Positions 1 to 64,000 of a DNA stretch of 64,000 nucleotides are shown piece by piece. The first letter of the stretch is position 1; each line of letters begins with the position of its first letter. Both the position numbers and the translations under genes were made by a program. Origin of the DNA: Gammaproteobacteria bacterium (GTDB lineage Bacteria; Pseudomonadota; Gammaproteobacteria; Pseudomonadales; JAUIET01); assembly GCA_030431775.1 (NCBI GenBank), contig JAUIHW010000011.1, forward strand, positions 1-64,000, in the 5' to 3' direction. The notes below the pieces were generated by a model. The model was not told the origin of the DNA. It saw only the letters and a program-made list of their open reading frames with translations, and did no database searches.

Positions 1-438
1 TAACACCGTGAACTCATTGCCGCTGTGCGTGTGCTGGAACACACTGCGGCCTTTGCCTACCCGCAACAACTTCACGATAAATCCTTCTTCATTGGCTGCG
101 GGCAGGTCGAAGAAACTCACCCCGGGCGCCAAACGCTGCCAGTTCAAGCCGGCAAGTCCACTGGGTAGCAATTGCCGCAGGCCACCCAGCTTGCTAGACG
201 GATTGGCTACGGGCGGTGTTGCATCGAGCTGGGCCAGTGTTTTGTCCAGCAGATCATCGCTGACTGCCTCAGACTCACAATACTGCAACATGGCTGCGCC
301 GAGCACATTCATGTTCTGCACCTGTTGAGCACAGCAATGGCATTGCTCCAGGTGAGTGCGAACGCACAGGGCAGGGCCAACGGCCAGGCCGCCTGATGAA
401 TATTCCAGTAAGAGATCTTCACCGGGGTGATGATTCAT
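1..438 (-). CDS. chrR: ChrR-type anti-sigma factor (partial, C-terminus outside window)
   Basis: The gene starts at 438 and runs leftwards off the window, so about 146 N-terminal residues are visible. The N-terminal part has His3/His4 and a CxxC-type zinc site, H29-x3-C33-x2-C36, as in the anti-sigma domain of ChrR. It is followed near the window edge by HTHSGNE, the first half of a cupin motif, which matches the second domain of ChrR. Proteins of this family hold the ECF factor RpoE inactive in the cytoplasm and release it on singlet oxygen or related stress. Its ATG overlaps the stop codon of the sigma gene (ATGA), so the two are probably translationally coupled. The recognition of the family is firm; the actual inducing signal here is inferred. 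Confidence 0.85.
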   Translation of the reverse strand, partial: MNHHPGEDLLLEYSSGGLAVGPALCVRTHLEQCHCCAQQVQNMNVLGAAMLQYCESEAVSDDLLDKTLAQLDATPPVANPSSKLGGLRQLLPSGLAGLNWQRLAPGVSFFDLPAANEEGFIVKLLRVGKGRSVFQHTHSGNEFTVL

Positions 439-1007
439 AAATCTTTCTCCTGCAATAACAGCTTCATGCGCGCAAGCGCCAGACGAGTTCGCGATTTGAC
501 CGTGCCGAGAGGGATGTCAAATTCCTCGGCAATTTCCCGCTGGGATTTACCTTCCAAGTACATTTTCTTCAGCACCAGTGCCTGTTCCGGGTTGATCGAT
601 TCCAGGCCCTCGCGAATATTGTCAGCCACCTGCCGTTGGTTGAACTGAACCAGTGGGCCCGGTGTTGGCGATTCGTGCCAGATGTCATCGGAATCCACGC
701 AGGCGTCATGGTGCTTGTTTCGACGCTGCAAATCGATTCGCACATTTCTGGCAATCGTGAACACCCAGGCGTCTACGTTGGCCTTACTCTGGTCGTAAAG
801 CGACGCCTTTTTCCAGACTTTCAACATAGTTTCCTGCACGATGTCCTCAGCCAGTGAGCCAGAACCGGCCACCCCGGGAGACTTCAATGCAAACGCCTTT
901 ATGCGGCCTGCATAGCGCTGGAACAGCTGCCGGAAGGCTTCGCGGTCCTGATTTTCTGCAACAGCGCTTAGCCAGTTAACGGCCTCTTGAGTATCGGTCA
1001 CATCCAT
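435..1007 (-). CDS. rpoE: ECF sigma factor, RpoE (ChrR-partner) type
   Basis: This 190-residue protein has the two domains of an ECF sigma factor. Sigma-2 carries the DIVQETMLKVWKKA helix and the AWVFTIARNVRID region; sigma-4 carries YLEGKSQREIAEE and GTVKSRTRLALARM, the -35 recognition helix-turn-helix. The ATG at 1007 is chosen because a GGAAAGAGA ribosome site sits just before it. An upstream in-frame GTG at 1058 is unlikely, since it overlaps the predicted -35 element of the gene's own promoter. The downstream chrR overlap makes this the ChrR-partner group, which in Rhodobacter controls the singlet-oxygen response. Divergent lipid-modifying genes and a distant photolyase gene carry the same promoter pattern, which supports that role here. 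Confidence 0.92.
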   Translation of the reverse strand: MDVTDTQEAVNWLSAVAENQDREAFRQLFQRYAGRIKAFALKSPGVAGSGSLAEDIVQETMLKVWKKASLYDQSKANVDAWVFTIARNVRIDLQRRNKHHDACVDSDDIWHESPTPGPLVQFNQRQVADNIREGLESINPEQALVLKKMYLEGKSQREIAEEFDIPLGTVKSRTRLALARMKLLLQEKDL

Positions 1008-1030
1008 TCTCTTTCCACATTTGAACCACA

Positions 1031-1057
1031 CTACGGGTGGTGTGTGTTTTTGGATCA
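1031..1057 (-). promoter_or_regulatory. RpoE-type ECF promoter of rpoE-chrR
   Basis: On the minus strand TGATCC (1057-1052) is followed after 16 bases by CGTAG (1035-1031). This matches the TGATC / CGTA pattern known for ChrR-partner sigma factors and would give autoregulation. The start of the rpoE coding region lies about 25 bases downstream. Confidence 0.7.
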
Positions 1058-1092
1058 CTTGCCTCTGGCGTAAGGTGCAAAACTATGCGCAG

Positions 1093-1119
1093 TGATCCTT
1101 TTAAGGTGGGCTGCCGTAA
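1093..1119 (+). promoter_or_regulatory. RpoE-type ECF promoter of the FAD oxidoreductase operon
   Basis: TGATCC (1093-1098) is followed after exactly 16 bases by CGTAA (1115-1119), the same element and spacing as the divergent rpoE promoter 36 bases away. It lies 54 bases before the ATG at 1173. Confidence 0.72.
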
Positions 1120-1172
1120 ATAGTACACAAACCAACTCAAATTTTCTTCAAATTCCCTATGAAATCAAGCAT

Positions 1173-2429
1173 ATGCGTATAGCCGTTATTGGGTCGGGTA
1201 TCTCCGGGCTGGTTGTCGCGAACAAGCTAAGCCGCTCGCATGCGGTAACTGTTTTCGAGGCTGAGGATCGTCTGGGCGGCCACACAGCCACGCAGGATGT
1301 GCATTTGGATGGCCGCAATTATCAAATTGACACCGGCTTTATTGTGTACAACGACCACACATACCCGGAGTTCATCAGGCTGCTGGGCGAGCTCGGTGTG
1401 ACCACTCAGCAGACCACAATGGGCTTCAGCGTGAGCTGTGAGACGACTGGTCTCGAATACAGCGGGGCCGGCCTCAACAGTCTGTTTGCCCAGCGACGCA
1501 ATTTGATATCCCCTTATTTTTTCAGACTGGTGCGAGATATTGTGCGCTTTAACCGCGAGGCTGTGGCCGACTTCGATTCGGACCGCCTGGCAAACAATCA
1601 AACCTTGCAGGCCTATCTGCACGCTGGGAACTATAGCCCAGGTTTTATTGACCATTACCTTGCGCCCATGGCATCAGCAATCTGGTCCTCAAGTACCCAA
1701 GCGGTGCTGCAATTTCCCGTTGTGTTCTTTGTGCGCTTTTTTAAGAACCACGGCCTGCTGCAACTGCGGAACCGTCCTCAGTGGCACACCATTGTCGGCG
1801 GTTCGCGGGAGTATATTGCGCCACTCAGCAAGAATTTTGCCAATCAGGTGCGATTGTCTTGCCCGGTTGAGGCCGTCCTGAGAACCGCTGATGAGGTATG
1901 CGTATTCAGCCCGCGATATGGGGAGGAGCGCTTTGACCAGGTAGTGTTCGCTACTCATTCAGACCAGGCGCTGAATCTTCTTCGCGACCCAAGCCAGTTG
2001 GAGCAGGAAATACTTGCAGCGATACCCTACGTCAGTAATTCCGTTGTGCTGCACACCGATGACAGCCTGCTGCCCGAGCTTCGTTCCACCTGGTCAAGCT
2101 GGAACTATCGATTGACGGGCGACAGTGAAAAACCGATACTCACTTACAACATGAACATTTTGCAGCGGATTGAGTCGCCCCATACTTTTTGCGTTACTCT
2201 GAATCATGATGACGCGATTGCTGCGGACAAAATCCTGGCACGTTTTAATTATTCTCATCCTGAATTCAGCGCGCCCGGTATTCGGGCGCAACAACGTTGG
2301 CATGAGATTAACGGAGTAAATAGAACCTGGTTCTGTGGTGCCTATTGGCGAAACGGCTTTCACGAAGACGGTGTTGTCAGCGCGCTCAAAGTGGTTGATG
2401 GCATGACCGGCGGAGTGGGAGTTGTATGA
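1173..2429 (+). CDS. NAD(P)/FAD-dependent oxidoreductase (amine-oxidase-like)
   Basis: The protein (418 residues) begins with a textbook FAD-binding Rossmann motif, MRIAVIGSGISGLVVA, followed by the FEAEDRLGGHT segment of the amine oxidase / protoporphyrinogen oxidase fold, and ends with WFCGAYWRNGFHEDGVVSA, the usual C-terminal FAD contact. The start at 1173 puts the dinucleotide-binding motif at the N-terminus; the frame is open further upstream but that part overlaps the predicted ECF promoter. In many proteobacteria this oxidoreductase is encoded in a row with a DUF1365 protein and a cyclopropane fatty acid synthase, and the set is controlled by RpoE/ChrR. The three probably cooperate in remodelling membrane or furan-type fatty acids under singlet-oxygen stress. 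The exact reaction is not known from sequence. The stop overlaps the next start (ATGA). Confidence 0.88.
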   Translation: MRIAVIGSGISGLVVANKLSRSHAVTVFEAEDRLGGHTATQDVHLDGRNYQIDTGFIVYNDHTYPEFIRLLGELGVTTQQTTMGFSVSCETTGLEYSGAGLNSLFAQRRNLISPYFFRLVRDIVRFNREAVADFDSDRLANNQTLQAYLHAGNYSPGFIDHYLAPMASAIWSSSTQAVLQFPVVFFVRFFKNHGLLQLRNRPQWHTIVGGSREYIAPLSKNFANQVRLSCPVEAVLRTADEVCVFSPRYGEERFDQVVFATHSDQALNLLRDPSQLEQEILAAIPYVSNSVVLHTDDSLLPELRSTWSSWNYRLTGDSEKPILTYNMNILQRIESPHTFCVTLNHDDAIAADKILARFNYSHPEFSAPGIRAQQRWHEINGVNRTWFCGAYWRNGFHEDGVVSALKVVDGMTGGVGVV

Positions 2430-3178
2430 GGACCGGGATATTCACCGGTCAGTTACGGCACCGGCGTTTTCGTACCCGCAAGCATCAGTTCAGTTACTCA
2501 GTATTCATGGTGTTGGTAGACCTGGACGCTGTGCAATCGCTGTTTCCTAAAGCCAGCTTTTTCTGGGGCCAGCGCGCGCTGAGTCTGGTGCGATTTCAGC
2601 GCGGCGATTATCTGCCGGGTGTGCCAGACCTTGGTGACGAGGTGCGACAAACCGTACAACGCAAGCTGGGCAGCCAGCCGGCGGGACGTATCCTGTTGCT
2701 AACCAACCCTCGAATTGCTGGCTATCTTATCAACCCTATTTCCATTTTTTATTGTTTTAATTCGGATCAGCAAAGCCTGCATTCCATAGTGCTGGAGGTC
2801 ACTAATACGCCATGGGGAGAGCGCCAGCGCTACGTGCTGGCCTGTGATCCTGAACGCAGCAAGCAGCGTATTACTTTCAACAAGGCCATGCACGTTTCAC
2901 CTTTTATGCCGATGGATATGCAGTACGACCTGCGCGTCAGTACGCCAGCCCAACTCATTGCGGTGCATCTGAGAAATATGGAGCACGAGCAACTTGCGTT
3001 TGATGCCACCCTCAGACTGCGCTTTGAAGGTTCTGGCAGGCGGGCGAAAACAGCGGTACTGCTGCGCTACCCGTTAATGACCCTGAAAGTGTGGGCAGCC
3101 ATTCATTGGCAGGCCGTGCGACTGTTCTTGAAAAAAATTCCGGTAGTCCCGCATCCTGATAAGCGGGCTGCCAATTGA
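2426..3178 (+). CDS. DUF1365 family protein
   Basis: This is a 250-residue protein with the conserved DUF1365 features GQLRHRRFRTRKHQFSYSVFM near the N-terminus, the NPRIAGYLINPISIFYCF segment in the middle, and KAMHVSPFMPMDMQYDL. The function of the family is not established, but the gene is nearly always found between an FAD oxidoreductase and a cyclopropane fatty acid synthase, exactly as here, so it is thought to take part in the same fatty-acid modification. It overlaps the upstream gene by four bases and is 29 bases before the next, so all three are probably one transcript from the ECF promoter at 1093. No signal peptide is seen. Confidence 0.9.
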   Translation: MRTGIFTGQLRHRRFRTRKHQFSYSVFMVLVDLDAVQSLFPKASFFWGQRALSLVRFQRGDYLPGVPDLGDEVRQTVQRKLGSQPAGRILLLTNPRIAGYLINPISIFYCFNSDQQSLHSIVLEVTNTPWGERQRYVLACDPERSKQRITFNKAMHVSPFMPMDMQYDLRVSTPAQLIAVHLRNMEHEQLAFDATLRLRFEGSGRRAKTAVLLRYPLMTLKVWAAIHWQAVRLFLKKIPVVPHPDKRAAN

Positions 3179-3207
3179 AGAGCGATTGATAATCAACAGG
3201 AAATGCA

Positions 3208-4479
3208 ATGAACGACTACTCTATTGCCCAGGTGTCTCCCAAGCCTGCGTTTGCGGTTCAACCTAAATCCAGTTTGGCGAAGCGTCTGGTGTACAGACTT
3301 CTGGGCAAGCTACAGTTGGGTGGAATAAGCCTGTTAGAGGAAGGTAGCAGAACGGTGTTTGGAGAGGCCGGGTGTCCGGAGCTCGATGGCACCATCATTA
3401 TTAATGATCCGCGTGCTTATGGGCATATTGTCCGCAATGGAGTGCTGGGCGCGGGAGAGGCCTACATTCTCGGTTGGTGGTCAAGTCCTGATCTGGTATC
3501 CGTGATTCGGGTTTTTTCAGCCAATATGCAAACCATGCAGGCCATGGACAAGCGCGGGCGAGTACGCAAGCTGCTCAAAGACGCTGTGCAGTCAGTGCTT
3601 TCCAAAAATACTCTGATAGGTTCGAAAAAGAATATTGTCGCTCATTACGATCTGAGCAATGAGTTCTTTGCGAGTTTTCTTGATTCGTCAATGATGTACT
3701 CATCGGCCATTTTCCCAAAACCTGATTCGACCCTTGAGGAAGCGGCGGAATACAAACTCAAGCATATCTGCGACCGTCTTCAGCTGACTGCCGACGATCA
3801 TCTGTTGGAAATCGGCACGGGCTGGGGTGGCTTGGCCTGCTACGCGGCACTTAACTGCGGATGTCGGATAACGACAACTACGATTTCCAACGAGCAGTTT
3901 GCCTACGCCCGGTCCCGTGTCCAGGAACTGGGGCTTGAGGACCGGGTAACCCTGCTGGATTGGGATTACCGTAACCTGACGGGTCAGTACGATAAGCTGG
4001 TATCGGTGGAAATGATCGAGGCGGTAGGCCATGAATACTATACTGAATATTTCTCGACTTGCAGTCGCTTGCTGAAGCCGAATGGGTTGATGTTATTGCA
4101 GGCAATTACCATTGCGGATCAGCGCTACCAGCACGCAAAGAACTCCATCGATTTTATTAAGAAATATATTTTCCCGGGCGGCTGTTTGCCATCCAACTCG
4201 GTGATAGCGGCGCAGTTTGCAACGTCGACCGATATGCAGGTGATTGGGGTTGAGGACATTGGTCAGCACTACGCTGATACGCTGGCACACTGGCGACAAC
4301 GTTTTCTGGCAGCGGCCGACCGGCTCGATCAGTTCGGCTTTGATGAGCGCTTCAAACGCATGTGGGAATATTATTTGTGTTACTGCGAAGGCGGCTTCCG
4401 CGAGCGTATTATCAGCACCGTGCAGGTACTGGCGGCAAAGCCGCAGAACCGCACGATTCCGGAAGTCACCCGGGTATAA
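3208..4479 (+). CDS. cfa: Cyclopropane-fatty-acyl-phospholipid synthase family methyltransferase
   Basis: The protein (423 residues) is an SAM-dependent methyltransferase of the CFA synthase family. It has the N-terminal lipid-binding domain of this family, then KNIVAHYDLSNEFFASFLD and MMYSSAIF, the SAM motif LLEIGTGWGGLACYAA, the ITTTTISNEQ segment, VSVEMIEAVGHEYY with the catalytic-site Glu, and FIKKYIFPGGCLPS. The family adds a methylene group from SAM across double bonds of membrane phospholipid acyl chains, or makes methyl-branched or furan fatty acids. A ribosome site (CAGGAAATG) lies before the ATG. In ChrR/RpoE regulons the homologue is named cfaA and protects the membrane from singlet oxygen. 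Which of the known products this enzyme makes cannot be told from sequence. Confidence 0.93.
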   Translation: MNDYSIAQVSPKPAFAVQPKSSLAKRLVYRLLGKLQLGGISLLEEGSRTVFGEAGCPELDGTIIINDPRAYGHIVRNGVLGAGEAYILGWWSSPDLVSVIRVFSANMQTMQAMDKRGRVRKLLKDAVQSVLSKNTLIGSKKNIVAHYDLSNEFFASFLDSSMMYSSAIFPKPDSTLEEAAEYKLKHICDRLQLTADDHLLEIGTGWGGLACYAALNCGCRITTTTISNEQFAYARSRVQELGLEDRVTLLDWDYRNLTGQYDKLVSVEMIEAVGHEYYTEYFSTCSRLLKPNGLMLLQAITIADQRYQHAKNSIDFIKKYIFPGGCLPSNSVIAAQFATSTDMQVIGVEDIGQHYADTLAHWRQRFLAAADRLDQFGFDERFKRMWEYYLCYCEGGFRERIISTVQVLAAKPQNRTIPEVTRV

Positions 4480-4483
4480 AGCC

Positions 4484-5215
4484 GTGCGAATTTGCCTGGT
4501 TGCTTGTTTGCTGGTTGCCGCGGCTCTGCCAGGGCTGTGCTACGGAGCAACCTTCCCTGATCAGCCTTTTGTGGTGGGCACGGCTTATAAACCGGGTGAA
4601 GACACGGTTGCCTATATCGAGAAGCATTTTGCAGCCGACAATGGCTTGGTCGAAGTTCGCTACTTCAATGCCATTGGAGAATCAATTGCGAATAAGCAGC
4701 TGGATTTTTCGCAGAGCGAATTTGCGCCCAATATGAAGGTGGATGACTATCGGCTCGAGCGAAACATCGTTGTTCGGCATGCCAGCGACAGTCACGATGC
4801 CGATCGCTGCGAGGTGCTGATCACAGACGTCGCGAAAGGGCACGCTGCTGAGCGCTATGCAGCGAAACAGCACAGCGTGATGGACGCCGGTTTTCACTAT
4901 TACATTCAGCATCATTGGGACAGCATTATTGACAGCAGAAACAAGCAGTTTCGTATTCTGTTGCCGGCGAAGAAGATGGCACTGAAGATGCAAGTGGAAC
5001 CGCGCGACTGTGAACAAGCTGGGGCGTCTGACCATATGCAGTGCTTTCGGATATCGCCTCGCAGTTGGCTGCTGGCCCGACTGGTCAAACCGATTGACCT
5101 GAAATACGCAAGAGACGGTAAACGCCTGCTGCGGTTTCAGGGGCTTGGGCAGTTGCCGGATGAACACGGCAAGGGCCTGGTAGTGGACCTGCGCTATGAA
5201 TACCCGCCGCAGTGA
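4484..5215 (+). CDS. Exported protein of unknown function in the RpoE operon
   Basis: I do not recognise a family. A GTG at 4484, four bases after the cfa stop, gives a 243-residue protein with a classic signal peptide (RICLVACLLVAAALPGLCYG) and a mature chain of about 220 residues rich in charged and aromatic residues. The frame is open further upstream but only inside cfa, so the signal peptide decides the start. The mature protein has a regular, soluble beta-rich look, with two cysteines in the last third (DC...MQC), suggesting a periplasmic protein with a disulphide. Its place at the end of the FAD oxidoreductase-DUF1365-cfa row suggests the same stress regulon. It does not resemble the DUF3833 or chalcone-isomerase-like proteins that often occupy this slot. 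Confidence 0.75.
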   Translation: MRICLVACLLVAAALPGLCYGATFPDQPFVVGTAYKPGEDTVAYIEKHFAADNGLVEVRYFNAIGESIANKQLDFSQSEFAPNMKVDDYRLERNIVVRHASDSHDADRCEVLITDVAKGHAAERYAAKQHSVMDAGFHYYIQHHWDSIIDSRNKQFRILLPAKKMALKMQVEPRDCEQAGASDHMQCFRISPRSWLLARLVKPIDLKYARDGKRLLRFQGLGQLPDEHGKGLVVDLRYEYPPQ

Positions 5216-5221
5216 TCAGTT

Positions 5222-5239
5222 ATTCCTAAGAATAGGAAT
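5222..5239. repeat. Inverted repeat after the RpoE operon
   Basis: ATTCCTA (5222-5228) is matched by TAGGAAT (5233-5239) around a four-base loop. It lies between the exported-protein stop and rimB. It lacks a T-run, so it may be a weak terminator or an operator; which one is not clear. Confidence 0.35.
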
Positions 5240-5277
5240 GTGCGCTATTCTCGCGACCTTGTGTTCAAGGGTGCGCG

Positions 5278-5703
5278 ATGATGCAGGAGTTAGGCTGGCG
5301 AGAATGGGTGGCACTGCCCGATCTTGGCATTGACCGTATCAAGGCGAAGGTAGATACCGGCGCCAGGTCCTCTTGTCTGCATGCTTTTCGTATCGAACAG
5401 ACCTCCAGGCAGGGGCAGCCTTGGGTTGATATCTGGGTGCACCCTGAGCAGTTTTCAGAGCGCGTTCACCAGTGTTCTGCGCCGCTGGTAGACCAGCGAA
5501 ACGTGACTGACTCGGGTGGGCATAGCGAGCAGCGCTTTGTTATCGCAACCACCCTGCAAATTGGCACTACTCGGCATCAGGTTGAAATGACCCTGACCAA
5601 TCGCGATACAATGCGCTTTCGCATGCTGGTTGGCCGCACCGCGCTTCGTGGCCACTATCTGGTCAACTCTGGCGCTTCTTACCTCTCTGGAGGTCCACAA
5701 TGA
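5278..5703 (+). CDS. rimB: RimB-like retropepsin-fold protease (Zn_protease/DUF615-neighbour family)
   Basis: This 141-residue protein belongs to the family annotated as ATP-dependent zinc protease (PF05618) and now known in Pseudomonas as RimB. It shows the retropepsin-like aspartic motif [13 protein letters not shown] (Asp26) and a second half ending [16 protein letters not shown]. In the known system RimK adds glutamate residues to the C-terminus of ribosomal protein S6 and RimB trims them. The stop overlaps the rimK start by four bases, which fits co-expression. The ATG at 5278 and the one at 5281 are equally possible; AAGGGTG lies upstream. A third gene of the operon encodes a carboxypeptidase-like aspartoacylase relative. 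Confidence 0.88.
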
Positions 5704-6605
5704 ACATAGCTATCCTGTCGCGTAACCCAAATCTGTACTCTACCCGGCGCTTGAAAGAGGCCGCCGAAGCGCGTGGGCACAGTATTAAAATCATCGATGT
5801 GCTTAAGTGCTATATGAACATCAATATGCAAAGCCCAAGCATCCATAGTAAAGGGGAGGACCTTCCAGGTTTTGATGCAGTGATTCCTCGCATTGGTGCG
5901 TCTGTGACTTTCTATGGCACGGCGGTGTTGCGTCAGTTTGAGATGATGGGCACTTACCCGCTTAATGAGTCAGTGGCGATCAGCCGCTCGCGTGACAAAT
6001 TGCGCTCCATGCAATTATTGTCCAGAAAAGGCATTGGTCTGCCGGTTACCGGCTTTGCCAGCAAGCCCAGTGATATTCCAGATCTGATTGATATGGTGGG
6101 AGGGCCCCCACTGGTGATTAAAATTCTGGAAGGCACACAGGGCATCGGTGTGGTGCTGGCGGAAACCCGCAAGGCCGCGCAATCGGTGATTGAGGCATTC
6201 ATGGGGGTACGCTCGAATATTATGGTGCAGGAATACATTAAGGAGGCTGGCGGAGCGGATATTCGTTGCTTTGTGATTGGTAACAAAGTGGTTGCCGCCA
6301 TGAAACGACAGGCTCCTGCGGGTGAGTTTCGCTCAAACCTGCATCGCGGTGGCACCGCCTCGCTGGTGAAACTTCAACCTTCCGAGCGGGCGACTGCGGT
6401 GCGCGCCGCCAGAACCATGGGGCTGAATGTGGCGGGTGTCGATATTTTACGTTCCAACCATGGTCCAGTGGTTATGGAAGTGAATTCTTCTCCTGGTTTG
6501 CGCGGCATTGAAGAATACGCTCAGAAAGATGTCGCCACACTGATCATCAAATACCTGGAAGAGAACGCACAGGCACATAAAACCAGAACCAGAGGCCGCG
6601 GTTGA
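5700..6605 (+). CDS. rimK: Ribosomal protein S6--L-glutamate ligase RimK
   Basis: The 301-residue protein has full RimK length and the ATP-grasp fold. [27 protein letters not shown] opens the N-terminal domain; [15 protein letters not shown] is the ATP-grasp loop; [20 protein letters not shown] and [26 protein letters not shown] supply the nucleotide and metal ligands. RimK adds glutamates to the C-terminus of ribosomal protein S6 and can make poly-alpha-glutamate. The gene overlaps rimB before it and the aspartoacylase-like gene after it (TTGA), so the three form a tight operon that would modify and trim ribosomal S6 in the cytoplasm. Confidence 0.95.
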
Positions 6606-7627
6606 GCCAGGAATTCCTTATAGGTGGCACCAGGGTTAAGCCGGGCAGCCGCGAATTGATCAGCATTCCAGCTGTTCGCCTGTATACCAGTACGCCGGTT
6701 GATATTGAGCTCAGCGTTTTTCACGGACGAAAGCCGGGCCCCGTGCTACTGGTTACCTCGACGTTGCACGGCGATGAACTAAACGGCGTGGAAATTTGCC
6801 GGCAGCTGATGCGCCGAAAGCGCTTGAGCAGGCTGCGGGGTACCTTGCTGGTTGTTCCGGTGGTCAACAGCCTCAGCTTTATTCAGCAGTCGCGTTATTT
6901 GCCCGATCGTCGCGACCTGAATCGTTGTTTTCCCGGTTCCGCGAATGGCTCGCTGGGTTCACGCCTGGCCCACATATTGCGGACCGAGCTGCTTGCATTG
7001 GCCACGCACGCGATAGACCTGCATACCGGGGCAATCCATCGCACCAATCTGCCGCAAATTCGTGCTGATCTGCGTAACCCCGTGAACCTGCGGATGGCCC
7101 AGGCATTCAATGCACCGGTTATTCTTGACTCAGTGCCCAGCGAAGGAACCTACAGAGCCTGCGCCAGTGAGGACCAAGTGCCTACTATTGTGTATGAAGC
7201 CGGTGAAGCGCTGCGCTTCGATCCGGCGTCAGTAAAAGCCGGCGTGCAGGGTATTCTGCGTGTGATGGAAATGCTGGACATGTTGCCGCTCAGCCGTTCT
7301 GACAAGCGCCGTACCGGCATGAAACCTGTGCAGGTGCATCGGAGTTACTGGGAACGGGCCGAATGCGACGGCATGATGGTGAGGCGTGCCAAGCTGGGCG
7401 CCACCGTGTTGGAAGGCGAGGTGATCTGCACGCTGGCCACGCCATTTGATAATGTTTCCCACGATATACGGGCGCGCAGTGATGGTTTGGTGATCGGTGC
7501 CAATCAGATCCCTTTGGTCAATGAAGGAGAGGCGCTACTGCACATTGCCGAGTTTCCTGAGCTGGAATCAGCCGAGGCCTCGGTGACCAGTTTTCAGGAT
7601 CACTATGGTGACGAAGAGCTGACTTAG
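6602..7627 (+). CDS. Succinylglutamate desuccinylase/aspartoacylase family protein
   Basis: The protein (341 residues) is a zinc-dependent amidohydrolase of the AstE/AspA superfamily. The zinc site is visible as [10 protein letters not shown] (His and Glu ligands) and AIDLHTG (third His), followed by the CEA-like catalytic region YEAGEALRF. The C-terminal third is the usual beta domain of prokaryotic members. Relatives cleave amide bonds next to acidic residues, and when encoded with rimK may process the glutamate tails. The start is a TTG overlapping the rimK stop; no better start follows closely, and MSQEF leads directly into the domain. The substrate is inferred from context only. Confidence 0.85.
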
Positions 7628-7638
7628 AGCAGCTCGTC

Positions 7639-7974
7639 TTAAAGTTTGCGCAGCAGGTTGGACAGTTTGGGTTTTGCTTGCTTTGCGGCCCTGAACAACA
7701 AAATGACGTTGCCGATGCGTTGCACGATTTCTGCCTTGTGAGTGGCGCTGATTTCGTCGGCCATATCACGCCGGACATCACGATCGGCAACACTGATGCG
7801 AATCTTGATCAGCTCGTGGTCTTCCAGGGCGCGCTCGATTTCCGCATCAATGGCGTCGGTAATGCCGTTTCCGGCGATCATCACAATCGGCTTCAGCTTG
7901 TGCCCGACGGCTTTCAATTGTTTTCGGTAGGCGTTGTCCACGCGATTTCGGTCCATGATTCGGGAGCGCGGCAT
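7639..7974 (-). CDS. yhbY: YhbY-type CRS1/CRM ribosome-assembly RNA-binding protein
   Basis: The protein (111 residues) consists of one CRS1-YhbY (CRM) domain with the conserved GNGITDAIDAEIERALEDHELIKIRI core and the C-terminal GNVILLFRAAK strand. YhbY binds pre-50S particles and helps large-subunit assembly. As in many gammaproteobacteria it lies divergent to rlmE, another 50S assembly gene, with a 39-base gap. An internal ATG at 7956 is an alternative start; no clear ribosome site separates the two. Confidence 0.93.
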   Translation of the reverse strand: MPRSRIMDRNRVDNAYRKQLKAVGHKLKPIVMIAGNGITDAIDAEIERALEDHELIKIRISVADRDVRRDMADEISATHKAEIVQRIGNVILLFRAAKQAKPKLSNLLRKL

Positions 7975-8013
7975 TCTACAGTAAAATTGCCCGGGTAAAA
8001 GTGGAGAGAGCGC

Positions 8014-8634
8014 ATGGCGAGGTCAAAAAGCAGTGGCCGCTGGCTGAAAGAACATTTCGACGACCAGTACGTCAAGCTGGCGCAACAGCAGGGCTATCGG
8101 TCGCGGGCAAGCTTCAAGCTGCTGGAAATGAACGAAAAGTATCGCCTGCTGAAGCCCGGCATGACCGTTATTGACCTCGGAGCAGCGCCCGGTGGCTGGT
8201 CCCAGGTAGCAAGCCGGGTGCTCGGCTCAAAAGGCCATATTATCGCCTTGGACCTGTTACCAATGGACTCCCTGGAGGATGTTGACATCATTCAGGGAGA
8301 CTTTACGGAACAGGCCATTCTGGACACACTTATGCAACGCTTGGAAAACCGGCCGGTGGACCTTGTTTTGTCCGATATGGCCCCCAATATCAGTGGTATG
8401 GCGGACATTGATCAACCGCGCGCCATGTATCTGGCCGAATTGGCTCTGGACCTGGCTCAGCAGGTATTACGCCCCGGCGGTGCGATGCTGGTCAAGGTTT
8501 TCCAGGGCGAGGGATTTGATGCCTGGTTAAAAGACTGCAGGCAGGTTTTTGAATCGGTGCGTTCGGTAAAACCCAAGGCCTCACGCCCGCGTTCCAAAGA
8601 AATATACCTGTTGGCACAGGGCTTTAAAGGCTGA
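8014..8634 (+). CDS. rlmE: 23S rRNA (uridine-2'-O)-methyltransferase RlmE
   Basis: The 206-residue protein has standard RlmE (FtsJ/RrmJ) length. [15 protein letters not shown] provides the first catalytic Lys; [18 protein letters not shown] is the SAM motif; [14 protein letters not shown] carries the catalytic Asp; and [12 protein letters not shown] and [17 protein letters not shown] close the K-D-K-E set. It methylates U2552 of 23S rRNA in the 50S subunit, late in assembly. GGAGAG precedes the ATG. The gene is upstream of ftsH as in Escherichia coli, but a 170-base gap with a long inverted repeat separates them here. Confidence 0.97.
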
Positions 8635-8658
8635 ATTGCCGGTATGCTGCGCCTTTAG

Positions 8659-8708
8659 TCATGGAGAGTGATCGTAATGTGTAGTACAGTTAAAAGAACT
8701 CTCCATGA
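8659..8708. repeat. 11-bp perfect inverted repeat in the rlmE-ftsH gap
   Basis: TCATGGAGAGT (8659-8669) is the exact complement of ACTCTCCATGA (8698-8708), with 28 bases between. It would form a stable hairpin in RNA or serve as a spaced operator. There is no T-run, so it is not a simple terminator. The ftsH ribosome site at about 8793 lies outside it. Confidence 0.6.
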
Positions 8709-8804
8709 ATGTTGCAGTCTAATATTGCAAGCGGGGTGCGCTCGTACCGGTATGATCGTATCTCAATTAGCTAGGGCAGCCACCGCTACTTAAAGGGTAC
8801 TGTT

Positions 8805-10739
8805 TTGAACGATATGGCAAAAAACCTCATTCTCTGGACAATCATCGCGGCTGTGTTGCTGATGGTGTTTCAGAATCTCAATGTCAAAGCTCCCATCAAC
8901 GAGCTGGACTATTCCGAATTTGTTGCCCAGGTGCAGGCTGGCCAGGTGAACAAGGTCATCATTGATGGCCTGGAAATTTATGGTGAAACGGTCAATGGTG
9001 AGGCTTTTCAGACCGTTCGGCCCAATGTGGTTGATAACGGGCTGATGGGTGACTTACTGGACAACAATGTGTCGGTTGAAGGACGGGCGCCAGAAAAACA
9101 AAGCCTGCTAACGCAACTGCTGGTTGCCTGTTTCCCCATTTTGATCATTATCGCTGTGTTCATGTTTTTTATGCGCCAGATGCAAGGCGGCGCCGGTGGA
9201 CGTGGTGGTCCCATGAGTTTCGGCAAAAGCAAGGCGCGTCTGTTGGGTGAAGACCAGATCAAAACGACCTTTGCTGATGTGGCCGGCGTGGAAGAAGCCA
9301 AAGAAGATGTGAAGGAGCTGGTGGAATTTCTGCGTGATCCCAGCAAATTTCAACGGCTCGGTGGCAAGATTCCCCGTGGTGTATTGATGGTGGGCCAGCC
9401 GGGTACTGGTAAAACCCTGTTAGCCAAAGCGATTGCCGGTGAAGCGAAAGTGCCGTTCTTTTCCATATCCGGTTCCGACTTTGTGGAAATGTTTGTCGGT
9501 GTTGGTGCGAGCCGGGTTCGCGACATGTTTGAGCAGGCCAAGAAACAATCGCCCTGTATTATCTTCATTGACGAGATTGACGCGGTAGGCCGCCATCGTG
9601 GTGCCGGCCTCGGCGGCGGGCACGATGAGCGGGAACAAACCCTGAACCAGCTGCTGGTGGAAATGGACGGGTTTGAAGTGAACGACGGCGTGATTGTAAT
9701 CGCCGCCACCAACCGGCCGGACGTGCTGGACCCGGCCTTATTGCGCCCGGGCCGTTTCGACCGTCAGGTTGTGGTAGGCCTGCCCGATATTCGTGGCCGC
9801 GAACAGATTCTGAAAGTACATATGCGCAAAGTGCCGCTGGCCGACGATGTAGAGCCGTCTAAGATTGCGCGCGGAACGCCGGGTTTTTCCGGAGCAGACC
9901 TGGCCAACCTTGTGAATGAGGCGTCGCTGTTTGCGGCCCGGGCCAATCGTCGCACCGTGGGAATGGAGCAGTTTGAGAAAGCCAAAGACAAAATCATGAT
10001 GGGCGCCGAGCGCAAATCCATGGTGATGTCAGAAGATGAAAAACGAAATACAGCGTACCACGAAGCTGGTCACGCCATTGTCGGGCGTTTGGTGCCCGAG
10101 CATGATCCGGTGTACAAGGTCAGTATCATTCCGCGCGGGCGAGCGCTGGGTGTGACCATGTTTCTGCCGGAAGAAGACCGTTACAGCCACAGTCGTCGTG
10201 CGATCATAAGCCAGATTTGCAGTCTGTTTGGTGGCCGGATTGCTGAAGAGATGACCTTGGGCGCTGATGGGGTGACTACCGGTGCGGCCAATGATATTCA
10301 ACGCGCGACCGAGATTGCCCGCAATATGGTGACCAAGTGGGGGTTGTCTGAAAAGCTTGGCCCGTTGATGTATGACGAGGCGGACGAGGAAGTGTTTCTC
10401 GGGCGCAGCGCAGGGCAGAGCAATAAACACTACTCGCAAGGCACCGCCAAAGCGATCGATGAAGAAATTCGTCGTATCATCGATGACTGCTACGCGACCG
10501 CCGAGCAATTGTTGAAAGACAATGAAGACAAGCTGCACGTTATGTCCGACGCGTTGATGATGTATGAAACCCTGGACTCTGACCAGATTGATGACATCAT
10601 GGCCGGCCGGCCCGTGCGCGAGCCCAGCGACTGGGATTCGGGCGCGGGTGGCACGGGCGACAGTGTGGCGGCCGATTCGGCTGATGGCAGCGAGCCTGAC
10701 GAAAACACCGTGGGCGGCCCTGCAAGCGATACTCACTGA
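8805..10739 (+). CDS. ftsH: ATP-dependent zinc metalloprotease FtsH
   Basis: The protein (644 residues) is full-length FtsH. Two membrane segments (about residues 5-24 and 100-122) flank a periplasmic domain. The AAA+ module has Walker A GQPGTGKT (about 196-203), Walker [11 protein letters not shown] and the SRH; zinc-binding HEAGH is at about 419-423. Walker A has Gln in place of the more common Pro, a minor change. FtsH degrades misfolded membrane proteins, LpxC and heat-shock sigma. The TTG start at 8805 has AAGGG at good spacing; an ATG at 8814 (MAKNLILW, the form usually annotated) is the alternative. The acidic C-tail after residue 605 is typically variable. The folP gene follows after 20 bases. 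Confidence 0.98.
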
Positions 10740-10759
10740 CTCCGTTAACTCACACGGCT

Positions 10760-11638
10760 GTGGAGCAGGCTCCCGTACTGCTGGCGGGTGATCGACGGAT
10801 AGCCCTGGGTGGCAGAGCGCAGGTCATGGCTATTTTGAATGTCACCCCTGACTCCTTCTCGGACGGCGGAGAGCTTTTTGCCGCGGGTAGCCTGTCGCTA
10901 GACCGGGTAATGCGCCGCGCCGAAGCCATGGTGCACGCCGGTGCTGATTGGTTTGATATCGGTGGGGAATCCACTCGCCCGGGAGCAGCACAGGTTACCG
11001 CGAGCGAAGAAGCCGACCGGGTGCTGCCCGTGGTGAAGGCTCTGGTCGAGCGCTTTGACTTGCCCGTTTCCGTGGATACCAGTACCCCAACATTGATGCT
11101 GGCCGCAGCAGAAGCGGGTGCGTCCATGATTAACGATGTTCGTGCACTGCAACGCCCGGGTGCACTGGAAGCCGCTGCGCAGACTGATCTGGCAGTCTGC
11201 CTGATGCACATGCAAGGTCAGCCCGGTACCATGCAGACCGCGCCCAGCTACCAGAATGTCTGCGCCGAAGTAAGTGCTTACTTGCAAGCCAGGGCTTCGG
11301 CCTGTGTTGATGCGGGAATTGACCGGCAAAGAATACTGATCGATCCGGGCTTTGGTTTTGGCAAAACTCTCGCGCACAATCTGAGCCTGTTCCGGGCCGT
11401 GATGGATAACGCAGGGTGGCCTTTCCCGTTGTTGATTGGTGTCTCTCGAAAGTCAATGTTTGGGTCTATACTTTCTAACGAAGCGGCCCGGAATGACGCC
11501 AAACAACGTCTTTCCGCAAGTCTGGCGCTGGCGGCGCTGGCTGCTTACAGTGGCGTGGCCATGATACGCGTGCACGATGTGCGGGAGACACGTGACGTGG
11601 TGGAAGTCATCGAGGCTTTGCAGACAGTTGGGGAATAG
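10760..11638 (+). CDS. folP: Dihydropteroate synthase
   Basis: The 292-residue protein has all dihydropteroate synthase signatures: MAILNVTPDSFSDGG near residue 23, DIGGESTRPGA, the PVSVDTSTP strand, MINDVRAL, LMHMQGQPGTMQ, ILIDPGFGFGKT and LLIGVSRKS. It joins 6-hydroxymethyl-dihydropterin pyrophosphate to p-aminobenzoate in folate synthesis and is the sulfonamide target. The GTG start at 10760 is 20 bases after the ftsH stop; ftsH-folP-glmM is the common gammaproteobacterial order, so the three are probably cotranscribed. Confidence 0.97.
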   Translation: MEQAPVLLAGDRRIALGGRAQVMAILNVTPDSFSDGGELFAAGSLSLDRVMRRAEAMVHAGADWFDIGGESTRPGAAQVTASEEADRVLPVVKALVERFDLPVSVDTSTPTLMLAAAEAGASMINDVRALQRPGALEAAAQTDLAVCLMHMQGQPGTMQTAPSYQNVCAEVSAYLQARASACVDAGIDRQRILIDPGFGFGKTLAHNLSLFRAVMDNAGWPFPLLIGVSRKSMFGSILSNEAARNDAKQRLSASLALAALAAYSGVAMIRVHDVRETRDVVEVIEALQTVGE

Positions 11639-11709
11639 TGCCGACTGATAACGGCAGTTGGAATACATCGGGTGGTTGACTGGCCCGGGCACAAGACGGA
11701 CTGAACTTC

Positions 11710-13065
11710 ATGGCAGATAAAAAATATTTCGGTACAGACGGTATTCGCGGGCGGGTTGGTAATGATGTGATCAACCCGGAGTTTGTGCTCAAGCTCGGTT
11801 GGGCGGTTGGCAAGGTGTTTTCTGAAGAGCGGCGGGGTAAGTCGTCTCTCGGCAGAGTGCTGATCGGCAAGGACACGCGTATTTCCGGTTACATGTTTGA
11901 ATCGGCATTGGAGGCGGGGCTGGTCGCAGCTGGAATCGATGTTGCCTTGTTGGGCCCGATGCCAACGCCCGCAATTGCCTATCTAACCCGCACCTTTAAT
12001 GCCCAGGCCGGTATTGTGATCAGCGCCTCGCACAATCCATACCACGACAACGGTATCAAGTTCTTCTCGCGTGCGGGCACCAAGCTGCCGGATGAGTTGG
12101 AGCTGCGAGTGGAAAGCCAGCTTGATATGCCGATGTCGACGGTCGATTCGGACCAGCTCGGCAAGGTGGCGCGAATTGAGGACGCCGCAGGCCGCTATAT
12201 CGAATTCTGTAAAAGCACGACCCCAAAAGGTTTCAACCTGGATGGGCTGACCATAGTGGTGGATTGTGCCAATGGTGCGACCTACCACGTTGCACCTGCC
12301 GTACTTAAGGAGCTGGGTGCCCGGGTAATAGCCATTGGCGCGGACCCAGATGGTATCAATATAAACGCGGGGGTGGGCTCAACCAGCCCGGAGCTATTGC
12401 AGAAAACGGTGGTTGAGCAGAGAGCTGATCTTGGAATAGCGCTGGATGGTGATGGCGACCGGGTGCTGATGGTTGATCATGCGGGCGACCTGGTGGACGG
12501 CGATGAACTTTTATATGTGATTGCCTGTAACAAAGTGCGTGAGCACGGCAGTTTTGATGGCGTCGTGGGCACGCTGATGTCCAATCTCGGCTTCGAGCTG
12601 GCCTTGAATGAACTCGGTGTTCCGTTTGCTCGTGCCAAGGTGGGCGACCGCTACGTGGTTGAAATGATGCGCCAGCACAAATGGTCGCTGGGGGGTGAAA
12701 GCTCCGGACACATAATCTGTGGCGATGAAACCACAACCGGAGACGGCATTGTCGCTGCGTTGCAGGTACTCACGGCGGTTCGCGAAAGTGAACGCAACCT
12801 TCGGGAATTGCGCTCGGGCATGAACAAGTTCCCGCAGCGTATGATCAACGTAAAACTGAGTGGCAAGATCGACCTGGATGACCAGCCCGCCATTCTGTCG
12901 GCAGTCAATGAAGCCGAAAACCAGCTCGGCAAGAAGGGCCGGGTTTTGCTTCGCCCTTCCGGCACCGAGCCCGTCGTTCGGGTAATGGTTGAAGGCGAAG
13001 ACGAACCTTTGGTGGGCAAGCTGGCAGAAGAGCTGGCGGGCGTGGTCGAGCGCTCAGTGGCCTGA
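11710..13065 (+). CDS. glmM: Phosphoglucosamine mutase
   Basis: The protein (451 residues) has GlmM length and order of motifs. [13 protein letters not shown] is at the N-terminus; [19 protein letters not shown] holds the phosphorylated active-site serine; [11 protein letters not shown] is the metal-binding loop; [19 protein letters not shown] is the sugar-binding loop; [15 protein letters not shown] binds phosphate. It converts glucosamine-6-phosphate to glucosamine-1-phosphate for UDP-GlcNAc, peptidoglycan and LPS synthesis. It lies 71 bases after folP in the conserved ftsH-folP-glmM-tpiA-secG row. Confidence 0.98.
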
Positions 13066-13212
13066 TCAAGCGCCCAGAAGTAAAGCCTGGCTGCAAATCG
13101 ATTCAAGGCCCCGCTCTCAGCCCGCTTGTATGTTCAAAGTGGCTCCGGTACCATGTGCGGCCGCTAAATTGCGCCCGATTTGTGTGACAACCGGGGTGCC
13201 TGGAGGCCTGAT

Positions 13213-13968
13213 ATGCGAAAGCCGCTGGTAGTTGGCAACTGGAAACTGAATGGTTCCCGGTCAATGCTGACGTCGCTCATCCAGAATATCCGTGAAAATC
13301 GCGATCAGGCGGGGGCCACTGAATTGGCCGTTTGTCCGCCAGTTGTGTACTTGCCGTTGGCACAGGAGCTGCTGGCAGGAAGCGACATCGGCCTGGGCGC
13401 GCAGAATTGTGCGACTGCAGAGAGTGGCGCTTACACGGGTGAAGTTGCGGCGCCGATGCTGGCTGAATTTGGCTGTCGTTTTGTGTTGCTCGGGCATTCC
13501 GAGCGGCGAACCTTGTACGGCGAGTCCGACCAGGATGTGGTTGCCAAACTGGCGCAGGTTCTGGCAGCGGGGTTACAGCCGATAGTGTGCCTGGGTGAAA
13601 CCCTTGAGCAGCGGGATGCGGGCCAGACGCTGGCGGTGGTCGGTGCACAGCTGGAAGCGGTACTGGCCGCTTACTCGACGAGCGAGCTGGCCACCCTGTG
13701 TCTTGCCTATGAGCCGGTGTGGGCTATTGGTACCGGGCGCACGGCGACACCGGAGCAGGCGCAGGAAGTACATGCTGCCTTGCGCGGGCAAGTGGCGTCG
13801 AAAGACGCTGAACTGGCGCAGGGGCTGAGAATTTTGTACGGCGGCAGTGTCAAAGCTGGTAATGCCAGCGAGCTGCTCGGTCAAGCGGATATCGACGGCG
13901 GCCTGATTGGCGGAGCGTCGCTGAATGGTGAAGAATTTATTGCAATTGGCGCAGCGGCGCCGGTATAG
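13213..13968 (+). CDS. tpiA: Triosephosphate isomerase
   Basis: The ATG at 13213, preceded by CTGGAGGCC, gives a 251-residue enzyme. VVGNWKLNGS carries the catalytic Lys/Asn region, FVLLGHSERR the electrophilic His, CLAYEPVWAIGTG the catalytic Glu and loop 6, and ILYGGSVKAGNA and GGLIGGASL the phosphate-binding loops. It interconverts dihydroxyacetone phosphate and glyceraldehyde-3-phosphate in the cytoplasm. The 33 bases of open frame before the ATG have no family similarity, which is why the later start was chosen. Its place between glmM and secG is usual in Pseudomonas-like genomes. Confidence 0.98.
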   Translation: MRKPLVVGNWKLNGSRSMLTSLIQNIRENRDQAGATELAVCPPVVYLPLAQELLAGSDIGLGAQNCATAESGAYTGEVAAPMLAEFGCRFVLLGHSERRTLYGESDQDVVAKLAQVLAAGLQPIVCLGETLEQRDAGQTLAVVGAQLEAVLAAYSTSELATLCLAYEPVWAIGTGRTATPEQAQEVHAALRGQVASKDAELAQGLRILYGGSVKAGNASELLGQADIDGGLIGGASLNGEEFIAIGAAAPV

Positions 13969-13980
13969 CGGGTAGAAAAT

Positions 13981-14412
13981 ATGGGTCTTGAACAGCTTGT
14001 TCTGATTGCGCACGTACTGATCGCAATCGGCATTGTGGCGTTAATTTTACTGCAACAGGGCAAGGGCGCGGACGCCGGCGCATCCTTCGGCTCTGGTGCC
14101 TCACAAACTGTTTTTGGAAGCTCCGGCAGCGGAAATTTCCTGACTCGCAGCACGGCAATGCTGGCAACTCTGTTTTTTGCCACGAGCTTTGCGCTGGCGA
14201 TTTTTGCCAAGCAGAATGCTGCAGTCGACGTCAACGCGGCCTTGCCTTCGCAGGAAGTCATTGAGGCGCAAGCTGGTGGCGCGGGCGACGTGCCCTCACC
14301 AGAGGCAGTCGGTGAAACTGATGTACCAATTTTGGATGCCAGCGACATTCCTGTGGCACCTGCTGGTGATGGTGACATTGGTAATACCGACGACATTCCG
14401 GTCAGTCAGTAA
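13981..14412 (+). CDS. secG: Preprotein translocase subunit SecG
   Basis: The 143-residue protein has two membrane segments (about residues 5-23 and 55-76) joined by the conserved QQGKGADAGASFGSGASQTVFGS loop of SecG. It is a partner of SecY and SecE in the inner-membrane translocase. The C-terminal tail after residue 80 is acidic and Ala/Gly/Pro-rich, a variable periplasmic-facing extension seen in longer members. It lies 12 bases after tpiA and directly before tRNA-Leu, as in related genomes. Confidence 0.95.
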   Translation: MGLEQLVLIAHVLIAIGIVALILLQQGKGADAGASFGSGASQTVFGSSGSGNFLTRSTAMLATLFFATSFALAIFAKQNAAVDVNAALPSQEVIEAQAGGAGDVPSPEAVGETDVPILDASDIPVAPAGDGDIGNTDDIPVSQ

Positions 14413-14421
14413 ATGGTTTAT

Positions 14422-14506
14422 GCCCAAGTGGTGGAATTGGTAGACACGCTATCTTGAGGGGGTAGTGGCGAAAGCCGTGCCGGTTCAAGTCCGGCCTTGG
14501 GCACCA
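14422..14506 (+). tRNA. leuU: tRNA-Leu(GAG)
   Basis: The 85-base gene includes the encoded CCA. The acceptor stem is GCCCAAG / CTTGGGC, the D-arm has GGTAGAC, the anticodon stem is CTATC / GGTAG with loop TTGAGGG giving GAG, there is a long variable arm as expected of tRNA-Leu, and the T-arm has GGTTCAAGTCC. It follows secG directly and is a common insertion site for integrases; the island on its 3' side carries an integrase remnant. Confidence 0.96.
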
Positions 14507-14510
14507 TTCA

Positions 14511-14582
14511 GGATTTAGCTATATCCGGCTAAATCCAACTTTATCTTGCTAATCAATGACTTAGGCTTCCCCCTTGAGGGGG
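14511..14582. repeat. Hairpins and anticodon-loop copy after tRNA-Leu
   Basis: GGATTTAGC (14511-14519) pairs with GCTAAATCC (14528-14536), a possible tRNA terminator hairpin without a strong T-run. Further on, CCCCC-TTGA-GGGGG (14569-14582) contains CTTGAGGGGG, an exact copy of the anticodon-loop region of tRNA-Leu at 14453-14462. This may be a trace of integration. The rest of 14507-14684 holds two TACGAAC direct copies (14630-14636, 14652-14658), possibly integrase arm sites, and no gene. Confidence 0.45.
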
Positions 14583-14684
14583 ATGGCAGCTACATTACTT
14601 GCCATATTCAGCCGTAATTCGCGTGATTTTACGAACAAATTGCGAATGAATTACGAACGCGCTCATGCGTGAGAGGAAACTGAT

Positions 14685-14924
14685 ATGGCAAGCCTGCGTA
14701 AACTCAAAAACAAGCGCTTTCTAGCGGAAGTCAGAAAGCATGGTTGTTACAAATCCAAAACCTTTGATGCCAAGGTTCAGGCGATGGCCTGGATTGCGGA
14801 AACGGAAGCGAGTCTCGCACCGGAGGGAATGATACACGGCAAGGTACTTGCCGATGCTCTGTCCCGTTACCACCAAGTTTGCGCTTGTTTGTTTTGGACT
14901 TGGTACTTTTTTTCTTGTGGTTAG
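14685..14924 (+). pseudogene. Truncated tyrosine integrase (N-terminal remnant)
   Basis: The 79-residue product begins like the N-terminal DNA-binding domain of tRNA-associated phage or island integrases (MASLRKLKNKRFLAEVRKHG, SKTFDAKVQAMAWIAETE) and reaches the start of the core-binding domain (LADALSRYHQ), then runs into unrelated hydrophobic residues and a stop. The whole catalytic domain with R-K-HxxR-H-Y is missing. A good ribosome site (AGAGGAAAC) precedes the ATG. Its place 178 bases after tRNA-Leu, reading away from it, is typical for an integrase that used that tRNA as attB. The truncation means the tRNA-proximal end of the island is fixed unless another recombinase acts. Confidence 0.75.
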
Positions 14925-14998
14925 AAACACGTTTAAATCTGACTATCATAGAAAGACAGCGACATCGTCAGACAGTGAGTAATTATTCATAACGTATA

Positions 14999-15724
14999 TT
15001 ATTCTAGCAACCAGTCACCATACGCTTGAATATTAATCATCGGCACAGTGCCACTGAATTGCAGCTCAGAGATCAACTTGAATAAGAAGGCTGTTGCAGC
15101 TTTCGTCTCAGTCTGCACGTTAAACTGATCGCTTTCATTGTCATGATAGAAATATCCATGGCTTGCGACACAGCCTATATTTAGCAAAGAGTTGTGTTTC
15201 TCCATTTCTAGTTGATTTTTCAACGGCTCTCCCAGTGCGGGATTCCAGTCACTTTCCAGTGCTAAAATGCCACCCATGATAGGAATCAGTGGTTTTGGCG
15301 GGTATACACCGCCAGCATGTGGAATTGGTAAAGATGTCCGGTGTAGACTTCGAACGCTCTTAGCTTTCTCCTGCGCGTATTTAATCATCCCCAGGTTTAA
15401 AGTTTGCTTTGCTTCAAACACGGCATAGACACTTTCTGCAGGAATGATGGTTTGATCTTGATAATAAAATACAAATGGCGAATATTGCCGGTCAAAAACT
15501 ACCACATCAATTTGATCGCTAAAGACTCCATTACTATCGACAACAAAAGCGTTTGCTGCCTGATATCTTTTCGGAAGATAGGTATTTAGCAGGTCTAACC
15601 ATACCTTCTCACTACCATCTCCCTTTGCTCCAGGATGTGCGATAGATTTACGTACCGTAGATAATTGATGTTCAATATCTTTGTGAAGATTTTTTAGTAA
15701 CTCCGGGAGTGACCAATCACTCAT
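14999..15724 (-). CDS. nucC: CBASS effector endonuclease NucC
   Basis: The protein (241 residues) matches NucC in length and throughout its sequence. The restriction-endonuclease-type active site falls at Asp73 (QIDVVVFD), Glu104 and Lys106 (AVFEAKQ), the same numbers as in the characterised Escherichia coli enzyme, and Tyr81, next to the ligand pocket, is kept. In known systems NucC is a homotrimer that joins into a hexamer on binding cyclic tri-AMP and then cuts double-stranded DNA without sequence choice, killing the infected cell. It is the last gene of a four-gene operon (cdnC-cap7-cap6-nucC), two bases after cap6. The HPGAKGDGSEKVW and TSLPIPHAGGVYPPKPLIPI segments are also diagnostic. 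Confidence 0.94.
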   Translation of the reverse strand: MSDWSLPELLKNLHKDIEHQLSTVRKSIAHPGAKGDGSEKVWLDLLNTYLPKRYQAANAFVVDSNGVFSDQIDVVVFDRQYSPFVFYYQDQTIIPAESVYAVFEAKQTLNLGMIKYAQEKAKSVRSLHRTSLPIPHAGGVYPPKPLIPIMGGILALESDWNPALGEPLKNQLEMEKHNSLLNIGCVASHGYFYHDNESDQFNVQTETKAATAFLFKLISELQFSGTVPMINIQAYGDWLLE

Positions 15725-15726
15725 AT

Positions 15727-16659
15727 TTACTTCTCCAGAAATGGTGGTGTTGGCTCAATTCTTTGAGCGACCCTGAGAGCGCGGTCAGGTGTGATGGCCT
15801 TACTCGGATAGGCATCTAAAACGATGGCAGGTATTAGCCTTTGTGTAAGATCAGAAAAAGTAAATCCATATTTCCTATCCCCGTAAGGCCCTGTCGCTTC
15901 AACAACAGAATTTATCTGCGGCTGTGAAAACCCCAGTTGTGATAGTGGGGTATGAAGCACCGAGAAGCGTTGCTCTGTGTCCGGCCTATGGAATGTGAGT
16001 ATGTCTGCCGCACGTCTTTGGATAGCAGGATCAAGGGCATTCAGGCGATTTGTACACATAATAACTGCGGCTGGAAGCTGCCCGTTGGCAATCCGGTCAA
16101 TACCCCGGATAAACGCATTCACTCCGGCTTTGTCTTCGTGGTGCATCTGTGATGCTTCCCTGGACTGCGCCAAAGCATCAGCCTCATCAACCAGAAGAAT
16201 TACGCCGCCCCGAGATGCGCCGTTTGAAGACTTTAACTTCTGCGCTTCATTTACCGTGTATTCAAATGCACTGGAAATTAACTGTGTCATTTCACCGACT
16301 CGTCCTTGTCCACGACTGGAAAGGCTTAATGGTAGAAGAGTGATATCAATGTCTTCCTGACGTGCTATCGCATCACCAATCGTTTCAGCCAACTCGGACT
16401 TACCAGAGCCAACATCACCAGCCAATACAACAAGCGGTGGGCGCCGCAGAATCATATTTACGAGCTGGTCTGCTCCTGAATGGTGTCTTGCCGCCCATTG
16501 TTTTAGTCCTTGTGGATTTACCAACAGAGATAGCATTTTAGTTAGCCTGTCTTTGTGTTCATCAAGGCCAACCAGCCGATTAAGCCGCTCTTGTGCATCG
16601 AAATCGGGATAGGTTTTCGCAGCTTCAAAAAGGCCACTCATCGCTGTTGCTGTGTTCAT
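15727..16659 (-). CDS. cap6: TRIP13/Pch2-like AAA+ ATPase of CBASS
   Basis: The 310-residue protein is a single AAA+ module. Walker A is GDVGSGKS (81-88), Walker B ILLVDEAD (154-161), and sensor/arginine motifs follow in MCTNRLNALDPAIQRRAAD. In type III CBASS this TRIP13 relative remodels the HORMA protein: it separates HORMA from the nucleotide cyclase and so switches the system off until infection. Its start overlaps the HORMA gene stop by one base and its stop is two bases before nucC, so the four genes form a single tight operon. The family assignment rests on both the motifs and the exact neighbours. Confidence 0.92.
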   Translation of the reverse strand: MNTATAMSGLFEAAKTYPDFDAQERLNRLVGLDEHKDRLTKMLSLLVNPQGLKQWAARHHSGADQLVNMILRRPPLVVLAGDVGSGKSELAETIGDAIARQEDIDITLLPLSLSSRGQGRVGEMTQLISSAFEYTVNEAQKLKSSNGASRGGVILLVDEADALAQSREASQMHHEDKAGVNAFIRGIDRIANGQLPAAVIMCTNRLNALDPAIQRRAADILTFHRPDTEQRFSVLHTPLSQLGFSQPQINSVVEATGPYGDRKYGFTFSDLTQRLIPAIVLDAYPSKAITPDRALRVAQRIEPTPPFLEK

Positions 16660-17168
16660 TAAAAACTCCTTACGCTGGAACGTGATAATGATTTTCCTCC
16701 CGATGAATAGGTTTTATCATCCTCGATATAACCATCTATTCCCGGTGTATCAGCAGTCCCCCGATCAAAAGGCAATGTGTTGTTAAACTGCTCTTTTTCA
16801 CTTTCACTAAGGTCAAACCACGCGCTTGAGTATTCAAGGTAGCTATAAAACGAAGCCCCGGAAACATCCCGACCCGGTCTAACTCTACCCGGATCATCAT
16901 CGGCTGAGTGTTCAATGTCTATTGCACGATATATCAGGGTCGGCTCTATCCAGTTTCCGTTTTTCCTGAATCCATATGAAACTTTTTCCATATATCCGTG
17001 TTTTAGATATTGAGTTATTTCCTCCTCAAATTTTTCTATTTTGCTGTCACTGGGATAACCATAAAAACGTTGCATACGTTTAAGGTCTGTTGCCACCTTA
17101 GATGCGAGGCGTCTAGCATGGGTAATCGTAAATGTTTTGGATTCTGTTTCGGTAACACTAAAGCTCAT
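16659..17168 (-). CDS. cap7: Bacterial HORMA domain protein of CBASS
   Basis: The 169-residue protein has the length and layout of the single-HORMA (HORMA1) CBASS proteins: an N-terminal helix with THARRLASKVATDLKRMQRFYG, a central strand region (GNWIEPTLIYRAIDI), and a flexible, Ser/Lys/Arg-rich C-terminal tail (GGKSLSRSSVRSF) that would serve as the safety-belt or closure segment. In the known system the HORMA protein recognises a phage-derived peptide, closes around it and activates the nucleotide cyclase; Cap6 reopens it. HORMA proteins are poorly conserved, so the call relies partly on its position between a CdnC and a TRIP13 gene. It is 11 bases after cdnC. Confidence 0.88.
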   Translation of the reverse strand: MSFSVTETESKTFTITHARRLASKVATDLKRMQRFYGYPSDSKIEKFEEEITQYLKHGYMEKVSYGFRKNGNWIEPTLIYRAIDIEHSADDDPGRVRPGRDVSGASFYSYLEYSSAWFDLSESEKEQFNNTLPFDRGTADTPGIDGYIEDDKTYSSGGKSLSRSSVRSF

Positions 17169-17179
17169 TGCTGCTCACC

Positions 17180-18145
17180 TCACACCTGAAATGAAGGCCC
17201 AAAGACCTTTTGCCAGTAATATACGGTTTCTTGCTTAGAAGTCGCCGCGAGTGCTGAATCAATAGCGTCCCCGGCATCAAGCGCTGCATCAACGATCATG
17301 TCGGCCTGCGCATTCGTATACAAGTCACTCACGTTGTTCTCTTCATTGACGGGATCAATTATTTTAACTGGTGTTGTAATCGAACCAACTTTGTCTGGAG
17401 AATAATAGTCACTGAATACAATCAGTTCGCGCATGGCTGTTGTGGCGATATAGGTAAAGAAACTTTGCAGAGCCTCCGGGTAGTCAAAAAAACTCACGCC
17501 GTTGTCACTAAGCTTCGCAAGAATTAGTTCGATCATGAACGACTTGAAACGGAATCCATCCTTCTCACGTTTTTCTTTGCGTGCCCAATATTTTACTAAT
17601 CGAACAACCTGCGCAAAGTTCTGGTCATGCTTCTGCTTTCGCTTCTTAATAAAATCAAGATGAAGGGGAATACTGGTCTTCAGAAATGAGCCATCGTCCT
17701 GACTTACAAGATTCCCGTACCAGTTATCATCACCGTAATAAAGAATGGGGACGATATCGACATCAAGCCCTGAGCCTTTAAACGATACGGTAATGCTGTA
17801 GGTCTGTGGTTTTACCTGGTCGGGAGAGAAATTGGGGAATGCTTTACGCAGTCTCTCAGCGATGTATTCCAGCAATTTGGGAATGTCGGAAGGAGCATCT
17901 GCACCACTCACATAGCAGGCCACATCAATATCATTGAGTGTCCGAAGCGCTGTGCCCTTAGCCAGACTGCCGGACAACATCATCTTTTTAAGCGAGAAAT
18001 CCGGGTGTTCATTGAGGTAACTCTCCACTTTTTCCCTCAGTCTCCGTGCTTGCGCGCGGTATTCTTTGGCTTTGTCTGCGGGAAGATTCACCTTGTTTTG
18101 TGCGAAATCCGCTATGTCTTTGTGGCTCACGTGGTCGCGTGACAT
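17180..18145 (-). CDS. cdnC: CD-NTase CdnC, cyclic oligonucleotide synthase of CBASS
   Basis: From the ATG at 18145 (AGAGGT seven bases before) the protein has 321 residues. The nucleotidyltransferase motif is LSGSLAKGTALRTLNDIDVA with Gly59-Ser60 and catalytic Asp72 and Asp74; a third Asp is in GLDVDIVPI (about 128-130). The OAS-like C-terminal helical domain follows (YWARKEKREKDGFRFKSFMIELILAKL). Sequence and length agree with the clade C enzyme that makes cyclic tri-AMP when bound to a closed HORMA protein on DNA. Its product would activate NucC, encoded at the end of the same operon. An in-frame start at 18190 lies inside the operator region and is unlikely. Confidence 0.94.
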   Translation of the reverse strand: MSRDHVSHKDIADFAQNKVNLPADKAKEYRAQARRLREKVESYLNEHPDFSLKKMMLSGSLAKGTALRTLNDIDVACYVSGADAPSDIPKLLEYIAERLRKAFPNFSPDQVKPQTYSITVSFKGSGLDVDIVPILYYGDDNWYGNLVSQDDGSFLKTSIPLHLDFIKKRKQKHDQNFAQVVRLVKYWARKEKREKDGFRFKSFMIELILAKLSDNGVSFFDYPEALQSFFTYIATTAMRELIVFSDYYSPDKVGSITTPVKIIDPVNEENNVSDLYTNAQADMIVDAALDAGDAIDSALAATSKQETVYYWQKVFGPSFQV

Positions 18146-18172
18146 GTGCATACCTCTATAGAAATACCCAAA

Positions 18173-18245
18173 GTTCAGAACTCTGAACAAATAAAAACAT
18201 GGATTTTTCCGGAAGTCAATACTATTATGTATGTCAACTCTGAAC
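18173..18245. promoter_or_regulatory. Operator repeats between cdnC and capH
   Basis: A palindrome GTTCAG-AACT-CTGAAC covers 18173-18188, and its right part AACTCTGAAC (18179-18188) is repeated exactly at 18236-18245. The copies sit just before cdnC on one side and 25 bases before capH on the other, where a CapH-type repressor would act on both promoters. The intervening region is AT-rich. Confidence 0.6.
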
Positions 18246-18270
18246 TTTTTTGTTGTCAGTTGGAGGTTCT

Positions 18271-18603
18271 ATGACAAAAACCGCTTTAGGAGCGAAAATT
18301 AGAGAGCTGAGAGAGAAGAAGAAATATACACTCGAAAAACTTGCGGATTTAGCCGGGTCTAGTAAAAGCTATATCTGGGAGCTGGAAAATAAAGCCCCAC
18401 CCCGACCATCCGCAGATAAACTATCGAAGATAGCCCACCATTTGGGCGTGACCATTGAGTATTTGATCGACGAAGAGGCCAGCATTACTGTGGAGGATGC
18501 TACGGACGCCAAGTTTTACCGGAAGTACCAGCAAATGGATTATAAAACCAAGGCCAAGATTCGGTCTATGGTAGATTTGTGGGATGAGGATGACGACGGA
18601 TAA
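18271..18603 (+). CDS. capH: HTH (XRE) repressor of CBASS, CapH-like
   Basis: The ATG at 18271 has GGAGG eight bases before and gives a 110-residue protein. Residues 5-65 are an XRE/cro-type helix-turn-helix (IRELREKKKYTLEKLADLAGSS, SYIWELENKAPPRPSADKLSKIAHHLGV), followed by a linker and a helical C-terminal part. The gene is divergent from cdnC and directly upstream of an ImmA/IrrE-type protease. This arrangement is the CapH-CapP module known to repress CBASS operons and release them after DNA damage, when CapP cuts CapH. The repeats at 18173-18245 are the natural operator. That it acts on this operon is inferred from position. Confidence 0.85.
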   Translation: MTKTALGAKIRELREKKKYTLEKLADLAGSSKSYIWELENKAPPRPSADKLSKIAHHLGVTIEYLIDEEASITVEDATDAKFYRKYQQMDYKTKAKIRSMVDLWDEDDDG

Positions 18604-19462
18604 AATGACCCCACAAAAATGGGCATTCCAGTTAACCCATATATTGAATGCCTATGCCTATGCCAATGAGCATGAGCGCTTCCCGGTCAATGTAAAGGCC
18701 ATAGCAAAAGATTTTTCCCACCATAAATATCCCGATGATCCCATTACCAAAGTTAAAGGCGCATCGTTTCCACGATTTGATGGAGGATTATTTAAAGCCC
18801 CGGCCGGAAAGACAGGCTGGGGCATTATTTACAACAATTCAATGCAATCCAAAGGGCGCATAAATTACACCCTGGCCCACGAATTGGGGCACTATCTGTT
18901 ACACAGAATGGATTACCCAAATGGTATTGAATGCGGCGAACAAGATATGGTTCGCTGGGACTCTGCGTTTGGGCAGATTGAGCATGAAGCCAATGTATTT
19001 GCCGCAAATCTTTTAATGCCGCTAGATGACTACCGGAAACAAATTGATCCAAAGACAGTAATTGACCTGGATATGATAGGCCACTGTGCTGATAGGTATG
19101 AAGTATCATTGATCGCAGCCGTATTAAGATGGATAGAATATACAGAGCGCCGCGCCGTTCTGGTGGTATCCCGTGACGGATTTATTCTTTGGGCGAGATC
19201 AAGTAAAGCCGCTTTCCGCAGCGGCATTTTTTTTAAAACGTCAAACCGCCCTCCGATTCCAATTCCAGCAGGTTCGTTAGCGTCAGGCCGTATAACCTCA
19301 GAAAACCAAAGACAGGGAATTGAACTTCCACCCGGAACCTGGTTTGAAGAAAGCTGTGCCGAAATGGTGGTATTTTCTGAGCTTTATGACTTTACCATTT
19401 CGGTACTGCAACTTGAGAACAATCCCGCTGGTTATTACCGTAAACAGGATGAAGAGGATTAG
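18584..19462 (+). CDS. capP: ImmA/IrrE-type metallopeptidase, CapP-like
   Basis: The protein (292 residues from the first ATG) has the zinc peptidase motif LAHELGHYLLH (His99, Glu100, His103) and the third-ligand helix EHEANVFAANLLMP near residues 133-146, as in ImmA/IrrE proteases. A C-terminal domain of about 110 residues follows, resembling a sensor domain. In the known CapH-CapP pair, CapP is stimulated by single-stranded DNA and cleaves the CapH repressor. The start could be the ATG at 18584, 18590 or 18605; the first two overlap capH and imply coupling. The gene is convergent with a recombinase 24 bases downstream. Confidence 0.87.
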   Translation: MRMTTDKMTPQKWAFQLTHILNAYAYANEHERFPVNVKAIAKDFSHHKYPDDPITKVKGASFPRFDGGLFKAPAGKTGWGIIYNNSMQSKGRINYTLAHELGHYLLHRMDYPNGIECGEQDMVRWDSAFGQIEHEANVFAANLLMPLDDYRKQIDPKTVIDLDMIGHCADRYEVSLIAAVLRWIEYTERRAVLVVSRDGFILWARSSKAAFRSGIFFKTSNRPPIPIPAGSLASGRITSENQRQGIELPPGTWFEESCAEMVVFSELYDFTISVLQLENNPAGYYRKQDEED

Positions 19463-19486
19463 AGCTTTCGTTTAATTAACTACTCT

Positions 19487-20104
19487 CTAGCTCTCCCACA
19501 TTTGGGCGTATAGCGCACGCTTTTCTTTTCCCTGAGCATCGAGATATATAGAAGTGGTTTTCAAATCGGCATGGCCGAGCGCTTTTTGTAATTCAGTAAT
19601 CGGCGTCCCGGAAAGGACAGCAGCAATACCGTATGCGTGCCGAAGGCCTTTGGGTGTCGCGTGGGGTAGCCTCGTATCAATTCCAGCCTGTTCCATTACT
19701 TCTTTTACATTGCGCCACGCGGTAGTGCGTGACCAATTCCATAATTTGGGATATTTGCGCTGCTTTTGCTTCTCCCTCACCTCATGCACCATATCAAGAC
19801 TATCCAGATAGTCCGGTGGAACGGGCACAGGTCGGTAATGAATTTTCTGCCTTTTTTTGAGCGTCCTGAAGGTGATGGTTTGTTGCTGCAAATCGATCCG
19901 GTCTATTGTGGTTTCAAGTGCTTCGGTAATTCGGCAGCCAGTTATATGAAGTGCATGGCAAAAGGTTCTAACTTCACGGGAAGCCGTTTCTGCAGATTCA
20001 TAAAACGCCTTGCGTTCTTCTGGTGTTAAATACAGACGCTTCCCTTGATTATCATATAGTTGTTTTTCACTCATATGAAACGGAATACTAGAATTCTGTT
20101 TCAT
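19487..20104 (-). CDS. Small tyrosine recombinase (catalytic domain only)
   Basis: The protein (205 residues) is a stand-alone tyrosine recombinase catalytic domain. Arg58 (TGCRITEAL), Lys83/84, Arg155 (PKGLRHAYG), His178 (LGHADLKTT) and the nucleophile Tyr187 (SIYLD) are all present; the first His of the usual HxxR box is replaced by Lys, as in some mobile-element families. The core-binding and arm-binding domains of phage integrases are absent. The ATG at 20104 lies inside a 30-bp palindrome, and a second palindrome of the same half-site lies 68 bases further upstream. No clear ribosome site is seen; an ATG at 20074 is an alternative. It closes the CBASS module and is the only intact recombinase in the window, so it may have moved it. 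Confidence 0.85.
   Translation of the reverse strand: MKQNSSIPFHMSEKQLYDNQGKRLYLTPEERKAFYESAETASREVRTFCHALHITGCRITEALETTIDRIDLQQQTITFRTLKKRQKIHYRPVPVPPDYLDSLDMVHEVREKQKQRKYPKLWNWSRTTAWRNVKEVMEQAGIDTRLPHATPKGLRHAYGIAAVLSGTPITELQKALGHADLKTTSIYLDAQGKEKRALYAQMWES
20075..20104. repeat. 30-bp palindrome at the recombinase start (site 1)
   Basis: The half-site ATGAAACGGAAT is followed by the matching complement ending CTGTTTCAT; 13 of 15 base pairs are complementary. It covers the recombinase start codon. The 12-base arms with a short centre resemble a tyrosine-recombinase core site, but it could equally be an autoregulatory operator. Confidence 0.65.
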
Positions 20105-20171
20105 GTTCAACAAAAAAGCGCACTATAAATAAAAATGGGGAGCTGGAGAATCGTTCTGCAGGACGGTATTT

Positions 20172-20200
20172 TTGAAACAGAATTGCCCATACTGTTTCAA
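20172..20200. repeat. Second palindrome of the same half-site (site 2)
   Basis: TTGAAACAG (20172-20180) and CTGTTTCAA (20192-20200) are perfect complements around 11 bases. The half-site is the same as in site 1 (consensus TGAAACRGAAT), 67 bases away. Together they give four copies of one recognition sequence upstream of the recombinase. Confidence 0.65.
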
Positions 20201-20466
20201 GTATTGTTAGTTGACTCGCTTTAGCGAGTTAAAAAGGACTGCGTCCCCGCGCCGATCAAGAACTGGACGCAAGCGCAGTCGAGTACATTATTTTCCCCTC
20301 AGCCTGAAGGCTGATCCTCGCGCAACAAAATAATATTCCCGCCTGGTTCTTTGATCTTTGCTACCCGCCTGAGTCGCCCTCTGTCGTCAGAGATTTAAGA
20401 GCGCGTTCATTCGCAAGCTCATTAAACGGTTCTTAGAACCTCAACTTAGATTAAAGGATTAGAACA
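20201..20466. other. Non-coding stretch with a chain of hairpins before parB remnant
   Basis: No gene is seen here. Successive inverted repeats are ACTCGC/GCGAGT (from 20214), GACTGCG/CGCAGTC (20238-20244 with 20274-20280), ATTATTTT/AAAATAAT (20287-20294 with 20327-20334) enclosing TCAGCC/GGCTGA (20299-20314), CTCTG/CAGAG (20379-20392) and GGTTCT-T-AGAACC (20429-20441). It could be a structured leader or small RNA of the original mobile element; AAAGGATTAG lies before the parB ATG. Confidence 0.45.
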
Positions 20467-20691
20467 ATGACAATAAAATCAGTCAAACTATCTGACATCA
20501 TTTCACCAGAGAACAATCCTCGTAAAGCGTTTGACGATGCGACTATTCAGGGTTTAGCAGAGAGTATTGAACATGACGGACTGTTACAGAATCTTGTTGT
20601 AATGCAGAGCCAGGGAAAGAAATACCATATTATCAGTGGTGAAAGACGGTTCAGAGTGTCCCCGGAATTGCAAAAGCGATACTTTAATTAG
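20467..20691 (+). pseudogene. Truncated ParB-like N-terminal domain
   Basis: The 74-residue product starts as a ParB/Spo0J nuclease-like domain: VKLSDIISPENNPRKAFDDATIQGLAESIEHDGLLQNLVV and IISGERRFR, the ParB box II. Where the family continues with about 200 or more residues, the frame breaks off into VSPELQKRYFN and a stop, exactly where the repeat TGTCCCCGGAATT begins. It is therefore a decayed gene, probably cut by deletion or repeat insertion. Such ParB-like genes are common on plasmids and integrative elements, so it marks foreign DNA. Confidence 0.75.
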
Positions 20692-20710
20692 GTGTACTGT
20701 CCCCGGAATT
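20657..20710. repeat. 13-bp direct repeats TGTCCCCGGAATT
   Basis: Exact copies at 20657-20669 and 20698-20710 flank 28 bases. The first truncates the parB remnant and the second ends at the tetR stop. The TGTCCCC core recurs in inverted form at 43834-43868 and, imperfectly, at 52577-52607, so these may belong to one REP-like family. Confidence 0.5.
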
Positions 20711-20711
20711 C

Positions 20712-21305
20712 CTACCTGTTTTCCAATGCCGCATTGATCATCTTCGCAAGTTGAGGTGCGAATTCCTGTTTCAAATCGCTAAGGGTCGCGGTCCCGAAAA
20801 TGTTTTTGAGTGTTGGCTCGGAGATGCTGTAGTAATTTATGGCACCCAACAACTGGTAGACCAGCGCCAACGCTTCTGCGTCTTTCGCTGATTGCCATGT
20901 TGGAATGGCTTGAACCATGGCAATTAGCCTTTGCAGAAAGGGTTTTAGGTACCACGTACCAGCGCTATCTGCTCGGCGCTTGTTATCCAATAGCTCGCGC
21001 ATAAGTAATCGGGTTTGATCAGTGTGCGCTGTCGTATACACGTGAATGCGTACAAGATAACTCTTTAGTCGCTCTTCTGGGTCTTCAATGCTGTTGCTTT
21101 CATCAGCCAGTGCCTCAAATCGTTCTGAGATACGGCGGAGCACCTCAGCATACATTTTTTCTTTGCTGCCAAAGTGGTGCAGTAAAGCTTGTTTGGTCAA
21201 ATCCAGCTCGTCGGCTATAGCCGCAATGCTAACCCCATAGAATCCGCGCTCAGCGAACAGCCGCTCGGCCTCGTCGAGAAATTGTACTCGAGTGTCTTTT
21301 GTCAT
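20712..21305 (-). CDS. TetR/AcrR family transcriptional regulator
   Basis: From the ATG at 21305, with GGAAGGAGC in front, the protein has 197 residues. The N-terminal HTH is standard (RVQFLDEAERLFAERGFYGVSIAAIADELDLTKQALLHHFGSKEKMYAEV), and the helical C-terminal ligand domain (TRLLMRELLDNKRRAD) is of the type found in regulators of lipid or aromatic metabolism. It is divergent from a Rieske oxygenase gene, and the 113-base gap holds two copies of an operator-like palindrome, so it probably represses both genes. The ligand is unknown. Confidence 0.9.
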   Translation of the reverse strand: MTKDTRVQFLDEAERLFAERGFYGVSIAAIADELDLTKQALLHHFGSKEKMYAEVLRRISERFEALADESNSIEDPEERLKSYLVRIHVYTTAHTDQTRLLMRELLDNKRRADSAGTWYLKPFLQRLIAMVQAIPTWQSAKDAEALALVYQLLGAINYYSISEPTLKNIFGTATLSDLKQEFAPQLAKMINAALENR

Positions 21306-21330
21306 ACCGGCTCCTTCCAGGCATTGACAG

Positions 21331-21375
21331 CTTACCACATGGTAAGTAGTATTACCTGGCTTACCAGGCGGTAAG
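21331..21375. promoter_or_regulatory. Paired TetR operators
   Basis: Two 16-bp sites, CTTACCACATGGTAAG (21331-21346) and CTTACCAGGCGGTAAG (21360-21375), share CTTACC-N4-GGTAAG. They lie 29 bases apart between the divergent tetR and Rieske oxygenase genes, the usual place for TetR operators. Confidence 0.75.
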
Positions 21376-21418
21376 TAGAATGCGGGTCGCCGATAGTTCG
21401 GAACTTGGGAGCCGGAAT

Positions 21419-22552
21419 ATGAATCGTGAAACTGAACTTTCCCTGATTGACGAGTTGTTGGCTCTGAAAGCTAACAACGCAGCATTTTTGGATGAAAGCG
21501 TGGCGCGCAACCCCACCAGCCACTACGCTTGTGCAGAACGCTTTGGTAAAGAGCAAAAGCATATTTTCAGGCGTGTGCCGATTATTGCCGCACACTCGAG
21601 TGAGCTGGATGGCCCCGATGCATTTATAACCCGGGGTTTGAGCGGTCTGCCGGTGTTGATCACGCGGGATCAATCTGGCCAGGTGCATACGTTTATCAAC
21701 GTCTGTCGTCATCGCGGTACCCGCCTGGTTGACGATCTGGAGGGTTGCAAACATCGTTTTTCCTGCCCCTATCACGCATGGACTTATGACAGCACCGGTG
21801 ATCTCATCGCCGCGCCGCATTTTGAGCAAGGTTTTGGCGAGGAGCAGAAATCCAAGCTGGGTCTAAGCCGGCTGGAATGCGTAGAGCGCTATGGCTTTAT
21901 TTGGGTGCTACCCGCAGAAAATGTGCAGCTGGATCTGGATGTATATTTGGAAGGTATCGATGATGATCTTGAATCACTCTCCATCGACCAGATGGCCATC
22001 GCAGAGTGTCACACTGAAACCCGTAAAGCCAATTGGAAAATCCTGGTGGAAGGGGGCATAGAAGCCTATCACTTCCGCGTCGCGCACCGCACAACCATCG
22101 GGCCCCACTTCGAAAACAATCTGTCCTCCTATCGGCAATTTGGTCCGCATTTGCGCTCGATTCTGCCGCGCACGAGTATGGCCGATTTAGGCAGTGAAGC
22201 GCACGATAAGTGGCGATTGCGTGATCATGCCAACGTCCTGTACACAGTGTTTCCGACAAGTCAGCTTCTGGTACAGCAGGACCACATAGTCTGGATCAGT
22301 CAGGAACCGATATCGGTTGGAGAGACGCGTCTTAGACTGGCCACGCTGGTGCCGCAATGCCGCTTAGCCGATGAAGCGCACTGGAAACGTAATCACGCCA
22401 TTACAACTGCCACGTTGCTAGAAGATTTCGATATTGGTGAAAGTATTCAAGCAGGCGTGGGTAGCGGTGCAAACGACAGCATGTTGTTTGGTCGCTTCGA
22501 AGGCGCACTGGATAAATTCAACTGCACCGTTGACAGGTACCTGAATGTCTAA
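21419..22552 (+). CDS. Rieske [2Fe-2S] aromatic-ring-hydroxylating oxygenase, alpha subunit type
   Basis: The ATG at 21419, preceded by GGGAGCC, gives 377 residues. The Rieske cluster ligands are C-x-H in CRHRGTRLVD and C-x2-H in CPYHAWTYD; the catalytic domain has the iron ligands in EAYHFRVAHRT (His and His) and a late acidic ligand. Such enzymes use O2 and electrons from a reductase to hydroxylate or demethylate aromatic, quaternary amine or sterol-like substrates. No reductase or ferredoxin gene is nearby, so electrons must come from elsewhere. The gene is alone after the TetR operators and is followed by the tRNA promoter. The substrate cannot be told. Confidence 0.9.
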   Translation: MNRETELSLIDELLALKANNAAFLDESVARNPTSHYACAERFGKEQKHIFRRVPIIAAHSSELDGPDAFITRGLSGLPVLITRDQSGQVHTFINVCRHRGTRLVDDLEGCKHRFSCPYHAWTYDSTGDLIAAPHFEQGFGEEQKSKLGLSRLECVERYGFIWVLPAENVQLDLDVYLEGIDDDLESLSIDQMAIAECHTETRKANWKILVEGGIEAYHFRVAHRTTIGPHFENNLSSYRQFGPHLRSILPRTSMADLGSEAHDKWRLRDHANVLYTVFPTSQLLVQQDHIVWISQEPISVGETRLRLATLVPQCRLADEAHWKRNHAITTATLLEDFDIGESIQAGVGSGANDSMLFGRFEGALDKFNCTVDRYLNV

Positions 22553-22609
22553 GGGCAGGCAAGATGCTGGCCGCGAGTTCTGCTACAGGAACCAAGTTGC
22601 TATGAAGCC

Positions 22610-22638
22610 TTGACCGCAGTGGTTCGCCTCTCTATAAT
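22610..22638 (+). promoter_or_regulatory. Strong sigma-70 promoter of the tRNA-fMet region
   Basis: TTGACC (22610-22615) and TATAAT (22633-22638) are separated by 17 bases, almost consensus, followed by the GC-rich discriminator ACGCCCC typical of stringently controlled stable-RNA promoters. It reads through the tRNA half-copy into tRNA-fMet. Confidence 0.8.
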
Positions 22639-22671
22639 TCACGCCCCTTCTGAGGAGGGTGCCAGTTTTGA

Positions 22672-22743
22672 TGCGGGGTGGGCAGTCAGATAGTTTGTTG
22701 GGCTCCCAACCCGCAAAAGCCGAAGGTTACCGACCTTCGGCTT
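22672..22743 (+). pseudogene. Decayed 5' half of tRNA-fMet turned into tandem hairpins
   Basis: Bases 22672-22713 align with the first 43 or so bases of the intact tRNA-fMet at 22796, including the upstream TTTGA, but the anticodon loop reads CTCCCAA instead of CTCATAA and no variable or T-arm follows. Instead GCGGGGTGGG (22673-22682) pairs with CCCAACCCGC (22705-22714, one mismatch), and AAGCCGAAGGT (22717-22727) pairs perfectly with ACCTTCGGCTT (22733-22743). It cannot be a working tRNA, but would be made as part of the tRNA-fMet precursor. Confidence 0.7.
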
Positions 22744-22795
22744 ATGAGCCCGGTGTCAGGCGGCGCTGGGTGGCAAAGGAATTGCAGAGTTTTGA

Positions 22796-22872
<77 letters not shown>

Positions 22873-22880
22873 ACAATAGA

Positions 22881-22904
22881 ACCCGCCAATATGGCGGGTT
22901 TTTT
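22881..22904 (+). terminator. Rho-independent terminator after tRNA-fMet
   Basis: ACCCGCC (22881-22887) pairs with GGCGGGT (22893-22899) and is followed by a run of T. It lies nine bases after the tRNA end. Confidence 0.9.
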
Positions 22905-22942
22905 GTTACGGCGCTAAATCTGGCCAAATTTTACCCCCGACG

Positions 22943-22972
22943 TTGAGGGATAGGGGGTATTTCGGGTAGAAT
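22943..22972 (+). promoter_or_regulatory. Candidate rimP-nusA-infB promoter
   Basis: TTGAGG (22943-22948) and TAGAAT (22967-22972) are 18 bases apart, between the tRNA terminator and rimP. The match is moderate. A transcript would start about 22979 and have a leader of about 200 bases. Confidence 0.45.
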
Positions 22973-22978
22973 TCGCGC

Positions 22979-23160
22979 CCTGACAAGCGTGGGCTCCCTC
23001 TAAGCAAGAAAGTAACGCGCTGTTTTTTGGCGGCTTAGGGGCAAGCGTCACACGGGTAACCGTAGGGCGTGGGGCACGCTACTGGCGAGCTGGTTCGTCC
23101 GGTTTGCGCCAGTGGGTGTATGGCAGAGTTTTATTGAAAGCCCCTTTTTGGGGCTTTTTT
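22979..23160 (+). other. Structured rimP leader with terminator-like hairpin (possible attenuator)
   Basis: No coding region is seen in this leader. ACTGGCG (23081-23087) pairs with CGCCAGT (23107-23113), and AAAGCCCC (23137-23144) pairs with GGGGCTTT (23150-23157) followed by a T-run, a full intrinsic terminator only 24 bases before the rimP ATG. Termination there would reduce rimP-nusA-infB, a classic place for NusA-dependent feedback. The mechanism is inferred. Confidence 0.55.
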
Positions 23161-23183
23161 GTTGAAGCACGGAAGGTGTTGAA

Positions 23184-23639
23184 ATGGCAACGGTGGCGCA
23201 GCTGGAGGCCTTGAGCAGGCCGGCGGTGGAAGCACTGGGCTGTGAGCTGTGGGGCGTTGAGTTGCAGTTTGGCAAAAAACAGCAGCTGTTACGGGTCTAC
23301 ATAGACAAACCTGACGGCGTGAATGTTGAGGATTGTGCGCGAGTCAGCCGGCAGCTGAGCATCAACCTAGATGTTGAAGATGCGATAGCAGGGGAGTATC
23401 GGCTGGAGGTTTCCTCGCCGGGTATGGACCGGCCGCTGTTTCACTTATCGCAGTATCAGCGGTACGTGGGCCACAGGGTGCAGATACGTTTGCAGATGGC
23501 GTTTGAAGGAAGGAAAAATTTTAAAGGTATCTTGCGCGCAATAGAAAATGACGAATTGATTGTGCAAGTTGACGACACTGAGTACGTCTTGCCTTTCGAA
23601 TTAGTGGACAGGGCACGTTTGGTGCCGGAATACGAATGA
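23184..23639 (+). CDS. rimP: Ribosome maturation factor RimP
   Basis: The 151-residue protein has the two RimP domains: an N-terminal alpha/beta domain with [40 protein letters not shown] and the [14 protein letters not shown] motif, and a C-terminal SH3-like domain beginning near residue 90. It helps the 30S subunit assemble. GGAAGGTG precedes the ATG. It opens the rimP-nusA-infB operon; the nusA start is 37 bases downstream. Confidence 0.95.
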
Positions 23640-23676
23640 CGGTAATCATCAGTCTAACAGGCCTACAGAGGGTGTG

Positions 23677-25158
23677 ATGAGTAAAGAAATACTAATGGTA
23701 GCTGAGGCGGTATCTAACGAAAAGGGTGTTTCGGAGGATATCATTTTTGAAGCGTTGGAGTCTGCGCTGGCAACTGCCACCAAAAAACGTTACGAAGAAG
23801 ACGCGGATATTTATGTAACCATCGACCGCGCTACCGGTGACTATGAGTCGTTCCGCCGCTGGCTGGTGGTTGCTGACGATGAGATGGCTTTGCTGGGCAC
23901 GCAGTTCACTACGGAAGAGGCTGCTGAGAAAGACACCAGTCTGCAGGTGGGTGACTGGTACGAAGAGCAGGTTGAGAACGTGGAGTTCGGCCGAATCGCC
24001 GCACAAACGGCCAAGCAGGTAATTGTACAGAAAGTGCGTGAGGCTGAGCGCGCCAAGATTGTTGCTGAGTATGAAGGAAGAATAGGCGAGCTGCTCTCAG
24101 GCATTGTAAAACGTGTGACTCGTGAGCATATTATTATCGATTTGGGTGGTAATGCCGAAGGCCTGCTGTCGCGGGACCACGTGGTTGGGCGAGAGGCATT
24201 TCGCATCAATGACCGGGTGCGCGCGATACTGGTTGAAGTAAACCCTGAAGCGCGCGGCCCACAGTTGATACTGAGCCGCACCTGCAATGAAATGCTGATA
24301 GAGCTCTTTAAAATAGAGGTGCCGGAAATTTCGGAGCAGGTGATCGAGATTCGCAGCGCCGCAAGAGATCCCGGCTCGCGGGCAAAAATCGCTGTTAAGA
24401 CAAATGACGGGCGAATTGACCCGGTGGGTGCTTGTGTGGGAATGCGTGGCTCGCGGGTGCAGGCGGTATCCAATGAGCTGATGAACGAACGGGTCGACAT
24501 CGTTCTGTGGGATGACAATCAAGCTCAGCTCGTGATAAACGCGATGGCGCCGGCCGAAGTGGAATCCATCGTAGTGGATGAAGACAACCGCACCATGGAT
24601 GTTGCCGTAGCTGAGGACAATCTGGCACAGGCGATTGGTCGCAGTGGCCAGAACGTGCGGCTCGCCAGTGAGCTGACCGGATGGACAATCAATGTCATGA
24701 GCATTGAAGATGCCAATCGCAAGCAGGAAGAAGAAGCCGGCCGTATTATGCAGATGTTTATCGACAGCCTGGAAGTGGATGAGGATGTCGGCCTGGTGCT
24801 GGTGGAAGAAGGCTTTACGTCACTGGAAGAAGTGGCCTATGTTCCGCTGGAAGAGATGGTTGCAATCGAAGGCTTTGATGAAGACATTGCCGAAGAGTTG
24901 CGAGCTCGTGCTAAGGATGCCCTGTTAACCTCCGCGATCGCATCAGAAGAGCATGCAGCCGAGCCAGCGGAAGACTTGCTGGGCATGGAAGGAATGACCC
25001 GCGCCCTGGCCTTTAAGCTGGCTGGCATGGGAATTGTCACCATGGAAGACCTTGCAGAGCAGGCCGTGGAAGACATTATCGAGTTGGAAGAATTGGACGA
25101 GGAAAAGGCTGGTGAGCTGATTATGGCAGCTCGTGCCCCCTGGTTCGAGGATCAGTAA
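23677..25158 (+). CDS. nusA: Transcription termination/antitermination protein NusA
   Basis: The protein (493 residues from the ATG at 23677, AGAGGG upstream) has the complete NusA order: N-terminal RNA-polymerase-binding domain, S1 domain (about 135-200, [26 protein letters not shown]), KH1 and KH2 ([32 protein letters not shown]), and two acidic C-terminal repeats of the helix-hairpin-helix kind (about 365-490) typical of gammaproteobacteria. It acts in pausing, termination and antitermination. An in-frame GTG directly before the ATG is ignored. Confidence 0.98.
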
Positions 25159-25232
25159 CAAGCATTTCTTTTCGAAGTAATGTGAGTAACCTGAACAAAC
25201 GCAACCGGTAACGGTTGAATAGGAGCGCATAA

Positions 25233-27947
25233 ATGGCGGAAGTTACAGTCAGTGAACTTGCCAAAGTGGTGGGAACGCCAGTTAATCGCCTGCTCGATCA
25301 GATGAAGCAGGCCGGCTTACCGCATGATGATGAAAACCAGGTCGTGTCTGACGAAGACAAGAAAGCGTTGTTGTCATTTCTGCAGCGTTCGCATGGTGAA
25401 ACTCCAACGGCGCCCAAGAAGATCACTCTTAAGCGCAAGACCGTCAGCCGGCTGAAAACCGGCTCCGGTCAGGCACGTAAAACAGTTAATGTCGAGGTGC
25501 GTAAAAAGCGTACCTATGTGAAGCGCGAAGAATTGCCTGAGGAAGAAGCCGCTGTTGAGCCAGCGCCGGAGCCGGTAGAGGAAGCGCCGACGGCAGAGCC
25601 GATAGTCGAAGCGCCCGCTGCTGCAGCTGAGCCAGAAAGTACCGAAGCAGAGGCGCCCAGTGAAGCGCCAGAGCAGGCCGCAGAGGAACTTACCGAGCCG
25701 CCCATAGCGGAGGAAGTACCTGAGCCTGTCGATAAAGTTGAAGCCAAGCCGGGTCGAAAGGCCGACTTCGACGCCGAGGCCTTGCGATTGGCAGCGGCAT
25801 CGAAACGTAAGCAGAAAGAGCGTGAGGAGCAAGCCCGTCGCGAAGAGGCGCACCGCAAACGTCTGGAGGCGGCTGAGAAGGAACGACAACGTCTTGCCAA
25901 AGAAGCCGCTGCTGCGGCTGCGGCAAAAACCGCAACTGAGGCACCGGGTGCTGCACCTGGGGACCTCAAGCATAAGCGCAAAGAACGTGATGATGACGAT
26001 GATCGCCCGCGCAAACGTGCCGGCGGAACTCCGAAGCGCAAAGAAAAACTGTCTGGCCAGAGCCTAACCCGACAGGCTGAGTTGCTGGCAATGGAAGAGC
26101 AAGCGCAGCAGGCCCAGCGGGCTCTGGCCGCGCAGGCGCTCAAGCCGGTACACGCCGAACACCACAAACATCAGTTCGAGATGCCCACAGCAGCCATCGT
26201 GCATGAAGTAGAGCTTCCCGAGAGTATTCAGGTTTCTGAGCTGGCACAGAAAATGTCGATCAAATCCGGTCAGCTTATCAAGACGCTGATGGGGCTGGGC
26301 GTGATGGCAACCATAAACGACTCCCTCGATCAGGATACAGCCACACTGGCGGTCGAGGAGCTTGGTCACAAGGTGAAGCTTGCCGAGCCGGAAACGGCTG
26401 AGTCACAGCTTGAAAACGTATTGAGCGACGAGGGTACGCCGGAGCCTCGTGCTCCGGTAGTAACCGTTATGGGACACGTTGACCACGGTAAAACCTCACT
26501 GCTCGACTACATTCGCAAATCCCAGGTGGCTCAGGGAGAAGCGGGCGGAATCACCCAGCACATTGGCGCTTACCATGTGGAAACCGATCGCGGCATGATC
26601 AGTTTTCTGGACACGCCGGGTCACGCTGCCTTTACCGCAATGCGAGCGCGCGGCGCCCAGAGTACCGATATCGTCATTCTGGTGGTAGCGGCTGACGACG
26701 GGGTGATGCCGCAAACTGAAGAGGCTATCGCGCATTCAAAAGCCGCAGGTGTACCCTTAGTGGTTGCTGTCAACAAAATTGACAAAGAAGGTGCTGACCC
26801 TGAGCGAGTCAAAAATGAGCTGTCGGCTAAGGAAGTGATCCCCGAAGACTGGGGCGGCGACACGCAGTTCATACACGTTTCTGCGCACACTGGCGAAGGA
26901 ATCGAAGCGTTGCTGGACGCTGTGCTTTTGCAGGCTGAATTGTTGGAGCTGAAAGCTCCACGCGATGTTCCGGCGCAAGGCATGGTGATCGAGTCTCGCC
27001 TGGACAAAGGTCGCGGCCCGGTCGCATCATTGCTGGTGCAGCGTGGCGTGCTGAATTCTGGAGATATCATACTGGCAGGCACCTGTGTTGGTCGGGTACG
27101 GGCCATGCTGGATGAAAACGGTCAGCCCATTTCCAGTGCGGGCCCATCCATTCCGGTTGAAGTACTGGGTCTGGACAACACACCCAACGCCGGTGATAGC
27201 TTTCTGAAAGTCGAGTCTGAAAAACAGGCGCGCGACATCGCTGATGAGCGCGAGGTTCGTGAACGCGAGGAACGCATGTCCACTCAGCGTGCGGTCAAAC
27301 TGGATGATCCGTTTGCGATGTTTGGTGGTGGCGAGAAGAAACAGCTGAACGTGGTGGTCAAGGCTGATGTCCGCGGCTCGCTGGAGGCCATTCAATCTGC
27401 GCTTCTCGAGCTGGGTAACGACGAGGTTGAAGTCAGCATCGTATCCGCTGGTGTTGGCGGCATTGCCGAAACCGATGTCAATCTGGCATTAACTTCACAA
27501 GCCGTCGTGTTTGGTTTTAATGTGCGTGCCGATACCGCGGCGCGTAAGCTGGTCGAAGAAGAAAATGTTGACCTGCGTTACTACAGCGTCATTTACAATC
27601 TGATCGACGACGTCAAAGCTGCGCTGAGTGGCATGTTGGCGCCGGAAATGCGAGAGGAGATTGTTGGAATCGCCGAAGTGCGTGATGTGTTCAAATCACC
27701 GAAGTTTGGCCAGGTGGCCGGTTGCATGGTTGTCGAGGGAACGGTCCATCGCAATAAGCCCATTCGTGTACTGCGCGAGAACGTTGTTATTTTTGAAGGC
27801 GAGCTGGAATCTTTGCGTCGTTTCAAAGACGATGTCAATGAGGTGCGTAACGGCATGGAGTGTGGCATCGGCGTGAAAAACTATGACGTCAAAGTGGGTG
27901 ATCAGATAGAAGTGTTCAGCGTGGAGGAAGTCGCGCGCAGCCTGTAG
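25233..27947 (+). CDS. infB: Translation initiation factor IF-2
   Basis: The protein (904 residues) begins with the IF2 N-terminal domain ([23 protein letters not shown]), then a long low-complexity linker rich in Ala/Glu/Pro and Lys/Arg (about 85-290), a second IF2-N domain (about 325-375), and the GTPase domain with G1 GHVDHGKT (about 412-419), G3 DTPGH and G4 NKID. Domains II-IV follow to the C-terminus, the last binding initiator tRNA. It brings fMet-tRNA to the 30S subunit. TAGGAGCGC precedes the ATG. Unusually, rbfA does not follow; a Nudix gene and a 16-kb accessory stretch come next. Confidence 0.98.
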
Positions 27948-27990
27948 GGTTAGCCTGCTTGAGGTCCGCGATTTACAGCGAGTTTGAAAG

Positions 27991-28554
27991 ATGACTTACT
28001 GTGCGCGTTGTGGCTCAAGTATGGTTCGACGCATACCGGAGCAGGACAACCGTGAACGCTGGGTCTGCCCGGCTTGCAACAATATCCAATACGACAACCC
28101 GAGAGTGATTGTTTCCTGCCTCGCGTACCAGGACGATCGTGTGGTCTGGGTGCGTCGAGCGGAGGAGCCACGCCGTGGCTATTGGGTGATACCCGCCGGG
28201 TTTCTGGAAACTGACGAATCGTTGGCCCAGGGGGCAGCCCGGGAACTTCAAGAAGAAACCCAGTTGCAGCTTGTCACCGACAGCCTGGAGCTATACACCC
28301 TTGGAACGCTGCGCTATACCAATGAAGTCTATATCGTTTTCCGTGGTCAGCTGCTGAACGAAGAATACTCTCCAAATCATGAAGTGCTCGAAGTTGGCCT
28401 CTTTAACGAACAGGACGCGCCCTGGTCCGAGCTGGCCTACCCGGTTATGGAAGACTATATCCGGCGGTTTTATCGGGAGCTGCGCAGCGGGCAGTTTTCA
28501 CCCTACATAGGTGACTTTTCCGAGGCAGGTAATCTCGTTTGGGATTTGCGCTAG
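27991..28554 (+). CDS. Nudix hydrolase with N-terminal zinc ribbon
   Basis: The protein (187 residues) starts with a zinc ribbon, CARCG (residues 4-8) and CPACN, followed by YDNPRVIVSCLAY and the Nudix box GFLETDESLAQGAARELQEETQL, which fits the GX5EX7REUXEEXGU pattern. Relatives hydrolyse nucleoside diphosphate derivatives such as NADH or ADP-ribose; the ribbon plus Nudix order resembles NudC-like proteins but the protein is shorter. It lies 43 bases after infB with a terminator after it, so it is probably read with infB. The substrate is unknown. Confidence 0.87.
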   Translation: MTYCARCGSSMVRRIPEQDNRERWVCPACNNIQYDNPRVIVSCLAYQDDRVVWVRRAEEPRRGYWVIPAGFLETDESLAQGAARELQEETQLQLVTDSLELYTLGTLRYTNEVYIVFRGQLLNEEYSPNHEVLEVGLFNEQDAPWSELAYPVMEDYIRRFYRELRSGQFSPYIGDFSEAGNLVWDLR

Positions 28555-28649
28555 CTCGGGCTCGAGCGATGGATTGTGCCAACCGCAAGTGAAGGCCATC
28601 AATGCTATAACGGCATTAGTTATTAGCAGGCGTTTTGTGCCAGGTCTTG

Positions 28650-28678
28650 GGCCACTCATGAACGGCTGGCCCGTTTTT
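28650..28678 (+). terminator. Terminator after the Nudix gene
   Basis: GGGCCA (28650-28655) pairs with TGGCCC (28668-28673), followed by GTTTTT. It would end the rimP-nusA-infB-nudix transcript. The rest of 28555-28753 has no gene. Confidence 0.65.
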
Positions 28679-28753
28679 ATCGTTGCCGTTTGAATTGTAT
28701 TTCCGATAGAGAAAAAGTAACCTGATATTGTCGGAAGTGGAGAGAACAAAATA

Positions 28754-29770
28754 ATGCGGATATTCGTAACAGGTGGTACCGGATTCATTGGGTCACAAAC
28801 CTGCTTTGCACTGCTGGAAGCCGGGCATACTCTAAAACTCTTTGTCAGAAACAAAGCGAAAGCGAAAGATATTTTCGGCAGTAAAGTGCGTTCAATCGCC
28901 GTCGGCGACATTGCCAGTTCTAATGATGTGGGCAGGGCAATGCGCGGTTGTGATGCGGTGATTCATACGGCCGCAATGGTGTCGACCAGCAAGGAAGACG
29001 CCGATCAGGTGTATGAGACCAATATGTCAGCCGCAAAGAATGTGCTCGGTATAGCGGTTGAGCAGGGCTGCAAGAAAATTATTCATGTTTCCAGTGTTAC
29101 GGCACTGTATGACCCCAAAGCAAAGAAGTTAGATCACAAATCACCTCCCGGCGTGGCACAAAACGCCTATGGGCGGTCAAAAGTGGACTGCGAAATCTAT
29201 GCGCGGCAGCTGCAGCAACGAGGTGCACCGCTGCATATCACCTATCCGGCAAGCGTGATTGGTCCGGGTGACCCCGGCCTTACTGAGCCGCACGCAGGAC
29301 TGATCGCCAATTTATTCGGCCTGGGCCTGAATATGCCCAGCGGTAATCAATATGTTGATGTTCGTGACGTGGCACGTGCGCATACAGTGCTTTTCAAAAA
29401 GTCGCTGAAACCCGGCCGCTATATGCTGGGGGGGCACTATGTCAGCTGGAAAGAGCTGTACGCCACGCTTGAGCGGCTCACCGGGCGCGACCTGCTCATG
29501 CTTCCCATACCGGGTGCCGCTATGCGCATACTGGGCCGCACTCTGGATGCACTTAAGCCTCTAATGGATACGAAAATGCCAATCACTCATGAAGCCATGG
29601 TGTACGCGACCAAATGGGTCGAAATGGACAACCGTAAAACCGAAAAGGATTTGCAGATTCGCTTTCGTCCGTTTGAGGAATCCCTGATTGACGCAGTACG
29701 CTGGCTGGAACAAGAGAATTACATTACCCGTGATCAAGCCGGCTTATTGTCGCGCCATCAACAACAGTAG
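28754..29770 (+). CDS. Extended SDR, NAD-dependent epimerase/3-beta-HSD-like
   Basis: The 338-residue protein opens with FVTGGTGFIGSQT, the nucleotide motif of extended short-chain dehydrogenases, and has IHTAAMVSTSKEDADQVYETN, VSSVTALYD and the catalytic pair in YGRSKVDCE (Tyr and Lys). The ending resembles 3-beta-hydroxysteroid dehydrogenase/isomerase or dihydroflavonol-reductase-like proteins, in which the substrate domain varies. It has a GGAGAG ribosome site. It stands first of the accessory genes after the terminator, on the same strand as the membrane protein, wax ester synthase and FAR further on. The substrate is not known; a steroid, acyl or sugar compound is possible. Confidence 0.82.
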   Translation: MRIFVTGGTGFIGSQTCFALLEAGHTLKLFVRNKAKAKDIFGSKVRSIAVGDIASSNDVGRAMRGCDAVIHTAAMVSTSKEDADQVYETNMSAAKNVLGIAVEQGCKKIIHVSSVTALYDPKAKKLDHKSPPGVAQNAYGRSKVDCEIYARQLQQRGAPLHITYPASVIGPGDPGLTEPHAGLIANLFGLGLNMPSGNQYVDVRDVARAHTVLFKKSLKPGRYMLGGHYVSWKELYATLERLTGRDLLMLPIPGAAMRILGRTLDALKPLMDTKMPITHEAMVYATKWVEMDNRKTEKDLQIRFRPFEESLIDAVRWLEQENYITRDQAGLLSRHQQQ

Positions 29771-29835
29771 CCGTTTGCTCTAAAGCTATCGAGGGGCTTG
29801 TTGCTCACCGGTTTGCTAGAATCTCTGTTACCGCG

Positions 29836-30597
29836 CTAGAATTGATCGGGGCGCAACATAGCGTCGTGTCCGCCGTCGACAAAAAGTACGCTACCGCAAA
29901 CAAAACTCGCGGCATCGCTTAACAGGTACGCTGCTGCGTTAGCCATATCTTCGGGCTGTCCTGGGCGTCCAACTGGAATGCTCGCCATAAAGTCACGAAT
30001 AGCCTGCCCGTATTCTTCGCTTTCTTCCACAGCCCGGGTCATCGGTGTTTGCGTATATCCTGGCGCGATTGCATTGATTCGCACGCCTTGTTGGGCGAAG
30101 CGATTGACATTTCGTCGCATCCAGCGGGCGACCGCTTGTTTGCTGCCACTGTAGGCTGCCTGCCCATCGATGTTCTCGACATGAGAAAGCGCCGCCGGCT
30201 CATCGTTGTTAAGCAATAAATCCACATAGTCGTTATCTGTCGACATTGGCGCTGAGTTGGATGAAACCAGCAATACCGCGCCTTTGCTGCTTGCCAACAG
30301 GTCTGCCAGGCCATCCACCAGTTCGGTGGTGCCAAAATAATTCACGGCTGGAATCAGTGCTTTGTTGGCAACATGAGTTGCCACACCGGCACAAGCAATG
30401 AAGCCATCCAGGGCAGCAGGACAGGCTGATCGTATTCCGGCAATCGCCTTCTGCCGGCCCTCGGTGTTAGACAGATCAGCAATAACATCCGCGTCTTTAA
30501 TATCCACTACGATGACCTCGTGGCCCCCTTTGCGTAGCTGCTCCTTAATTGCCGCGCCTATGCCGGTCGCTCCTCCGGTCATTGCATATACTGCCAT
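29836..30597 (-). CDS. SDR resembling 3-alpha-hydroxysteroid dehydrogenase/carbonyl reductase
   Basis: The protein (253 residues) is a classical SDR with MTGGATGIGAAI at the N-terminus, VIADLSNTEGR, GFIACAGVATH, the catalytic YSGSK, and APGYTQTPM. The overall layout, the VDIKDADVIADLS segment and the ending VDGGHDAMLRPDQF match the Comamonas HsdA family of 3-alpha-hydroxysteroid dehydrogenase/carbonyl reductases. It would oxidise or reduce a secondary alcohol or ketone with NAD(H). It is alone on the minus strand, with AGGGGAAA before the ATG. Steroid activity is a family-based suggestion only. Confidence 0.8.
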   Translation of the reverse strand: MAVYAMTGGATGIGAAIKEQLRKGGHEVIVVDIKDADVIADLSNTEGRQKAIAGIRSACPAALDGFIACAGVATHVANKALIPAVNYFGTTELVDGLADLLASSKGAVLLVSSNSAPMSTDNDYVDLLLNNDEPAALSHVENIDGQAAYSGSKQAVARWMRRNVNRFAQQGVRINAIAPGYTQTPMTRAVEESEEYGQAIRDFMASIPVGRPGQPEDMANAAAYLLSDAASFVCGSVLFVDGGHDAMLRPDQF

Positions 30598-30878
30598 TTG
30601 CTTTCCCCTTTTAAGACGTCGTTTCCAGTGGCATTGTAAGATGCACGGCCCTGCAAGCCCAGCACATAAACCGCCAGAATACAGACTTCAGAGATCGTGG
30701 TTACGGCGGTAAGCGGCTAAATGGGGCAGCGATACCCGGTGAACTGGCCACAGTATGGATTCTTAGAACACTAAAATGGCGTTTCCGGAACTGGTCCCAA
30801 GGCATTTTCTGGCTTACAGTACAGCTTGTAATTGCTTGTACATACTCAATATTACGCTTTTCCCGCTCAAGGAGTAAC

Positions 30879-31394
30879 GTGGCAAACACACTGGCTGAAG
30901 ATATCCGTAAGGAAGCCCTGATCAATGGCTGTGCAAACGCCTTTTTCAACGGGCTTATTGCCTGGTGGCTGCTGCAGGACAGCGAGCCACTCGGCCTGTT
31001 GGGGAGCGGAGGCATGCTTGTGGATTTGGCCGCTACCGGGTTTATTCTGGTGTTTATCGTTACCCTGATCGTTGTCGCGATTAACCGACGAAAAGTTGCC
31101 AGTGGTGAAGTAGCGTTCTGCGGGCTTGAGCAGGGTAATGCGCTGCACGGCCTGTTGGCACGCTTACCGGCAAAAAGCTGGCTGACGGGCTTGCTGTTTG
31201 GCTCTTTCGCTTTGCTCGTTGTGGCTCCTGCCACAGGCCTGCTGCTTTGGCTGTTTGGAGTGCATTCATTACCGGGCTCGCAGTATGCAATATTTAAAGG
31301 TGTTTGGGCGGGTCTGCTTGCTGCACTCATGGTAGGGCCAATGATTACCTATGCTCGTGCAACGGCCAGCCGGCCTGGTGTCAGTACCGCCTAA
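30879..31394 (+). CDS. Inner-membrane protein of unknown function
   Basis: I do not recognise a specific family. The GTG at 30879 has AAGGAG ten bases before, and the 171-residue product has four probable membrane helices: about residues 17-33, 43-68, 107-129 and 136-153, with a polar loop containing NRRKVASGEVAFCG between the second and third. Similar small four-helix proteins of unknown function are found in many marine gammaproteobacteria. It lies 200 bases before the wax ester synthase on the same strand; a link in function is possible but not shown. The 281-base gap before it (30598-30878) shows no gene; a long opposite-strand frame over it is a shadow. Confidence 0.7.
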   Translation: MANTLAEDIRKEALINGCANAFFNGLIAWWLLQDSEPLGLLGSGGMLVDLAATGFILVFIVTLIVVAINRRKVASGEVAFCGLEQGNALHGLLARLPAKSWLTGLLFGSFALLVVAPATGLLLWLFGVHSLPGSQYAIFKGVWAGLLAALMVGPMITYARATASRPGVSTA

Positions 31395-31598
31395 CCGTGT
31401 CGCAGGCCGGCTGCGATGAAAATTTTCGCCATTAAACTCTGCCAGTTGCGGCACTACCCGTTTACCGAGTCGCCAGTAAAATTCCTGCGGTAGGGCCTGA
31501 ATTTCCAGTTCGAACGCGGTTCGGGCGGAACAAGGCCGACGACGTTTCAGTGCATTTGCGCAAGCCGCTTAAATTGAAAAATTGGACCTTAGCTGATT

Positions 31599-33131
31599 AT
31601 GAAACAACTGGGTGTGCTCGACAGCGCGTTTATCAATCTGGAGAACCCCAACACTCCTCAGCATGTGGGCGGTCTTGGCATATATGACCCTTCAACCGCG
31701 CCGGGTGGCAACGTTCGTTTCAAAGAAGTGATTGCTAACTTTGAGCAGCGCCTGAATACCATGCCCCTGTTTCGAACGCGAGTGGTGCATGTGCCAGGCA
31801 AAATCGATCGCCCTTACTGGGTTCAGGATGATAACTTTGATGTGGAGTTTCACCTTCGGCATATCGCCTTGCCTGCCCCCGGAGATTGGCGGCAATTGTG
31901 GATTCAGGCGGCTCGCCTGCATGCCCGCCCGCTGGACATGTCTCGTCCGCTGTGGGAAGCCTATATTATCGAAGGGCTGGATAACATTCCGGATGTGCCA
32001 GCCGGCTCATTCGCAATTTACACCAAGATGCATCATAGCCTGGTGGATGGTGCAGGCGGAGATGCTTTCATGATGGCGCTGCACGACATGGAGCCTGTGC
32101 CAACCGCTGCGCCGCTTGAACCCAAGGTGATTATTGCCGATCACCAGCCTTCCGGTGGCGAGTTACTGTTGCGCGCTGTGCTAAACAGCAGCCGCGACAC
32201 GATAGGCCTGGTAAAAGGTGCTTCCAGCACACTGTTTCGAACAGTTCAGCACCAATTGGCCGTTGCTCGCGAGGAAATACCTTCTGCCGATATGAATGCG
32301 CCAAAGACTCGCTTTAACAACCCGGTGGGTCCACATCGTGTAGCCGAAGCGGCAGTATTTGATCTGGAGCACTTCAAGGCCATCAAGAACGAGTTTGGCG
32401 TCACAATCAATGATGTGGCGCTGGCTGTTATTGGCGGCGCCATGCGTCGCTATCTGCTGGAGCACGATGAGTTGCCCGATGAATCATTGGCCGCGGGTAT
32501 CCCTCTGAATATGCGTACCCGTCGGGACAAAACCGATGACAATAATCAGGTGGGCTCGACTTTTTGTGAGATTCACACCAACGTGGCCGACCCGGTTGAA
32601 CGTTTGCGGGCGGTTCATCAAAGTGCAGAGAATGCGAAGGCGAGCAGCGAGAACAACCCGTTGGTGGAAATGCTCCGCGTGGCCGGCGTGTTCTCTCCCG
32701 CGGTATCGCAGAGTGCGGCGCGGCTTTGGTCCAAGCATCAACTCAGCCGGTACGTGCCGGCCAATATCAGTACTGTAATATCCAATGTGCCGGGCCCAAG
32801 AATGCCTCTGTACAGCGCTGGTGCAGAAATGGTGCGTTACCACTCGCTAGGTTTACTGACGCCAGGATGTGGCTCATTTCACCTCGTTTTTAGCAGTCAG
32901 GGCTTAATAACGATTACCGTTCTGGCGGATCGCGACATTGTTCCGGACCCCGAGTTCTATCGTCAATGCCTGGAGCGTTCATTCGAAGAGATGCTTGCTG
33001 CAGTACCAAAAGGCGCATCCTCTGCCGGCACTGAGCGCAAGACCGCAAAATCTCGCCGGCCGCGCACCAAGAAATCAACCAGTAAGAAATCACCGGAAAA
33101 GTTCTCGAATACTCGCAAGGCCTCGGCCTGA
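31599..33131 (+). CDS. Wax ester synthase/diacylglycerol acyltransferase (WS/DGAT)
   Basis: The protein (510 residues) has the complete WS/DGAT pattern. The catalytic HHxxxDG is H145-H146-SLVDG; the upstream MSRPLWEAYIIEG (PLW motif) and the downstream NDVALAVIGGAMRRYL (ND motif) are present, and VISNVPGP is kept in the second domain. Enzymes of the family join an acyl-CoA to a long-chain alcohol (wax ester) or to diacylglycerol (triacylglycerol) at the inner membrane. A C-terminal Lys/Arg/Ser tail of about 40 residues is extra. Together with the FAR-type reductase at 36.9 kb and the acyl-CoA ligase at 33.9 kb, it would complete wax ester synthesis. Confidence 0.93.
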   Translation: MKQLGVLDSAFINLENPNTPQHVGGLGIYDPSTAPGGNVRFKEVIANFEQRLNTMPLFRTRVVHVPGKIDRPYWVQDDNFDVEFHLRHIALPAPGDWRQLWIQAARLHARPLDMSRPLWEAYIIEGLDNIPDVPAGSFAIYTKMHHSLVDGAGGDAFMMALHDMEPVPTAAPLEPKVIIADHQPSGGELLLRAVLNSSRDTIGLVKGASSTLFRTVQHQLAVAREEIPSADMNAPKTRFNNPVGPHRVAEAAVFDLEHFKAIKNEFGVTINDVALAVIGGAMRRYLLEHDELPDESLAAGIPLNMRTRRDKTDDNNQVGSTFCEIHTNVADPVERLRAVHQSAENAKASSENNPLVEMLRVAGVFSPAVSQSAARLWSKHQLSRYVPANISTVISNVPGPRMPLYSAGAEMVRYHSLGLLTPGCGSFHLVFSSQGLITITVLADRDIVPDPEFYRQCLERSFEEMLAAVPKGASSAGTERKTAKSRRPRTKKSTSKKSPEKFSNTRKASA

Positions 33132-33189
33132 CAGTTTGAGCCGTGGCCAATTAACAGGCTCTGTGCCTGAATCAGAACGGAGAGCATGC

Positions 33190-33825
33190 ATGCAGCTTGA
33201 TACGAACAACGCAATCAGCGGTGACGTTGGGCCGGTAGCGAACGCGGGGCTCCTCCACTCAAGCCCTTATCATCTTCTTCAGTACCCCTCCAAGTCGTCC
33301 CTGGGTAAACCCAAAACCAGAATTCTACTGAGCTGCGACACCGGAAACGATTTGCGTTTTGTTACGGAGTTTTGCGAACGCTATTCGCAGCATTTTCGTT
33401 GCACCATCGTAGAGCCCTTTAACCGCCAACAGGCGAACCGCATGGATTATGTGTTCTGGTTGGCAACTGAGAGAGCTCTGGCGCGCAATACCGTGCTTGT
33501 GGTGTTGGTAGGTCCAACCACGGCAGGCTGTGCGAACGTCGACTGGGACATTGCCGCATCGCTGACCGATTCGGGCCTCGGTACAGCCGGGCTGGTCGGT
33601 GTTTTGTTGCCCAACTACTTTGAGTCCGGCAGCGAGGCAAAGAGCTTGCGCAACATACCACATCGCCTGGCGCTCAATACCAGCAATGGCTACGCCACGG
33701 TGTATACCTGGCAGCATGTTATGAGCAGTTTATTTAACGCCGAATCAATGGTGCGAAGGGCGCTGGAAAACAGCCGGTCTTCACAGTTCCAGCCGAACAA
33801 CCGGCCACCCCTCAGGAAGCCATAA
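33190..33825 (+). CDS. TIR-like (DUF1863/ThsB-type) domain protein
   Basis: The ATG at 33190, with CGGAGAG upstream, gives 211 residues. After an unstructured N-terminal 40 residues, a TIR-like fold is suggested by KTRILLSCDTGNDLRFVTEF (first strand and helix), TVLVVLVGPTTAGCANVDWDIAASL (the characteristic third strand and WE-type helix of DUF1863/MTH538 proteins) and GLVGVLLPNYF. Proteins of this group include ThsB of Thoeris, which makes a signal molecule from NAD+, and many uncharacterised single-gene members. No ThsA or other defence partner is next to it; the neighbours are lipid genes. The assignment is by pattern and is moderate. Confidence 0.6.
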   Translation: MQLDTNNAISGDVGPVANAGLLHSSPYHLLQYPSKSSLGKPKTRILLSCDTGNDLRFVTEFCERYSQHFRCTIVEPFNRQQANRMDYVFWLATERALARNTVLVVLVGPTTAGCANVDWDIAASLTDSGLGTAGLVGVLLPNYFESGSEAKSLRNIPHRLALNTSNGYATVYTWQHVMSSLFNAESMVRRALENSRSSQFQPNNRPPLRKP

Positions 33826-33869
33826 GCAGGCAATTTGAACGCCATTGGGGCCACCACTTTCAGATGATT

Positions 33870-35579
33870 TTACTCACCTTGGCTGACGGCGGCTCGTAGA
33901 GTGTTTTTCAGCACCTTACCGGCGGCATTGCGTGGTAACGGCTCAGTCTGAATGACAATTCGCGCGGGTACTTTGTAGCCGGCTAGTTGCTGCTGGGCAA
34001 ATTCTCTGAGCTCTCCGTCAGTCAGAGTATGGCCCGCTTTGGGCACCACTGAAACCACCACCTGCTCGCCAAGATTCTGATCGGCAATTCCGTACACTGC
34101 AAGCTCCTCAACAGCAGGGTGTTCGGCCAGCTCAGCTTCCACTTCAGCCGGGTATATGTTTTCGCCGCCGCGAATAATCATGTCTTTGGCCCGATCTGCG
34201 AGATAGAGATAACCGTCGGTATCGAAATAGCCAATGTCTTCAGTATCAAACCAGCCTTCGTGAAAACTCTTCGTGCTGGCGTCTGTACGGTTCCAGTATT
34301 CGTTGACTAAAGTCGGTGTCTTCAGCCAGATGCGGCCTGTCTCCCCCGCCGCGCATTCAGCACCGTGCTCGTCACACACCTTTGCCTCAACCGTAGCGTG
34401 ACAAAACCCGGCACTGCCAGGGTTATCAATAAAAGCCTGTCCGGTGAAAGCGGTGCCAATCGAATTGGATTCGGTCATCCCCCAGCCCGTGCCCGGGTAG
34501 GCGTGTTCAAGCTTGGCCGAAATCAGGCGGGCTACTCGCGGCGGGGTGGCAGAGCCTCCGGCGCCAAGGCTGCACAGGCTGCGGGTATCGGCCTTGTCGA
34601 ACTGAGGTGACTCCAGAAGTTGCTGCAACATGCTGGGCGCTGCACTCAGAATGGTGACCTGTTCCTGCTCAATCAACTGCAGTGCCTGCTCGGCATTCCA
34701 CTTATACATCATGACAATTTTGCGCCCGGCGCGCAGCGCGGTGAGAAAGATGGCGTGCAAGCCACTGACATGAAACAGCGGAACCGCGAGCAATTGTACG
34801 GGCTCATACCCTTTCTCCAGCATCTTGCCGATCAACTCCGGATTGGCCATGGCGGAGGCGGCCGCAGTGCAATCAAAATTCATTAAAGCCTGGCAGATAG
34901 CACGATGGCTTGACACCGCCCCCTTAGGTTTGCCCGTGGTGCCAGAGGTGTACATGATCATGGCCAGATCTTCACCATCGAGCGCGGGTTCGTGACAGTC
35001 CGCGGCGTCAACCGCTTCGAGTAGCTGCGTCAGTGACTCCGAGTCGGCTTGCCGATTACCGGTTTGCGGCTGTGGGCGCACAACCACCGAGCGAATACCG
35101 GTTTTTTCCAGGCCACTTGCCATCAGCTCATAGCGTTGCTGATCGCAGAATACGGTCTTGCAGCCGGCATCGCGGGCCGCAAACAGCAGGTCTTTTTCTT
35201 TCCCCCAGCTGTTGATCGGCACCGCGACAGCGCCAATTCTGGTAATGCCAATAAATGCGCTCATCCATTCCGGAAAATTGCGCATGGCAATGCCGATTCG
35301 ATCGCCCTTGAGAACCGCGTGCTTGACCCTCAGTGCAGCAGCAATCTGCTTGCTTTGCTGCAGCACTTGCGCCACGCTCCAGCGTTCGCTGCCATAGACC
35401 AGAAACTCCTTGTCATTATGCTGTTCGGCTTCCTGATACACTGTCTGCAGGGAATCGGGTGCCTTAGCGAATGCCTTGTATTCAACTCCATTGAAACATC
35501 GGGTAGCCACTTCGAATGCCTGACCTTCTCCGGTCAGTAAGCTGACCGCTTCATCATATGCCTGTTTTATTGCTTTCAC
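33870..35579 (-). CDS. Acyl-CoA synthetase (AMP-forming, long-chain fatty acid type)
   Basis: The 569-residue protein has the adenylate-forming enzyme motifs: MIMYTSGTTGKPKGAVSSH (P-loop), VPLFHVSGLHAIFL, GWGMTESNS (A5-like), GWFDTEDIGYFDTDGYLYLADRAKDMIIRGGENIYPAEVE (A7-A8 hinge), and the C-terminal PRNAAGKVLKN with the catalytic Lys. It activates a carboxylic acid, most likely a fatty acid, to its CoA ester. It is divergent from an AraC regulator. With WS/DGAT and FAR in the same stretch, it would supply acyl-CoA for both wax steps. Chain length cannot be read from sequence. Confidence 0.92.
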   Translation of the reverse strand: MKAIKQAYDEAVSLLTGEGQAFEVATRCFNGVEYKAFAKAPDSLQTVYQEAEQHNDKEFLVYGSERWSVAQVLQQSKQIAAALRVKHAVLKGDRIGIAMRNFPEWMSAFIGITRIGAVAVPINSWGKEKDLLFAARDAGCKTVFCDQQRYELMASGLEKTGIRSVVVRPQPQTGNRQADSESLTQLLEAVDAADCHEPALDGEDLAMIMYTSGTTGKPKGAVSSHRAICQALMNFDCTAAASAMANPELIGKMLEKGYEPVQLLAVPLFHVSGLHAIFLTALRAGRKIVMMYKWNAEQALQLIEQEQVTILSAAPSMLQQLLESPQFDKADTRSLCSLGAGGSATPPRVARLISAKLEHAYPGTGWGMTESNSIGTAFTGQAFIDNPGSAGFCHATVEAKVCDEHGAECAAGETGRIWLKTPTLVNEYWNRTDASTKSFHEGWFDTEDIGYFDTDGYLYLADRAKDMIIRGGENIYPAEVEAELAEHPAVEELAVYGIADQNLGEQVVVSVVPKAGHTLTDGELREFAQQQLAGYKVPARIVIQTEPLPRNAAGKVLKNTLRAAVSQGE

Positions 35580-35705
35580 AGAGAATCTCCCGGAAAATGA
35601 GCGTTATCAGTAAGGTACGCTGGTTGCGATAAAGTCAGGAGTGCGGTTCTCTGCAAAACACAGTGACCAAACTTGTCGCATGGAAACTGTTGGCTAAGGT
35701 TGGAG

Positions 35706-36776
35706 ATGGTTGTGCCGCGAAGTCTTTCGGCTGAGCAAGCTATCGCAACGGCATCGCTCATGGGATTGTCGGCGGCTGATCTCCGCCGTGAAGCCGCGGA
35801 GCTGGGCATTGATGACAGCGTATTTATCGGTGCGCCGGGCGCTACGCTGACGGCTCGGGATTTTGGTCGGCTGTTCATCAGTTTAATTCGCCGATCACAG
35901 CTGGCCGCGGGTGTGGATGTCGAGGCGCTCGATGACGTACTCGCACTCAGCAGCTACCGCCTACTGTATCTCTATCTGATTCACGGTGACACACTGGCCT
36001 CCTGTCTGCAGCGTGCCGCGGGGTATTTCACGCGCTTTGAAGAAAGTCGTCGCAGCTTCAAGCTGGCAGAGAATGAAGCCCAGGTCCGTTGGGAGTTTGA
36101 CCTGGGAGTGCTTAAGCCGGGTGAACAGCCAGGCCCCCAGGATTTCAGTATGGAACAGTTGCGCTGGTTACCGGGCTTGCCCGGCCGCATGCTGGCGCTC
36201 TACCTTTGGCACCGCACAGCCAGCTGGCTGATCGGAAATTTCATTGATCTGGGCAGTGTCCACTTTGATTGCGAACCCTATGGCTCAGCCAATGATTACG
36301 TGGCGGCCTTTGGTGCTCCGGTCTACTTTAATGCCGATTGGTGTGGTATGACCTTCCATCCTCGTTATCTGGACGCGCCGAATGTACAGAATGAACGCGC
36401 TGTGCAATCCATGCTCGCAACATTCCCAGCCGAGTTGATCGAGGTTGATGAACTGGCGTCGAGTGCGACGGCCCGCGTGCGAGGCCTGCTGGGTACCGAT
36501 TTCAGCGTAGAAATGCCATCGCTGGAACAGGTGGCTGAGCGCTTGTTCACCACAACGGCCACGCTCCATCGCAGGCTGCGAGAAGAGGGCACGTCATTTC
36601 AAAAGCTGAAGGATGGCTGCCGTCGGGACGCGGCTATCACAATGCTCCGAGGCGGTGAAAAAAGTGGCGCTGCTATCGCGGACGTTCTGGGCTTCTCCGA
36701 CCCCAGCACCTTCTATCGAGCATTCAAAAAGTGGACCGGCATGACACCTCAGGAATTCAAAAGCCGCGGCGCCTGA
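35706..36776 (+). CDS. AraC family regulator (arabinose-binding-like N-domain)
   Basis: From the ATG at 35706 the protein has 356 residues. The N-terminal two-thirds match the PF12625 sensor domain found in OruR/VirS-like regulators (LRREAAELGIDDS, LIHGDTLASCLQRAAGYF), and the C-terminal 85 residues are an AraC HTH pair (PSLEQVAERLFTTTATLHRRLREEGTSFQKLKDGCRRDAAI, IADVLGFSDPSTFYRAFKKWTG). Such regulators often control a divergent acyl-CoA ligase or downstream lipid genes, and here both are present: the ligase divergently and FAR 125 bases downstream. An in-frame TTG at 35673 is a less likely start. Confidence 0.88.
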   Translation: MVVPRSLSAEQAIATASLMGLSAADLRREAAELGIDDSVFIGAPGATLTARDFGRLFISLIRRSQLAAGVDVEALDDVLALSSYRLLYLYLIHGDTLASCLQRAAGYFTRFEESRRSFKLAENEAQVRWEFDLGVLKPGEQPGPQDFSMEQLRWLPGLPGRMLALYLWHRTASWLIGNFIDLGSVHFDCEPYGSANDYVAAFGAPVYFNADWCGMTFHPRYLDAPNVQNERAVQSMLATFPAELIEVDELASSATARVRGLLGTDFSVEMPSLEQVAERLFTTTATLHRRLREEGTSFQKLKDGCRRDAAITMLRGGEKSGAAIADVLGFSDPSTFYRAFKKWTGMTPQEFKSRGA

Positions 36777-36901
36777 AAAATACGGCCACGTAATTCTGCA
36801 TATCATGGCCATTGTTGGCCTGCGAATATTCCATAGACTGTCATTAAGCCTGCACGTGGTATTGGCATGGCAATCACGTAAACATAATGAGGGCAAATAA
36901 G

Positions 36902-38887
36902 ATGAAATACTTTGTTACCGGTGGTACCGGGTTTATTGGCAAATACATGGTGCAAAAGCTGCTGGAGCGTGGCGGCACGGTTTATTGCCTGGTCCGCAAG
37001 TCATCCATAAAGAAGTTTCAGGAGCTGCGTGAATGGACCGGGGCCAGCGAAAAGAAGCTGATTCCGGTTTATGGTGATCTCGCCAAAAAGAAACTGGGCC
37101 TGGCGAAGGCCGATGTGGAAAACTTGCAAGGAAAAATCGGCCATTTTTACCACCTGGCGGCAATCTATGATTTGCGAGCATCGGCTGAGAGCCAGCTGGT
37201 TGCCAATGTGGAGGGTACCCGTAATGCGGTGCAATGCGCCGAGCAACTCAAAGCCAAGAGCTTCCAACACGTCAGTTCCATTGCAGCAGCGGGTAAGTAC
37301 CTCGGAACGTTTCGCGAGGATATGTTCGAGGAAGCCGGCGAACTGAACCATCCGTATTTCCGAACCAAGCATGACTCGGAAGCCATCGTTCGCAGAGAAT
37401 GCTCGATTCCCTGGAGGGTTTATCGCCCGGCGTCGGTGGTTGGCCACTCGCAAACCGGTGAAATCGATAAAGTAGATGGCCCTTACTACAGTTTCAAAGT
37501 GTTGCAGAAAATGCGCGATGTGCTGCCGCCCTGGTTCCCGCTGATTGGCGTCGATTCCGGCAGCTTCAATGTGGTACCGGTTGATTACGTTGTTGATGCA
37601 ATGGACTATATCGCCCACCAGAAGGGTTATGACGGGCAATGCTTCCACCTCACTAACCCTGATCACTACACCTCGGGAGAGCTGCTAAATATTATTGCTG
37701 ATGCGGCGCATGCACCCCGTTTTGCTATTCGTCTTGATACCAAAATCTTTTCCTTCGTTCCGACAGGGCTCACCTCCATGCTGGCCAAGCTACCACCGGT
37801 GCGTCGCCTGCTCGATTCCACTCTCGAAGGTTTCGGCATGCCCGCAGACGCCGCCTTGTTTTTCAGCTGGACCACGCGTTATGACAACCGCGATACCGTG
37901 CGTGCTCTGGAGGGCAGCGGCATTGAAGTGCCCAAGCTGCACAGCTACGCAGCGAAGTTGTGGGATTTCTGGGAACGCAATCTGGATCCTGACCTGTTTA
38001 TTGACCGTACTCTCAAAGGTAATGTGGCAGGCAAGGTGGTGGTGATTACCGGTGCCGGCAGCGGTATTGGCCTGTCGGCGGCGCTTCGTCTGGCCGAGGC
38101 GGGTGCCCGGCTTGTGATTTGCGGGCGCACTCTGGAGAAGCTGAAAGAAGCCAGGAAACAGATCAAGGCTGTTGGTGGTGAGGTGCATATCTACGCCGCT
38201 GACCTGGCGGATATGGACTCCTGCGACCGCTTCATGGCGCAGGTACTCAAGGACCATGGTCAGGTGGATATTCTGATCAACAACGCCGGGCGCTCCATTC
38301 GCCGCGCGGTCGAGGACTCTTACGACCGCTTTCACGACTTTGAGCGCACCATGCAGATCAACTACTACGGCGCGCTGCGTTGCAGTCTGGCAGTACTGCC
38401 AGGAATGAGCGAACGCAAGGCCGGCCAGATCATCAATATATCGTCCATGGGTGTGGTTGGCCCTCCGGCCCGTTTCTCAGCGTACATCGCGTCCAAATCG
38501 GCGCTCGAAGGTTGGACGCGTTGCGCCGAGGCGGAGTTTTGTGACCGTGGCATTAGTTTCACCAATATCAATATGCCACTGGTCAAAACACCCATGATCA
38601 GTCCCACCAAGGCCTATGAATATGCGCCTACACTGACCCCGGAGGAGGCGGCCGACCTGGTGGTGGACGCGGTCATACATAAGCCCAGCCGTGTAACTAC
38701 CGGCATGGGCCGGATGTTCCAGATTTTGCATGTGATTGCGCCCAAGCTTGCGGCCAGCATGATGAACATGCCCTTCAGAATGTTCGATGAGAAAAAGGCC
38801 ATGGAAGCGATTGATAAGAGTAAAACGGATGAGCCCAGCTCCGAACAGGTAGCACTGGCGTCATTAATGAAAGGTGTGCACTATTAA
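36902..38887 (+). CDS. Fatty acyl-CoA reductase (alcohol-forming), two-domain FAR
   Basis: From the ATG at 36902 (GAGGG upstream) the protein has 661 residues, and it joins two SDR domains. The N-terminal extended domain has YFVTGGTGFIGKYMVQ, the YGDL and HLAAIYD strands, HVSSIAAAG and YFRTKHDSE (Tyr-x3-Lys, about 152-156). The C-terminal classical domain has VITGAGSGIG (about 380), NNAGRSIRR and YIASK (about 528-532). Length, linker (WERNLDPDLFIDRTLKG) and both domains match the Marinobacter aquaeolei FAR that reduces fatty acyl-CoA to fatty alcohol in two NADPH steps. Its product is the alcohol substrate of the WS/DGAT 5 kb upstream. Confidence 0.9.
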   Translation: MKYFVTGGTGFIGKYMVQKLLERGGTVYCLVRKSSIKKFQELREWTGASEKKLIPVYGDLAKKKLGLAKADVENLQGKIGHFYHLAAIYDLRASAESQLVANVEGTRNAVQCAEQLKAKSFQHVSSIAAAGKYLGTFREDMFEEAGELNHPYFRTKHDSEAIVRRECSIPWRVYRPASVVGHSQTGEIDKVDGPYYSFKVLQKMRDVLPPWFPLIGVDSGSFNVVPVDYVVDAMDYIAHQKGYDGQCFHLTNPDHYTSGELLNIIADAAHAPRFAIRLDTKIFSFVPTGLTSMLAKLPPVRRLLDSTLEGFGMPADAALFFSWTTRYDNRDTVRALEGSGIEVPKLHSYAAKLWDFWERNLDPDLFIDRTLKGNVAGKVVVITGAGSGIGLSAALRLAEAGARLVICGRTLEKLKEARKQIKAVGGEVHIYAADLADMDSCDRFMAQVLKDHGQVDILINNAGRSIRRAVEDSYDRFHDFERTMQINYYGALRCSLAVLPGMSERKAGQIINISSMGVVGPPARFSAYIASKSALEGWTRCAEAEFCDRGISFTNINMPLVKTPMISPTKAYEYAPTLTPEEAADLVVDAVIHKPSRVTTGMGRMFQILHVIAPKLAASMMNMPFRMFDEKKAMEAIDKSKTDEPSSEQVALASLMKGVHY

Positions 38888-39003
38888 TTCGCTGCACGCT
38901 GGGTGAGTGTTGAAGACAACATAACTGAACGTAAATGTTGCAGCCGACGGTGACGCATTACGATACACTCCGAACATTGTGTTAAAGGCTTCCAGGAGGA
39001 CAA

Positions 39004-39771
39004 GTGAGTAGTTTGAACAACAAGGTTGCCCTGGTTACCGGTGGTGGCAGTGGTATAGGGCGAGCAATCTGTGAGGTCATGGCGCGTGAAGGCGCGAGCG
39101 TGGTGGTGGTTGACTTCAATGCGGAAGCCGGGCAACAGGCGGCCAATGAATTGCAGCAAGGTGGCTGCGAGTCGCTGTTTGTGCAGGCCGACCTGACCCG
39201 CGATGAACAGGTTGAAGCCATGGTAAGTGCCTGCCTGGAACGCTTTGGTCGCCTGGATTGCGCCTGCAATAATGCGGCCCTGAGCAAGGGCCGGGGGCCC
39301 ATCGAAGATTTCTCCCGTGACGAGTTCGAGTTCGCGCTGGAGTACTCTCTGGTGAATACCTGGCTGTCAATGAAGTACGAAATTGCCGCCATGCGTCAGG
39401 CGGGTCGCGGGGCGATCGTGAATATCTCCTCGAATGCTTCGTTGAAAGGTGACCCGCATAACACGCCTTATGCCACGGCTAAAGGTGGGGTGAATACCTT
39501 GACCATGAGCTCGGCTGGCGAACTGGCGCGTGCCGGTATTCGTTTAAATGCGGTCTCTCCCGGTGTGATTCGAACGCCTGGTGTGCAGAAATACATCGAC
39601 GACAATCCAAGTGTGGAGAAGGCCATGAACCGTGCATCGGCCATTGGCCGCATGGGGGAGCCCGAAGAGATTGCTGAAGCGGTTGCTTTTCTGTGCTCTG
39701 ATCGCGCGTCGTTTATCACCGGACAGATTCTGTCGGTTGACGGTGGCGCCACTGTAAAAATGGGAGGATAA
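39004..39771 (+). CDS. Classical SDR family oxidoreductase
   Basis: The protein (255 residues) begins at a GTG with AGGAGGAC directly upstream. It has the standard classical SDR set: VALVTGGGSGIGRAI, the CACNNAALSKG strand, VNISSNAS, YATAKGG (catalytic Tyr-x3-Lys) and the ending ITGQILSVDGGATVKMG. The family oxidises or reduces alcohols with NAD(P)(H). It lies 116 bases after FAR and four bases before a second SDR gene, so the two SDRs form one transcription unit, perhaps with FAR. The substrate is not known. Confidence 0.88.
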   Translation: MSSLNNKVALVTGGGSGIGRAICEVMAREGASVVVVDFNAEAGQQAANELQQGGCESLFVQADLTRDEQVEAMVSACLERFGRLDCACNNAALSKGRGPIEDFSRDEFEFALEYSLVNTWLSMKYEIAAMRQAGRGAIVNISSNASLKGDPHNTPYATAKGGVNTLTMSSAGELARAGIRLNAVSPGVIRTPGVQKYIDDNPSVEKAMNRASAIGRMGEPEEIAEAVAFLCSDRASFITGQILSVDGGATVKMGG

Positions 39772-39774
39772 AAA

Positions 39775-40590
39775 ATGGGACCGAGATTTACTGGCCGGGT
39801 AGCGATAGTAACCGGTGCCAGCATGGGCATTGGCCGGGCGATAGCCTTACAACTGGCGGCCGAAGGTGCGCATGTTGTGATGTGCGCGCGGCGTCAACCC
39901 AGGCTGGATGAATTGAGCCAGGAGATTGCTGCGGCCGGTGGCAGCAGTACCGCAGTGGCCCTGGACGTGAATGACCTGGATGGCTTTGCAGAGCTGATTC
40001 GCGACACCCATGCTGAGCACGGTCGCCTGGATGTGTTGGTGAATAATGCGCCATCGGTGGTTGGCGGTATGGTGGTTGATCAGACCATAGAGCAGTGGCG
40101 GTCGAATTTTACTGCCTCCGTTGACAGCGTGTTTGTCGGCTGCAAGGAAGCAATGAAGATCATGCAGCCACAGGGTTCCGGTTCCATTATCAATATCAGT
40201 TCGGTCAGCAGCCTGCGTGCCGGCATGGCGGCTGGAGCCTACTCGGGTTCCAAGGCCGCCGTAAACCAGTTTACCTGCTGTGCTGCGATGGAAGCCGCGC
40301 CTTACAATGTTCGTTTGAATGTGGTGGCTCCGGGTTCAGTAGTCACACCGGGTCAGCAAACCGCGTTTCGCAACGACCAGAAAATCAGTGATCTGGTCGC
40401 CGGAGCGATACCAATGCAGCGCCATGCCGAAGCGGAGGAAGTGGCCGAGGCCGTGTGCTTCCTGGCATCCGATCAGGCTTCATTCATTACCGGAGTTATC
40501 CTGCCGGTTGATGGCGGTAAAACTCCACAGATGTATATACCAAGCTTCGACATCACAGCGCTTGATAATGTGGATGCCGACAAGGCTTAA
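39775..40590 (+). CDS. Classical SDR family oxidoreductase
   Basis: This 271-residue SDR has VAIVTGASMGIGRAIA, the DVLVNNAPS strand (Pro-Ser where NAG is usual followed by Gly), IINISSVSSLRAG, YSGSKAAVNQ (Tyr-x3-Lys) and ITGVILPVDGGKTPQMY. GGGAGGATAAA precedes the ATG and the gene is three bases after the other SDR. Its last four bases overlap the end of the convergent iron alcohol dehydrogenase. Together with that gene it would interconvert alcohols, ketones or aldehydes of the lipid pathway. No specific substrate can be assigned. Confidence 0.88.
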   Translation: MGPRFTGRVAIVTGASMGIGRAIALQLAAEGAHVVMCARRQPRLDELSQEIAAAGGSSTAVALDVNDLDGFAELIRDTHAEHGRLDVLVNNAPSVVGGMVVDQTIEQWRSNFTASVDSVFVGCKEAMKIMQPQGSGSIINISSVSSLRAGMAAGAYSGSKAAVNQFTCCAAMEAAPYNVRLNVVAPGSVVTPGQQTAFRNDQKISDLVAGAIPMQRHAEAEEVAEAVCFLASDQASFITGVILPVDGGKTPQMYIPSFDITALDNVDADKA

Positions 40591-41756
40591 GGCAGAATCT
40601 TTTCAAGAACCGTTTGCACATCAGCCTCACTCATAAAATGCGGCGTGGGGTAGGCAAAAGCCTCTTTGCGGGCGCGTCTGATAATGGCCGGGAAATCCTC
40701 GCGCCGCAGGGAGTCCAGCGCAGTGGGCACTCCAATATTGCCGTTGAGGTCCCGAATCGCCTGAATGAAATCCTCCGCTGAATGCTGGCCGATCAGTTCG
40801 GCCAGCTCGGCCAGCGGTTTGCGCGCAGCATTCAGCGATAGCTGCAATACATGCGGCAATACCAGCGCATTGGCCAGGCCATGGGGAGTTCCGTATAACG
40901 CGCCCAGCTGATGGGCAATAGCGTGCACATTGCCCACATGAACTTGATTGATGGCCTGCCCGGCCTGGTAGGCAGCATGCGCCAGCGCATCCCGGTCTGC
41001 CAGGTCTTTGCCGTCACGAACGGCACTCTCCAGGTGCTGGAAAATAAGCCGGGTGGCGTTTGCCGCAAGTTGGCGACTGTTCCCGCGGTCCCAAGTACCG
41101 ATGTAGGATTCAATCGCATGGGTGAGCGCATCGATGCCGGTCGCAGCGGTGATAGCCGGCGGCAGACCGGTCAATAGCGCCGGGTCGATGCAGGCGGCCA
41201 GCGGAATCAGCTCCGGGCCGATAATCGTATTCTTCTCATGCGTGGCTGAATCCGTAATCACCGCTCCAGCGGTCGCCTCCGACCCGGTACCCGAGGTCGT
41301 TGGAATGGCGAACAAAGGCGGAATGGGGTTCTTGATTTTCCCTAAGCCCACATAGTCTCTGACATTGCCTTCACAGCTGACCGTCACACCAATGACCTTT
41401 GCCGCATCAATGGATGAGCCGCCGCCGATGGCTAGAATGGCATCACACTGTTCAGCGTGGTAGAGGGCGGCACCGGCTTCAACAATTTCGAAGCTCGGGT
41501 CGGGTAAGACATCGGCGAAGGTAACCTGGCCGGTGATGCTGTGGTCCAGTGCATGAGTGGCTTGCGCAACGATGCCAAGTTCCACCAGCGGTTTGTCGGT
41601 GACAATCAGCACTCGTCGTGCCCCGCTGCGCTGCATGTGGCGGCACAGTTGGGCCGAGCTGCCCTGCCCGGCGAAGAGCATATGACTGCTGCCGGGCATG
41701 AGCGTGGCAATGACTTTGACCAGCGCAATATACAGTTTGTGCAGTAGTTTACCCAT
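40587..41756 (-). CDS. Iron-containing alcohol dehydrogenase
   Basis: The 389-residue protein is a group III (iron) alcohol dehydrogenase. The GGGSSIDAAKVIGV segment binds the dinucleotide, PTTSGTGSEATAGAVI lies at the active site, and VGNVHAIAHQLGALYGTPHGLANALVLPHVL holds His metal ligands. The family handles primary alcohols such as 1-butanol or long-chain alcohols, or lactaldehyde and methanol. In this neighbourhood a role in fatty alcohol or aldehyde turnover is plausible. It shares a four-base overlap with the end of the convergent SDR gene and is 31 bases after the DUF3604 gene on the same strand. Confidence 0.9.
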   Translation of the reverse strand: MGKLLHKLYIALVKVIATLMPGSSHMLFAGQGSSAQLCRHMQRSGARRVLIVTDKPLVELGIVAQATHALDHSITGQVTFADVLPDPSFEIVEAGAALYHAEQCDAILAIGGGSSIDAAKVIGVTVSCEGNVRDYVGLGKIKNPIPPLFAIPTTSGTGSEATAGAVITDSATHEKNTIIGPELIPLAACIDPALLTGLPPAITAATGIDALTHAIESYIGTWDRGNSRQLAANATRLIFQHLESAVRDGKDLADRDALAHAAYQAGQAINQVHVGNVHAIAHQLGALYGTPHGLANALVLPHVLQLSLNAARKPLAELAELIGQHSAEDFIQAIRDLNGNIGVPTALDSLRREDFPAIIRRARKEAFAYPTPHFMSEADVQTVLEKILP

Positions 41757-41787
41757 GCCTGCCTACTGTGGCTCCCTACGGATGGTG

Positions 41788-43770
41788 TTATTCCGGTGTA
41801 TACCAGATGGGTGAGCTCCAGGCACGCTCCTGGATGACTTTCTTGTGGTCGGCCGCGCAGCAGCCTTCCAGCCCCTCGGTCACGGTGTTCGGGTCATCGC
41901 AGCGCACCCCGGCTGCAATACAGATCTGCTGGCTCCAGCGACAACTGGGGTTCTCCAGAATTCGTGTGTAGTAAAACGCTTCGGCGTTGGGATTGAAATC
42001 GTTGTCGGTCCATACAGTACACAGCTGTTGATGGCCAGAACCGCTTTGTTCGCAGGTGTTAATGTCGACGCTGGCGCCATTGGGGCCGCCGGCCACATCC
42101 AGCACCGCCTCTTTGAGTTCACCGTCTTCATACCAGCCTTTGATGATCTGGGCTCGCTGCAGTTCATTTCCGGGGTATTCCGCGGTGCCGTTATCCGCCA
42201 GCGCGGAAACGATAAAGCGTGGCGCGGTTTGCTGTTCGCCAGGCGCTGGCAGATCGGCTCCCATAGGAACCCCGGTGGCGTAGGCCTGCTCTACCATGTC
42301 AGGGGCATCGCATAGATTTTCTTCAAAGTCCCAGCCGGCGAAGAAGCGCAGAACCGGGCGGGTGCCACTGGTGGCGTAGGCTTCTCGACGTTGCATGGCG
42401 GCGAATAGCGAGTCGCGGCTGTTTTCTTCAGCCCACAGTACCGCCAGGCCTCCGGGGCCGTACTCCAGTTCATCCGGCAGGCCTTTGGGTACGCCATCGC
42501 CGGCTCCCATTCCGGCGCCGCCATGGCCTGGGTGATTCTTCTCCATGGTTAGCCCCGGAGCGGCGATGTGGGTATCAGTGCTTGATATCAGGCCGAACTT
42601 GAAACCATTGGCACCCAGCTCGGCCTGCTGCTGCAGGCCTTTGGCCAAGCCATAACGCAGGAAGTTGTTGGCTTCCGGCGGCTTGGTTTCGGGTATCATG
42701 TCCTCATCCACAAACAGCGTCAGCCAGTCCATTGCTCCGTCGGCGGCATTACCGGTGTTCTTGCCGCCAAAACTGTCATAACCCATTTTTTCAAAATCAC
42801 AGAACTCGTCCGCCGACCACGCAGTGCGGCTATCGCATTCGCTGGAACCCTTGTGCTGCATGACTTCAAACAGAGTATTCCAACGGGCACGGCGGCTTGC
42901 TTCTTCGGCCGTGACTGGCTCGCTGGGCACAATGTCGGTAGTCAGGCGGGCGGTTTCAAACATCAGCCCGCCACTGAGGTTAGAATTGTGGGGTATCACC
43001 ACAGCGTCACAGCCAGGTTTGTCGGCAACGCATTTCTGATCCAGGTAATCCCAAAGCTGCACCTGCGACCCGGTCTGCACCCAGCCGATCGGCTGGTCGG
43101 GTACTTGATCATTTCTGAATACTACGTTGTGGTGCAGGTTCTGCCCACGGCCAACGCTGGCTGTCCATTCGTAGGCATTAAAGCTGGTGAAGCGACAGGC
43201 ACTGCTGCGATCGTAAGCGGCTTCGGCATCAGCCTGAATATCCTTCCAGGTATCGCGCGCCGCGGCGTAACAATCTTCGAAGTTGTCACCGCAAAACCCC
43301 CAGCGTTTTTTGCTGATCATCGTATAGGCCGCAAAAGTGCCGAACGACCACTGTGGCAACCAGCGATGCTGCATACAGACCGGGTGCCAATAGCCTTTTT
43401 GGCCCGGGGTATTGCACATGCGCATTTCACCCAAGAATTCCGCGTGGTCTGTCACCGCAGTAAAATCCAGTGGTCGGTCCAGCTGAATCGTTCGAAGTGG
43501 TTGGTCATCTTTATAGGGCTGAATGCCCATCGGCTGACCTTTGGCAAAATTGTAGGCATCGATGGGCTTATTTCGCGTATCTTGAGAGTTGGCGTCAAAC
43601 GACCAGGCGGTATGGACATGAAAGTCGCCAAAGTGCGGGCGCTTTAGCGGGTTATAGTCCGCACAGGGCTCCCGTTCTTCAGTGGTTTGATAAGGCCGCT
43701 CTTGAGCGTGAGTGGCAGCCGCCAGCAGAATGACGGTCAATGCAGCGGGAATCAGCGTGAAGGCGTTCAT
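41788..43770 (-). CDS. Exported DUF3604 protein
   Basis: The protein (660 residues) begins with a signal peptide (MNAFTLIPAALTVILLAAATHA), so it is periplasmic or secreted. It has the DUF3604 features FGDFHVHTAWSFDA near residue 50, DFTAVTDHAEFLGE and the CRFTSFNAYEWTAS and LISSTDTH segments, which give a PHP-like metal site of His and Asp residues. A cysteine-rich pattern suggests several disulphides. The function of DUF3604 proteins is unknown; they are common in marine gammaproteobacteria and some sit in lipid or sterol degradation clusters. AAGGAAACC precedes the ATG. It ends the accessory stretch before rbfA. Confidence 0.87.
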   Translation of the reverse strand: MNAFTLIPAALTVILLAAATHAQERPYQTTEEREPCADYNPLKRPHFGDFHVHTAWSFDANSQDTRNKPIDAYNFAKGQPMGIQPYKDDQPLRTIQLDRPLDFTAVTDHAEFLGEMRMCNTPGQKGYWHPVCMQHRWLPQWSFGTFAAYTMISKKRWGFCGDNFEDCYAAARDTWKDIQADAEAAYDRSSACRFTSFNAYEWTASVGRGQNLHHNVVFRNDQVPDQPIGWVQTGSQVQLWDYLDQKCVADKPGCDAVVIPHNSNLSGGLMFETARLTTDIVPSEPVTAEEASRRARWNTLFEVMQHKGSSECDSRTAWSADEFCDFEKMGYDSFGGKNTGNAADGAMDWLTLFVDEDMIPETKPPEANNFLRYGLAKGLQQQAELGANGFKFGLISSTDTHIAAPGLTMEKNHPGHGGAGMGAGDGVPKGLPDELEYGPGGLAVLWAEENSRDSLFAAMQRREAYATSGTRPVLRFFAGWDFEENLCDAPDMVEQAYATGVPMGADLPAPGEQQTAPRFIVSALADNGTAEYPGNELQRAQIIKGWYEDGELKEAVLDVAGGPNGASVDINTCEQSGSGHQQLCTVWTDNDFNPNAEAFYYTRILENPSCRWSQQICIAAGVRCDDPNTVTEGLEGCCAADHKKVIQERAWSSPIWYTPE

Positions 43771-43833
43771 GTTCGGGTTTCCTTTTTATCGTGTCCGAAG
43801 GATTCCAGCAATTCGCCCGGCGTGCAAGTTAAG

Positions 43834-43883
43834 ATGGGGACACACACCGGAATCAGGCCTGTCCCCATAAAGTGTGTGTTCCC
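43834..43883. repeat. REP-like palindromic element before rbfA
   Basis: ATGGGGACA (43834-43842) and TGTCCCCAT (43860-43868) are perfect complements around 17 bases. A further copy GTGTGTGTTCCC (43872-43883) pairs with GGGGACACACAC in an alternative fold. The same GGGGACACACAC block recurs at 52577-52588. Confidence 0.6.
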
Positions 43884-43928
43884 GCAGCCCATCAACGGTT
43901 AAAATGCCGCCTTTTTAGAGCCAGGACC

Positions 43929-44336
43929 ATGCCCAGAGAATTTCAGCGCACCGAGCGCGTCGCCGATTTCATCCAACGCGAGCTGGCTACACTGATTTCC
44001 CGGGAACTTCGAGACCCGCGCATCCATTTGGTTGATGTGGTCGATGTGGAAGTCAGCAGCGACCTTGGCAGTGCCAAAGTGTTTGTGACGTTCCCCGGCG
44101 AATCCACAGAAGAGCAGGATAAGGAGCGAGCCGAGGTACTCAATGGCGCGGCCGGTTTTATTCGCTCACAACTGGCTAAAGTCAGCACTATGCGCAATAC
44201 ACCGCGATTGAAATTTATTTACGACGACAGCGTTCGCCGCGGCAGTCACATCAGCCAGCTGATTGACAAGGCCCTGGCGAAAGACCGTTACCAGCATGCG
44301 CCTGAGTCAGACCAGGACCCGGATGGCTCCGACTAA
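43929..44336 (+). CDS. rbfA: Ribosome-binding factor A
   Basis: From the ATG at 43929, just after CCAGGACC, the protein has 135 residues. It is a single KH-type RbfA domain with RTERVADFIQRELATLISRELRDPRI, VVDVEVSSDLGSAKVFVTF and TPRLKFIYDDSVRRGSHI. It binds the 30S subunit during maturation of 16S rRNA 5' end. Normally it directly follows infB; here it is 16 kb away and must be read from its own promoter. It overlaps truB by 14 bases. Confidence 0.96.
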   Translation: MPREFQRTERVADFIQRELATLISRELRDPRIHLVDVVDVEVSSDLGSAKVFVTFPGESTEEQDKERAEVLNGAAGFIRSQLAKVSTMRNTPRLKFIYDDSVRRGSHISQLIDKALAKDRYQHAPESDQDPDGSD

Positions 44337-45255
44337 ACCGCAGCGCATTCGACACGCGATTAACGGCATACTGGTGCTCGACAAGCCCCTGGGGCTGAGT
44401 TCCAACGCGGCCTTACAAAAAGTGAAGTGGTTGCTGCGGGCCAAAAAAGCCGGCCATACGGGTGCATTGGACCCTCTGGCGACCGGCGTGCTCCCGCTGT
44501 GTTTTGGCGAGGCAACCAAGTTTTCCCAATACCTGCTGGACGCTGACAAGGCCTATCGCACTGAGGTCATTCTGGGTGTGGCCACCGACAGTGGCGACCG
44601 TGACGGTGAGATCACCTTTGAGCAGGACGCTTCCGGTGTCAGCCTGGCGCAGGTGGAGGACTGCCTGCAGGGCTTTCGTGGGGAGATCGCTCAGACGCCA
44701 CCCATGCACTCAGCGCTCAAGCACCAGGGGCAGCCATTGTATAAGCTCGCCCGACAAGGCCTTGAGGTGCCTCGGCGGCCGCGCCAGGTCTGTATTCATG
44801 AGCTCAAGCTGTTGGGCTTTGAGCCAGGTGCCAAGGCCCGGCTGGAGCTGGCGGTACACTGTTCAAAAGGCACCTATATCCGCTCCCTGGCGCAGGATAT
44901 TGGCGCTGCGCTGGGTGTTGGAGGACATGTTGTCACGCTGCATCGCACCCTGGCCGGCCCATTCACCGAGCAACAGATGTGGGCATTGCCGGCATTGAGC
45001 GAGCAGGTAGAGGCCATCGCTCCCTACAGTGTCGAGCGGGTCAGTGAGTTGCTGTTGCCCATTGATGCCGGTATCCAGCAACTGCCAGCAGTGGAAATAA
45101 GCGACGAACAGGCCGTTTTGCTCCGCCAGGGGAGGAAAATAACCGCTCCAGAGGGCGTGAGAAAGGGGCTGGTTCGTGTTATCCTGCGCGCCGCTTTTAT
45201 CGGTATTGCTGACGCAGACGGCGGGGCCTTACAGCCAAAACGCCTGGTGGTGTAG
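44323..45255 (+). CDS. truB: tRNA pseudouridine(55) synthase TruB
   Basis: The 310-residue protein has the TruB order: [21 protein letters not shown], then [19 protein letters not shown] with catalytic Asp50, [63 protein letters not shown], and a C-terminal PUA-like domain ([17 protein letters not shown]). It makes pseudouridine 55 in the T-loop of tRNAs. The ATG at 44323 overlaps the end of rbfA and follows CAGGACCC. rbfA-truB-rpsO-pnp keeps the usual order. Confidence 0.97.
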
Positions 45256-45355
45256 ACCAGCTCTGCCACAATGCCTCGCTAAGCGCGAACCTCGCTGTAA
45301 ATATGCACGGCCAGGCTCGATTCATACTCAAACCCTTGCATATTGGAGAACGATT

Positions 45356-45625
45356 ATGGCACTTGATGCTGCCCAGAAGGCTCAAATTGTTAAAGACTAT
45401 CAGCGTGAAGAAGGTGACACTGGTTCGCCGGAAGTACAGGTAGCGTTGTTATCAGCGAACATCGAAGCGCTACAAGCGCATTTTGCTGACCATAAGAAAG
45501 ATCATCATTCCCGTCGTGGCCTGATCCGCATGGTTAACCAGCGCCGCAAGCTGCTGGACTATCTGAAGCGAAAAGATACAGAGCGATACTCAGCACTGAT
45601 CAAGCGCCTGGGCTTACGCCGATAA
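45356..45625 (+). CDS. rpsO: Ribosomal protein S15
   Basis: The 89-residue protein has the length and sequence of bacterial S15 ([54 protein letters not shown]). It binds 16S rRNA helices 20-22 in the 30S platform. TTGGAGAACG precedes the ATG. It lies 100 bases after truB and 33 bases before pnp; in Escherichia coli the same pair is coordinately transcribed and S15 represses its own translation. Confidence 0.98.
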
Positions 45626-45658
45626 TCCGGCAGCAACGGACCAACAGAGAGAACAAGA

Positions 45659-47806
45659 GTGAATCCAATACAGAAAACGTTTACGTATGGCGGCCAGACC
45701 GTCACCCTGGAAACCGGCCGAATTGCCCGTCAGGCAACAGGCGCGGTCCTGGTCAGCATGGACGATACCGTGGTTCTGGCCACCGTTGTCGGTGCCAAAA
45801 CCGAAAAACCCGGGCAGGATTTTTTCCCCCTGGGCGTGCATTATCAGGAAAAAACCTATGCAGCCGGCAAGATTCCCGGTGGCTACTTCAAGCGTGAAGC
45901 GCGGCCCAGCGAAAAAGAAACCCTGACGTCACGGCTGATCGACCGGCCTATTCGTCCGCTGTTTCCGAAAGGCTTCAAAAACGAGGTACAGGTCATCTGC
46001 ACGGTCATGTCAGCCAACAACGACGTTGACCCGGATATTTGCGCAATGATCGGAACGTCAGCCGCGCTGTCAATTTCCGGCATACCGTTTAACGGCCCGG
46101 TAGGCGCTGCACGCGTTGGCTTTACCGCAGAAGACGGATACCTGCTCAACCCCACCTACAGCCAATTGAAAGGGTCTGCGCTGGATATGGTGGTTGCCGG
46201 AACCAGCGAAGCCGTACTGATGGTCGAGTCCGAAGCCGATCAGCTGACGGAAGACCAGATGTTGGGTGCAGTGCTGTATGCGCACCAGGAAATGCAGGTG
46301 GTTATCAAGGCGATTGAAGAGCTGGTTGCCGATGCCGGTAAACCCCGCTGGGACTGGCAGCTGGCGGAAGTCAACGAAGAGCTGATGGAAGCCGTCAAAG
46401 AAAACTTTGCGGTTGGTATTGGCGAGGCTTACCGCGTCAGCGATAAGATGGAGCGCAAGGCGCAACTGGATGCACTGCGTGACCAGGCGATTGCCCAGTT
46501 GAGCGACGAAGAAAAAGGCGTCAGCGGCGACGATGTGGCCGAGCTGTTTGCCACTGTCGAGAAAAAGCTGGTTCGCGGGCGTATTGTGAACGGCGAGAAG
46601 CGTATCGATGGCCGGGACAACAAAACGGTCCGCCCGATTCGTGTGGAAACCGGTATTCTTCCCAAGGTACACGGCTCGGCATTGTTCACCCGCGGCGAAA
46701 CTCAGGCCATTGCGGTAGCGACCCTGGGGACAACCCGCGACGCGCAGATTATCGATGCCCTGCAGGGCGAGTACAAAGACGGCTTCATGCTGCATTACAA
46801 CTTCCCCCCGTACTCAGTGGGTGAGTGTGGCCGCCCCGGCTTTACCGGCCGGCGTGAAATTGGCCATGGCCGCCTGGCCCGGCGCGGTATTGCGGCGGTT
46901 ATGCCGGACATGGAGAGTTTTCCATACACCATCCGCCTGGTCTCGGAAATTACTGAATCCAATGGCTCCAGTTCCATGGCCTCGGTTTGTGGCGCAAGCC
47001 TGGCGTTGATGGATGCCGGTGTACCCATTTCCGAACCGGTTGCCGGTATCGCCATGGGCCTGGTCAAGGACGCCAATCGCTTTGCTGTTCTGACAGACAT
47101 TTTGGGTGACGAAGACCACCTCGGTGACATGGATTTCAAAGTGGCGGGCACCGCCAGTGGTATTACCGCCTTGCAGATGGACATTAAAATCGAGGGCATC
47201 ACCGAGCAGATCATGGAAACGGCACTGGATCAGGCCAAGGACGCGCGCCTGCACATCCTGGCGCAGATGAACTCGGTCATCAATGAGCCTCGGAAGGAAC
47301 TGTCGGTAAATGCGCCAAGCATGCACACCATGAAGGTTGATCCCGACAAGATTCGTGATGTGATCGGTAAGGGTGGCGCCACTATTCGTGGTATCACCGA
47401 GGAAACCGGTGCGTCGGTTGATATCGAAGACGACGGCAGCATCAAGATCTTCGCGGTCGACCGTGCAGGCATGGACCGAGCGGTGGAGATGATCAACGAA
47501 ATCACCGCCGAGGCCGAAGTGGGTGAAACCTACACCGGCACGGTGGCCCGTATTGTTGACTTCGGTGCCTTTGTTACGATTCTGCCTGGTAAAGACGGCC
47601 TGGTACACATTTCGCAAATCGCCAACGAGCGTATTGAAAACGTGTCCGATGTGCTTGAGGAAGGCCAGGAAGTGCAGGTGAAAGTGCTGGACGTTGACGC
47701 CCGTGGGCGCATCAAACTCAGCATGAAAGCGCTGTTGGAAGAAAGCGCCCCTGCCGAGCAGGGCGAGCCAGACGAAGCACCTCAGCAGTCCGCAGCCGAC
47801 GAGTAA
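45659..47806 (+). CDS. pnp: Polyribonucleotide nucleotidyltransferase
   Basis: The protein (715 residues) is full-length PNPase. Two RNase PH domains (about 10-225 and 320-540) are joined by a helical domain; the second has the catalytic [23 protein letters not shown] and [22 protein letters not shown] domain ([12 protein letters not shown], about 565-625) and an S1 domain ([33 protein letters not shown], about 622-692) follow. It degrades RNA with phosphate from the 3' end and is part of the degradosome. The start is a GTG with AGAGAG upstream. Confidence 0.98.
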
Positions 47807-47812
47807 GCCGCC

Positions 47813-48271
47813 ATGGAGTACCTGCACACCATGGTGCGAGTGAGCAATCTGGAGGAATCTCTGGATTTCTATTGCTCGCAGCTCGGCCTGGTGGAAGCGC
47901 ACCGCTACGACAGCGAGCAGGGGCGTTTCACGTTGGTCTTCCTGGTCACTCGAGAGGATGTGCCAAGCACGATTGAACGCATCAGCTCAGCGTCGGACTT
48001 ACGCCCGGCGTTGGAGTTAACCTATAACTGGGATGCTGAAGAGTACAGCGGTGGACGTAACTTCGGCCACCTGGCCTATGCCGTGGATAACATCTACGAC
48101 AAATGTCAGAAGCTCATGGACGCCGGCGTAACCATTAACCGGCCTCCTCGGGATGGGCACATGGCGTTTGTGCGCTCACCGGACAACATTTCCATTGAGC
48201 TATTGCAGCGCGGTGACGCGTTGCCTCCGCAGGAGCCCTGGCAGTCCATGCCGAATATCGGGGAGTGGTAA
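47813..48271 (+). CDS. gloA: Lactoylglutathione lyase / glyoxalase I family (VOC fold)
   Basis: The 152-residue protein is a two-module VOC-fold enzyme. [23 protein letters not shown] is the first beta-alpha unit with the first His metal ligand, [35 protein letters not shown] the centre with a His and the GHLAYAV strand of glyoxalase I, and [10 protein letters not shown] the last Glu ligand. It would convert the methylglyoxal-glutathione adduct to lactoylglutathione in the cytoplasm. It is six bases after pnp and three bases before an esterase gene, so it may be cotranscribed with both. Confidence 0.88.
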
Positions 48272-48273
48272 AC

Positions 48274-50040
48274 ATGCCGCGAGCTATCGTCGCCTTTCTG
48301 CTGCTGCACAGTCTCCTTTTTGTCGGCATCGTGCATGCCGAGCAGGCAACGGTGCGTTCCGTTACCGGTGGGCAGGTACAGGGTATCGTTGTCAGCGACT
48401 CGGACTACGCCGGCCCGGACCTGGAAGTGTACAAGGGTATTCCCTATGCAGCGCCTCCGGTCGGTGATCTGCGCTGGCGGCCTCCGCAAGCGGTCACGCC
48501 CTGGAATGGAGTGCTGAAAACCGACAACTATGGGGCCACCTGCCCGCAAACTCGGGATCTTCGCAAAATACTGGATACCATGGTCGAAGGTCAGGGCATG
48601 AGTTGGCTGCGCACAAAGCTAACGCTCTGGTTAATTGGTCTGGCGCCTGAACGGCCAATGTCGGAAGATTGTCTGACAATCAATGTATGGACTCAAAAGG
48701 GCGCATCCGAGCAGGAGCTGAAGCCAGTGATGGTGTGGCTGCACGGTGGCGGGCATATCGCTGGCAGCGCCAGTGACGGGCTGTACGAGGGAGATCTTCT
48801 GGCCCGTAAAGGGGTTGTGCTGGTGACTATGAATTACCGGCTGGGTATTCTTGGTTATATGGCCCACGAGGGTTTGAGCGACGAGGCAGAAGCCGAGCAG
48901 CGGCCAAGAAGCTCCGGCAATTACGGTACCCTGGACCAGATCGCCGCACTGCAATGGGTGCAAGACAACATCACGGCCTTTGGTGGTAATCCGGACAAAG
49001 TCACCATATTTGGTGAATCAGCCGGTGGGCATTCGGTAGGGCAGCTGATGGCATCGCCCCTGGCGCGAGGCCTGTTTCACCGGGCGATTGCCCAAAGTGG
49101 TCTGGGTAGCCACAATCTTTTGCGTTTGAGTGATCCTGTGCCGGCACGCAACCCCGCAGAGTACAGTGGCCAGGAAATTGCCAAAGCGGCCGGCGTGGCC
49201 GCTGCTGAAGACCCTGTGCAGGCACTGCGATCGGTCACTGTGGAACAGTTGTTGGAGATCAGCTCGCAGCGGCAGGACTTGATGGACTACTTGCACCCGA
49301 ATGTTGACGGCTGGGTGTTGCCTAAGTCGGTTGCAGAAATTTTTGCAGCCGGTGAGCAGGCCGATGTGCCGCTGCTGATAGGCAGCAACGCAGACGAAGG
49401 CACCTTGTTTAGCATCTTTGACATGCCACCATTTCACTGGCGTACGGAGGTCCCGCGCACCGTGGCCGAGCTTGATGCATTGCTGTCAGAAGAATTCGGC
49501 GCCAATGACGCGAGACTGCTGATGGCACACTACGGTGTGAAGCAGGATGAAAACGTGGCATCGGCGGTTTTGAATATTTGGGGTGATGTGTATTTTGGTG
49601 CCCAGGCGCTGTTTGCTGCGCGGCAAATGGAGAATGTGGAATCTCCGGCCTATCTGTATTTCTTCAAACAGACTCCACCATCGGATAAGCAAATCCTTGG
49701 CGCGACCCACAGCGCGGAAATCCCGTTTGTATTCGGAAGCGGAATACCCTTGTTCCCGGCAAACGACTCGGATGAAATGCTGACCGATATCATGTCAACA
49801 TACTGGGTAAACTTCGCCAAAGCGGGCCTGCCAATTGCCAAAGGCCAGCCGGCCTGGCCGCAGTTTGTAGCCGATCAGCCGCGCTGGATGGAATTCAAAC
49901 ACGGCGCACGGGTTACCCCGATTGAGCGAAGTATGCTGTACGATATTTATCTCAGGCGACAGCAAGCGCTTTTGACCGACGTCAAGAAAAGTCTGGGGCA
50001 TGGCGTGCAAACTGCATCTTCTGAATCAGCCACTCAGTAA
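48274..50040 (+). CDS. Exported type B carboxylesterase
   Basis: From the ATG at 48274 (GGGAG upstream) the protein has 588 residues and a signal peptide (IVAFLLLHSLLFVGIVHA). It is an alpha/beta hydrolase of the carboxylesterase B family: VYKGIPYAAPPVGDLRWRPPQ, SEDCLTINVW, MVWLHGGGHIAGS (oxyanion hole) and FGESAGGHS with the catalytic Ser near residue 249, then GSNADEGTLF with the acid and GATHSAEIPFVFG with the His. It probably cleaves esters in the periplasm or outside the cell. In a wax-making organism it could handle external lipids, but the substrate is not known. Confidence 0.92.
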   Translation: MPRAIVAFLLLHSLLFVGIVHAEQATVRSVTGGQVQGIVVSDSDYAGPDLEVYKGIPYAAPPVGDLRWRPPQAVTPWNGVLKTDNYGATCPQTRDLRKILDTMVEGQGMSWLRTKLTLWLIGLAPERPMSEDCLTINVWTQKGASEQELKPVMVWLHGGGHIAGSASDGLYEGDLLARKGVVLVTMNYRLGILGYMAHEGLSDEAEAEQRPRSSGNYGTLDQIAALQWVQDNITAFGGNPDKVTIFGESAGGHSVGQLMASPLARGLFHRAIAQSGLGSHNLLRLSDPVPARNPAEYSGQEIAKAAGVAAAEDPVQALRSVTVEQLLEISSQRQDLMDYLHPNVDGWVLPKSVAEIFAAGEQADVPLLIGSNADEGTLFSIFDMPPFHWRTEVPRTVAELDALLSEEFGANDARLLMAHYGVKQDENVASAVLNIWGDVYFGAQALFAARQMENVESPAYLYFFKQTPPSDKQILGATHSAEIPFVFGSGIPLFPANDSDEMLTDIMSTYWVNFAKAGLPIAKGQPAWPQFVADQPRWMEFKHGARVTPIERSMLYDIYLRRQQALLTDVKKSLGHGVQTASSESATQ

Positions 50041-50046
50041 CTCTAC

Positions 50047-51024
50047 ATGCAGGTTCTCGACACCATTCAGGAACTGACTCAGCAGAATCGTCAGGCACGC
50101 GACGATGAATTGGAAATCAGGCTTGCCGCGCAGCGCATTGATTTTGATCTGGACCAGCAACGAGCGCAATGTGCACCTCGGCGGCCGTGGAACCCTGCGC
50201 CGGACAGCCCTTTCACTGTTGGTGCGCGAGAGCTTCCGGAAATCGATCGCGCTGCAGTCAGCGCGGAAACTCTCGGTAATGGTGTCCATCATCACGGGGC
50301 CATTATTGTCCGTAATTTCTGGAAGCCGTCGCTGGCTGCTCAATATCGCGAGCAAATCGACCAGGTGTTGGATGAGCAAGTACGCTTTGATGCCGGAGAA
50401 GCCACCAGCAGCTGGTACCGGCCACCGGATGTACTGCTAAACCATCGATTCTGCAGGTACAAGGGTATGGGCCGGCAAACAGGCAGCACCTGGGCTGCTA
50501 ACTCACCGCGCATCATGTTTAATCTGCTGGAAGAGTTCCAACGCATGGGCTTGCGCAGAGCGGTGGAGGAGTACCTGGGCGAGCAGTCACTGCTGTCGGT
50601 GAAAAAATGGGTGGTACGCCGGGTCAAACCCCTGGCCGCACCGGCAAACTGGCATCAGGATGGTTCTTTCATGGGTAAGGACGTGCACAGCATTAATATG
50701 TGGATAGCGCTGAGTGAATGCGGCCCTGGCACTTCAGTCCCAGGGCTCGATCTTGTCCCGGGGCGCATCGACCATATTGTTGAAACCGGTACGGACGGTG
50801 CGGTATTTGACTGGAGCGTCAGCGCAAAAGAAGCAGCCAGGTACCTGGCCGGCGACGAGGTGCTGCAACCCCACTTCAATATTGGCGATGCAATCTTCTT
50901 CGACCATTTCAACTTACATCGCACTTCCAGCGGACCGGCGTTTATCGAGCCGCGTTACGCCATAGAGTGCTGGTTTCTCGGCGTCAGTAATTACCCCGAA
51001 CGGCAGGTGCCGGTGCTTTGGTGA
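50047..51024 (+). CDS. Phytanoyl-CoA dioxygenase (PhyH)-like protein
   Basis: The protein (325 residues) has the double-stranded beta-helix iron/2-oxoglutarate oxygenase pattern of the PhyH family. NWHQDGSFMG supplies the His-x-Asp ligands; FDHFNLHRTSSGPAFIEPRYAIECWF holds the distal His and the 2-oxoglutarate-binding Arg. Family members hydroxylate small molecules or lipids, using O2, Fe(II) and 2-oxoglutarate. It starts six bases after the esterase stop and is convergent with the DUF2779 gene, two bases apart. The substrate cannot be told; a lipid or ester product is possible from context. Confidence 0.85.
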   Translation: MQVLDTIQELTQQNRQARDDELEIRLAAQRIDFDLDQQRAQCAPRRPWNPAPDSPFTVGARELPEIDRAAVSAETLGNGVHHHGAIIVRNFWKPSLAAQYREQIDQVLDEQVRFDAGEATSSWYRPPDVLLNHRFCRYKGMGRQTGSTWAANSPRIMFNLLEEFQRMGLRRAVEEYLGEQSLLSVKKWVVRRVKPLAAPANWHQDGSFMGKDVHSINMWIALSECGPGTSVPGLDLVPGRIDHIVETGTDGAVFDWSVSAKEAARYLAGDEVLQPHFNIGDAIFFDHFNLHRTSSGPAFIEPRYAIECWFLGVSNYPERQVPVLW

Positions 51025-51026
51025 GC

Positions 51027-52511
51027 CTATTGCTGTAGAGTATTGATGATCTTGAGCGGTGCCAGAGTGTCGAGTTTGCAGTACTCCAGTAGCTGCCGGC
51101 GGATTTCCTCGCGACGCTCAGCAGAGGTGTCAGGGTTGATAGCTTCCAGGTAGGCATGCTGCGCAGCAAGGCCATCCCGCACACCTTCCAGCGCCTGGTA
51201 GTTGATCTCAGAATCATCCAGAACACAGGGGAGAATGCTCTTGATCGAGAACGAGCCGTTCTGTTCGGGGTGGTAATAATGATGTTTCAGCACCGGGTGT
51301 AAATCAAACAGGCGCTCAATGATGGCCTGCAACGCCTCGGATAGATCCGGGTAACGTTTGGCTAGCTCGCGCAAGCGGGTACGCTCATAGCTGGTAAAAA
51401 CAATAATAGGCCCTGTATTGCCAAGGCAGCTGATCATCGCCTCGGTAAGGGCGCGCATTGGTGGCTTGCCGGAAACGTCCAGGAATTCATCATGATCAAG
51501 TTTTCCGGAACGCTGCTCGATGTGTACCGACCATTGAAATGGCAAATGTTCAAAAGGTTGTGTGCCGGGCCAACGGGGTACTGTGAAGGAGATGCTTTCA
51601 AAATCAAGATAATAGCGGGGGTATTCGAGTGCGCCCAGGATGCCGCTGAGTTGACTGGAATACCAGGCTTTGCCTTGTCGAGCGGCTTCCCAGCGTTCGC
51701 GCTCATCCGGTTGCCGCAATTCTGCGAGCTGTGCGGCTCGCTCATCGGGAACATCGCCGATGTCCTGGTAGCCCTCGGCGATCAGTTCATGTCGGCTGTT
51801 TATTTTCAGGCTGGGAAACTTGCTGATTGCCCGTTCGATCACTGGCGTGCCGCTGGAACAATGCATGATGAAAGGGCAGGAGTGGGGTTTGTTGCATTGC
51901 GGCCCCATGGCAATCACCGGCTGATCGCTGGCAATGACTGACTTGGCCTGCGCTACCCACGCGCTCACCTCGGGCAGTACATCCGCCACCTGCTCAGTCA
52001 GGTCAGCCAGTGCAAACAGGCCGTCGTATGAGGCGTCTTCGGGTGCGGAGTCCAGCATAAATTGCTTGTTGATGTGTGCAATACTAATGGTCTGGGGCTG
52101 ATAACCTGCCCCTTGCAGCACCCACCATTGGATGGCGCAGTCTGCCAGATAGTGCTTTTTTACCCGGCTGGACGACTTGACCTCGACAATCCGGTAACGC
52201 TCGCCCTCAGGCCACAATAGATCGGTACGCACCATCACATCGTCGGCCTCAAAGGTGGCTTCGTACAACGCGCTCCGTGGATTCTTTGCAAGCTCAGCCC
52301 GAGTGTCGTCCAGTGCTTGTTGCGAGTGGCGGTCAATCAAACGGCCGCCTGGCGCGAGCACACTTTGGGCCAGCGTACCCACCTCGATACCCGTTTGAAT
52401 AATCGCTGCCGAGCCAGCGGCTGCCTCGGCCAAATGTGGTTTGTACACCTCAAGCCACAAGCGCTTTTTACACTGCAGGCCGTTTAGCAGGCGGGTTTTG
52501 GATAATCGCAT
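51027..52511 (-). CDS. DUF2779 nuclease (Cas4-like plus DEDD exonuclease-like)
   Basis: From the ATG at 52511 the protein has 494 residues; an ATG at 52538 is the alternative. The N-terminal half resembles Cas4/PD-(D/E)XK nucleases: LQCKKRLWL at the start, TDLLWPEG and YRIVEVKSSS with D...E-x-K, and a CNKPHSCPFIMHC cluster that together with the first Cys could bind an Fe-S cluster. The second half (DUF2779) has YYLDFESISF, the D-x-E of a DEDD-type exonuclease, and later Asp residues. The function of the family is not established; DNA repair or defence is suggested by the domains. It is divergent from the photolyase gene. Confidence 0.85.
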   Translation of the reverse strand: MRLSKTRLLNGLQCKKRLWLEVYKPHLAEAAAGSAAIIQTGIEVGTLAQSVLAPGGRLIDRHSQQALDDTRAELAKNPRSALYEATFEADDVMVRTDLLWPEGERYRIVEVKSSSRVKKHYLADCAIQWWVLQGAGYQPQTISIAHINKQFMLDSAPEDASYDGLFALADLTEQVADVLPEVSAWVAQAKSVIASDQPVIAMGPQCNKPHSCPFIMHCSSGTPVIERAISKFPSLKINSRHELIAEGYQDIGDVPDERAAQLAELRQPDERERWEAARQGKAWYSSQLSGILGALEYPRYYLDFESISFTVPRWPGTQPFEHLPFQWSVHIEQRSGKLDHDEFLDVSGKPPMRALTEAMISCLGNTGPIIVFTSYERTRLRELAKRYPDLSEALQAIIERLFDLHPVLKHHYYHPEQNGSFSIKSILPCVLDDSEINYQALEGVRDGLAAQHAYLEAINPDTSAERREEIRRQLLEYCKLDTLAPLKIINTLQQ

Positions 52512-52521
52512 CAAGGAGTAC

Positions 52522-52549
52522 TGATCCTTTATCGCCATGAATATCGTAT
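52522..52549 (+). promoter_or_regulatory. RpoE-type ECF promoter of the photolyase gene
   Basis: TGATCC (52522-52527) and CGTAT (52545-52549) are 17 bases apart, the same pattern as at rpoE and at the FAD oxidoreductase operon (16 there). It lies about 70 bases before the photolyase start. Confidence 0.6.
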
Positions 52550-52576
52550 CGCAGCTAAATGATACTGTATTCAGTT

Positions 52577-52607
52577 GGGGACACACACGTCAATGGAGGG
52601 TGTCCTC
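52577..52607. repeat. REP-like element before the photolyase gene
   Basis: GGGGACACACAC (52577-52588) repeats the block at 43837-43848, and GTGTCCTC (52600-52607) pairs with GGGGACAC with one mismatch. It lies between the ECF promoter and the ribosome site, so it would be in the 5' leader. Confidence 0.5.
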
Positions 52608-52618
52608 AAGGAGTTATG

Positions 52619-54079
52619 ATGATTGCAGCGCTAATACTGGCGAATCAGCTGTCAGCAAACAACCCGGCTATCGATAAAGCCGATATAGTGCTCATGATTG
52701 AGGCGGATGATCTGTGCCGTAAGCTGCCTTATCACCAACACAAGCTGGTGCTGTTACTCAGCGGCATGCGCCATTATGCCGAAGAGCTGCGTCAGTTGGG
52801 GAAGACGGTTGTTTATCGCGAGCATCAAACGGCAAGCCGGTTTCTGATTTCCCTGGCGGAACTCTGCACAGCGTACAAGGTCACAGAGCTGCGCATGATG
52901 CAGCCGTTCGACTGGTCGACTGACCGATCGATAGCCGACTTTTGTAAACAGAACAGCCTGACACTCACAATACTCGACAATAACAGTTTCCTGTCGTCGC
53001 AGGTGGAATTTTCTGCCTGGTATCACCGGCAGAAATCACCGCGAATGGAGAACTTTTATCGCCAGCAGCGCCGTCGCCTGGGCTACCTGATGGCCCATGC
53101 CCGCCCGCTGGGAGGTGAATGGAATTACGACCAGCACAATCGTAAGCCTCTTCCAAAACGGGGCCTGGATATCCCGAAATTACCGAGTAGTCAGGCTGAT
53201 TCACAGACCACTGCCGTGATTGATTTGGTGCAGACTCACTTCAGCGAGCATCCTGGGCAAGCGGCGCAGTTCTGGCTACCGGTCAGCCGTGATACTGCTC
53301 TGGAGTGGTTACAGAGCTTTTTGATACAGCGTTTCGCCGGGTTTGGGCCGTATGAAGATGCGATGGCGGCCGATGAGCCGTTTCTGTTTCATTCTGTGCT
53401 GAGCCCGCTGATCAATATTGGCCTGCTATCACCGCAGGAATGTGTCGAGCAGGCTATAGAGTACTACGAACAGAATAACTCTGTTTCATTGGCCACGGTG
53501 GAAGGCTTCGTACGCCAGTTGATTGGCTGGCGTGAGTACATGGCCGGTATTTATCGTGAAGAAATGCCCGCCATGAAGCACGCCAACTTCTTTGGTTTTA
53601 GCCGGGAACTGGAAGACTGGTGGTACAGTGACCAAATTCATGCGCAGAATATTCCCGAGCCAGTAAAGCGGGTTGCATTGCGCGTACAGCGTTGGGGGTA
53701 TGCGCATCACATAGAGCGCCTGATGGTGCTGGGTAACTGGTTTCTGCTGAACGAGTACAATCCACAAAGTGTGAACCGGTGGTTTACTGCTATGTTTGTG
53801 GATGCCTACGATTGGGTGATGGTGCCGAATGTTATCGGTATGAGCCAGTATGCGGACGGTGGCAGGCTGGCCAGCAAGCCCTATATTGCCGGCGGCAACT
53901 ATCTACAAAAGATGGGCCGCTGGTTTACTAACAACGACGAGGCAAAAGCGAGCGAGTTCACCCGCCTTTACTGGAATTTTTTATACCGACACCGCTCCAG
54001 GTTGGCCAACAACCCACGCATGGCACTAACTTTGAAAAATGCGGCGAACTACAGCGAGCTTGCGAAGCCTCAGGTCTAA
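52619..54079 (+). CDS. Cryptochrome/photolyase-related protein (FeS-BCP family, cysteines absent)
   Basis: From the second ATG (52619, AAGGAG five bases away) the protein has 486 residues and belongs to the prokaryotic (6-4) photolyase/cryptochrome group (PF04244). LVLLLSGMRHYAEEL, EGFVRQLIGWREYMAGIYREEMP, YAHHIERLMVLGNWFLL, FVDAYDWVMVPNVIGMSQYADGGRLASKPYIAGGNYLQKM and LYWNFLYRHR all match. The group repairs (6-4) lesions or senses blue light with FAD. The four cysteines that usually hold a 4Fe-4S cluster are missing: the segment after YLQKM has no CxxC, and no Cys precedes YAHHIERL. An RpoE-type promoter lies upstream, as for photolyase genes in ChrR regulons. Confidence 0.9.
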   Translation: MIAALILANQLSANNPAIDKADIVLMIEADDLCRKLPYHQHKLVLLLSGMRHYAEELRQLGKTVVYREHQTASRFLISLAELCTAYKVTELRMMQPFDWSTDRSIADFCKQNSLTLTILDNNSFLSSQVEFSAWYHRQKSPRMENFYRQQRRRLGYLMAHARPLGGEWNYDQHNRKPLPKRGLDIPKLPSSQADSQTTAVIDLVQTHFSEHPGQAAQFWLPVSRDTALEWLQSFLIQRFAGFGPYEDAMAADEPFLFHSVLSPLINIGLLSPQECVEQAIEYYEQNNSVSLATVEGFVRQLIGWREYMAGIYREEMPAMKHANFFGFSRELEDWWYSDQIHAQNIPEPVKRVALRVQRWGYAHHIERLMVLGNWFLLNEYNPQSVNRWFTAMFVDAYDWVMVPNVIGMSQYADGGRLASKPYIAGGNYLQKMGRWFTNNDEAKASEFTRLYWNFLYRHRSRLANNPRMALTLKNAANYSELAKPQV

Positions 54080-55392
54080 AGCCAGTATTTGAACAACATT
54101 GAGAATTTTTCAAATAGCAGGAACCTCCATGGTCTGGTCGCCCATTCTTCTTTGTACACCGCAGTACACTGCTTCAGGTCCTCGTTAAAACTGGTTTCCA
54201 CTGCACTTGCAAATTCAGCATTCAGGACAGCTACATTGGCTTCGCTGTTATGCTCCAGGCTTCGTATATCAAGATTGCTGGAGCCAATCGTTGCCCACAG
54301 CCCATCGATGACGGCGTATTTTGCATGCATCATGCGGTGTTCAAAAAGAAAGACCTCAATGTTATGTTCAAGCAACACGTTAAAGTGTGCCTTGGTCGCG
54401 TGTTCCGCCAGGAAGTTGTCGCCACAATTGGGAACGATAATTCGGACCTGTACACCGCGGTCGGCAGCGGCAACCAATGCCCAAATCAGCTCTTCGTGTG
54501 GCACAAAGTAGGCTTGTGCTATCCAGATCCTGGTGCGCGCCGCGTGCACAGCTGCTGTTAGAACGTCAATAATTCGCGACTCAACATCAAGTCGGTCGGA
54601 GCTTACAATGGCGGCCTTGCAAGGGCCATGGTTGCCCAAATCAGGGAAATAGCCGCTAGCGGCAGAAGTTCTCGCACCCGTATTCAACCAGTTCCGGAGA
54701 AAAACCGTTTGCAATTGTGCGACAACAGGCCCGCGCAGCTGCGTGTGAACATCCCGCATACCGGCATCACCGGGTGACTGCTTTGGCGCAAAGGCACTTT
54801 TGTCGGCAAGATAGTCATCCGCCCAGTTCACCCCTCCGATGAAGCCAATTTGGCCGTCTATGATCGCAAGTTTGCGATGGTCACGTTGGTTAAAACGCCA
54901 GAAGCGTAAATCCAGCGATGCCTGAAAAGCCCGTACTGAAATACCCGCAGCCCGTAATGTTTCGACATAGGACTTTTTCAACTCCAGCGAACCCAGTGCG
55001 TCGTATAGCAGATTAACCTCAACGCCCTGTTGCGCTTTCTGTATGAGCAGGTCGGAAAATTGCCTGGCAACCTCGCCGTCAAGAATCATATAGACTTCAA
55101 TGTTGATATGCGCCTTGGCTGCACGAATCGCTTGCAACAGAGCGCGGTAAGTCTCCGGCCCGTCATGCAGCAGGCAGATTTCATTGCCCCCAAGCATGGG
55201 TATACCGGTAGCCGCTTCCTGTACCCGCTGCAGATAGTCTGTATTCGAGCCGGTATCCAGTGGCAAAGGCCAGGACGAGGCAGCGTCGCGTTTGGTGAAA
55301 AGCAGTCTGGCCACTGATCTTAGTGCAGATTGACGGCGCCCAATGCTCACGGCAGCAAGAATGGCGAAAGTAATAGCGAGAGCGGTCCACAT
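54076..55392 (-). CDS. cls: Cardiolipin synthase (phospholipase D family)
   Basis: The protein (438 residues from the ATG at 55392; a TTG at 55452 is possible) has an N-terminal membrane segment and two HKD motifs, HRKLAIIDGQIGFIGGVNWADDY and MHAKYAVIDGLWATIGSSNLDIRS, with the PLD fold between. It condenses phosphatidylglycerol to cardiolipin in the inner membrane. Only one membrane segment is seen, as in ClsB-like forms, though the motifs fit ClsA as well. It overlaps the end of the convergent photolyase gene by four bases. Confidence 0.9.
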   Translation of the reverse strand: MWTALAITFAILAAVSIGRRQSALRSVARLLFTKRDAASSWPLPLDTGSNTDYLQRVQEAATGIPMLGGNEICLLHDGPETYRALLQAIRAAKAHINIEVYMILDGEVARQFSDLLIQKAQQGVEVNLLYDALGSLELKKSYVETLRAAGISVRAFQASLDLRFWRFNQRDHRKLAIIDGQIGFIGGVNWADDYLADKSAFAPKQSPGDAGMRDVHTQLRGPVVAQLQTVFLRNWLNTGARTSAASGYFPDLGNHGPCKAAIVSSDRLDVESRIIDVLTAAVHAARTRIWIAQAYFVPHEELIWALVAAADRGVQVRIIVPNCGDNFLAEHATKAHFNVLLEHNIEVFLFEHRMMHAKYAVIDGLWATIGSSNLDIRSLEHNSEANVAVLNAEFASAVETSFNEDLKQCTAVYKEEWATRPWRFLLFEKFSMLFKYWL

Positions 55393-55520
55393 ACAGACTA
55401 TAGTAACCCAGAGCGCGAACGAACATCTGCAAGCAGTGCGCAACGGCGTCAAAATGTGGATCAGCTTGCAAAGCCATTGGCATCGCGCCTAACATGTCTT
55501 TTTACGCTGGCTGAACATGT

Positions 55521-56636
55521 ATGGTTGTGGCTCAAGCCCCAAAACCTCGCTGCTTGGTCGTACTCTGCGACGGCACCGGCAACGAGATAACTGCCGATGG
55601 CGAAACCAATGTTCTTCGGCTTTATCAGCTGCTGAAGAAAACGCAGCGTCAACGGGTGTTTTACGACCCCGGTGTTGGCACTGCCGGCTCAACCGAAGAC
55701 TGGGCACGCTGGAAAGCCAATACCGAGCGGGTACTGGGTTTGTTGACCGGTTATGGCCTGGATAACAATGTACTCGACGCCTACCGGTTTTTACTGCACG
55801 AATACCGCAAAGGCGATGACATTGTATTATTTGGCTACAGCCGTGGCGCCTATACCGTACGAGTGTTGGCCGGCTTTATTAATGCCGTTGGTTTATTGCA
55901 CCCGGACCAACAGCATTTAACCGAGTACGCCTTTGCCGCCTACAAACAGATATCCGAAGAAGGTGGCTTCAGTCAGGTAAGACGCTTTGAGCGTATTCTT
56001 CGGCCACGTCGCCCATCCATTCGATTGTTAGGTTTGTGGGATACCGTGAGCAGTATTCTGGTGCCACGCAAAGACCGTTTCTATTTACCCGCGCGCCGGC
56101 AACTGGCCTATACTGAGCGCAATCCCAGTGTACAACAGGTGTTGCACGCCCTGGCGCTCGATGAGCGGCGCCGCATGTTTAGGCCTTATCTATGGCGCGA
56201 AGATCAGCCGTATTGGGGTGGGCCGTTTAATAATGGCGATGAGCAAGCGCAGCTAATCCAGCAGCTGTGGTTTCCCGGCGTGCACTCGGATGTCGGCGGG
56301 GGGCGTAGTGACGCCGACAGCGGCCTGGCGAAGCTGTCCTTGCAGTGGATGCTGGAACAAACTGGTGACTTGCTGGAGCTGAACCAGCGGCTGCTCAAAC
56401 GGCTGGTACTGGGCGAGCACCCGGACTACAGCGCACCGAACCCGCTGGCGCCCATCCATGACTCGCTAAGCTCAGCCTGGAAAACTCTGGAATACTTGCC
56501 GAGCCTGCGGTTGCGCGGTGCGCTGCCCAGGGGGAAGCCGCGCGAACTGCCGGAAGGGGCTGAACTCCATCCCAGCGTGAAGCTGCGCGCGCAGCATGAC
56601 CCGAGTTATCGGCCATCCAACATCGATGTTGAATAA
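55521..56636 (+). CDS. DUF2235 alpha/beta hydrolase
   Basis: The 371-residue protein has the DUF2235 pattern: LVVLCDGTGNEITADGETNVLRLYQLL at the N-terminus (Asp and Asn of the family), VFYDPGVGTAGS, IVLFGYSRGAYTVRVLAGFI with the nucleophile Ser in GYSRG, and WFPGVHSDVGGG with the His. Members include lipases and phospholipases such as the type VI effector Tle1. No secretion genes are near and no signal peptide is seen, so it is probably a cytoplasmic esterase or lipase. The divergent gene is cardiolipin synthase. Confidence 0.87.
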   Translation: MVVAQAPKPRCLVVLCDGTGNEITADGETNVLRLYQLLKKTQRQRVFYDPGVGTAGSTEDWARWKANTERVLGLLTGYGLDNNVLDAYRFLLHEYRKGDDIVLFGYSRGAYTVRVLAGFINAVGLLHPDQQHLTEYAFAAYKQISEEGGFSQVRRFERILRPRRPSIRLLGLWDTVSSILVPRKDRFYLPARRQLAYTERNPSVQQVLHALALDERRRMFRPYLWREDQPYWGGPFNNGDEQAQLIQQLWFPGVHSDVGGGRSDADSGLAKLSLQWMLEQTGDLLELNQRLLKRLVLGEHPDYSAPNPLAPIHDSLSSAWKTLEYLPSLRLRGALPRGKPRELPEGAELHPSVKLRAQHDPSYRPSNIDVE

Positions 56637-56715
56637 ACCATCACCAGGCAACAGATTTTCCTTACCCCAGCACTCTATCAGGGGAGACCCACAGTAAAAT
56701 TCCAAAGAGTGCAGC

Positions 56716-57774
56716 ATGAAGGTTTGTCACATTAACCTGGCCAAGACATTCAGAGGCGGGGAGCGGCAAACACTGATACTCATGAACGAATTGGCGAAAC
56801 AGGGTGTTGATCAATGCCTGGTGGTCAGACGTGATGGCGGCGCTTGGGCTGACAGTGGCGCTTTCAGTCAGCATGAAATCAGGAAAACTCCTGGTAATCT
56901 TTGGCCCAAACTCAAGATATTCGAAGATATCGACCTGATCCACGCCCATGATGCGAAGGCGCTGCGTCTGGCTTTTGCCGCGCACAAACGCTTCGCCATC
57001 CCCTACGTCGTTACTCGCCGTATCGTGCAGAAACCAAGCGGTAATACACTGAACAAGCGCTCCTATGCGGCTGCGGCTGCGGTGGTAGCCGTCTCCTCAG
57101 TGATCCAGCCGGTCATTCAACCGATGGCAAGAGTTGCTGTGCAAAGAATCCCAGATGCTTACGCGAACCTCAGTGTTGACCCAGAGCGTGCACGGGCCAT
57201 TCGCAGCCGGTATCCGGGGAAGTTTATTATCGGTCATGTAGGCGCGCTGGAAAATGTCGACAAGGGGCAACTGCACTTGCTGAATATAGCCGAAGCGCTT
57301 AACGAGCTTGCGCCCGATGTGCAGCTGCTCTTTTTGGGTGCCGGCAGCGATTCGCAATGGTTTGCAGCGCTCAGTGAACAGCTGAGTAATGTAGAATTTC
57401 TCGGCTTTCAGCGAGATGTTGGGGATTTTATTGCGGCATTCGACCTGTTCGTATTTCCGTCTTTGCGAGAGGGTTTGGGTTCGACTCTGCTGGATGTTAT
57501 GCAGGCCAATGTTCCGATAATCGCGAGTGAAGTCGGCGGTATCGTGGATATCATCCAACATGAACACAACGGTTTGCTGTTTGCAAAAGGCGACGAGCAG
57601 AAACTTTTACAGTTAATATTGCAGCTCTATCATTCCCCGGATCTTCGCACACAACTGGCTCTGAAGGCGGCCGCCGGCTTGGAGCAGTTTTCGCCGCATC
57701 AGATTGCCCAACAGTACTCTGTGCTGTATCGGAAAGTGTTGCACAATCAGTCTGCGTCGTCACTCAGCGAATAG
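56716..57774 (+). CDS. Glycosyltransferase family 4 protein
   Basis: The protein (352 residues) has a GT-B fold. The N-terminal half opens with CHINLAKTFRGGERQTLILMNELAKQGVDQCLVVR; the C-terminal half has FIIGHVGALENVDKGQLHLLNIAEAL, the sugar-nucleotide loop FLGFQRDVGDFIAAFDLFVFPSLREGLGSTLLDVMQANVPIIASEVGG with the E-x7-E pattern of family 4. It transfers a sugar from a nucleotide donor, most likely in LPS core or surface polysaccharide synthesis. A family 25 transferase follows 87 bases downstream and fits such a role. Confidence 0.9.
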   Translation: MKVCHINLAKTFRGGERQTLILMNELAKQGVDQCLVVRRDGGAWADSGAFSQHEIRKTPGNLWPKLKIFEDIDLIHAHDAKALRLAFAAHKRFAIPYVVTRRIVQKPSGNTLNKRSYAAAAAVVAVSSVIQPVIQPMARVAVQRIPDAYANLSVDPERARAIRSRYPGKFIIGHVGALENVDKGQLHLLNIAEALNELAPDVQLLFLGAGSDSQWFAALSEQLSNVEFLGFQRDVGDFIAAFDLFVFPSLREGLGSTLLDVMQANVPIIASEVGGIVDIIQHEHNGLLFAKGDEQKLLQLILQLYHSPDLRTQLALKAAAGLEQFSPHQIAQQYSVLYRKVLHNQSASSLSE

Positions 57775-57861
57775 TATTGCGACCTGACTGCCGGAAAAGA
57801 ACAGATTATCTGCAAGACAGAACTCTATATCAGCTAAGTCCCCGATCGAGAGCAGTCTGTT

Positions 57862-58677
57862 ATGCGAATCGTTGTCATAAGTTTGTCCACTGCGCACGAA
57901 CGTCGTGCTGCAATCATTGAACAGTTTGCCCAGGCCGGCTTACAGTTTGAGTTTTGCGCGGCGTTCACCGCTGAGACCCAGCCAATCCAAGCCATCGATG
58001 TTGACCAACAACGCTGTTACCGCAACATGGGGCGCTACCTGACGCCCACTGAACTGGCTTGTTTCGCAAGCCACCGGCGAGTCTGGCTTCAGGCCGTGCA
58101 AACAAATGAGACCTGCATTGTCTTTGAGGATGACATCGCTCTTCTGCCGGATTTTCTCAGCTGCCTGCCTTTTCTGGAGCAGGTCAGCGATCACTATGGT
58201 TTCATTCGACTCGAGACCAAACCGGGTAGACGGCAAAAAACGGTCTACGAGGGCAAAGATTTTCAATTGAGGCGCATGTATCGCTGTCCCTGGAGCGCAG
58301 CAGCGTACTGCATCAGCCCGGCAACAGCAGCCGGGTTCTTGGAACGGTCAACACCTGTTTATGGGCCGGTGGATCTGTTTTTCAAGCATTACTGGCTGCA
58401 CGGACAAGCCATTTATCGAATCGAGCCCGATGTCGTCCGCTTGTCGGCATTGAGTGCTTTTACCACCATTTCTGACCGGCCGGAGATTCGGCTCTCAAGC
58501 TCTAAACGCTTGAAGCGACAATTCTACAAACTTCAGTTGTTCTACCGGCGCGCGGTATTCAACATGCTTCATCAACCTGAGAACAGCCAACAGGCGAGAT
58601 CACCCACAGGACTATTTTTGGACAAACGGGTACACAATACGACAGAATCTCAGCGCAGCATTGCTCCAAACAGATAA
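57862..58677 (+). CDS. Glycosyltransferase family 25 (LPS core type)
   Basis: The 271-residue protein is a family 25 glycosyltransferase. IVVISLSTAHERRAAIIEQFAQAGL is the usual N-terminus; LTPTELACFASHRRVWLQAVQ and CIVFEDDIALLPDFL contain the SH and EDD motifs of LPS galactosyl- or glucosyltransferases such as LgtB-like enzymes; RLETKPGRR and CISPATAAGFLE follow. It would act on lipooligosaccharide or LPS core at the inner membrane. It is on the same strand as the family 4 gene before it. Confidence 0.88.
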   Translation: MRIVVISLSTAHERRAAIIEQFAQAGLQFEFCAAFTAETQPIQAIDVDQQRCYRNMGRYLTPTELACFASHRRVWLQAVQTNETCIVFEDDIALLPDFLSCLPFLEQVSDHYGFIRLETKPGRRQKTVYEGKDFQLRRMYRCPWSAAAYCISPATAAGFLERSTPVYGPVDLFFKHYWLHGQAIYRIEPDVVRLSALSAFTTISDRPEIRLSSSKRLKRQFYKLQLFYRRAVFNMLHQPENSQQARSPTGLFLDKRVHNTTESQRSIAPNR

Positions 58678-58700
58678 CAGCGTCATTCAACGACCCCTGC

Positions 58701-59342
58701 ATGAAAAACGAAATTCAATGTGCACAGGACAAACAGCTGGCCAAAAGGCTATTGGCTGGCGACGAGCGGGCGTTTGTAGAATTTGTAGACAGTTATTTTC
58801 CCAAACTTTATCGCTATCTGTTCGCGCGCCTGAAAGATGACGAGTTAGTAGAGGAAATTCTCCAGATGACACTGGCCTCGGCTGCGCGCTATTTGCACTC
58901 CTACCGCGGCGAGGCCAGCTTGCTTACCTGGCTGATTCAAATCAGTCGTGGTGAAACCTCAAGGGTGTTAAAGAACCACCATAAGCATCGGGAGCAGACC
59001 GTCAATTGGCAGGACAATGAAACCCTGCAGGCAGTTATAGCGGCTTATGCCGCCCCTGAAGAATATAACCCGGACCATGAGTTCGCGCGGGCAGAGCTGG
59101 CTGGCATGGTGCAGCACCTGCTGGATCAATTGCCGTCGAACTATGCAACTGCCCTGGAACTGAAATACATTCTTGGCCAGGGTTCTCAGGAAATCGCTGG
59201 AAAGCTGAGCATCAGCGATCAAGCGGCTCAATCACTATTGGCCAGAGCGAGAAAAGCGTTCCGCGCACTGTGTGATGAAACTCTGCCGGCCTTACTCGAT
59301 GGCTCCTATTCCCGGCAAATATCCAAGAGGGTTGAATCGTGA
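58701..59342 (+). CDS. FecI-like ECF sigma factor
   Basis: The 213-residue protein has sigma-2 (RAFVEFVDSYFPKLYRYLFARLKDDELVEEILQMTLASAAR, LTWLIQISRGETSR) and sigma-4 (LPSNYATALELKYILGQGSQEIAGKLSISDQAAQSLLARARKAF) domains of an ECF factor. Its four-base overlap with a FecR-type gene and the adjacent TonB-dependent receptor place it in an iron or nutrient-uptake signalling set. The spacing to the upstream GT25 gene is 23 bases, but the two are probably not functionally linked. Confidence 0.88.
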   Translation: MKNEIQCAQDKQLAKRLLAGDERAFVEFVDSYFPKLYRYLFARLKDDELVEEILQMTLASAARYLHSYRGEASLLTWLIQISRGETSRVLKNHHKHREQTVNWQDNETLQAVIAAYAAPEEYNPDHEFARAELAGMVQHLLDQLPSNYATALELKYILGQGSQEIAGKLSISDQAAQSLLARARKAFRALCDETLPALLDGSYSRQISKRVES

Positions 59343-60346
59343 CGACAAACGATCATGACCGTGAAGACCAGAATGAACAACAAGTAGCGGATTTGCTGCG
59401 GCTGGCGGGCGCACGCCCTGATATGCCTTCCGCGATGCAGGAACGCCTGAGTGCGGGATTCGCGGCTGAGTTAAGCAAGCAGCAATTCGCTCGGCGACGA
59501 AGGAGGAGCTTTCTGATTGCACTACCTGCTTGTGCGGCCCTGCTGCTGAGCGTGATTGTGCTATTCCGACCGAGCCCGCAAATGACGCACAGCCAGCCCG
59601 TTGTGGCGCAGGTGCATGATTTGTTGGGCCGAGCGCAATTGATTCGCGATGGTGAAACGACCTCGCTGAAGCCGGGCGTAGCACTGCGAGAAAATGACCA
59701 GGTACGAACTGCGAATAATGCGTTAATCGCGGTGCAATACGGTGAGCATCGGGTGCGGGTAAACGGTCGGTCCTTCCTATCGCTTGCTATGGACGGCTTA
59801 CACCTTGATAAAGGCGAAGTGTATGTCACTTCAAACGCAGTCGACTCCGACACTGGGCTGACTGTACGTACCCCGCACTTCCATGTACGCGATATTGGTA
59901 CCCAGTTTCTGGTGAAAACCACTGCCGATGGTGCTGAAGCGTGGGTGCGCGAGGGGCAAATAGTGGTGACTGCACAAAGCGATACCTTGCAGGCGAAAGC
60001 TGATTCTGAGCATGCCGTACACGTCCGTTTGTCCGATGCCACATTGCAACACACGGTCGCTCCAAAGTTTGGCGCTGTTTGGTCCTGGGTGGAGAAATTA
60101 CCCGAGAGCTTTACTCTGGACCGGAAAACCGTGCACGACTATCTCGTCTGGGTGCAGCAAGAAAGCGGCGTGCAAGTTCACTACCTGGATCAGGCCGCGA
60201 AAACTGCCGCGCAGTCTACTCGTCTGGCCGGGGATTTGACTGATGGAATGACCGCATTGCAAACACTGTCACCGGTATTGTCCACAACCGGGCTACAGGC
60301 AGACATACTGCAGAACGGGCATCTGAACATAAGCCTTAAAAAGTGA
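59339..60346 (+). CDS. FecR-type transmembrane anti-sigma/sensor protein
   Basis: The protein (335 residues) has a cytoplasmic N-terminus, a single membrane helix (about residues 58-77, FLIALPACAALLLSVIVLF), and a periplasmic FecR domain (TTSLKPGVALRENDQVRTANNALIAVQYGEHRVRVNGRSFLSL, DTGLTVRTPHFHVRDIGTQFLVKTT, AWVREGQIVV), followed by an STN-like C-terminal segment (VHDYLVWVQQESGVQVHYL). It relays the signal from the outer-membrane receptor to the sigma factor encoded before it. Its end overlaps the convergent receptor gene by 11 bases. Confidence 0.88.
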   Translation: MTTNDHDREDQNEQQVADLLRLAGARPDMPSAMQERLSAGFAAELSKQQFARRRRRSFLIALPACAALLLSVIVLFRPSPQMTHSQPVVAQVHDLLGRAQLIRDGETTSLKPGVALRENDQVRTANNALIAVQYGEHRVRVNGRSFLSLAMDGLHLDKGEVYVTSNAVDSDTGLTVRTPHFHVRDIGTQFLVKTTADGAEAWVREGQIVVTAQSDTLQAKADSEHAVHVRLSDATLQHTVAPKFGAVWSWVEKLPESFTLDRKTVHDYLVWVQQESGVQVHYLDQAAKTAAQSTRLAGDLTDGMTALQTLSPVLSTTGLQADILQNGHLNISLKK

Positions 60347-62696
60347 ACCTGAATCCGATGTTCGGAATCAAGGGGAGCAGCACTTCACGCTCCACTTCCA
60401 GTTCGATCTGCCCTTGCTCCACTTGCGGTGCGTACTCCAATCCAGCCGCGTTTGCGCGGTTGGTGAGGTTACTCACGTTCAGATAAACCTGCAAATCCCG
60501 CTTGCCCCAGTGCCAGCGCTTAGCGGCAGCAATATCCAATGCAATGTAATTGCGTAATTCTATATTGTTCAACAGTTGCGCGACTGGCAAGGTATCTCCC
60601 AGTGCAACCGATTCCGGCAATTGGGACGCACGCCAGCCACTGTGCCAGGACACGGCCGCGCTGAACTGGTAGTTGTTCCAGGCCCATCGTGATATGGCGT
60701 TGAAAGCGTGGCGTTGTTGCCAGCGCCGCGCAATATCAATGCCATCTATGGTTTCGCGTGCGCGCAGGTAACTGTAGCGTAGTTGAAGCTGCCAGTGTTC
60801 GGAGAAATGTTGGCTGTATTCCAGGTCGATACCCTTACTGGAGGAGGAATCTGCGAGTACTTCAAATCGATCGGGCTCAATCTCGGGCAACAGTACAAAA
60901 GTATTGAATAAATTCTCAAAACGCCTGTTTGGCCGACGATAGTCCTTGCGATACGCTTCAGCCCGAAACCGGCTGAGACCTTGGGACCAGGTGACTCCGG
61001 CCACCCACTGATTGGCGCGTTGCGGTGCGACAAAGCGCTCCACACCATCGATAGCCTGCAGTTCGTGCACGGCCTGAGCCTGGTGGAATTGGCCGACTGT
61101 CGCGTGCCAGGTCCAGGATTTGCTGGGTTGATAACGCATGCTAAGACGCGGTGACCATTGCTGGCGTGCTTTGTCCAGATAATAATTCTGTCGGTCCCAG
61201 CGCAGGCCCGGTTGCAGCCATAAACCCTCTACCAGTTCGAATTCAGCTGCTAAATAGGCTGCTGTTGCCCAGCCTGTCGGTTTTGACTGAATGCTCCAAT
61301 CCGATTGACGCGGTTGGCCGATTACAGGTGCCAACACTCCGCGGTCAATCTCGGCAACACTGAAGTATTCGCTTTGTCCATAGTCGGTGCGCACTCCGAC
61401 TTCCACTTTGTGTGAGTTGAATGCGCGCGCGTAATCTACTGACGCAGTCAGCTTGCGGGTGCGCTGGCGATAACGCAAAAAACCAAGGCTGGCTTCTGGT
61501 TCCTCGCTTAAGCCGTTTTTTTTCTTGTCCTGTGCGGTGAACGCGAGCGTGGTTTTCAAAGTGGTTTGCGGATCAATATCCGCAGTCAACTTAGTCCAAA
61601 AATTGTAATTTCGCACATCCGACGAAACCGCGCGCAGATCGGCAGTGAGGCTGACATCGTCCTGTGAGTACAGTACACCAAAAACCAGATCCGCGTACTC
61701 TGCCCAATCGCCATGTGGCAGCGGAATCTTTACTCGCCCGTATAGGTCCGCATAGTCCGGTTCGCCGAGCTGTGAATTTACCTGCTTCAGGGAGTGTTCC
61801 AGAAGACTTTCTCGCATCGAGAGTTGCCAACTGGCGCTGTCATCTTCCAGCCAATTGCCCTGCATGTTGAGATTGGCGGAAAACAAAGAAAGGTCAATAG
61901 TTGTGCTGGATGTCTCAAAGTCATCATGTGGCTTGATATCAAGCACACCGCTGATGCGTGTGCCATAACGTACCGGAAAACCGCCGGTGTAAAAATCCAC
62001 CGATTCCACCGTATTGTAATCGAGGCTGCTGAATATGCTTTGAAAGTCAGAAAGGTGAAAGGGTTCCAGAAGCTCCACACCATCACTCAGCACCAGCAGC
62101 TCATTTTGCAGGCCGCCGCGGATATGGGGTTTGGCTGACACTCCAACGCTGGAAACACCCGGTAAACGGGTGATGATACGAAATGCATCGCCACCCAGAG
62201 CAGGAGTGTTAGACAAATCGGATTCCGTCAGATGGGTGACACTCACGGTGCGCTTGCCATCGGCAAGGCGATGTCGCGAGCCAGTTACAATAATGGATTC
62301 CAATTCCCGGGACGCTGGCGAGGGTAAACCGCGCTTTGGTACTTGTACTGTGTTGGCCGATTTTCCTTCGGCGGGTGCGATATACCAGGTTCTGGAGCGA
62401 TAGCTCAGAACCAAATCAAATTGGCGCACCAGTTGTTCCAGGTCCCAGATAGACACCTCGTCCAGGGCCTCCAGCTCGACCAACATATTGGCATGCACGA
62501 AGCGGTCACTGTAAACAATATTGTGCCCGCTGGCTCGGAGCTTGTTAACGACGTCGAGTAGCGCAACGCTTTCCGCAGCGAACACCAGTGCGCTGTAGAG
62601 AGCCAGCAGTACTGTCAGTATAGATCGAGTGAATATCACTGATGTGCTCAACAATGTCGGCGATGCATACAGCCTACTATACACAAATGACAGCAT
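60336..62696 (-). CDS. TonB-dependent receptor with N-terminal STN (signalling) domain
   Basis: From the ATG at 62696 the protein has 786 residues; a GTG at 62639 gives a shorter n-region before the signal peptide SILTVLLALYSALVFAAE. An STN domain follows (VALLDVVNKLRASGHNIVYSDRF, about 20-75 of the mature part), then the plug (ESIIVTGSRHRLADGKRTVSV, RIITRLPGVSSVGVSAKPHIRGG, GFPVRYGTRISGVLDI) and the 22-strand barrel ending in IPNIGFRFTF with terminal Phe. It imports a bound ligand across the outer membrane with TonB energy. The STN domain and convergent FecI/FecR pair suggest transmembrane signalling. The ligand is unknown. Confidence 0.88.
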   Translation of the reverse strand: MLSFVYSRLYASPTLLSTSVIFTRSILTVLLALYSALVFAAESVALLDVVNKLRASGHNIVYSDRFVHANMLVELEALDEVSIWDLEQLVRQFDLVLSYRSRTWYIAPAEGKSANTVQVPKRGLPSPASRELESIIVTGSRHRLADGKRTVSVTHLTESDLSNTPALGGDAFRIITRLPGVSSVGVSAKPHIRGGLQNELLVLSDGVELLEPFHLSDFQSIFSSLDYNTVESVDFYTGGFPVRYGTRISGVLDIKPHDDFETSSTTIDLSLFSANLNMQGNWLEDDSASWQLSMRESLLEHSLKQVNSQLGEPDYADLYGRVKIPLPHGDWAEYADLVFGVLYSQDDVSLTADLRAVSSDVRNYNFWTKLTADIDPQTTLKTTLAFTAQDKKKNGLSEEPEASLGFLRYRQRTRKLTASVDYARAFNSHKVEVGVRTDYGQSEYFSVAEIDRGVLAPVIGQPRQSDWSIQSKPTGWATAAYLAAEFELVEGLWLQPGLRWDRQNYYLDKARQQWSPRLSMRYQPSKSWTWHATVGQFHQAQAVHELQAIDGVERFVAPQRANQWVAGVTWSQGLSRFRAEAYRKDYRRPNRRFENLFNTFVLLPEIEPDRFEVLADSSSSKGIDLEYSQHFSEHWQLQLRYSYLRARETIDGIDIARRWQQRHAFNAISRWAWNNYQFSAAVSWHSGWRASQLPESVALGDTLPVAQLLNNIELRNYIALDIAAAKRWHWGKRDLQVYLNVSNLTNRANAAGLEYAPQVEQGQIELEVEREVLLPLIPNIGFRFTF

Positions 62697-62842
62697 TAGA
62701 TGAGAGGCATACTGAAGCAGTTTTCTGTCGAAGAAGGACGACTGGCAGACGACAGATTTTTTTGCAGGCCTTGCTCTGAACATACTGTGCATCTGGCACA
62801 CAAACTGGCTAACACCGCTAATCAAAATGGAGGCTTCCTGCC

Positions 62843-63631
62843 ATGAATTCCAAACTGTTTATACCACTTTCTGTGCTGCTGGCGCCCGTGTCGGCCCTGG
62901 CATTAGAACAATACGATGTATTCGACCCCATAGTAGAGATCAACGCTTCTGATGGTGATGTTGGTTTTCACTTTTTGCTGGGTGGCGAACCTTATCGGAA
63001 TGCCACGATTTTCGACCCTTACCTCCAGCGTGTGCTCATCAGTCGCGCCGCCACCGGCCTGAAAGAACAGGGAATGTCAGAGCTTTTTCTGGAAAGTGCG
63101 GAACCCCCTTGCTGGGCAAACCCGGAGGCTGATGCGGACTCGGTCATCAGTACGGTTGCCGATTTTGTGGAACGCTTTGAAGCGGGTATTTACTTCGCAT
63201 TCGGTCGCAGTATCGACAAGGAGCTTCTGGTGGGTGCTGCCATGTTCACCCATGATCTACCAGCGGCGCCTGTCACCGATGCCGCTCAGGTAGACAGTTC
63301 TAACGGTATTGCTGTGGAAATTCATTGGGAGCCTGGGTCTGACCTGGGGGTTTGTCCCTATGATGATGCCGGCATACCCGACCCTGCTTCCGTCGAGGTG
63401 GTGCGCTGGGAAGTGGCGTTTGAGCCGGACGTTGACGATCTGCCGGAAAGCATAGAGATGGATGCCAAGTATGTTGTGCAGGTGCCGGGCAATGTGAGCA
63501 GTGTCACCGTACCGGCAGAGTTCATCGGCCCGTGGCTGGACGCGGGGGTTACCGAGTTCAAGTACGAAGTGGGTGCCAAGGAGGCCGGCGGCAACCAGAC
63601 TTTCACGGAAAACAGTCTGGAAATTGAGTAG
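62843..63631 (+). CDS. Exported protein of unknown function
   Basis: I do not recognise a family. The 262-residue product starts with a signal peptide (MNSKLFIPLSVLLAPVSALA) and the mature part is acidic, with many Asp/Glu, two separated cysteines in the chain (EPPCWANP and GVCPYDD) and a probable beta-rich fold (VVQVPGNVSSVTVPAEFIGPW). It is divergent from the receptor gene with 146 bases between, and followed 23 bases later by another exported protein, so the two may be cotranscribed. A soluble periplasmic or surface function tied to the receptor is possible but not shown. Confidence 0.75.
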   Translation: MNSKLFIPLSVLLAPVSALALEQYDVFDPIVEINASDGDVGFHFLLGGEPYRNATIFDPYLQRVLISRAATGLKEQGMSELFLESAEPPCWANPEADADSVISTVADFVERFEAGIYFAFGRSIDKELLVGAAMFTHDLPAAPVTDAAQVDSSNGIAVEIHWEPGSDLGVCPYDDAGIPDPASVEVVRWEVAFEPDVDDLPESIEMDAKYVVQVPGNVSSVTVPAEFIGPWLDAGVTEFKYEVGAKEAGGNQTFTENSLEIE

Positions 63632-63654
63632 GTACAGGGCCCGAAGGTGATGTG

Positions 63655-64000
63655 ATGGTGAAGCGCAGGCTGCCAATAATTACTGCAACGGTAACATTAT
63701 TGCTGCTAGCCGCTGCTCACCTTCGGCCTGACAAGCACCATGCCGAGCTGCCGTCAGCCAGAGATTCTGGCCAAACTGCCGGGTATTATCTGAATCACAT
63801 TTCGCCAACATTGTTGGAGCACCGGAATGCTCAGCCACTGGCTGTCGATGGGTTTAATCCTGATCATGCAGCACAGAATGCCACGGCGGGGAGGGATATT
63901 GTCTCCGATAGTGCGCCTGTGGTTCTGACGGCGCTCGATGCCGCAGCGCAATCCGGGACAACGGCCGCGCTGGCGCTCGCACTGCAGCACGATAATTCGG
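63655..64000 (+). CDS. Exported protein, partial at window end
   Basis: The frame is open from the ATG at 63655 (GAAGGTGA upstream) to the window edge, 115 residues. It begins with a short positively charged stretch and a membrane segment (RRLPIITATVTLLLLAAAHL), a signal peptide or anchor, followed by a Ser/His/Asp-rich region without a family match. It is 23 bases after the preceding exported protein and probably in one transcript with it. The function is unknown and the C-terminus lies outside the window. Confidence 0.6.
   Translation, partial: MVKRRLPIITATVTLLLLAAAHLRPDKHHAELPSARDSGQTAGYYLNHISPTLLEHRNAQPLAVDGFNPDHAAQNATAGRDIVSDSAPVVLTALDAAAQSGTTAALALALQHDNS

Follow-up and report, generated by a model that had tools for sequence, protein, structure and literature searches.

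A catalytic-domain-only tyrosine recombinase with a phased pair of palindromes: a candidate res-like resolution module in a chromosomal island

Results

A small recombinase gene behind two palindromes

The window, by which we mean the whole 64-kb stretch of DNA analysed here, carries a gene for a small tyrosine recombinase that is directly preceded by two palindromes, P against the start codon and D farther out, in the company of a CBASS block and of fragments of an integrase gene and of a parB gene (Table 1).

Table 1. Features of the window around the recombinase gene
Feature	Position	Strand	Basis or reading
Integrase N-terminal fragment, just after tRNA-Leu(gag)	14685..14921	plus	tblastn
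CBASS block: DUF6602, AAA ATPase, HORMA, CD-NTase	14999..18148	minus	adjacent, without flanking D/P sites
Catalytic-domain-only tyrosine recombinase, 195 aa	19487..20074	minus	PF00589, homologues, start comparison, AF2 model
P, start-codon-proximal palindrome, 11-6-11, 28 bp	20076..20103		read as accessory site and operator; conserved in relatives
Spacer between P and D	20104..20172		D–P centre-to-centre 96.5 bp, about nine turns
D, distal palindrome, 11-5-11, 27 bp	20173..20199		read as crossover core; similarity to relatives stops at or inside D
ParB N-terminal fragment, 74 aa, beyond D	20467..20691	plus	PF02195, E 5.5e-16

An earlier note on this DNA had described the recombinase as reduced to its catalytic domain, and our comparisons agree: PF00589 is its sole Pfam domain (residues 25–191 of a 205-residue version, E 8.8e-20), and a profile of the family matches XerA only from around residue 103 of the latter, with just 11 profile positions preceding, so that both the core-binding and the arm-binding domain are absent. 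XerA is also the best PDB match of an AlphaFold (AF2) model with a mean pLDDT of 87.6. The residues expected of a PF00589 tyrosine recombinase, R48, K73, R145, H168 and Y177, are invariant in 30/30 sequences, and K142 occupies the usual His position of box II, the residue roles being assigned by eye. Relatives of the protein are currently annotated only as 'site-specific integrase'. The length of 205 aa given in that note, with a start inside the palindrome, corresponds to an in-frame ATG at 20104 and has to be revised: the most likely start codon is ATG 20074–20072, just after P, because the ORFs of both closest homologues (L037 and L038) open just after P and encode 195 aa each, and because an in-frame start lies −3 to +12 nt from the end of P in 48 of 52 loci, the window included.

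Both palindromes lie where they had been reported. At its widest P extends over 20075–20104 (30 bp, 13/15 pairs) and D over 20172–20200 (29 bp, 12/14 pairs), which leaves 67 bases between them, or 69 between the core extents of Table 1, and the centre of P (6) is one base longer than that of D (5). Their joint four-half-site score is 54, against a maximum of 41 in 30 shuffles of the window's own upstream DNA. The half-site TGAAACRGAAT had been ascribed to both palindromes, which needs correcting in that D has one TGAAACAGAAT arm and one TGAAACAGTAT arm. TGAAACRGAAT occurs 10 times in the 4.67-Mb genome, where about 4 copies are expected in random sequence by our estimate; the four-half-site arrangement is unusual, while the half-site by itself is not rare.

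A second D-type site turned up neither in the 64-kb window, where the best other match reaches 16/20 (reversed control, 1), nor in the genome by a pattern search allowing up to 3 mismatches, beyond one 3-mismatch match that lies inside a gene (G000:C55:55230) and was taken as chance. The same pattern has one 3-mismatch match in G001, the only further genome of the genus that we looked at, and a 2-mismatch match in G011 (G011:C452:14073), which is surrounded by ordinary chromosomal genes and was likewise set aside as chance.

The gene lies in a chromosomal island

The recombinase gene sits in a chromosomal island that lies between tRNA-Leu(gag), at 14422–14506, and tRNA-Met. The integrase fragment next to tRNA-Leu is 37.9% identical over residues 1–62 to Acinetobacter site-specific integrases (tblastn, E 4e-3, 6 records); a Pfam search returned no match for it and PHROG a weak one of unknown function (E 0.014). 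The fragment is likely what is left of the integrase by which the island arrived. In G001 the 3′ end of tRNA-Leu and tRNA-Met enclose about 8.8 kb of different genes. Given the integrase fragment beside tRNA-Leu and the different genes at this place in G001, the vehicle of the island was probably a tRNA-targeting integrase, now truncated, and not the small recombinase. Direct repeats of at least 13 bp between the tRNA-Leu region and the rest of the island were not found.

In the CBASS block a DUF6602 protein stands in place of an effector, together with the HORMA and AAA genes, and in the interval between CBASS and recombinase (18250–19462) a gene for an HTH regulator overlaps one for an IrrE-like metallopeptidase. 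We read the ParB fragment beyond D as a remnant of another plasmid-like backbone. Its non-coding leader (20200–20466) contains imperfect inverted repeats, noticed by eye, and the leader region beyond D gave no match to plasmids at E≤1e-5. Two copies of tgtccccggaatt, which looks like a REP-type repeat, flank the point at which the parB gene is cut (20658–20713), and a further 28-bp match (93%) lies in C94 of the genome. Upstream of tRNA-Met, 22667–22713 is 83% identical to the tRNA-Met region of G001 and may be a partial tRNA copy.

Relatives on plasmids and contigs of several phyla

The nearest relatives, 81% and 75% identical, are two copies in G011, both with the same two palindromes and with a divergent ParA-like ATPase gene and a RepA gene adjoining. 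Beyond these, plasmids and contigs from several phyla carry relatives. At E≤1e-30 a family member is found in 40 of 72,556 plasmid records, 35 of these 40 being under 150 kb, and at E≤1e-5 in at least 5000, those beyond the 40 being more distant; all 12 plasmids that were fetched whole carry a Rep and/or a ParA gene. The family is uncommon in whole genomes (3/369 of the class and 12/398 of the phylum at E≤1e-25, window included). Genome contigs, which gave no match with one protein as the query, yielded at least 482 relatives with an alignment as the query, of which 80 were kept; these come from Alphaproteobacteria, Bacteroidota, Verrucomicrobia and others, and many are MAG contigs. From these 80 genome loci we used 79, together with 14 of 28 fetched viral-contig loci, the window, the two G011 copies, 17 plasmid loci and 14 loci of the class and phylum searches; L118, L143 and the last 13 viral loci (23–32% identical) were left out, and L140 was too short. 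The set contains one plasmid twice (L034 = L184) and two identical pairs (L121/L134 and L139/L141). As a side observation, Thioclava plasmid p5 carries a CBASS-like nucleotidyltransferase/SAVED pair about 3.4 kb from its family recombinase (L183, 31428–38296), and several other plasmids with a family recombinase carry restriction, CRISPR or Abi genes.

The double site is conserved with phased spacing

We scanned up to 290 bases around each recombinase start for two palindromes with four alike half-sites and a centre distance of 45–200 bp, and scored 126 loci, for which 3780 shuffles over all scored loci gave a maximum of 51 and a 99th percentile of 44. At a score of at least 44 a pair is present in 62 of the 126 loci, 55 of them within four clusters of D–P spacing (84.5–86.5, 94.5–97.5, 107.5–109 and 127–130 bp) that correspond to near-whole helix turns; at 45 or more there are 54 loci, 50 of which fall in the clusters. 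After de-duplication 44 of 47 remain in the clusters, the exceptions being 71, 121.5 and 151. The phase concentration R is 0.85 for all 47, which was reached by 0 of 20,000 uniform draws, a test that is too generous because the 47 loci are related; with each distinct spacing counted once R is 0.70, again reached by 0/20,000. The best-fit period, 11.05 bp, is close to the helical repeat but exceeds 10.5 bp. On a quick protein tree of 55 sequences, from which three short rows were dropped and to which three loci with a site further upstream were added, the spacing class changes at least 12 times, although 19 of the 50 inner branches are weak and some branches are long. One clade of Labrenzia and viral-contig loci (L121, L134, L135, L137, L138, L139 and L141) combines a 127-bp spacing with an odd centre in both palindromes.

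Across 43 sites of standard parity D has the consensus TKWAACACTAT-NNNNN-ATAGTGTTWMR, and P is less conserved inside than D. The centre of D, of 4–5 bp, is variable between strongly conserved arms, which fits the overlap region expected of a crossover core. The outer half-sites of D and P resemble each other more within a locus (6.26 of 7 positions) than between loci (4.85; permutation maximum 5.40), a covariation inflated by the scan, which itself selected similar arms. An IHF motif is not enriched in the D–P spacer (4/52, against 2.2 in shuffles).

An in-phase pair scoring at least 44 is absent near the gene in 71 of the 126 loci. Seven loci reach the score out of phase, at 50.5 (twice, same plasmid), 59.5, 61, 71, 121.5 and 151 bp, and L080 has an out-of-phase pair at 121 bp with a score of 48. 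Three of the 71 (L057, L067 and L075) have an in-phase pair, spaced by 84.5 bp, 271–731 bp upstream, and lone D-type palindromes occur in L164, L166, L170, L174 and L034. In the Acetobacter and Komagataeibacter loci, which offer at most 1.8 kb before and 0.9 kb after the gene start and are in some cases cut short by contig ends, no pair was convincing.

Similarity between relatives ends at D

Among 338 pairs of loci that can be aligned as DNA across the end of P into the gene, 317 lose similarity at or inside D, 203 between D and P and 114 at D itself (−15 to +5), in counts that use single alignments and could miss similarity resuming further out. The 21 pairs that pass D by more than 15 bp all belong to the seven-locus clade with the odd centres. 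On the downstream side there are 292 pairs that do not belong to that clade; similarity extends beyond the stop codon by more than 50 bp in 93 of them and is lost at about the stop codon in 165. Since 203 of the 317 end between D and P and 165 of the 292 about the stop codon, the alignments ending at D could partly reflect that D is the last constrained element. Between the window and L038 similarity is lost about 10 bp outside D.

Extra D-type sites and exchanged blocks in Shewanella plasmids

For 11 complete plasmids the scan for palindromes used the half-sites of the plasmid itself, for L187 those of L186. At a threshold of 17/20 nine of the 11 hold only their own pair (of which just D was recovered in L177 and L180), and a third, D-type palindrome appears in L182 (18/20) and L185 (17/20), both from Shewanella. 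Over the 12 complete plasmids extra D-type palindromes are clear in three (L182, L185 and L187) and weak in one (L175, 17/20, from a scan with pooled Shewanella half-sites in which scattered chance matches also reach that level); all four are Shewanella plasmids, and at 17/20 or more neither the seven non-Shewanella plasmids nor the Shewanella plasmid L186 has such a site. Over 50 loci (566,871 bases) there were three extra palindromes and one in the reversed control. With a full Shewanella D–P site as the query we found 44 places in 26 plasmid records, all from Shewanella, of which 5 encode the recombinase at E≤1e-30; orphan D–P pairs, with no recombinase gene, occur in Shewanella plasmids. 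A search for orphan sites in Rhodobacterales, with one site as the query, found no other plasmid.

L186 and L187 are 97.3% identical over 1571 bp in a block that ends 2 bp outside D, and share a second block (801 bp, 98.4%) that begins 2.1 kb further in L186 and 1.4 kb further in L187, the intervening segments (about 2.1 and 1.4 kb) having no mutual similarity. The second block starts in L187 inside a solitary D-type site (22498–22524) and in L186 at the matching arm GTCTGATTCA, the other arm being missing. In these alignments a segment is replaced exactly between D and the solitary D-type site or its remaining arm. L187 has two further D-type palindromes (37353–37379 and 38218–38244) that bound a HigB toxin gene and an adjoining regulator gene, and pS19503 and pSXM33 each have a solitary D-type site on the far side of a single gene next to D.

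The plasmid pS22302 (L195) has three full sites and shares with pS18501 (L202) 1303 bp at 96.2% identity that begin 18 bp outside D and extend inward; farther out there is no similarity between the two (4 kb compared with 3 kb), one having type I restriction and SIR2 genes beyond D and the other caspase and TIR genes. In pS18501 TIR and caspase-family genes occupy 14–1371, outside a D site. The two plasmids share another 2348 bp (93.7%) that stop at the centre of a D; there L202 retains just the inner half of D, and an IS5-like gene follows after 80 bp. Of the 26 best Shewanella places, 5 have the orphan pair overlapping a gene annotated as 'recombinase family protein', and the genes next to the pair in L193 and L195 encode serine recombinases (PF00239): that of L193 starts 184 bp after P, whereas the 3′ end of that of L195 (30965–31606) runs through the P of the orphan site.

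Discussion

We consider it moderately probable that the gene and its paired palindromes form a plasmid-type, self-contained, res-like module for site-specific resolution that has been left behind in a chromosomal island. The small tyrosine recombinase would bind the four half-sites of the two palindromes, D would be the crossover core at which strands are exchanged, and P would be an accessory site that helps to build a topologically selective complex and that also represses the recombinase gene. We assign D and P these roles because their anatomy matches the logic of the res sites of Tn3 and Sin. Contacts between the proteins on D and those on P would impose the phasing, in that the two sites need a matching helix face and the spacing could then shift only by near-whole turns, and the normal job of the module would be the resolution of plasmid dimers or cointegrates. 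The Rep and ParA neighbours, the conserved pair, its phasing and the alignments that end at D all support plasmid resolution. In its chromosomal setting the copy in the window may have no task, and the exchange of segments in Shewanella suggests that resolution may not be the sole role.

That exchange is the starting point of a different explanation, in which D sites are attachment points where the recombinase, in cis or in trans, joins and swaps modules between plasmids (toxin–antitoxin, restriction, Abi and others) in the manner of pdif modules or integrons, with resolution secondary. It would account for the near-identical flanks of L186 and L187 around unrelated segments bounded by D and a solitary D-type site or arm, for the two D-type sites around the HigB module of L187 and the solitary sites of pS19503 and pSXM33, for the many D–P places in Shewanella records of which few encode the recombinase, and for the block that L195 and L202 share from near D inward with different defence genes outside. 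The second block common to L186 and L187 led us to give this explanation, like the platform proposal below, more weight, and the resolution and operator readings less. Set against it, all of these cases come from Shewanella, extra D-type sites being found in 0/7 complete non-Shewanella plasmids and the one Rhodobacterales query matching no other plasmid; the centres of full and solitary sites differ, which is normally a hindrance to exchange by a tyrosine recombinase; the window is without a second site; and the end of the 2348-bp block at a half D can be explained by an IS, given the IS5-like gene nearby. Cargo exchange at D-type sites is to our mind a fair reading of the Shewanella alignments and a serious second reading, while as the explanation of the system as a whole it strikes us as rather unlikely. 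The related proposal that a catalytic-domain-only recombinase and a phased double site constitute an undescribed mobile-module platform, with orphan or solitary D sites as joints for trading plasmid gene blocks (toxin–antitoxin and anti-phage defence genes among them) and the window as a stranded copy, is possible, and we entertain it tentatively.

P abuts the translation start in 48/52 loci and phased operator pairs are known from looping repressors, as would suit palindromes that only autoregulate the recombinase, whose real target would then lie elsewhere. The pair is, however, not only a promoter operator, since orphan D–P pairs persist with no gene in Shewanella plasmids; the alignments end at D, and the seven non-Shewanella plasmids hold no other candidate site in a scan that used only their own half-site sequences, which leaves a purely regulatory role very improbable. 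We give still less credence, indeed hardly any, to the idea that the pair belongs to serine resolvases and that the tyrosine recombinase gene is a passenger: the 'recombinase family protein' genes that overlap the orphan pair and the position of the L193 pair upstream of a PF00239 gene would fit, but the pair lies near the tyrosine recombinase gene in 55 loci, several phyla among them, and in L195 and L202 it is at the 3′ end of the serine recombinase gene and not upstream.

Returning to a res-like module as the explanation that we favour, the view of the earlier note that the palindromes look like recombination sites and not mere promoter parts is borne out by the occurrence of the pair across phyla, its phasing, the alignments ending at D and the orphan pairs of Shewanella. 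Its suggestion that the recombinase mobilises the CBASS block finds no counterpart in the window or the genome, where a second D-type site is missing, and we reject a CBASS cassette moved by the small recombinase at this locus; the palindrome that was expected to recur at the ends of cargo does so in Shewanella (clearly in L182, L185 and L187, weakly in L175) but neither in the seven non-Shewanella plasmids nor in L186.

The feature is real and conserved, and it is apparently an undescribed variant of the tyrosine-recombinase resolution systems; a literature search, outside which most subscription journals lay, returned no paper that we recognised as describing the recombinase family or its site. 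If our interpretation is correct, a tyrosine recombinase can dispense with everything but its catalytic domain and yet be controlled by the geometry of its DNA, with neither an arm domain nor, as far as we have seen, helper proteins, and would serve as a dedicated resolver of plasmid dimers or cointegrates with a spacing phase rule that is directly testable. Comparison of plasmids supports the exchange of blocks at D in Shewanella alone, where the sites mark the points at which gene blocks, some with defence and addiction genes, have been traded.

Among known systems, the FimB/FimE-type invertases, proteins of about 200 aa that lack a core-binding domain and invert a promoter segment, are like our recombinase in small size and domain content; it scores, however, 34.1 and 36.6 bits against their NCBIfam models (PRK09870/PRK09871), whose cut-offs are 221 and 222. 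Simple tyrosine recombinases, including Brujita Int, share the lack of an arm-binding domain, but their description (PMC8138268) gives them a core-binding and a catalytic domain, whereas the catalytic domain stands alone here, which places the recombinase outside that group.

The closest parallels lie in the organization of the site. According to PMC7157771, the tyrosine resolvase TnpI of Tn4430 and Tn5401 acts at irs, whose core inverted repeats are accompanied by the accessory repeats DR1 and DR2, and TnpI expression is modulated by its own binding. The site just upstream of the recombinase's own gene is shared with the locus studied here, and so, on our reading, are the inverted-repeat core, the accessory repeats and autoregulation. 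In contrast, DR1 and DR2 are direct repeats and the element encodes a transposase, while here the accessory site would be a second palindrome, the enzyme is without a core-binding domain, and no Tn3-family transposase is found among the ten proteins of 15.0–22.6 kb around the recombinase, so that the locus does not belong with TnpI/irs. In the res site of Tn3 the crossover takes place at site I, at a distance from the resolvase gene, an accessory site lies close to the gene, and the system is autoregulated; Sin makes do with a single accessory site (PMC7157771, PMC9943657). Exchanges of toxin–antitoxin modules in the Tn3 family have left breaks of homology at res site I (PMC7157771). The distal crossover site, the gene-proximal accessory site and the break of homology at the crossover site are, on our reading, all mirrored by D and P, but the chemistry there is that of serine recombinases and the proteins are unrelated. 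Finally, the xrs and pdif sites of XerCD, according to PMC11724359, are pseudo-palindromes of about 28 bp with 11-bp arms that flank modules and serve plasmid dimer resolution, much like the sites described here as we read them. A pdif or dif-like module has at least two sites flanking cargo, an arrangement found only in the Shewanella relatives, the window having a single D–P pair; and where XerCD sites depend on the chromosomal pair XerC and XerD, the system outlined here would combine one plasmid-borne enzyme with a core and a phased accessory palindrome.
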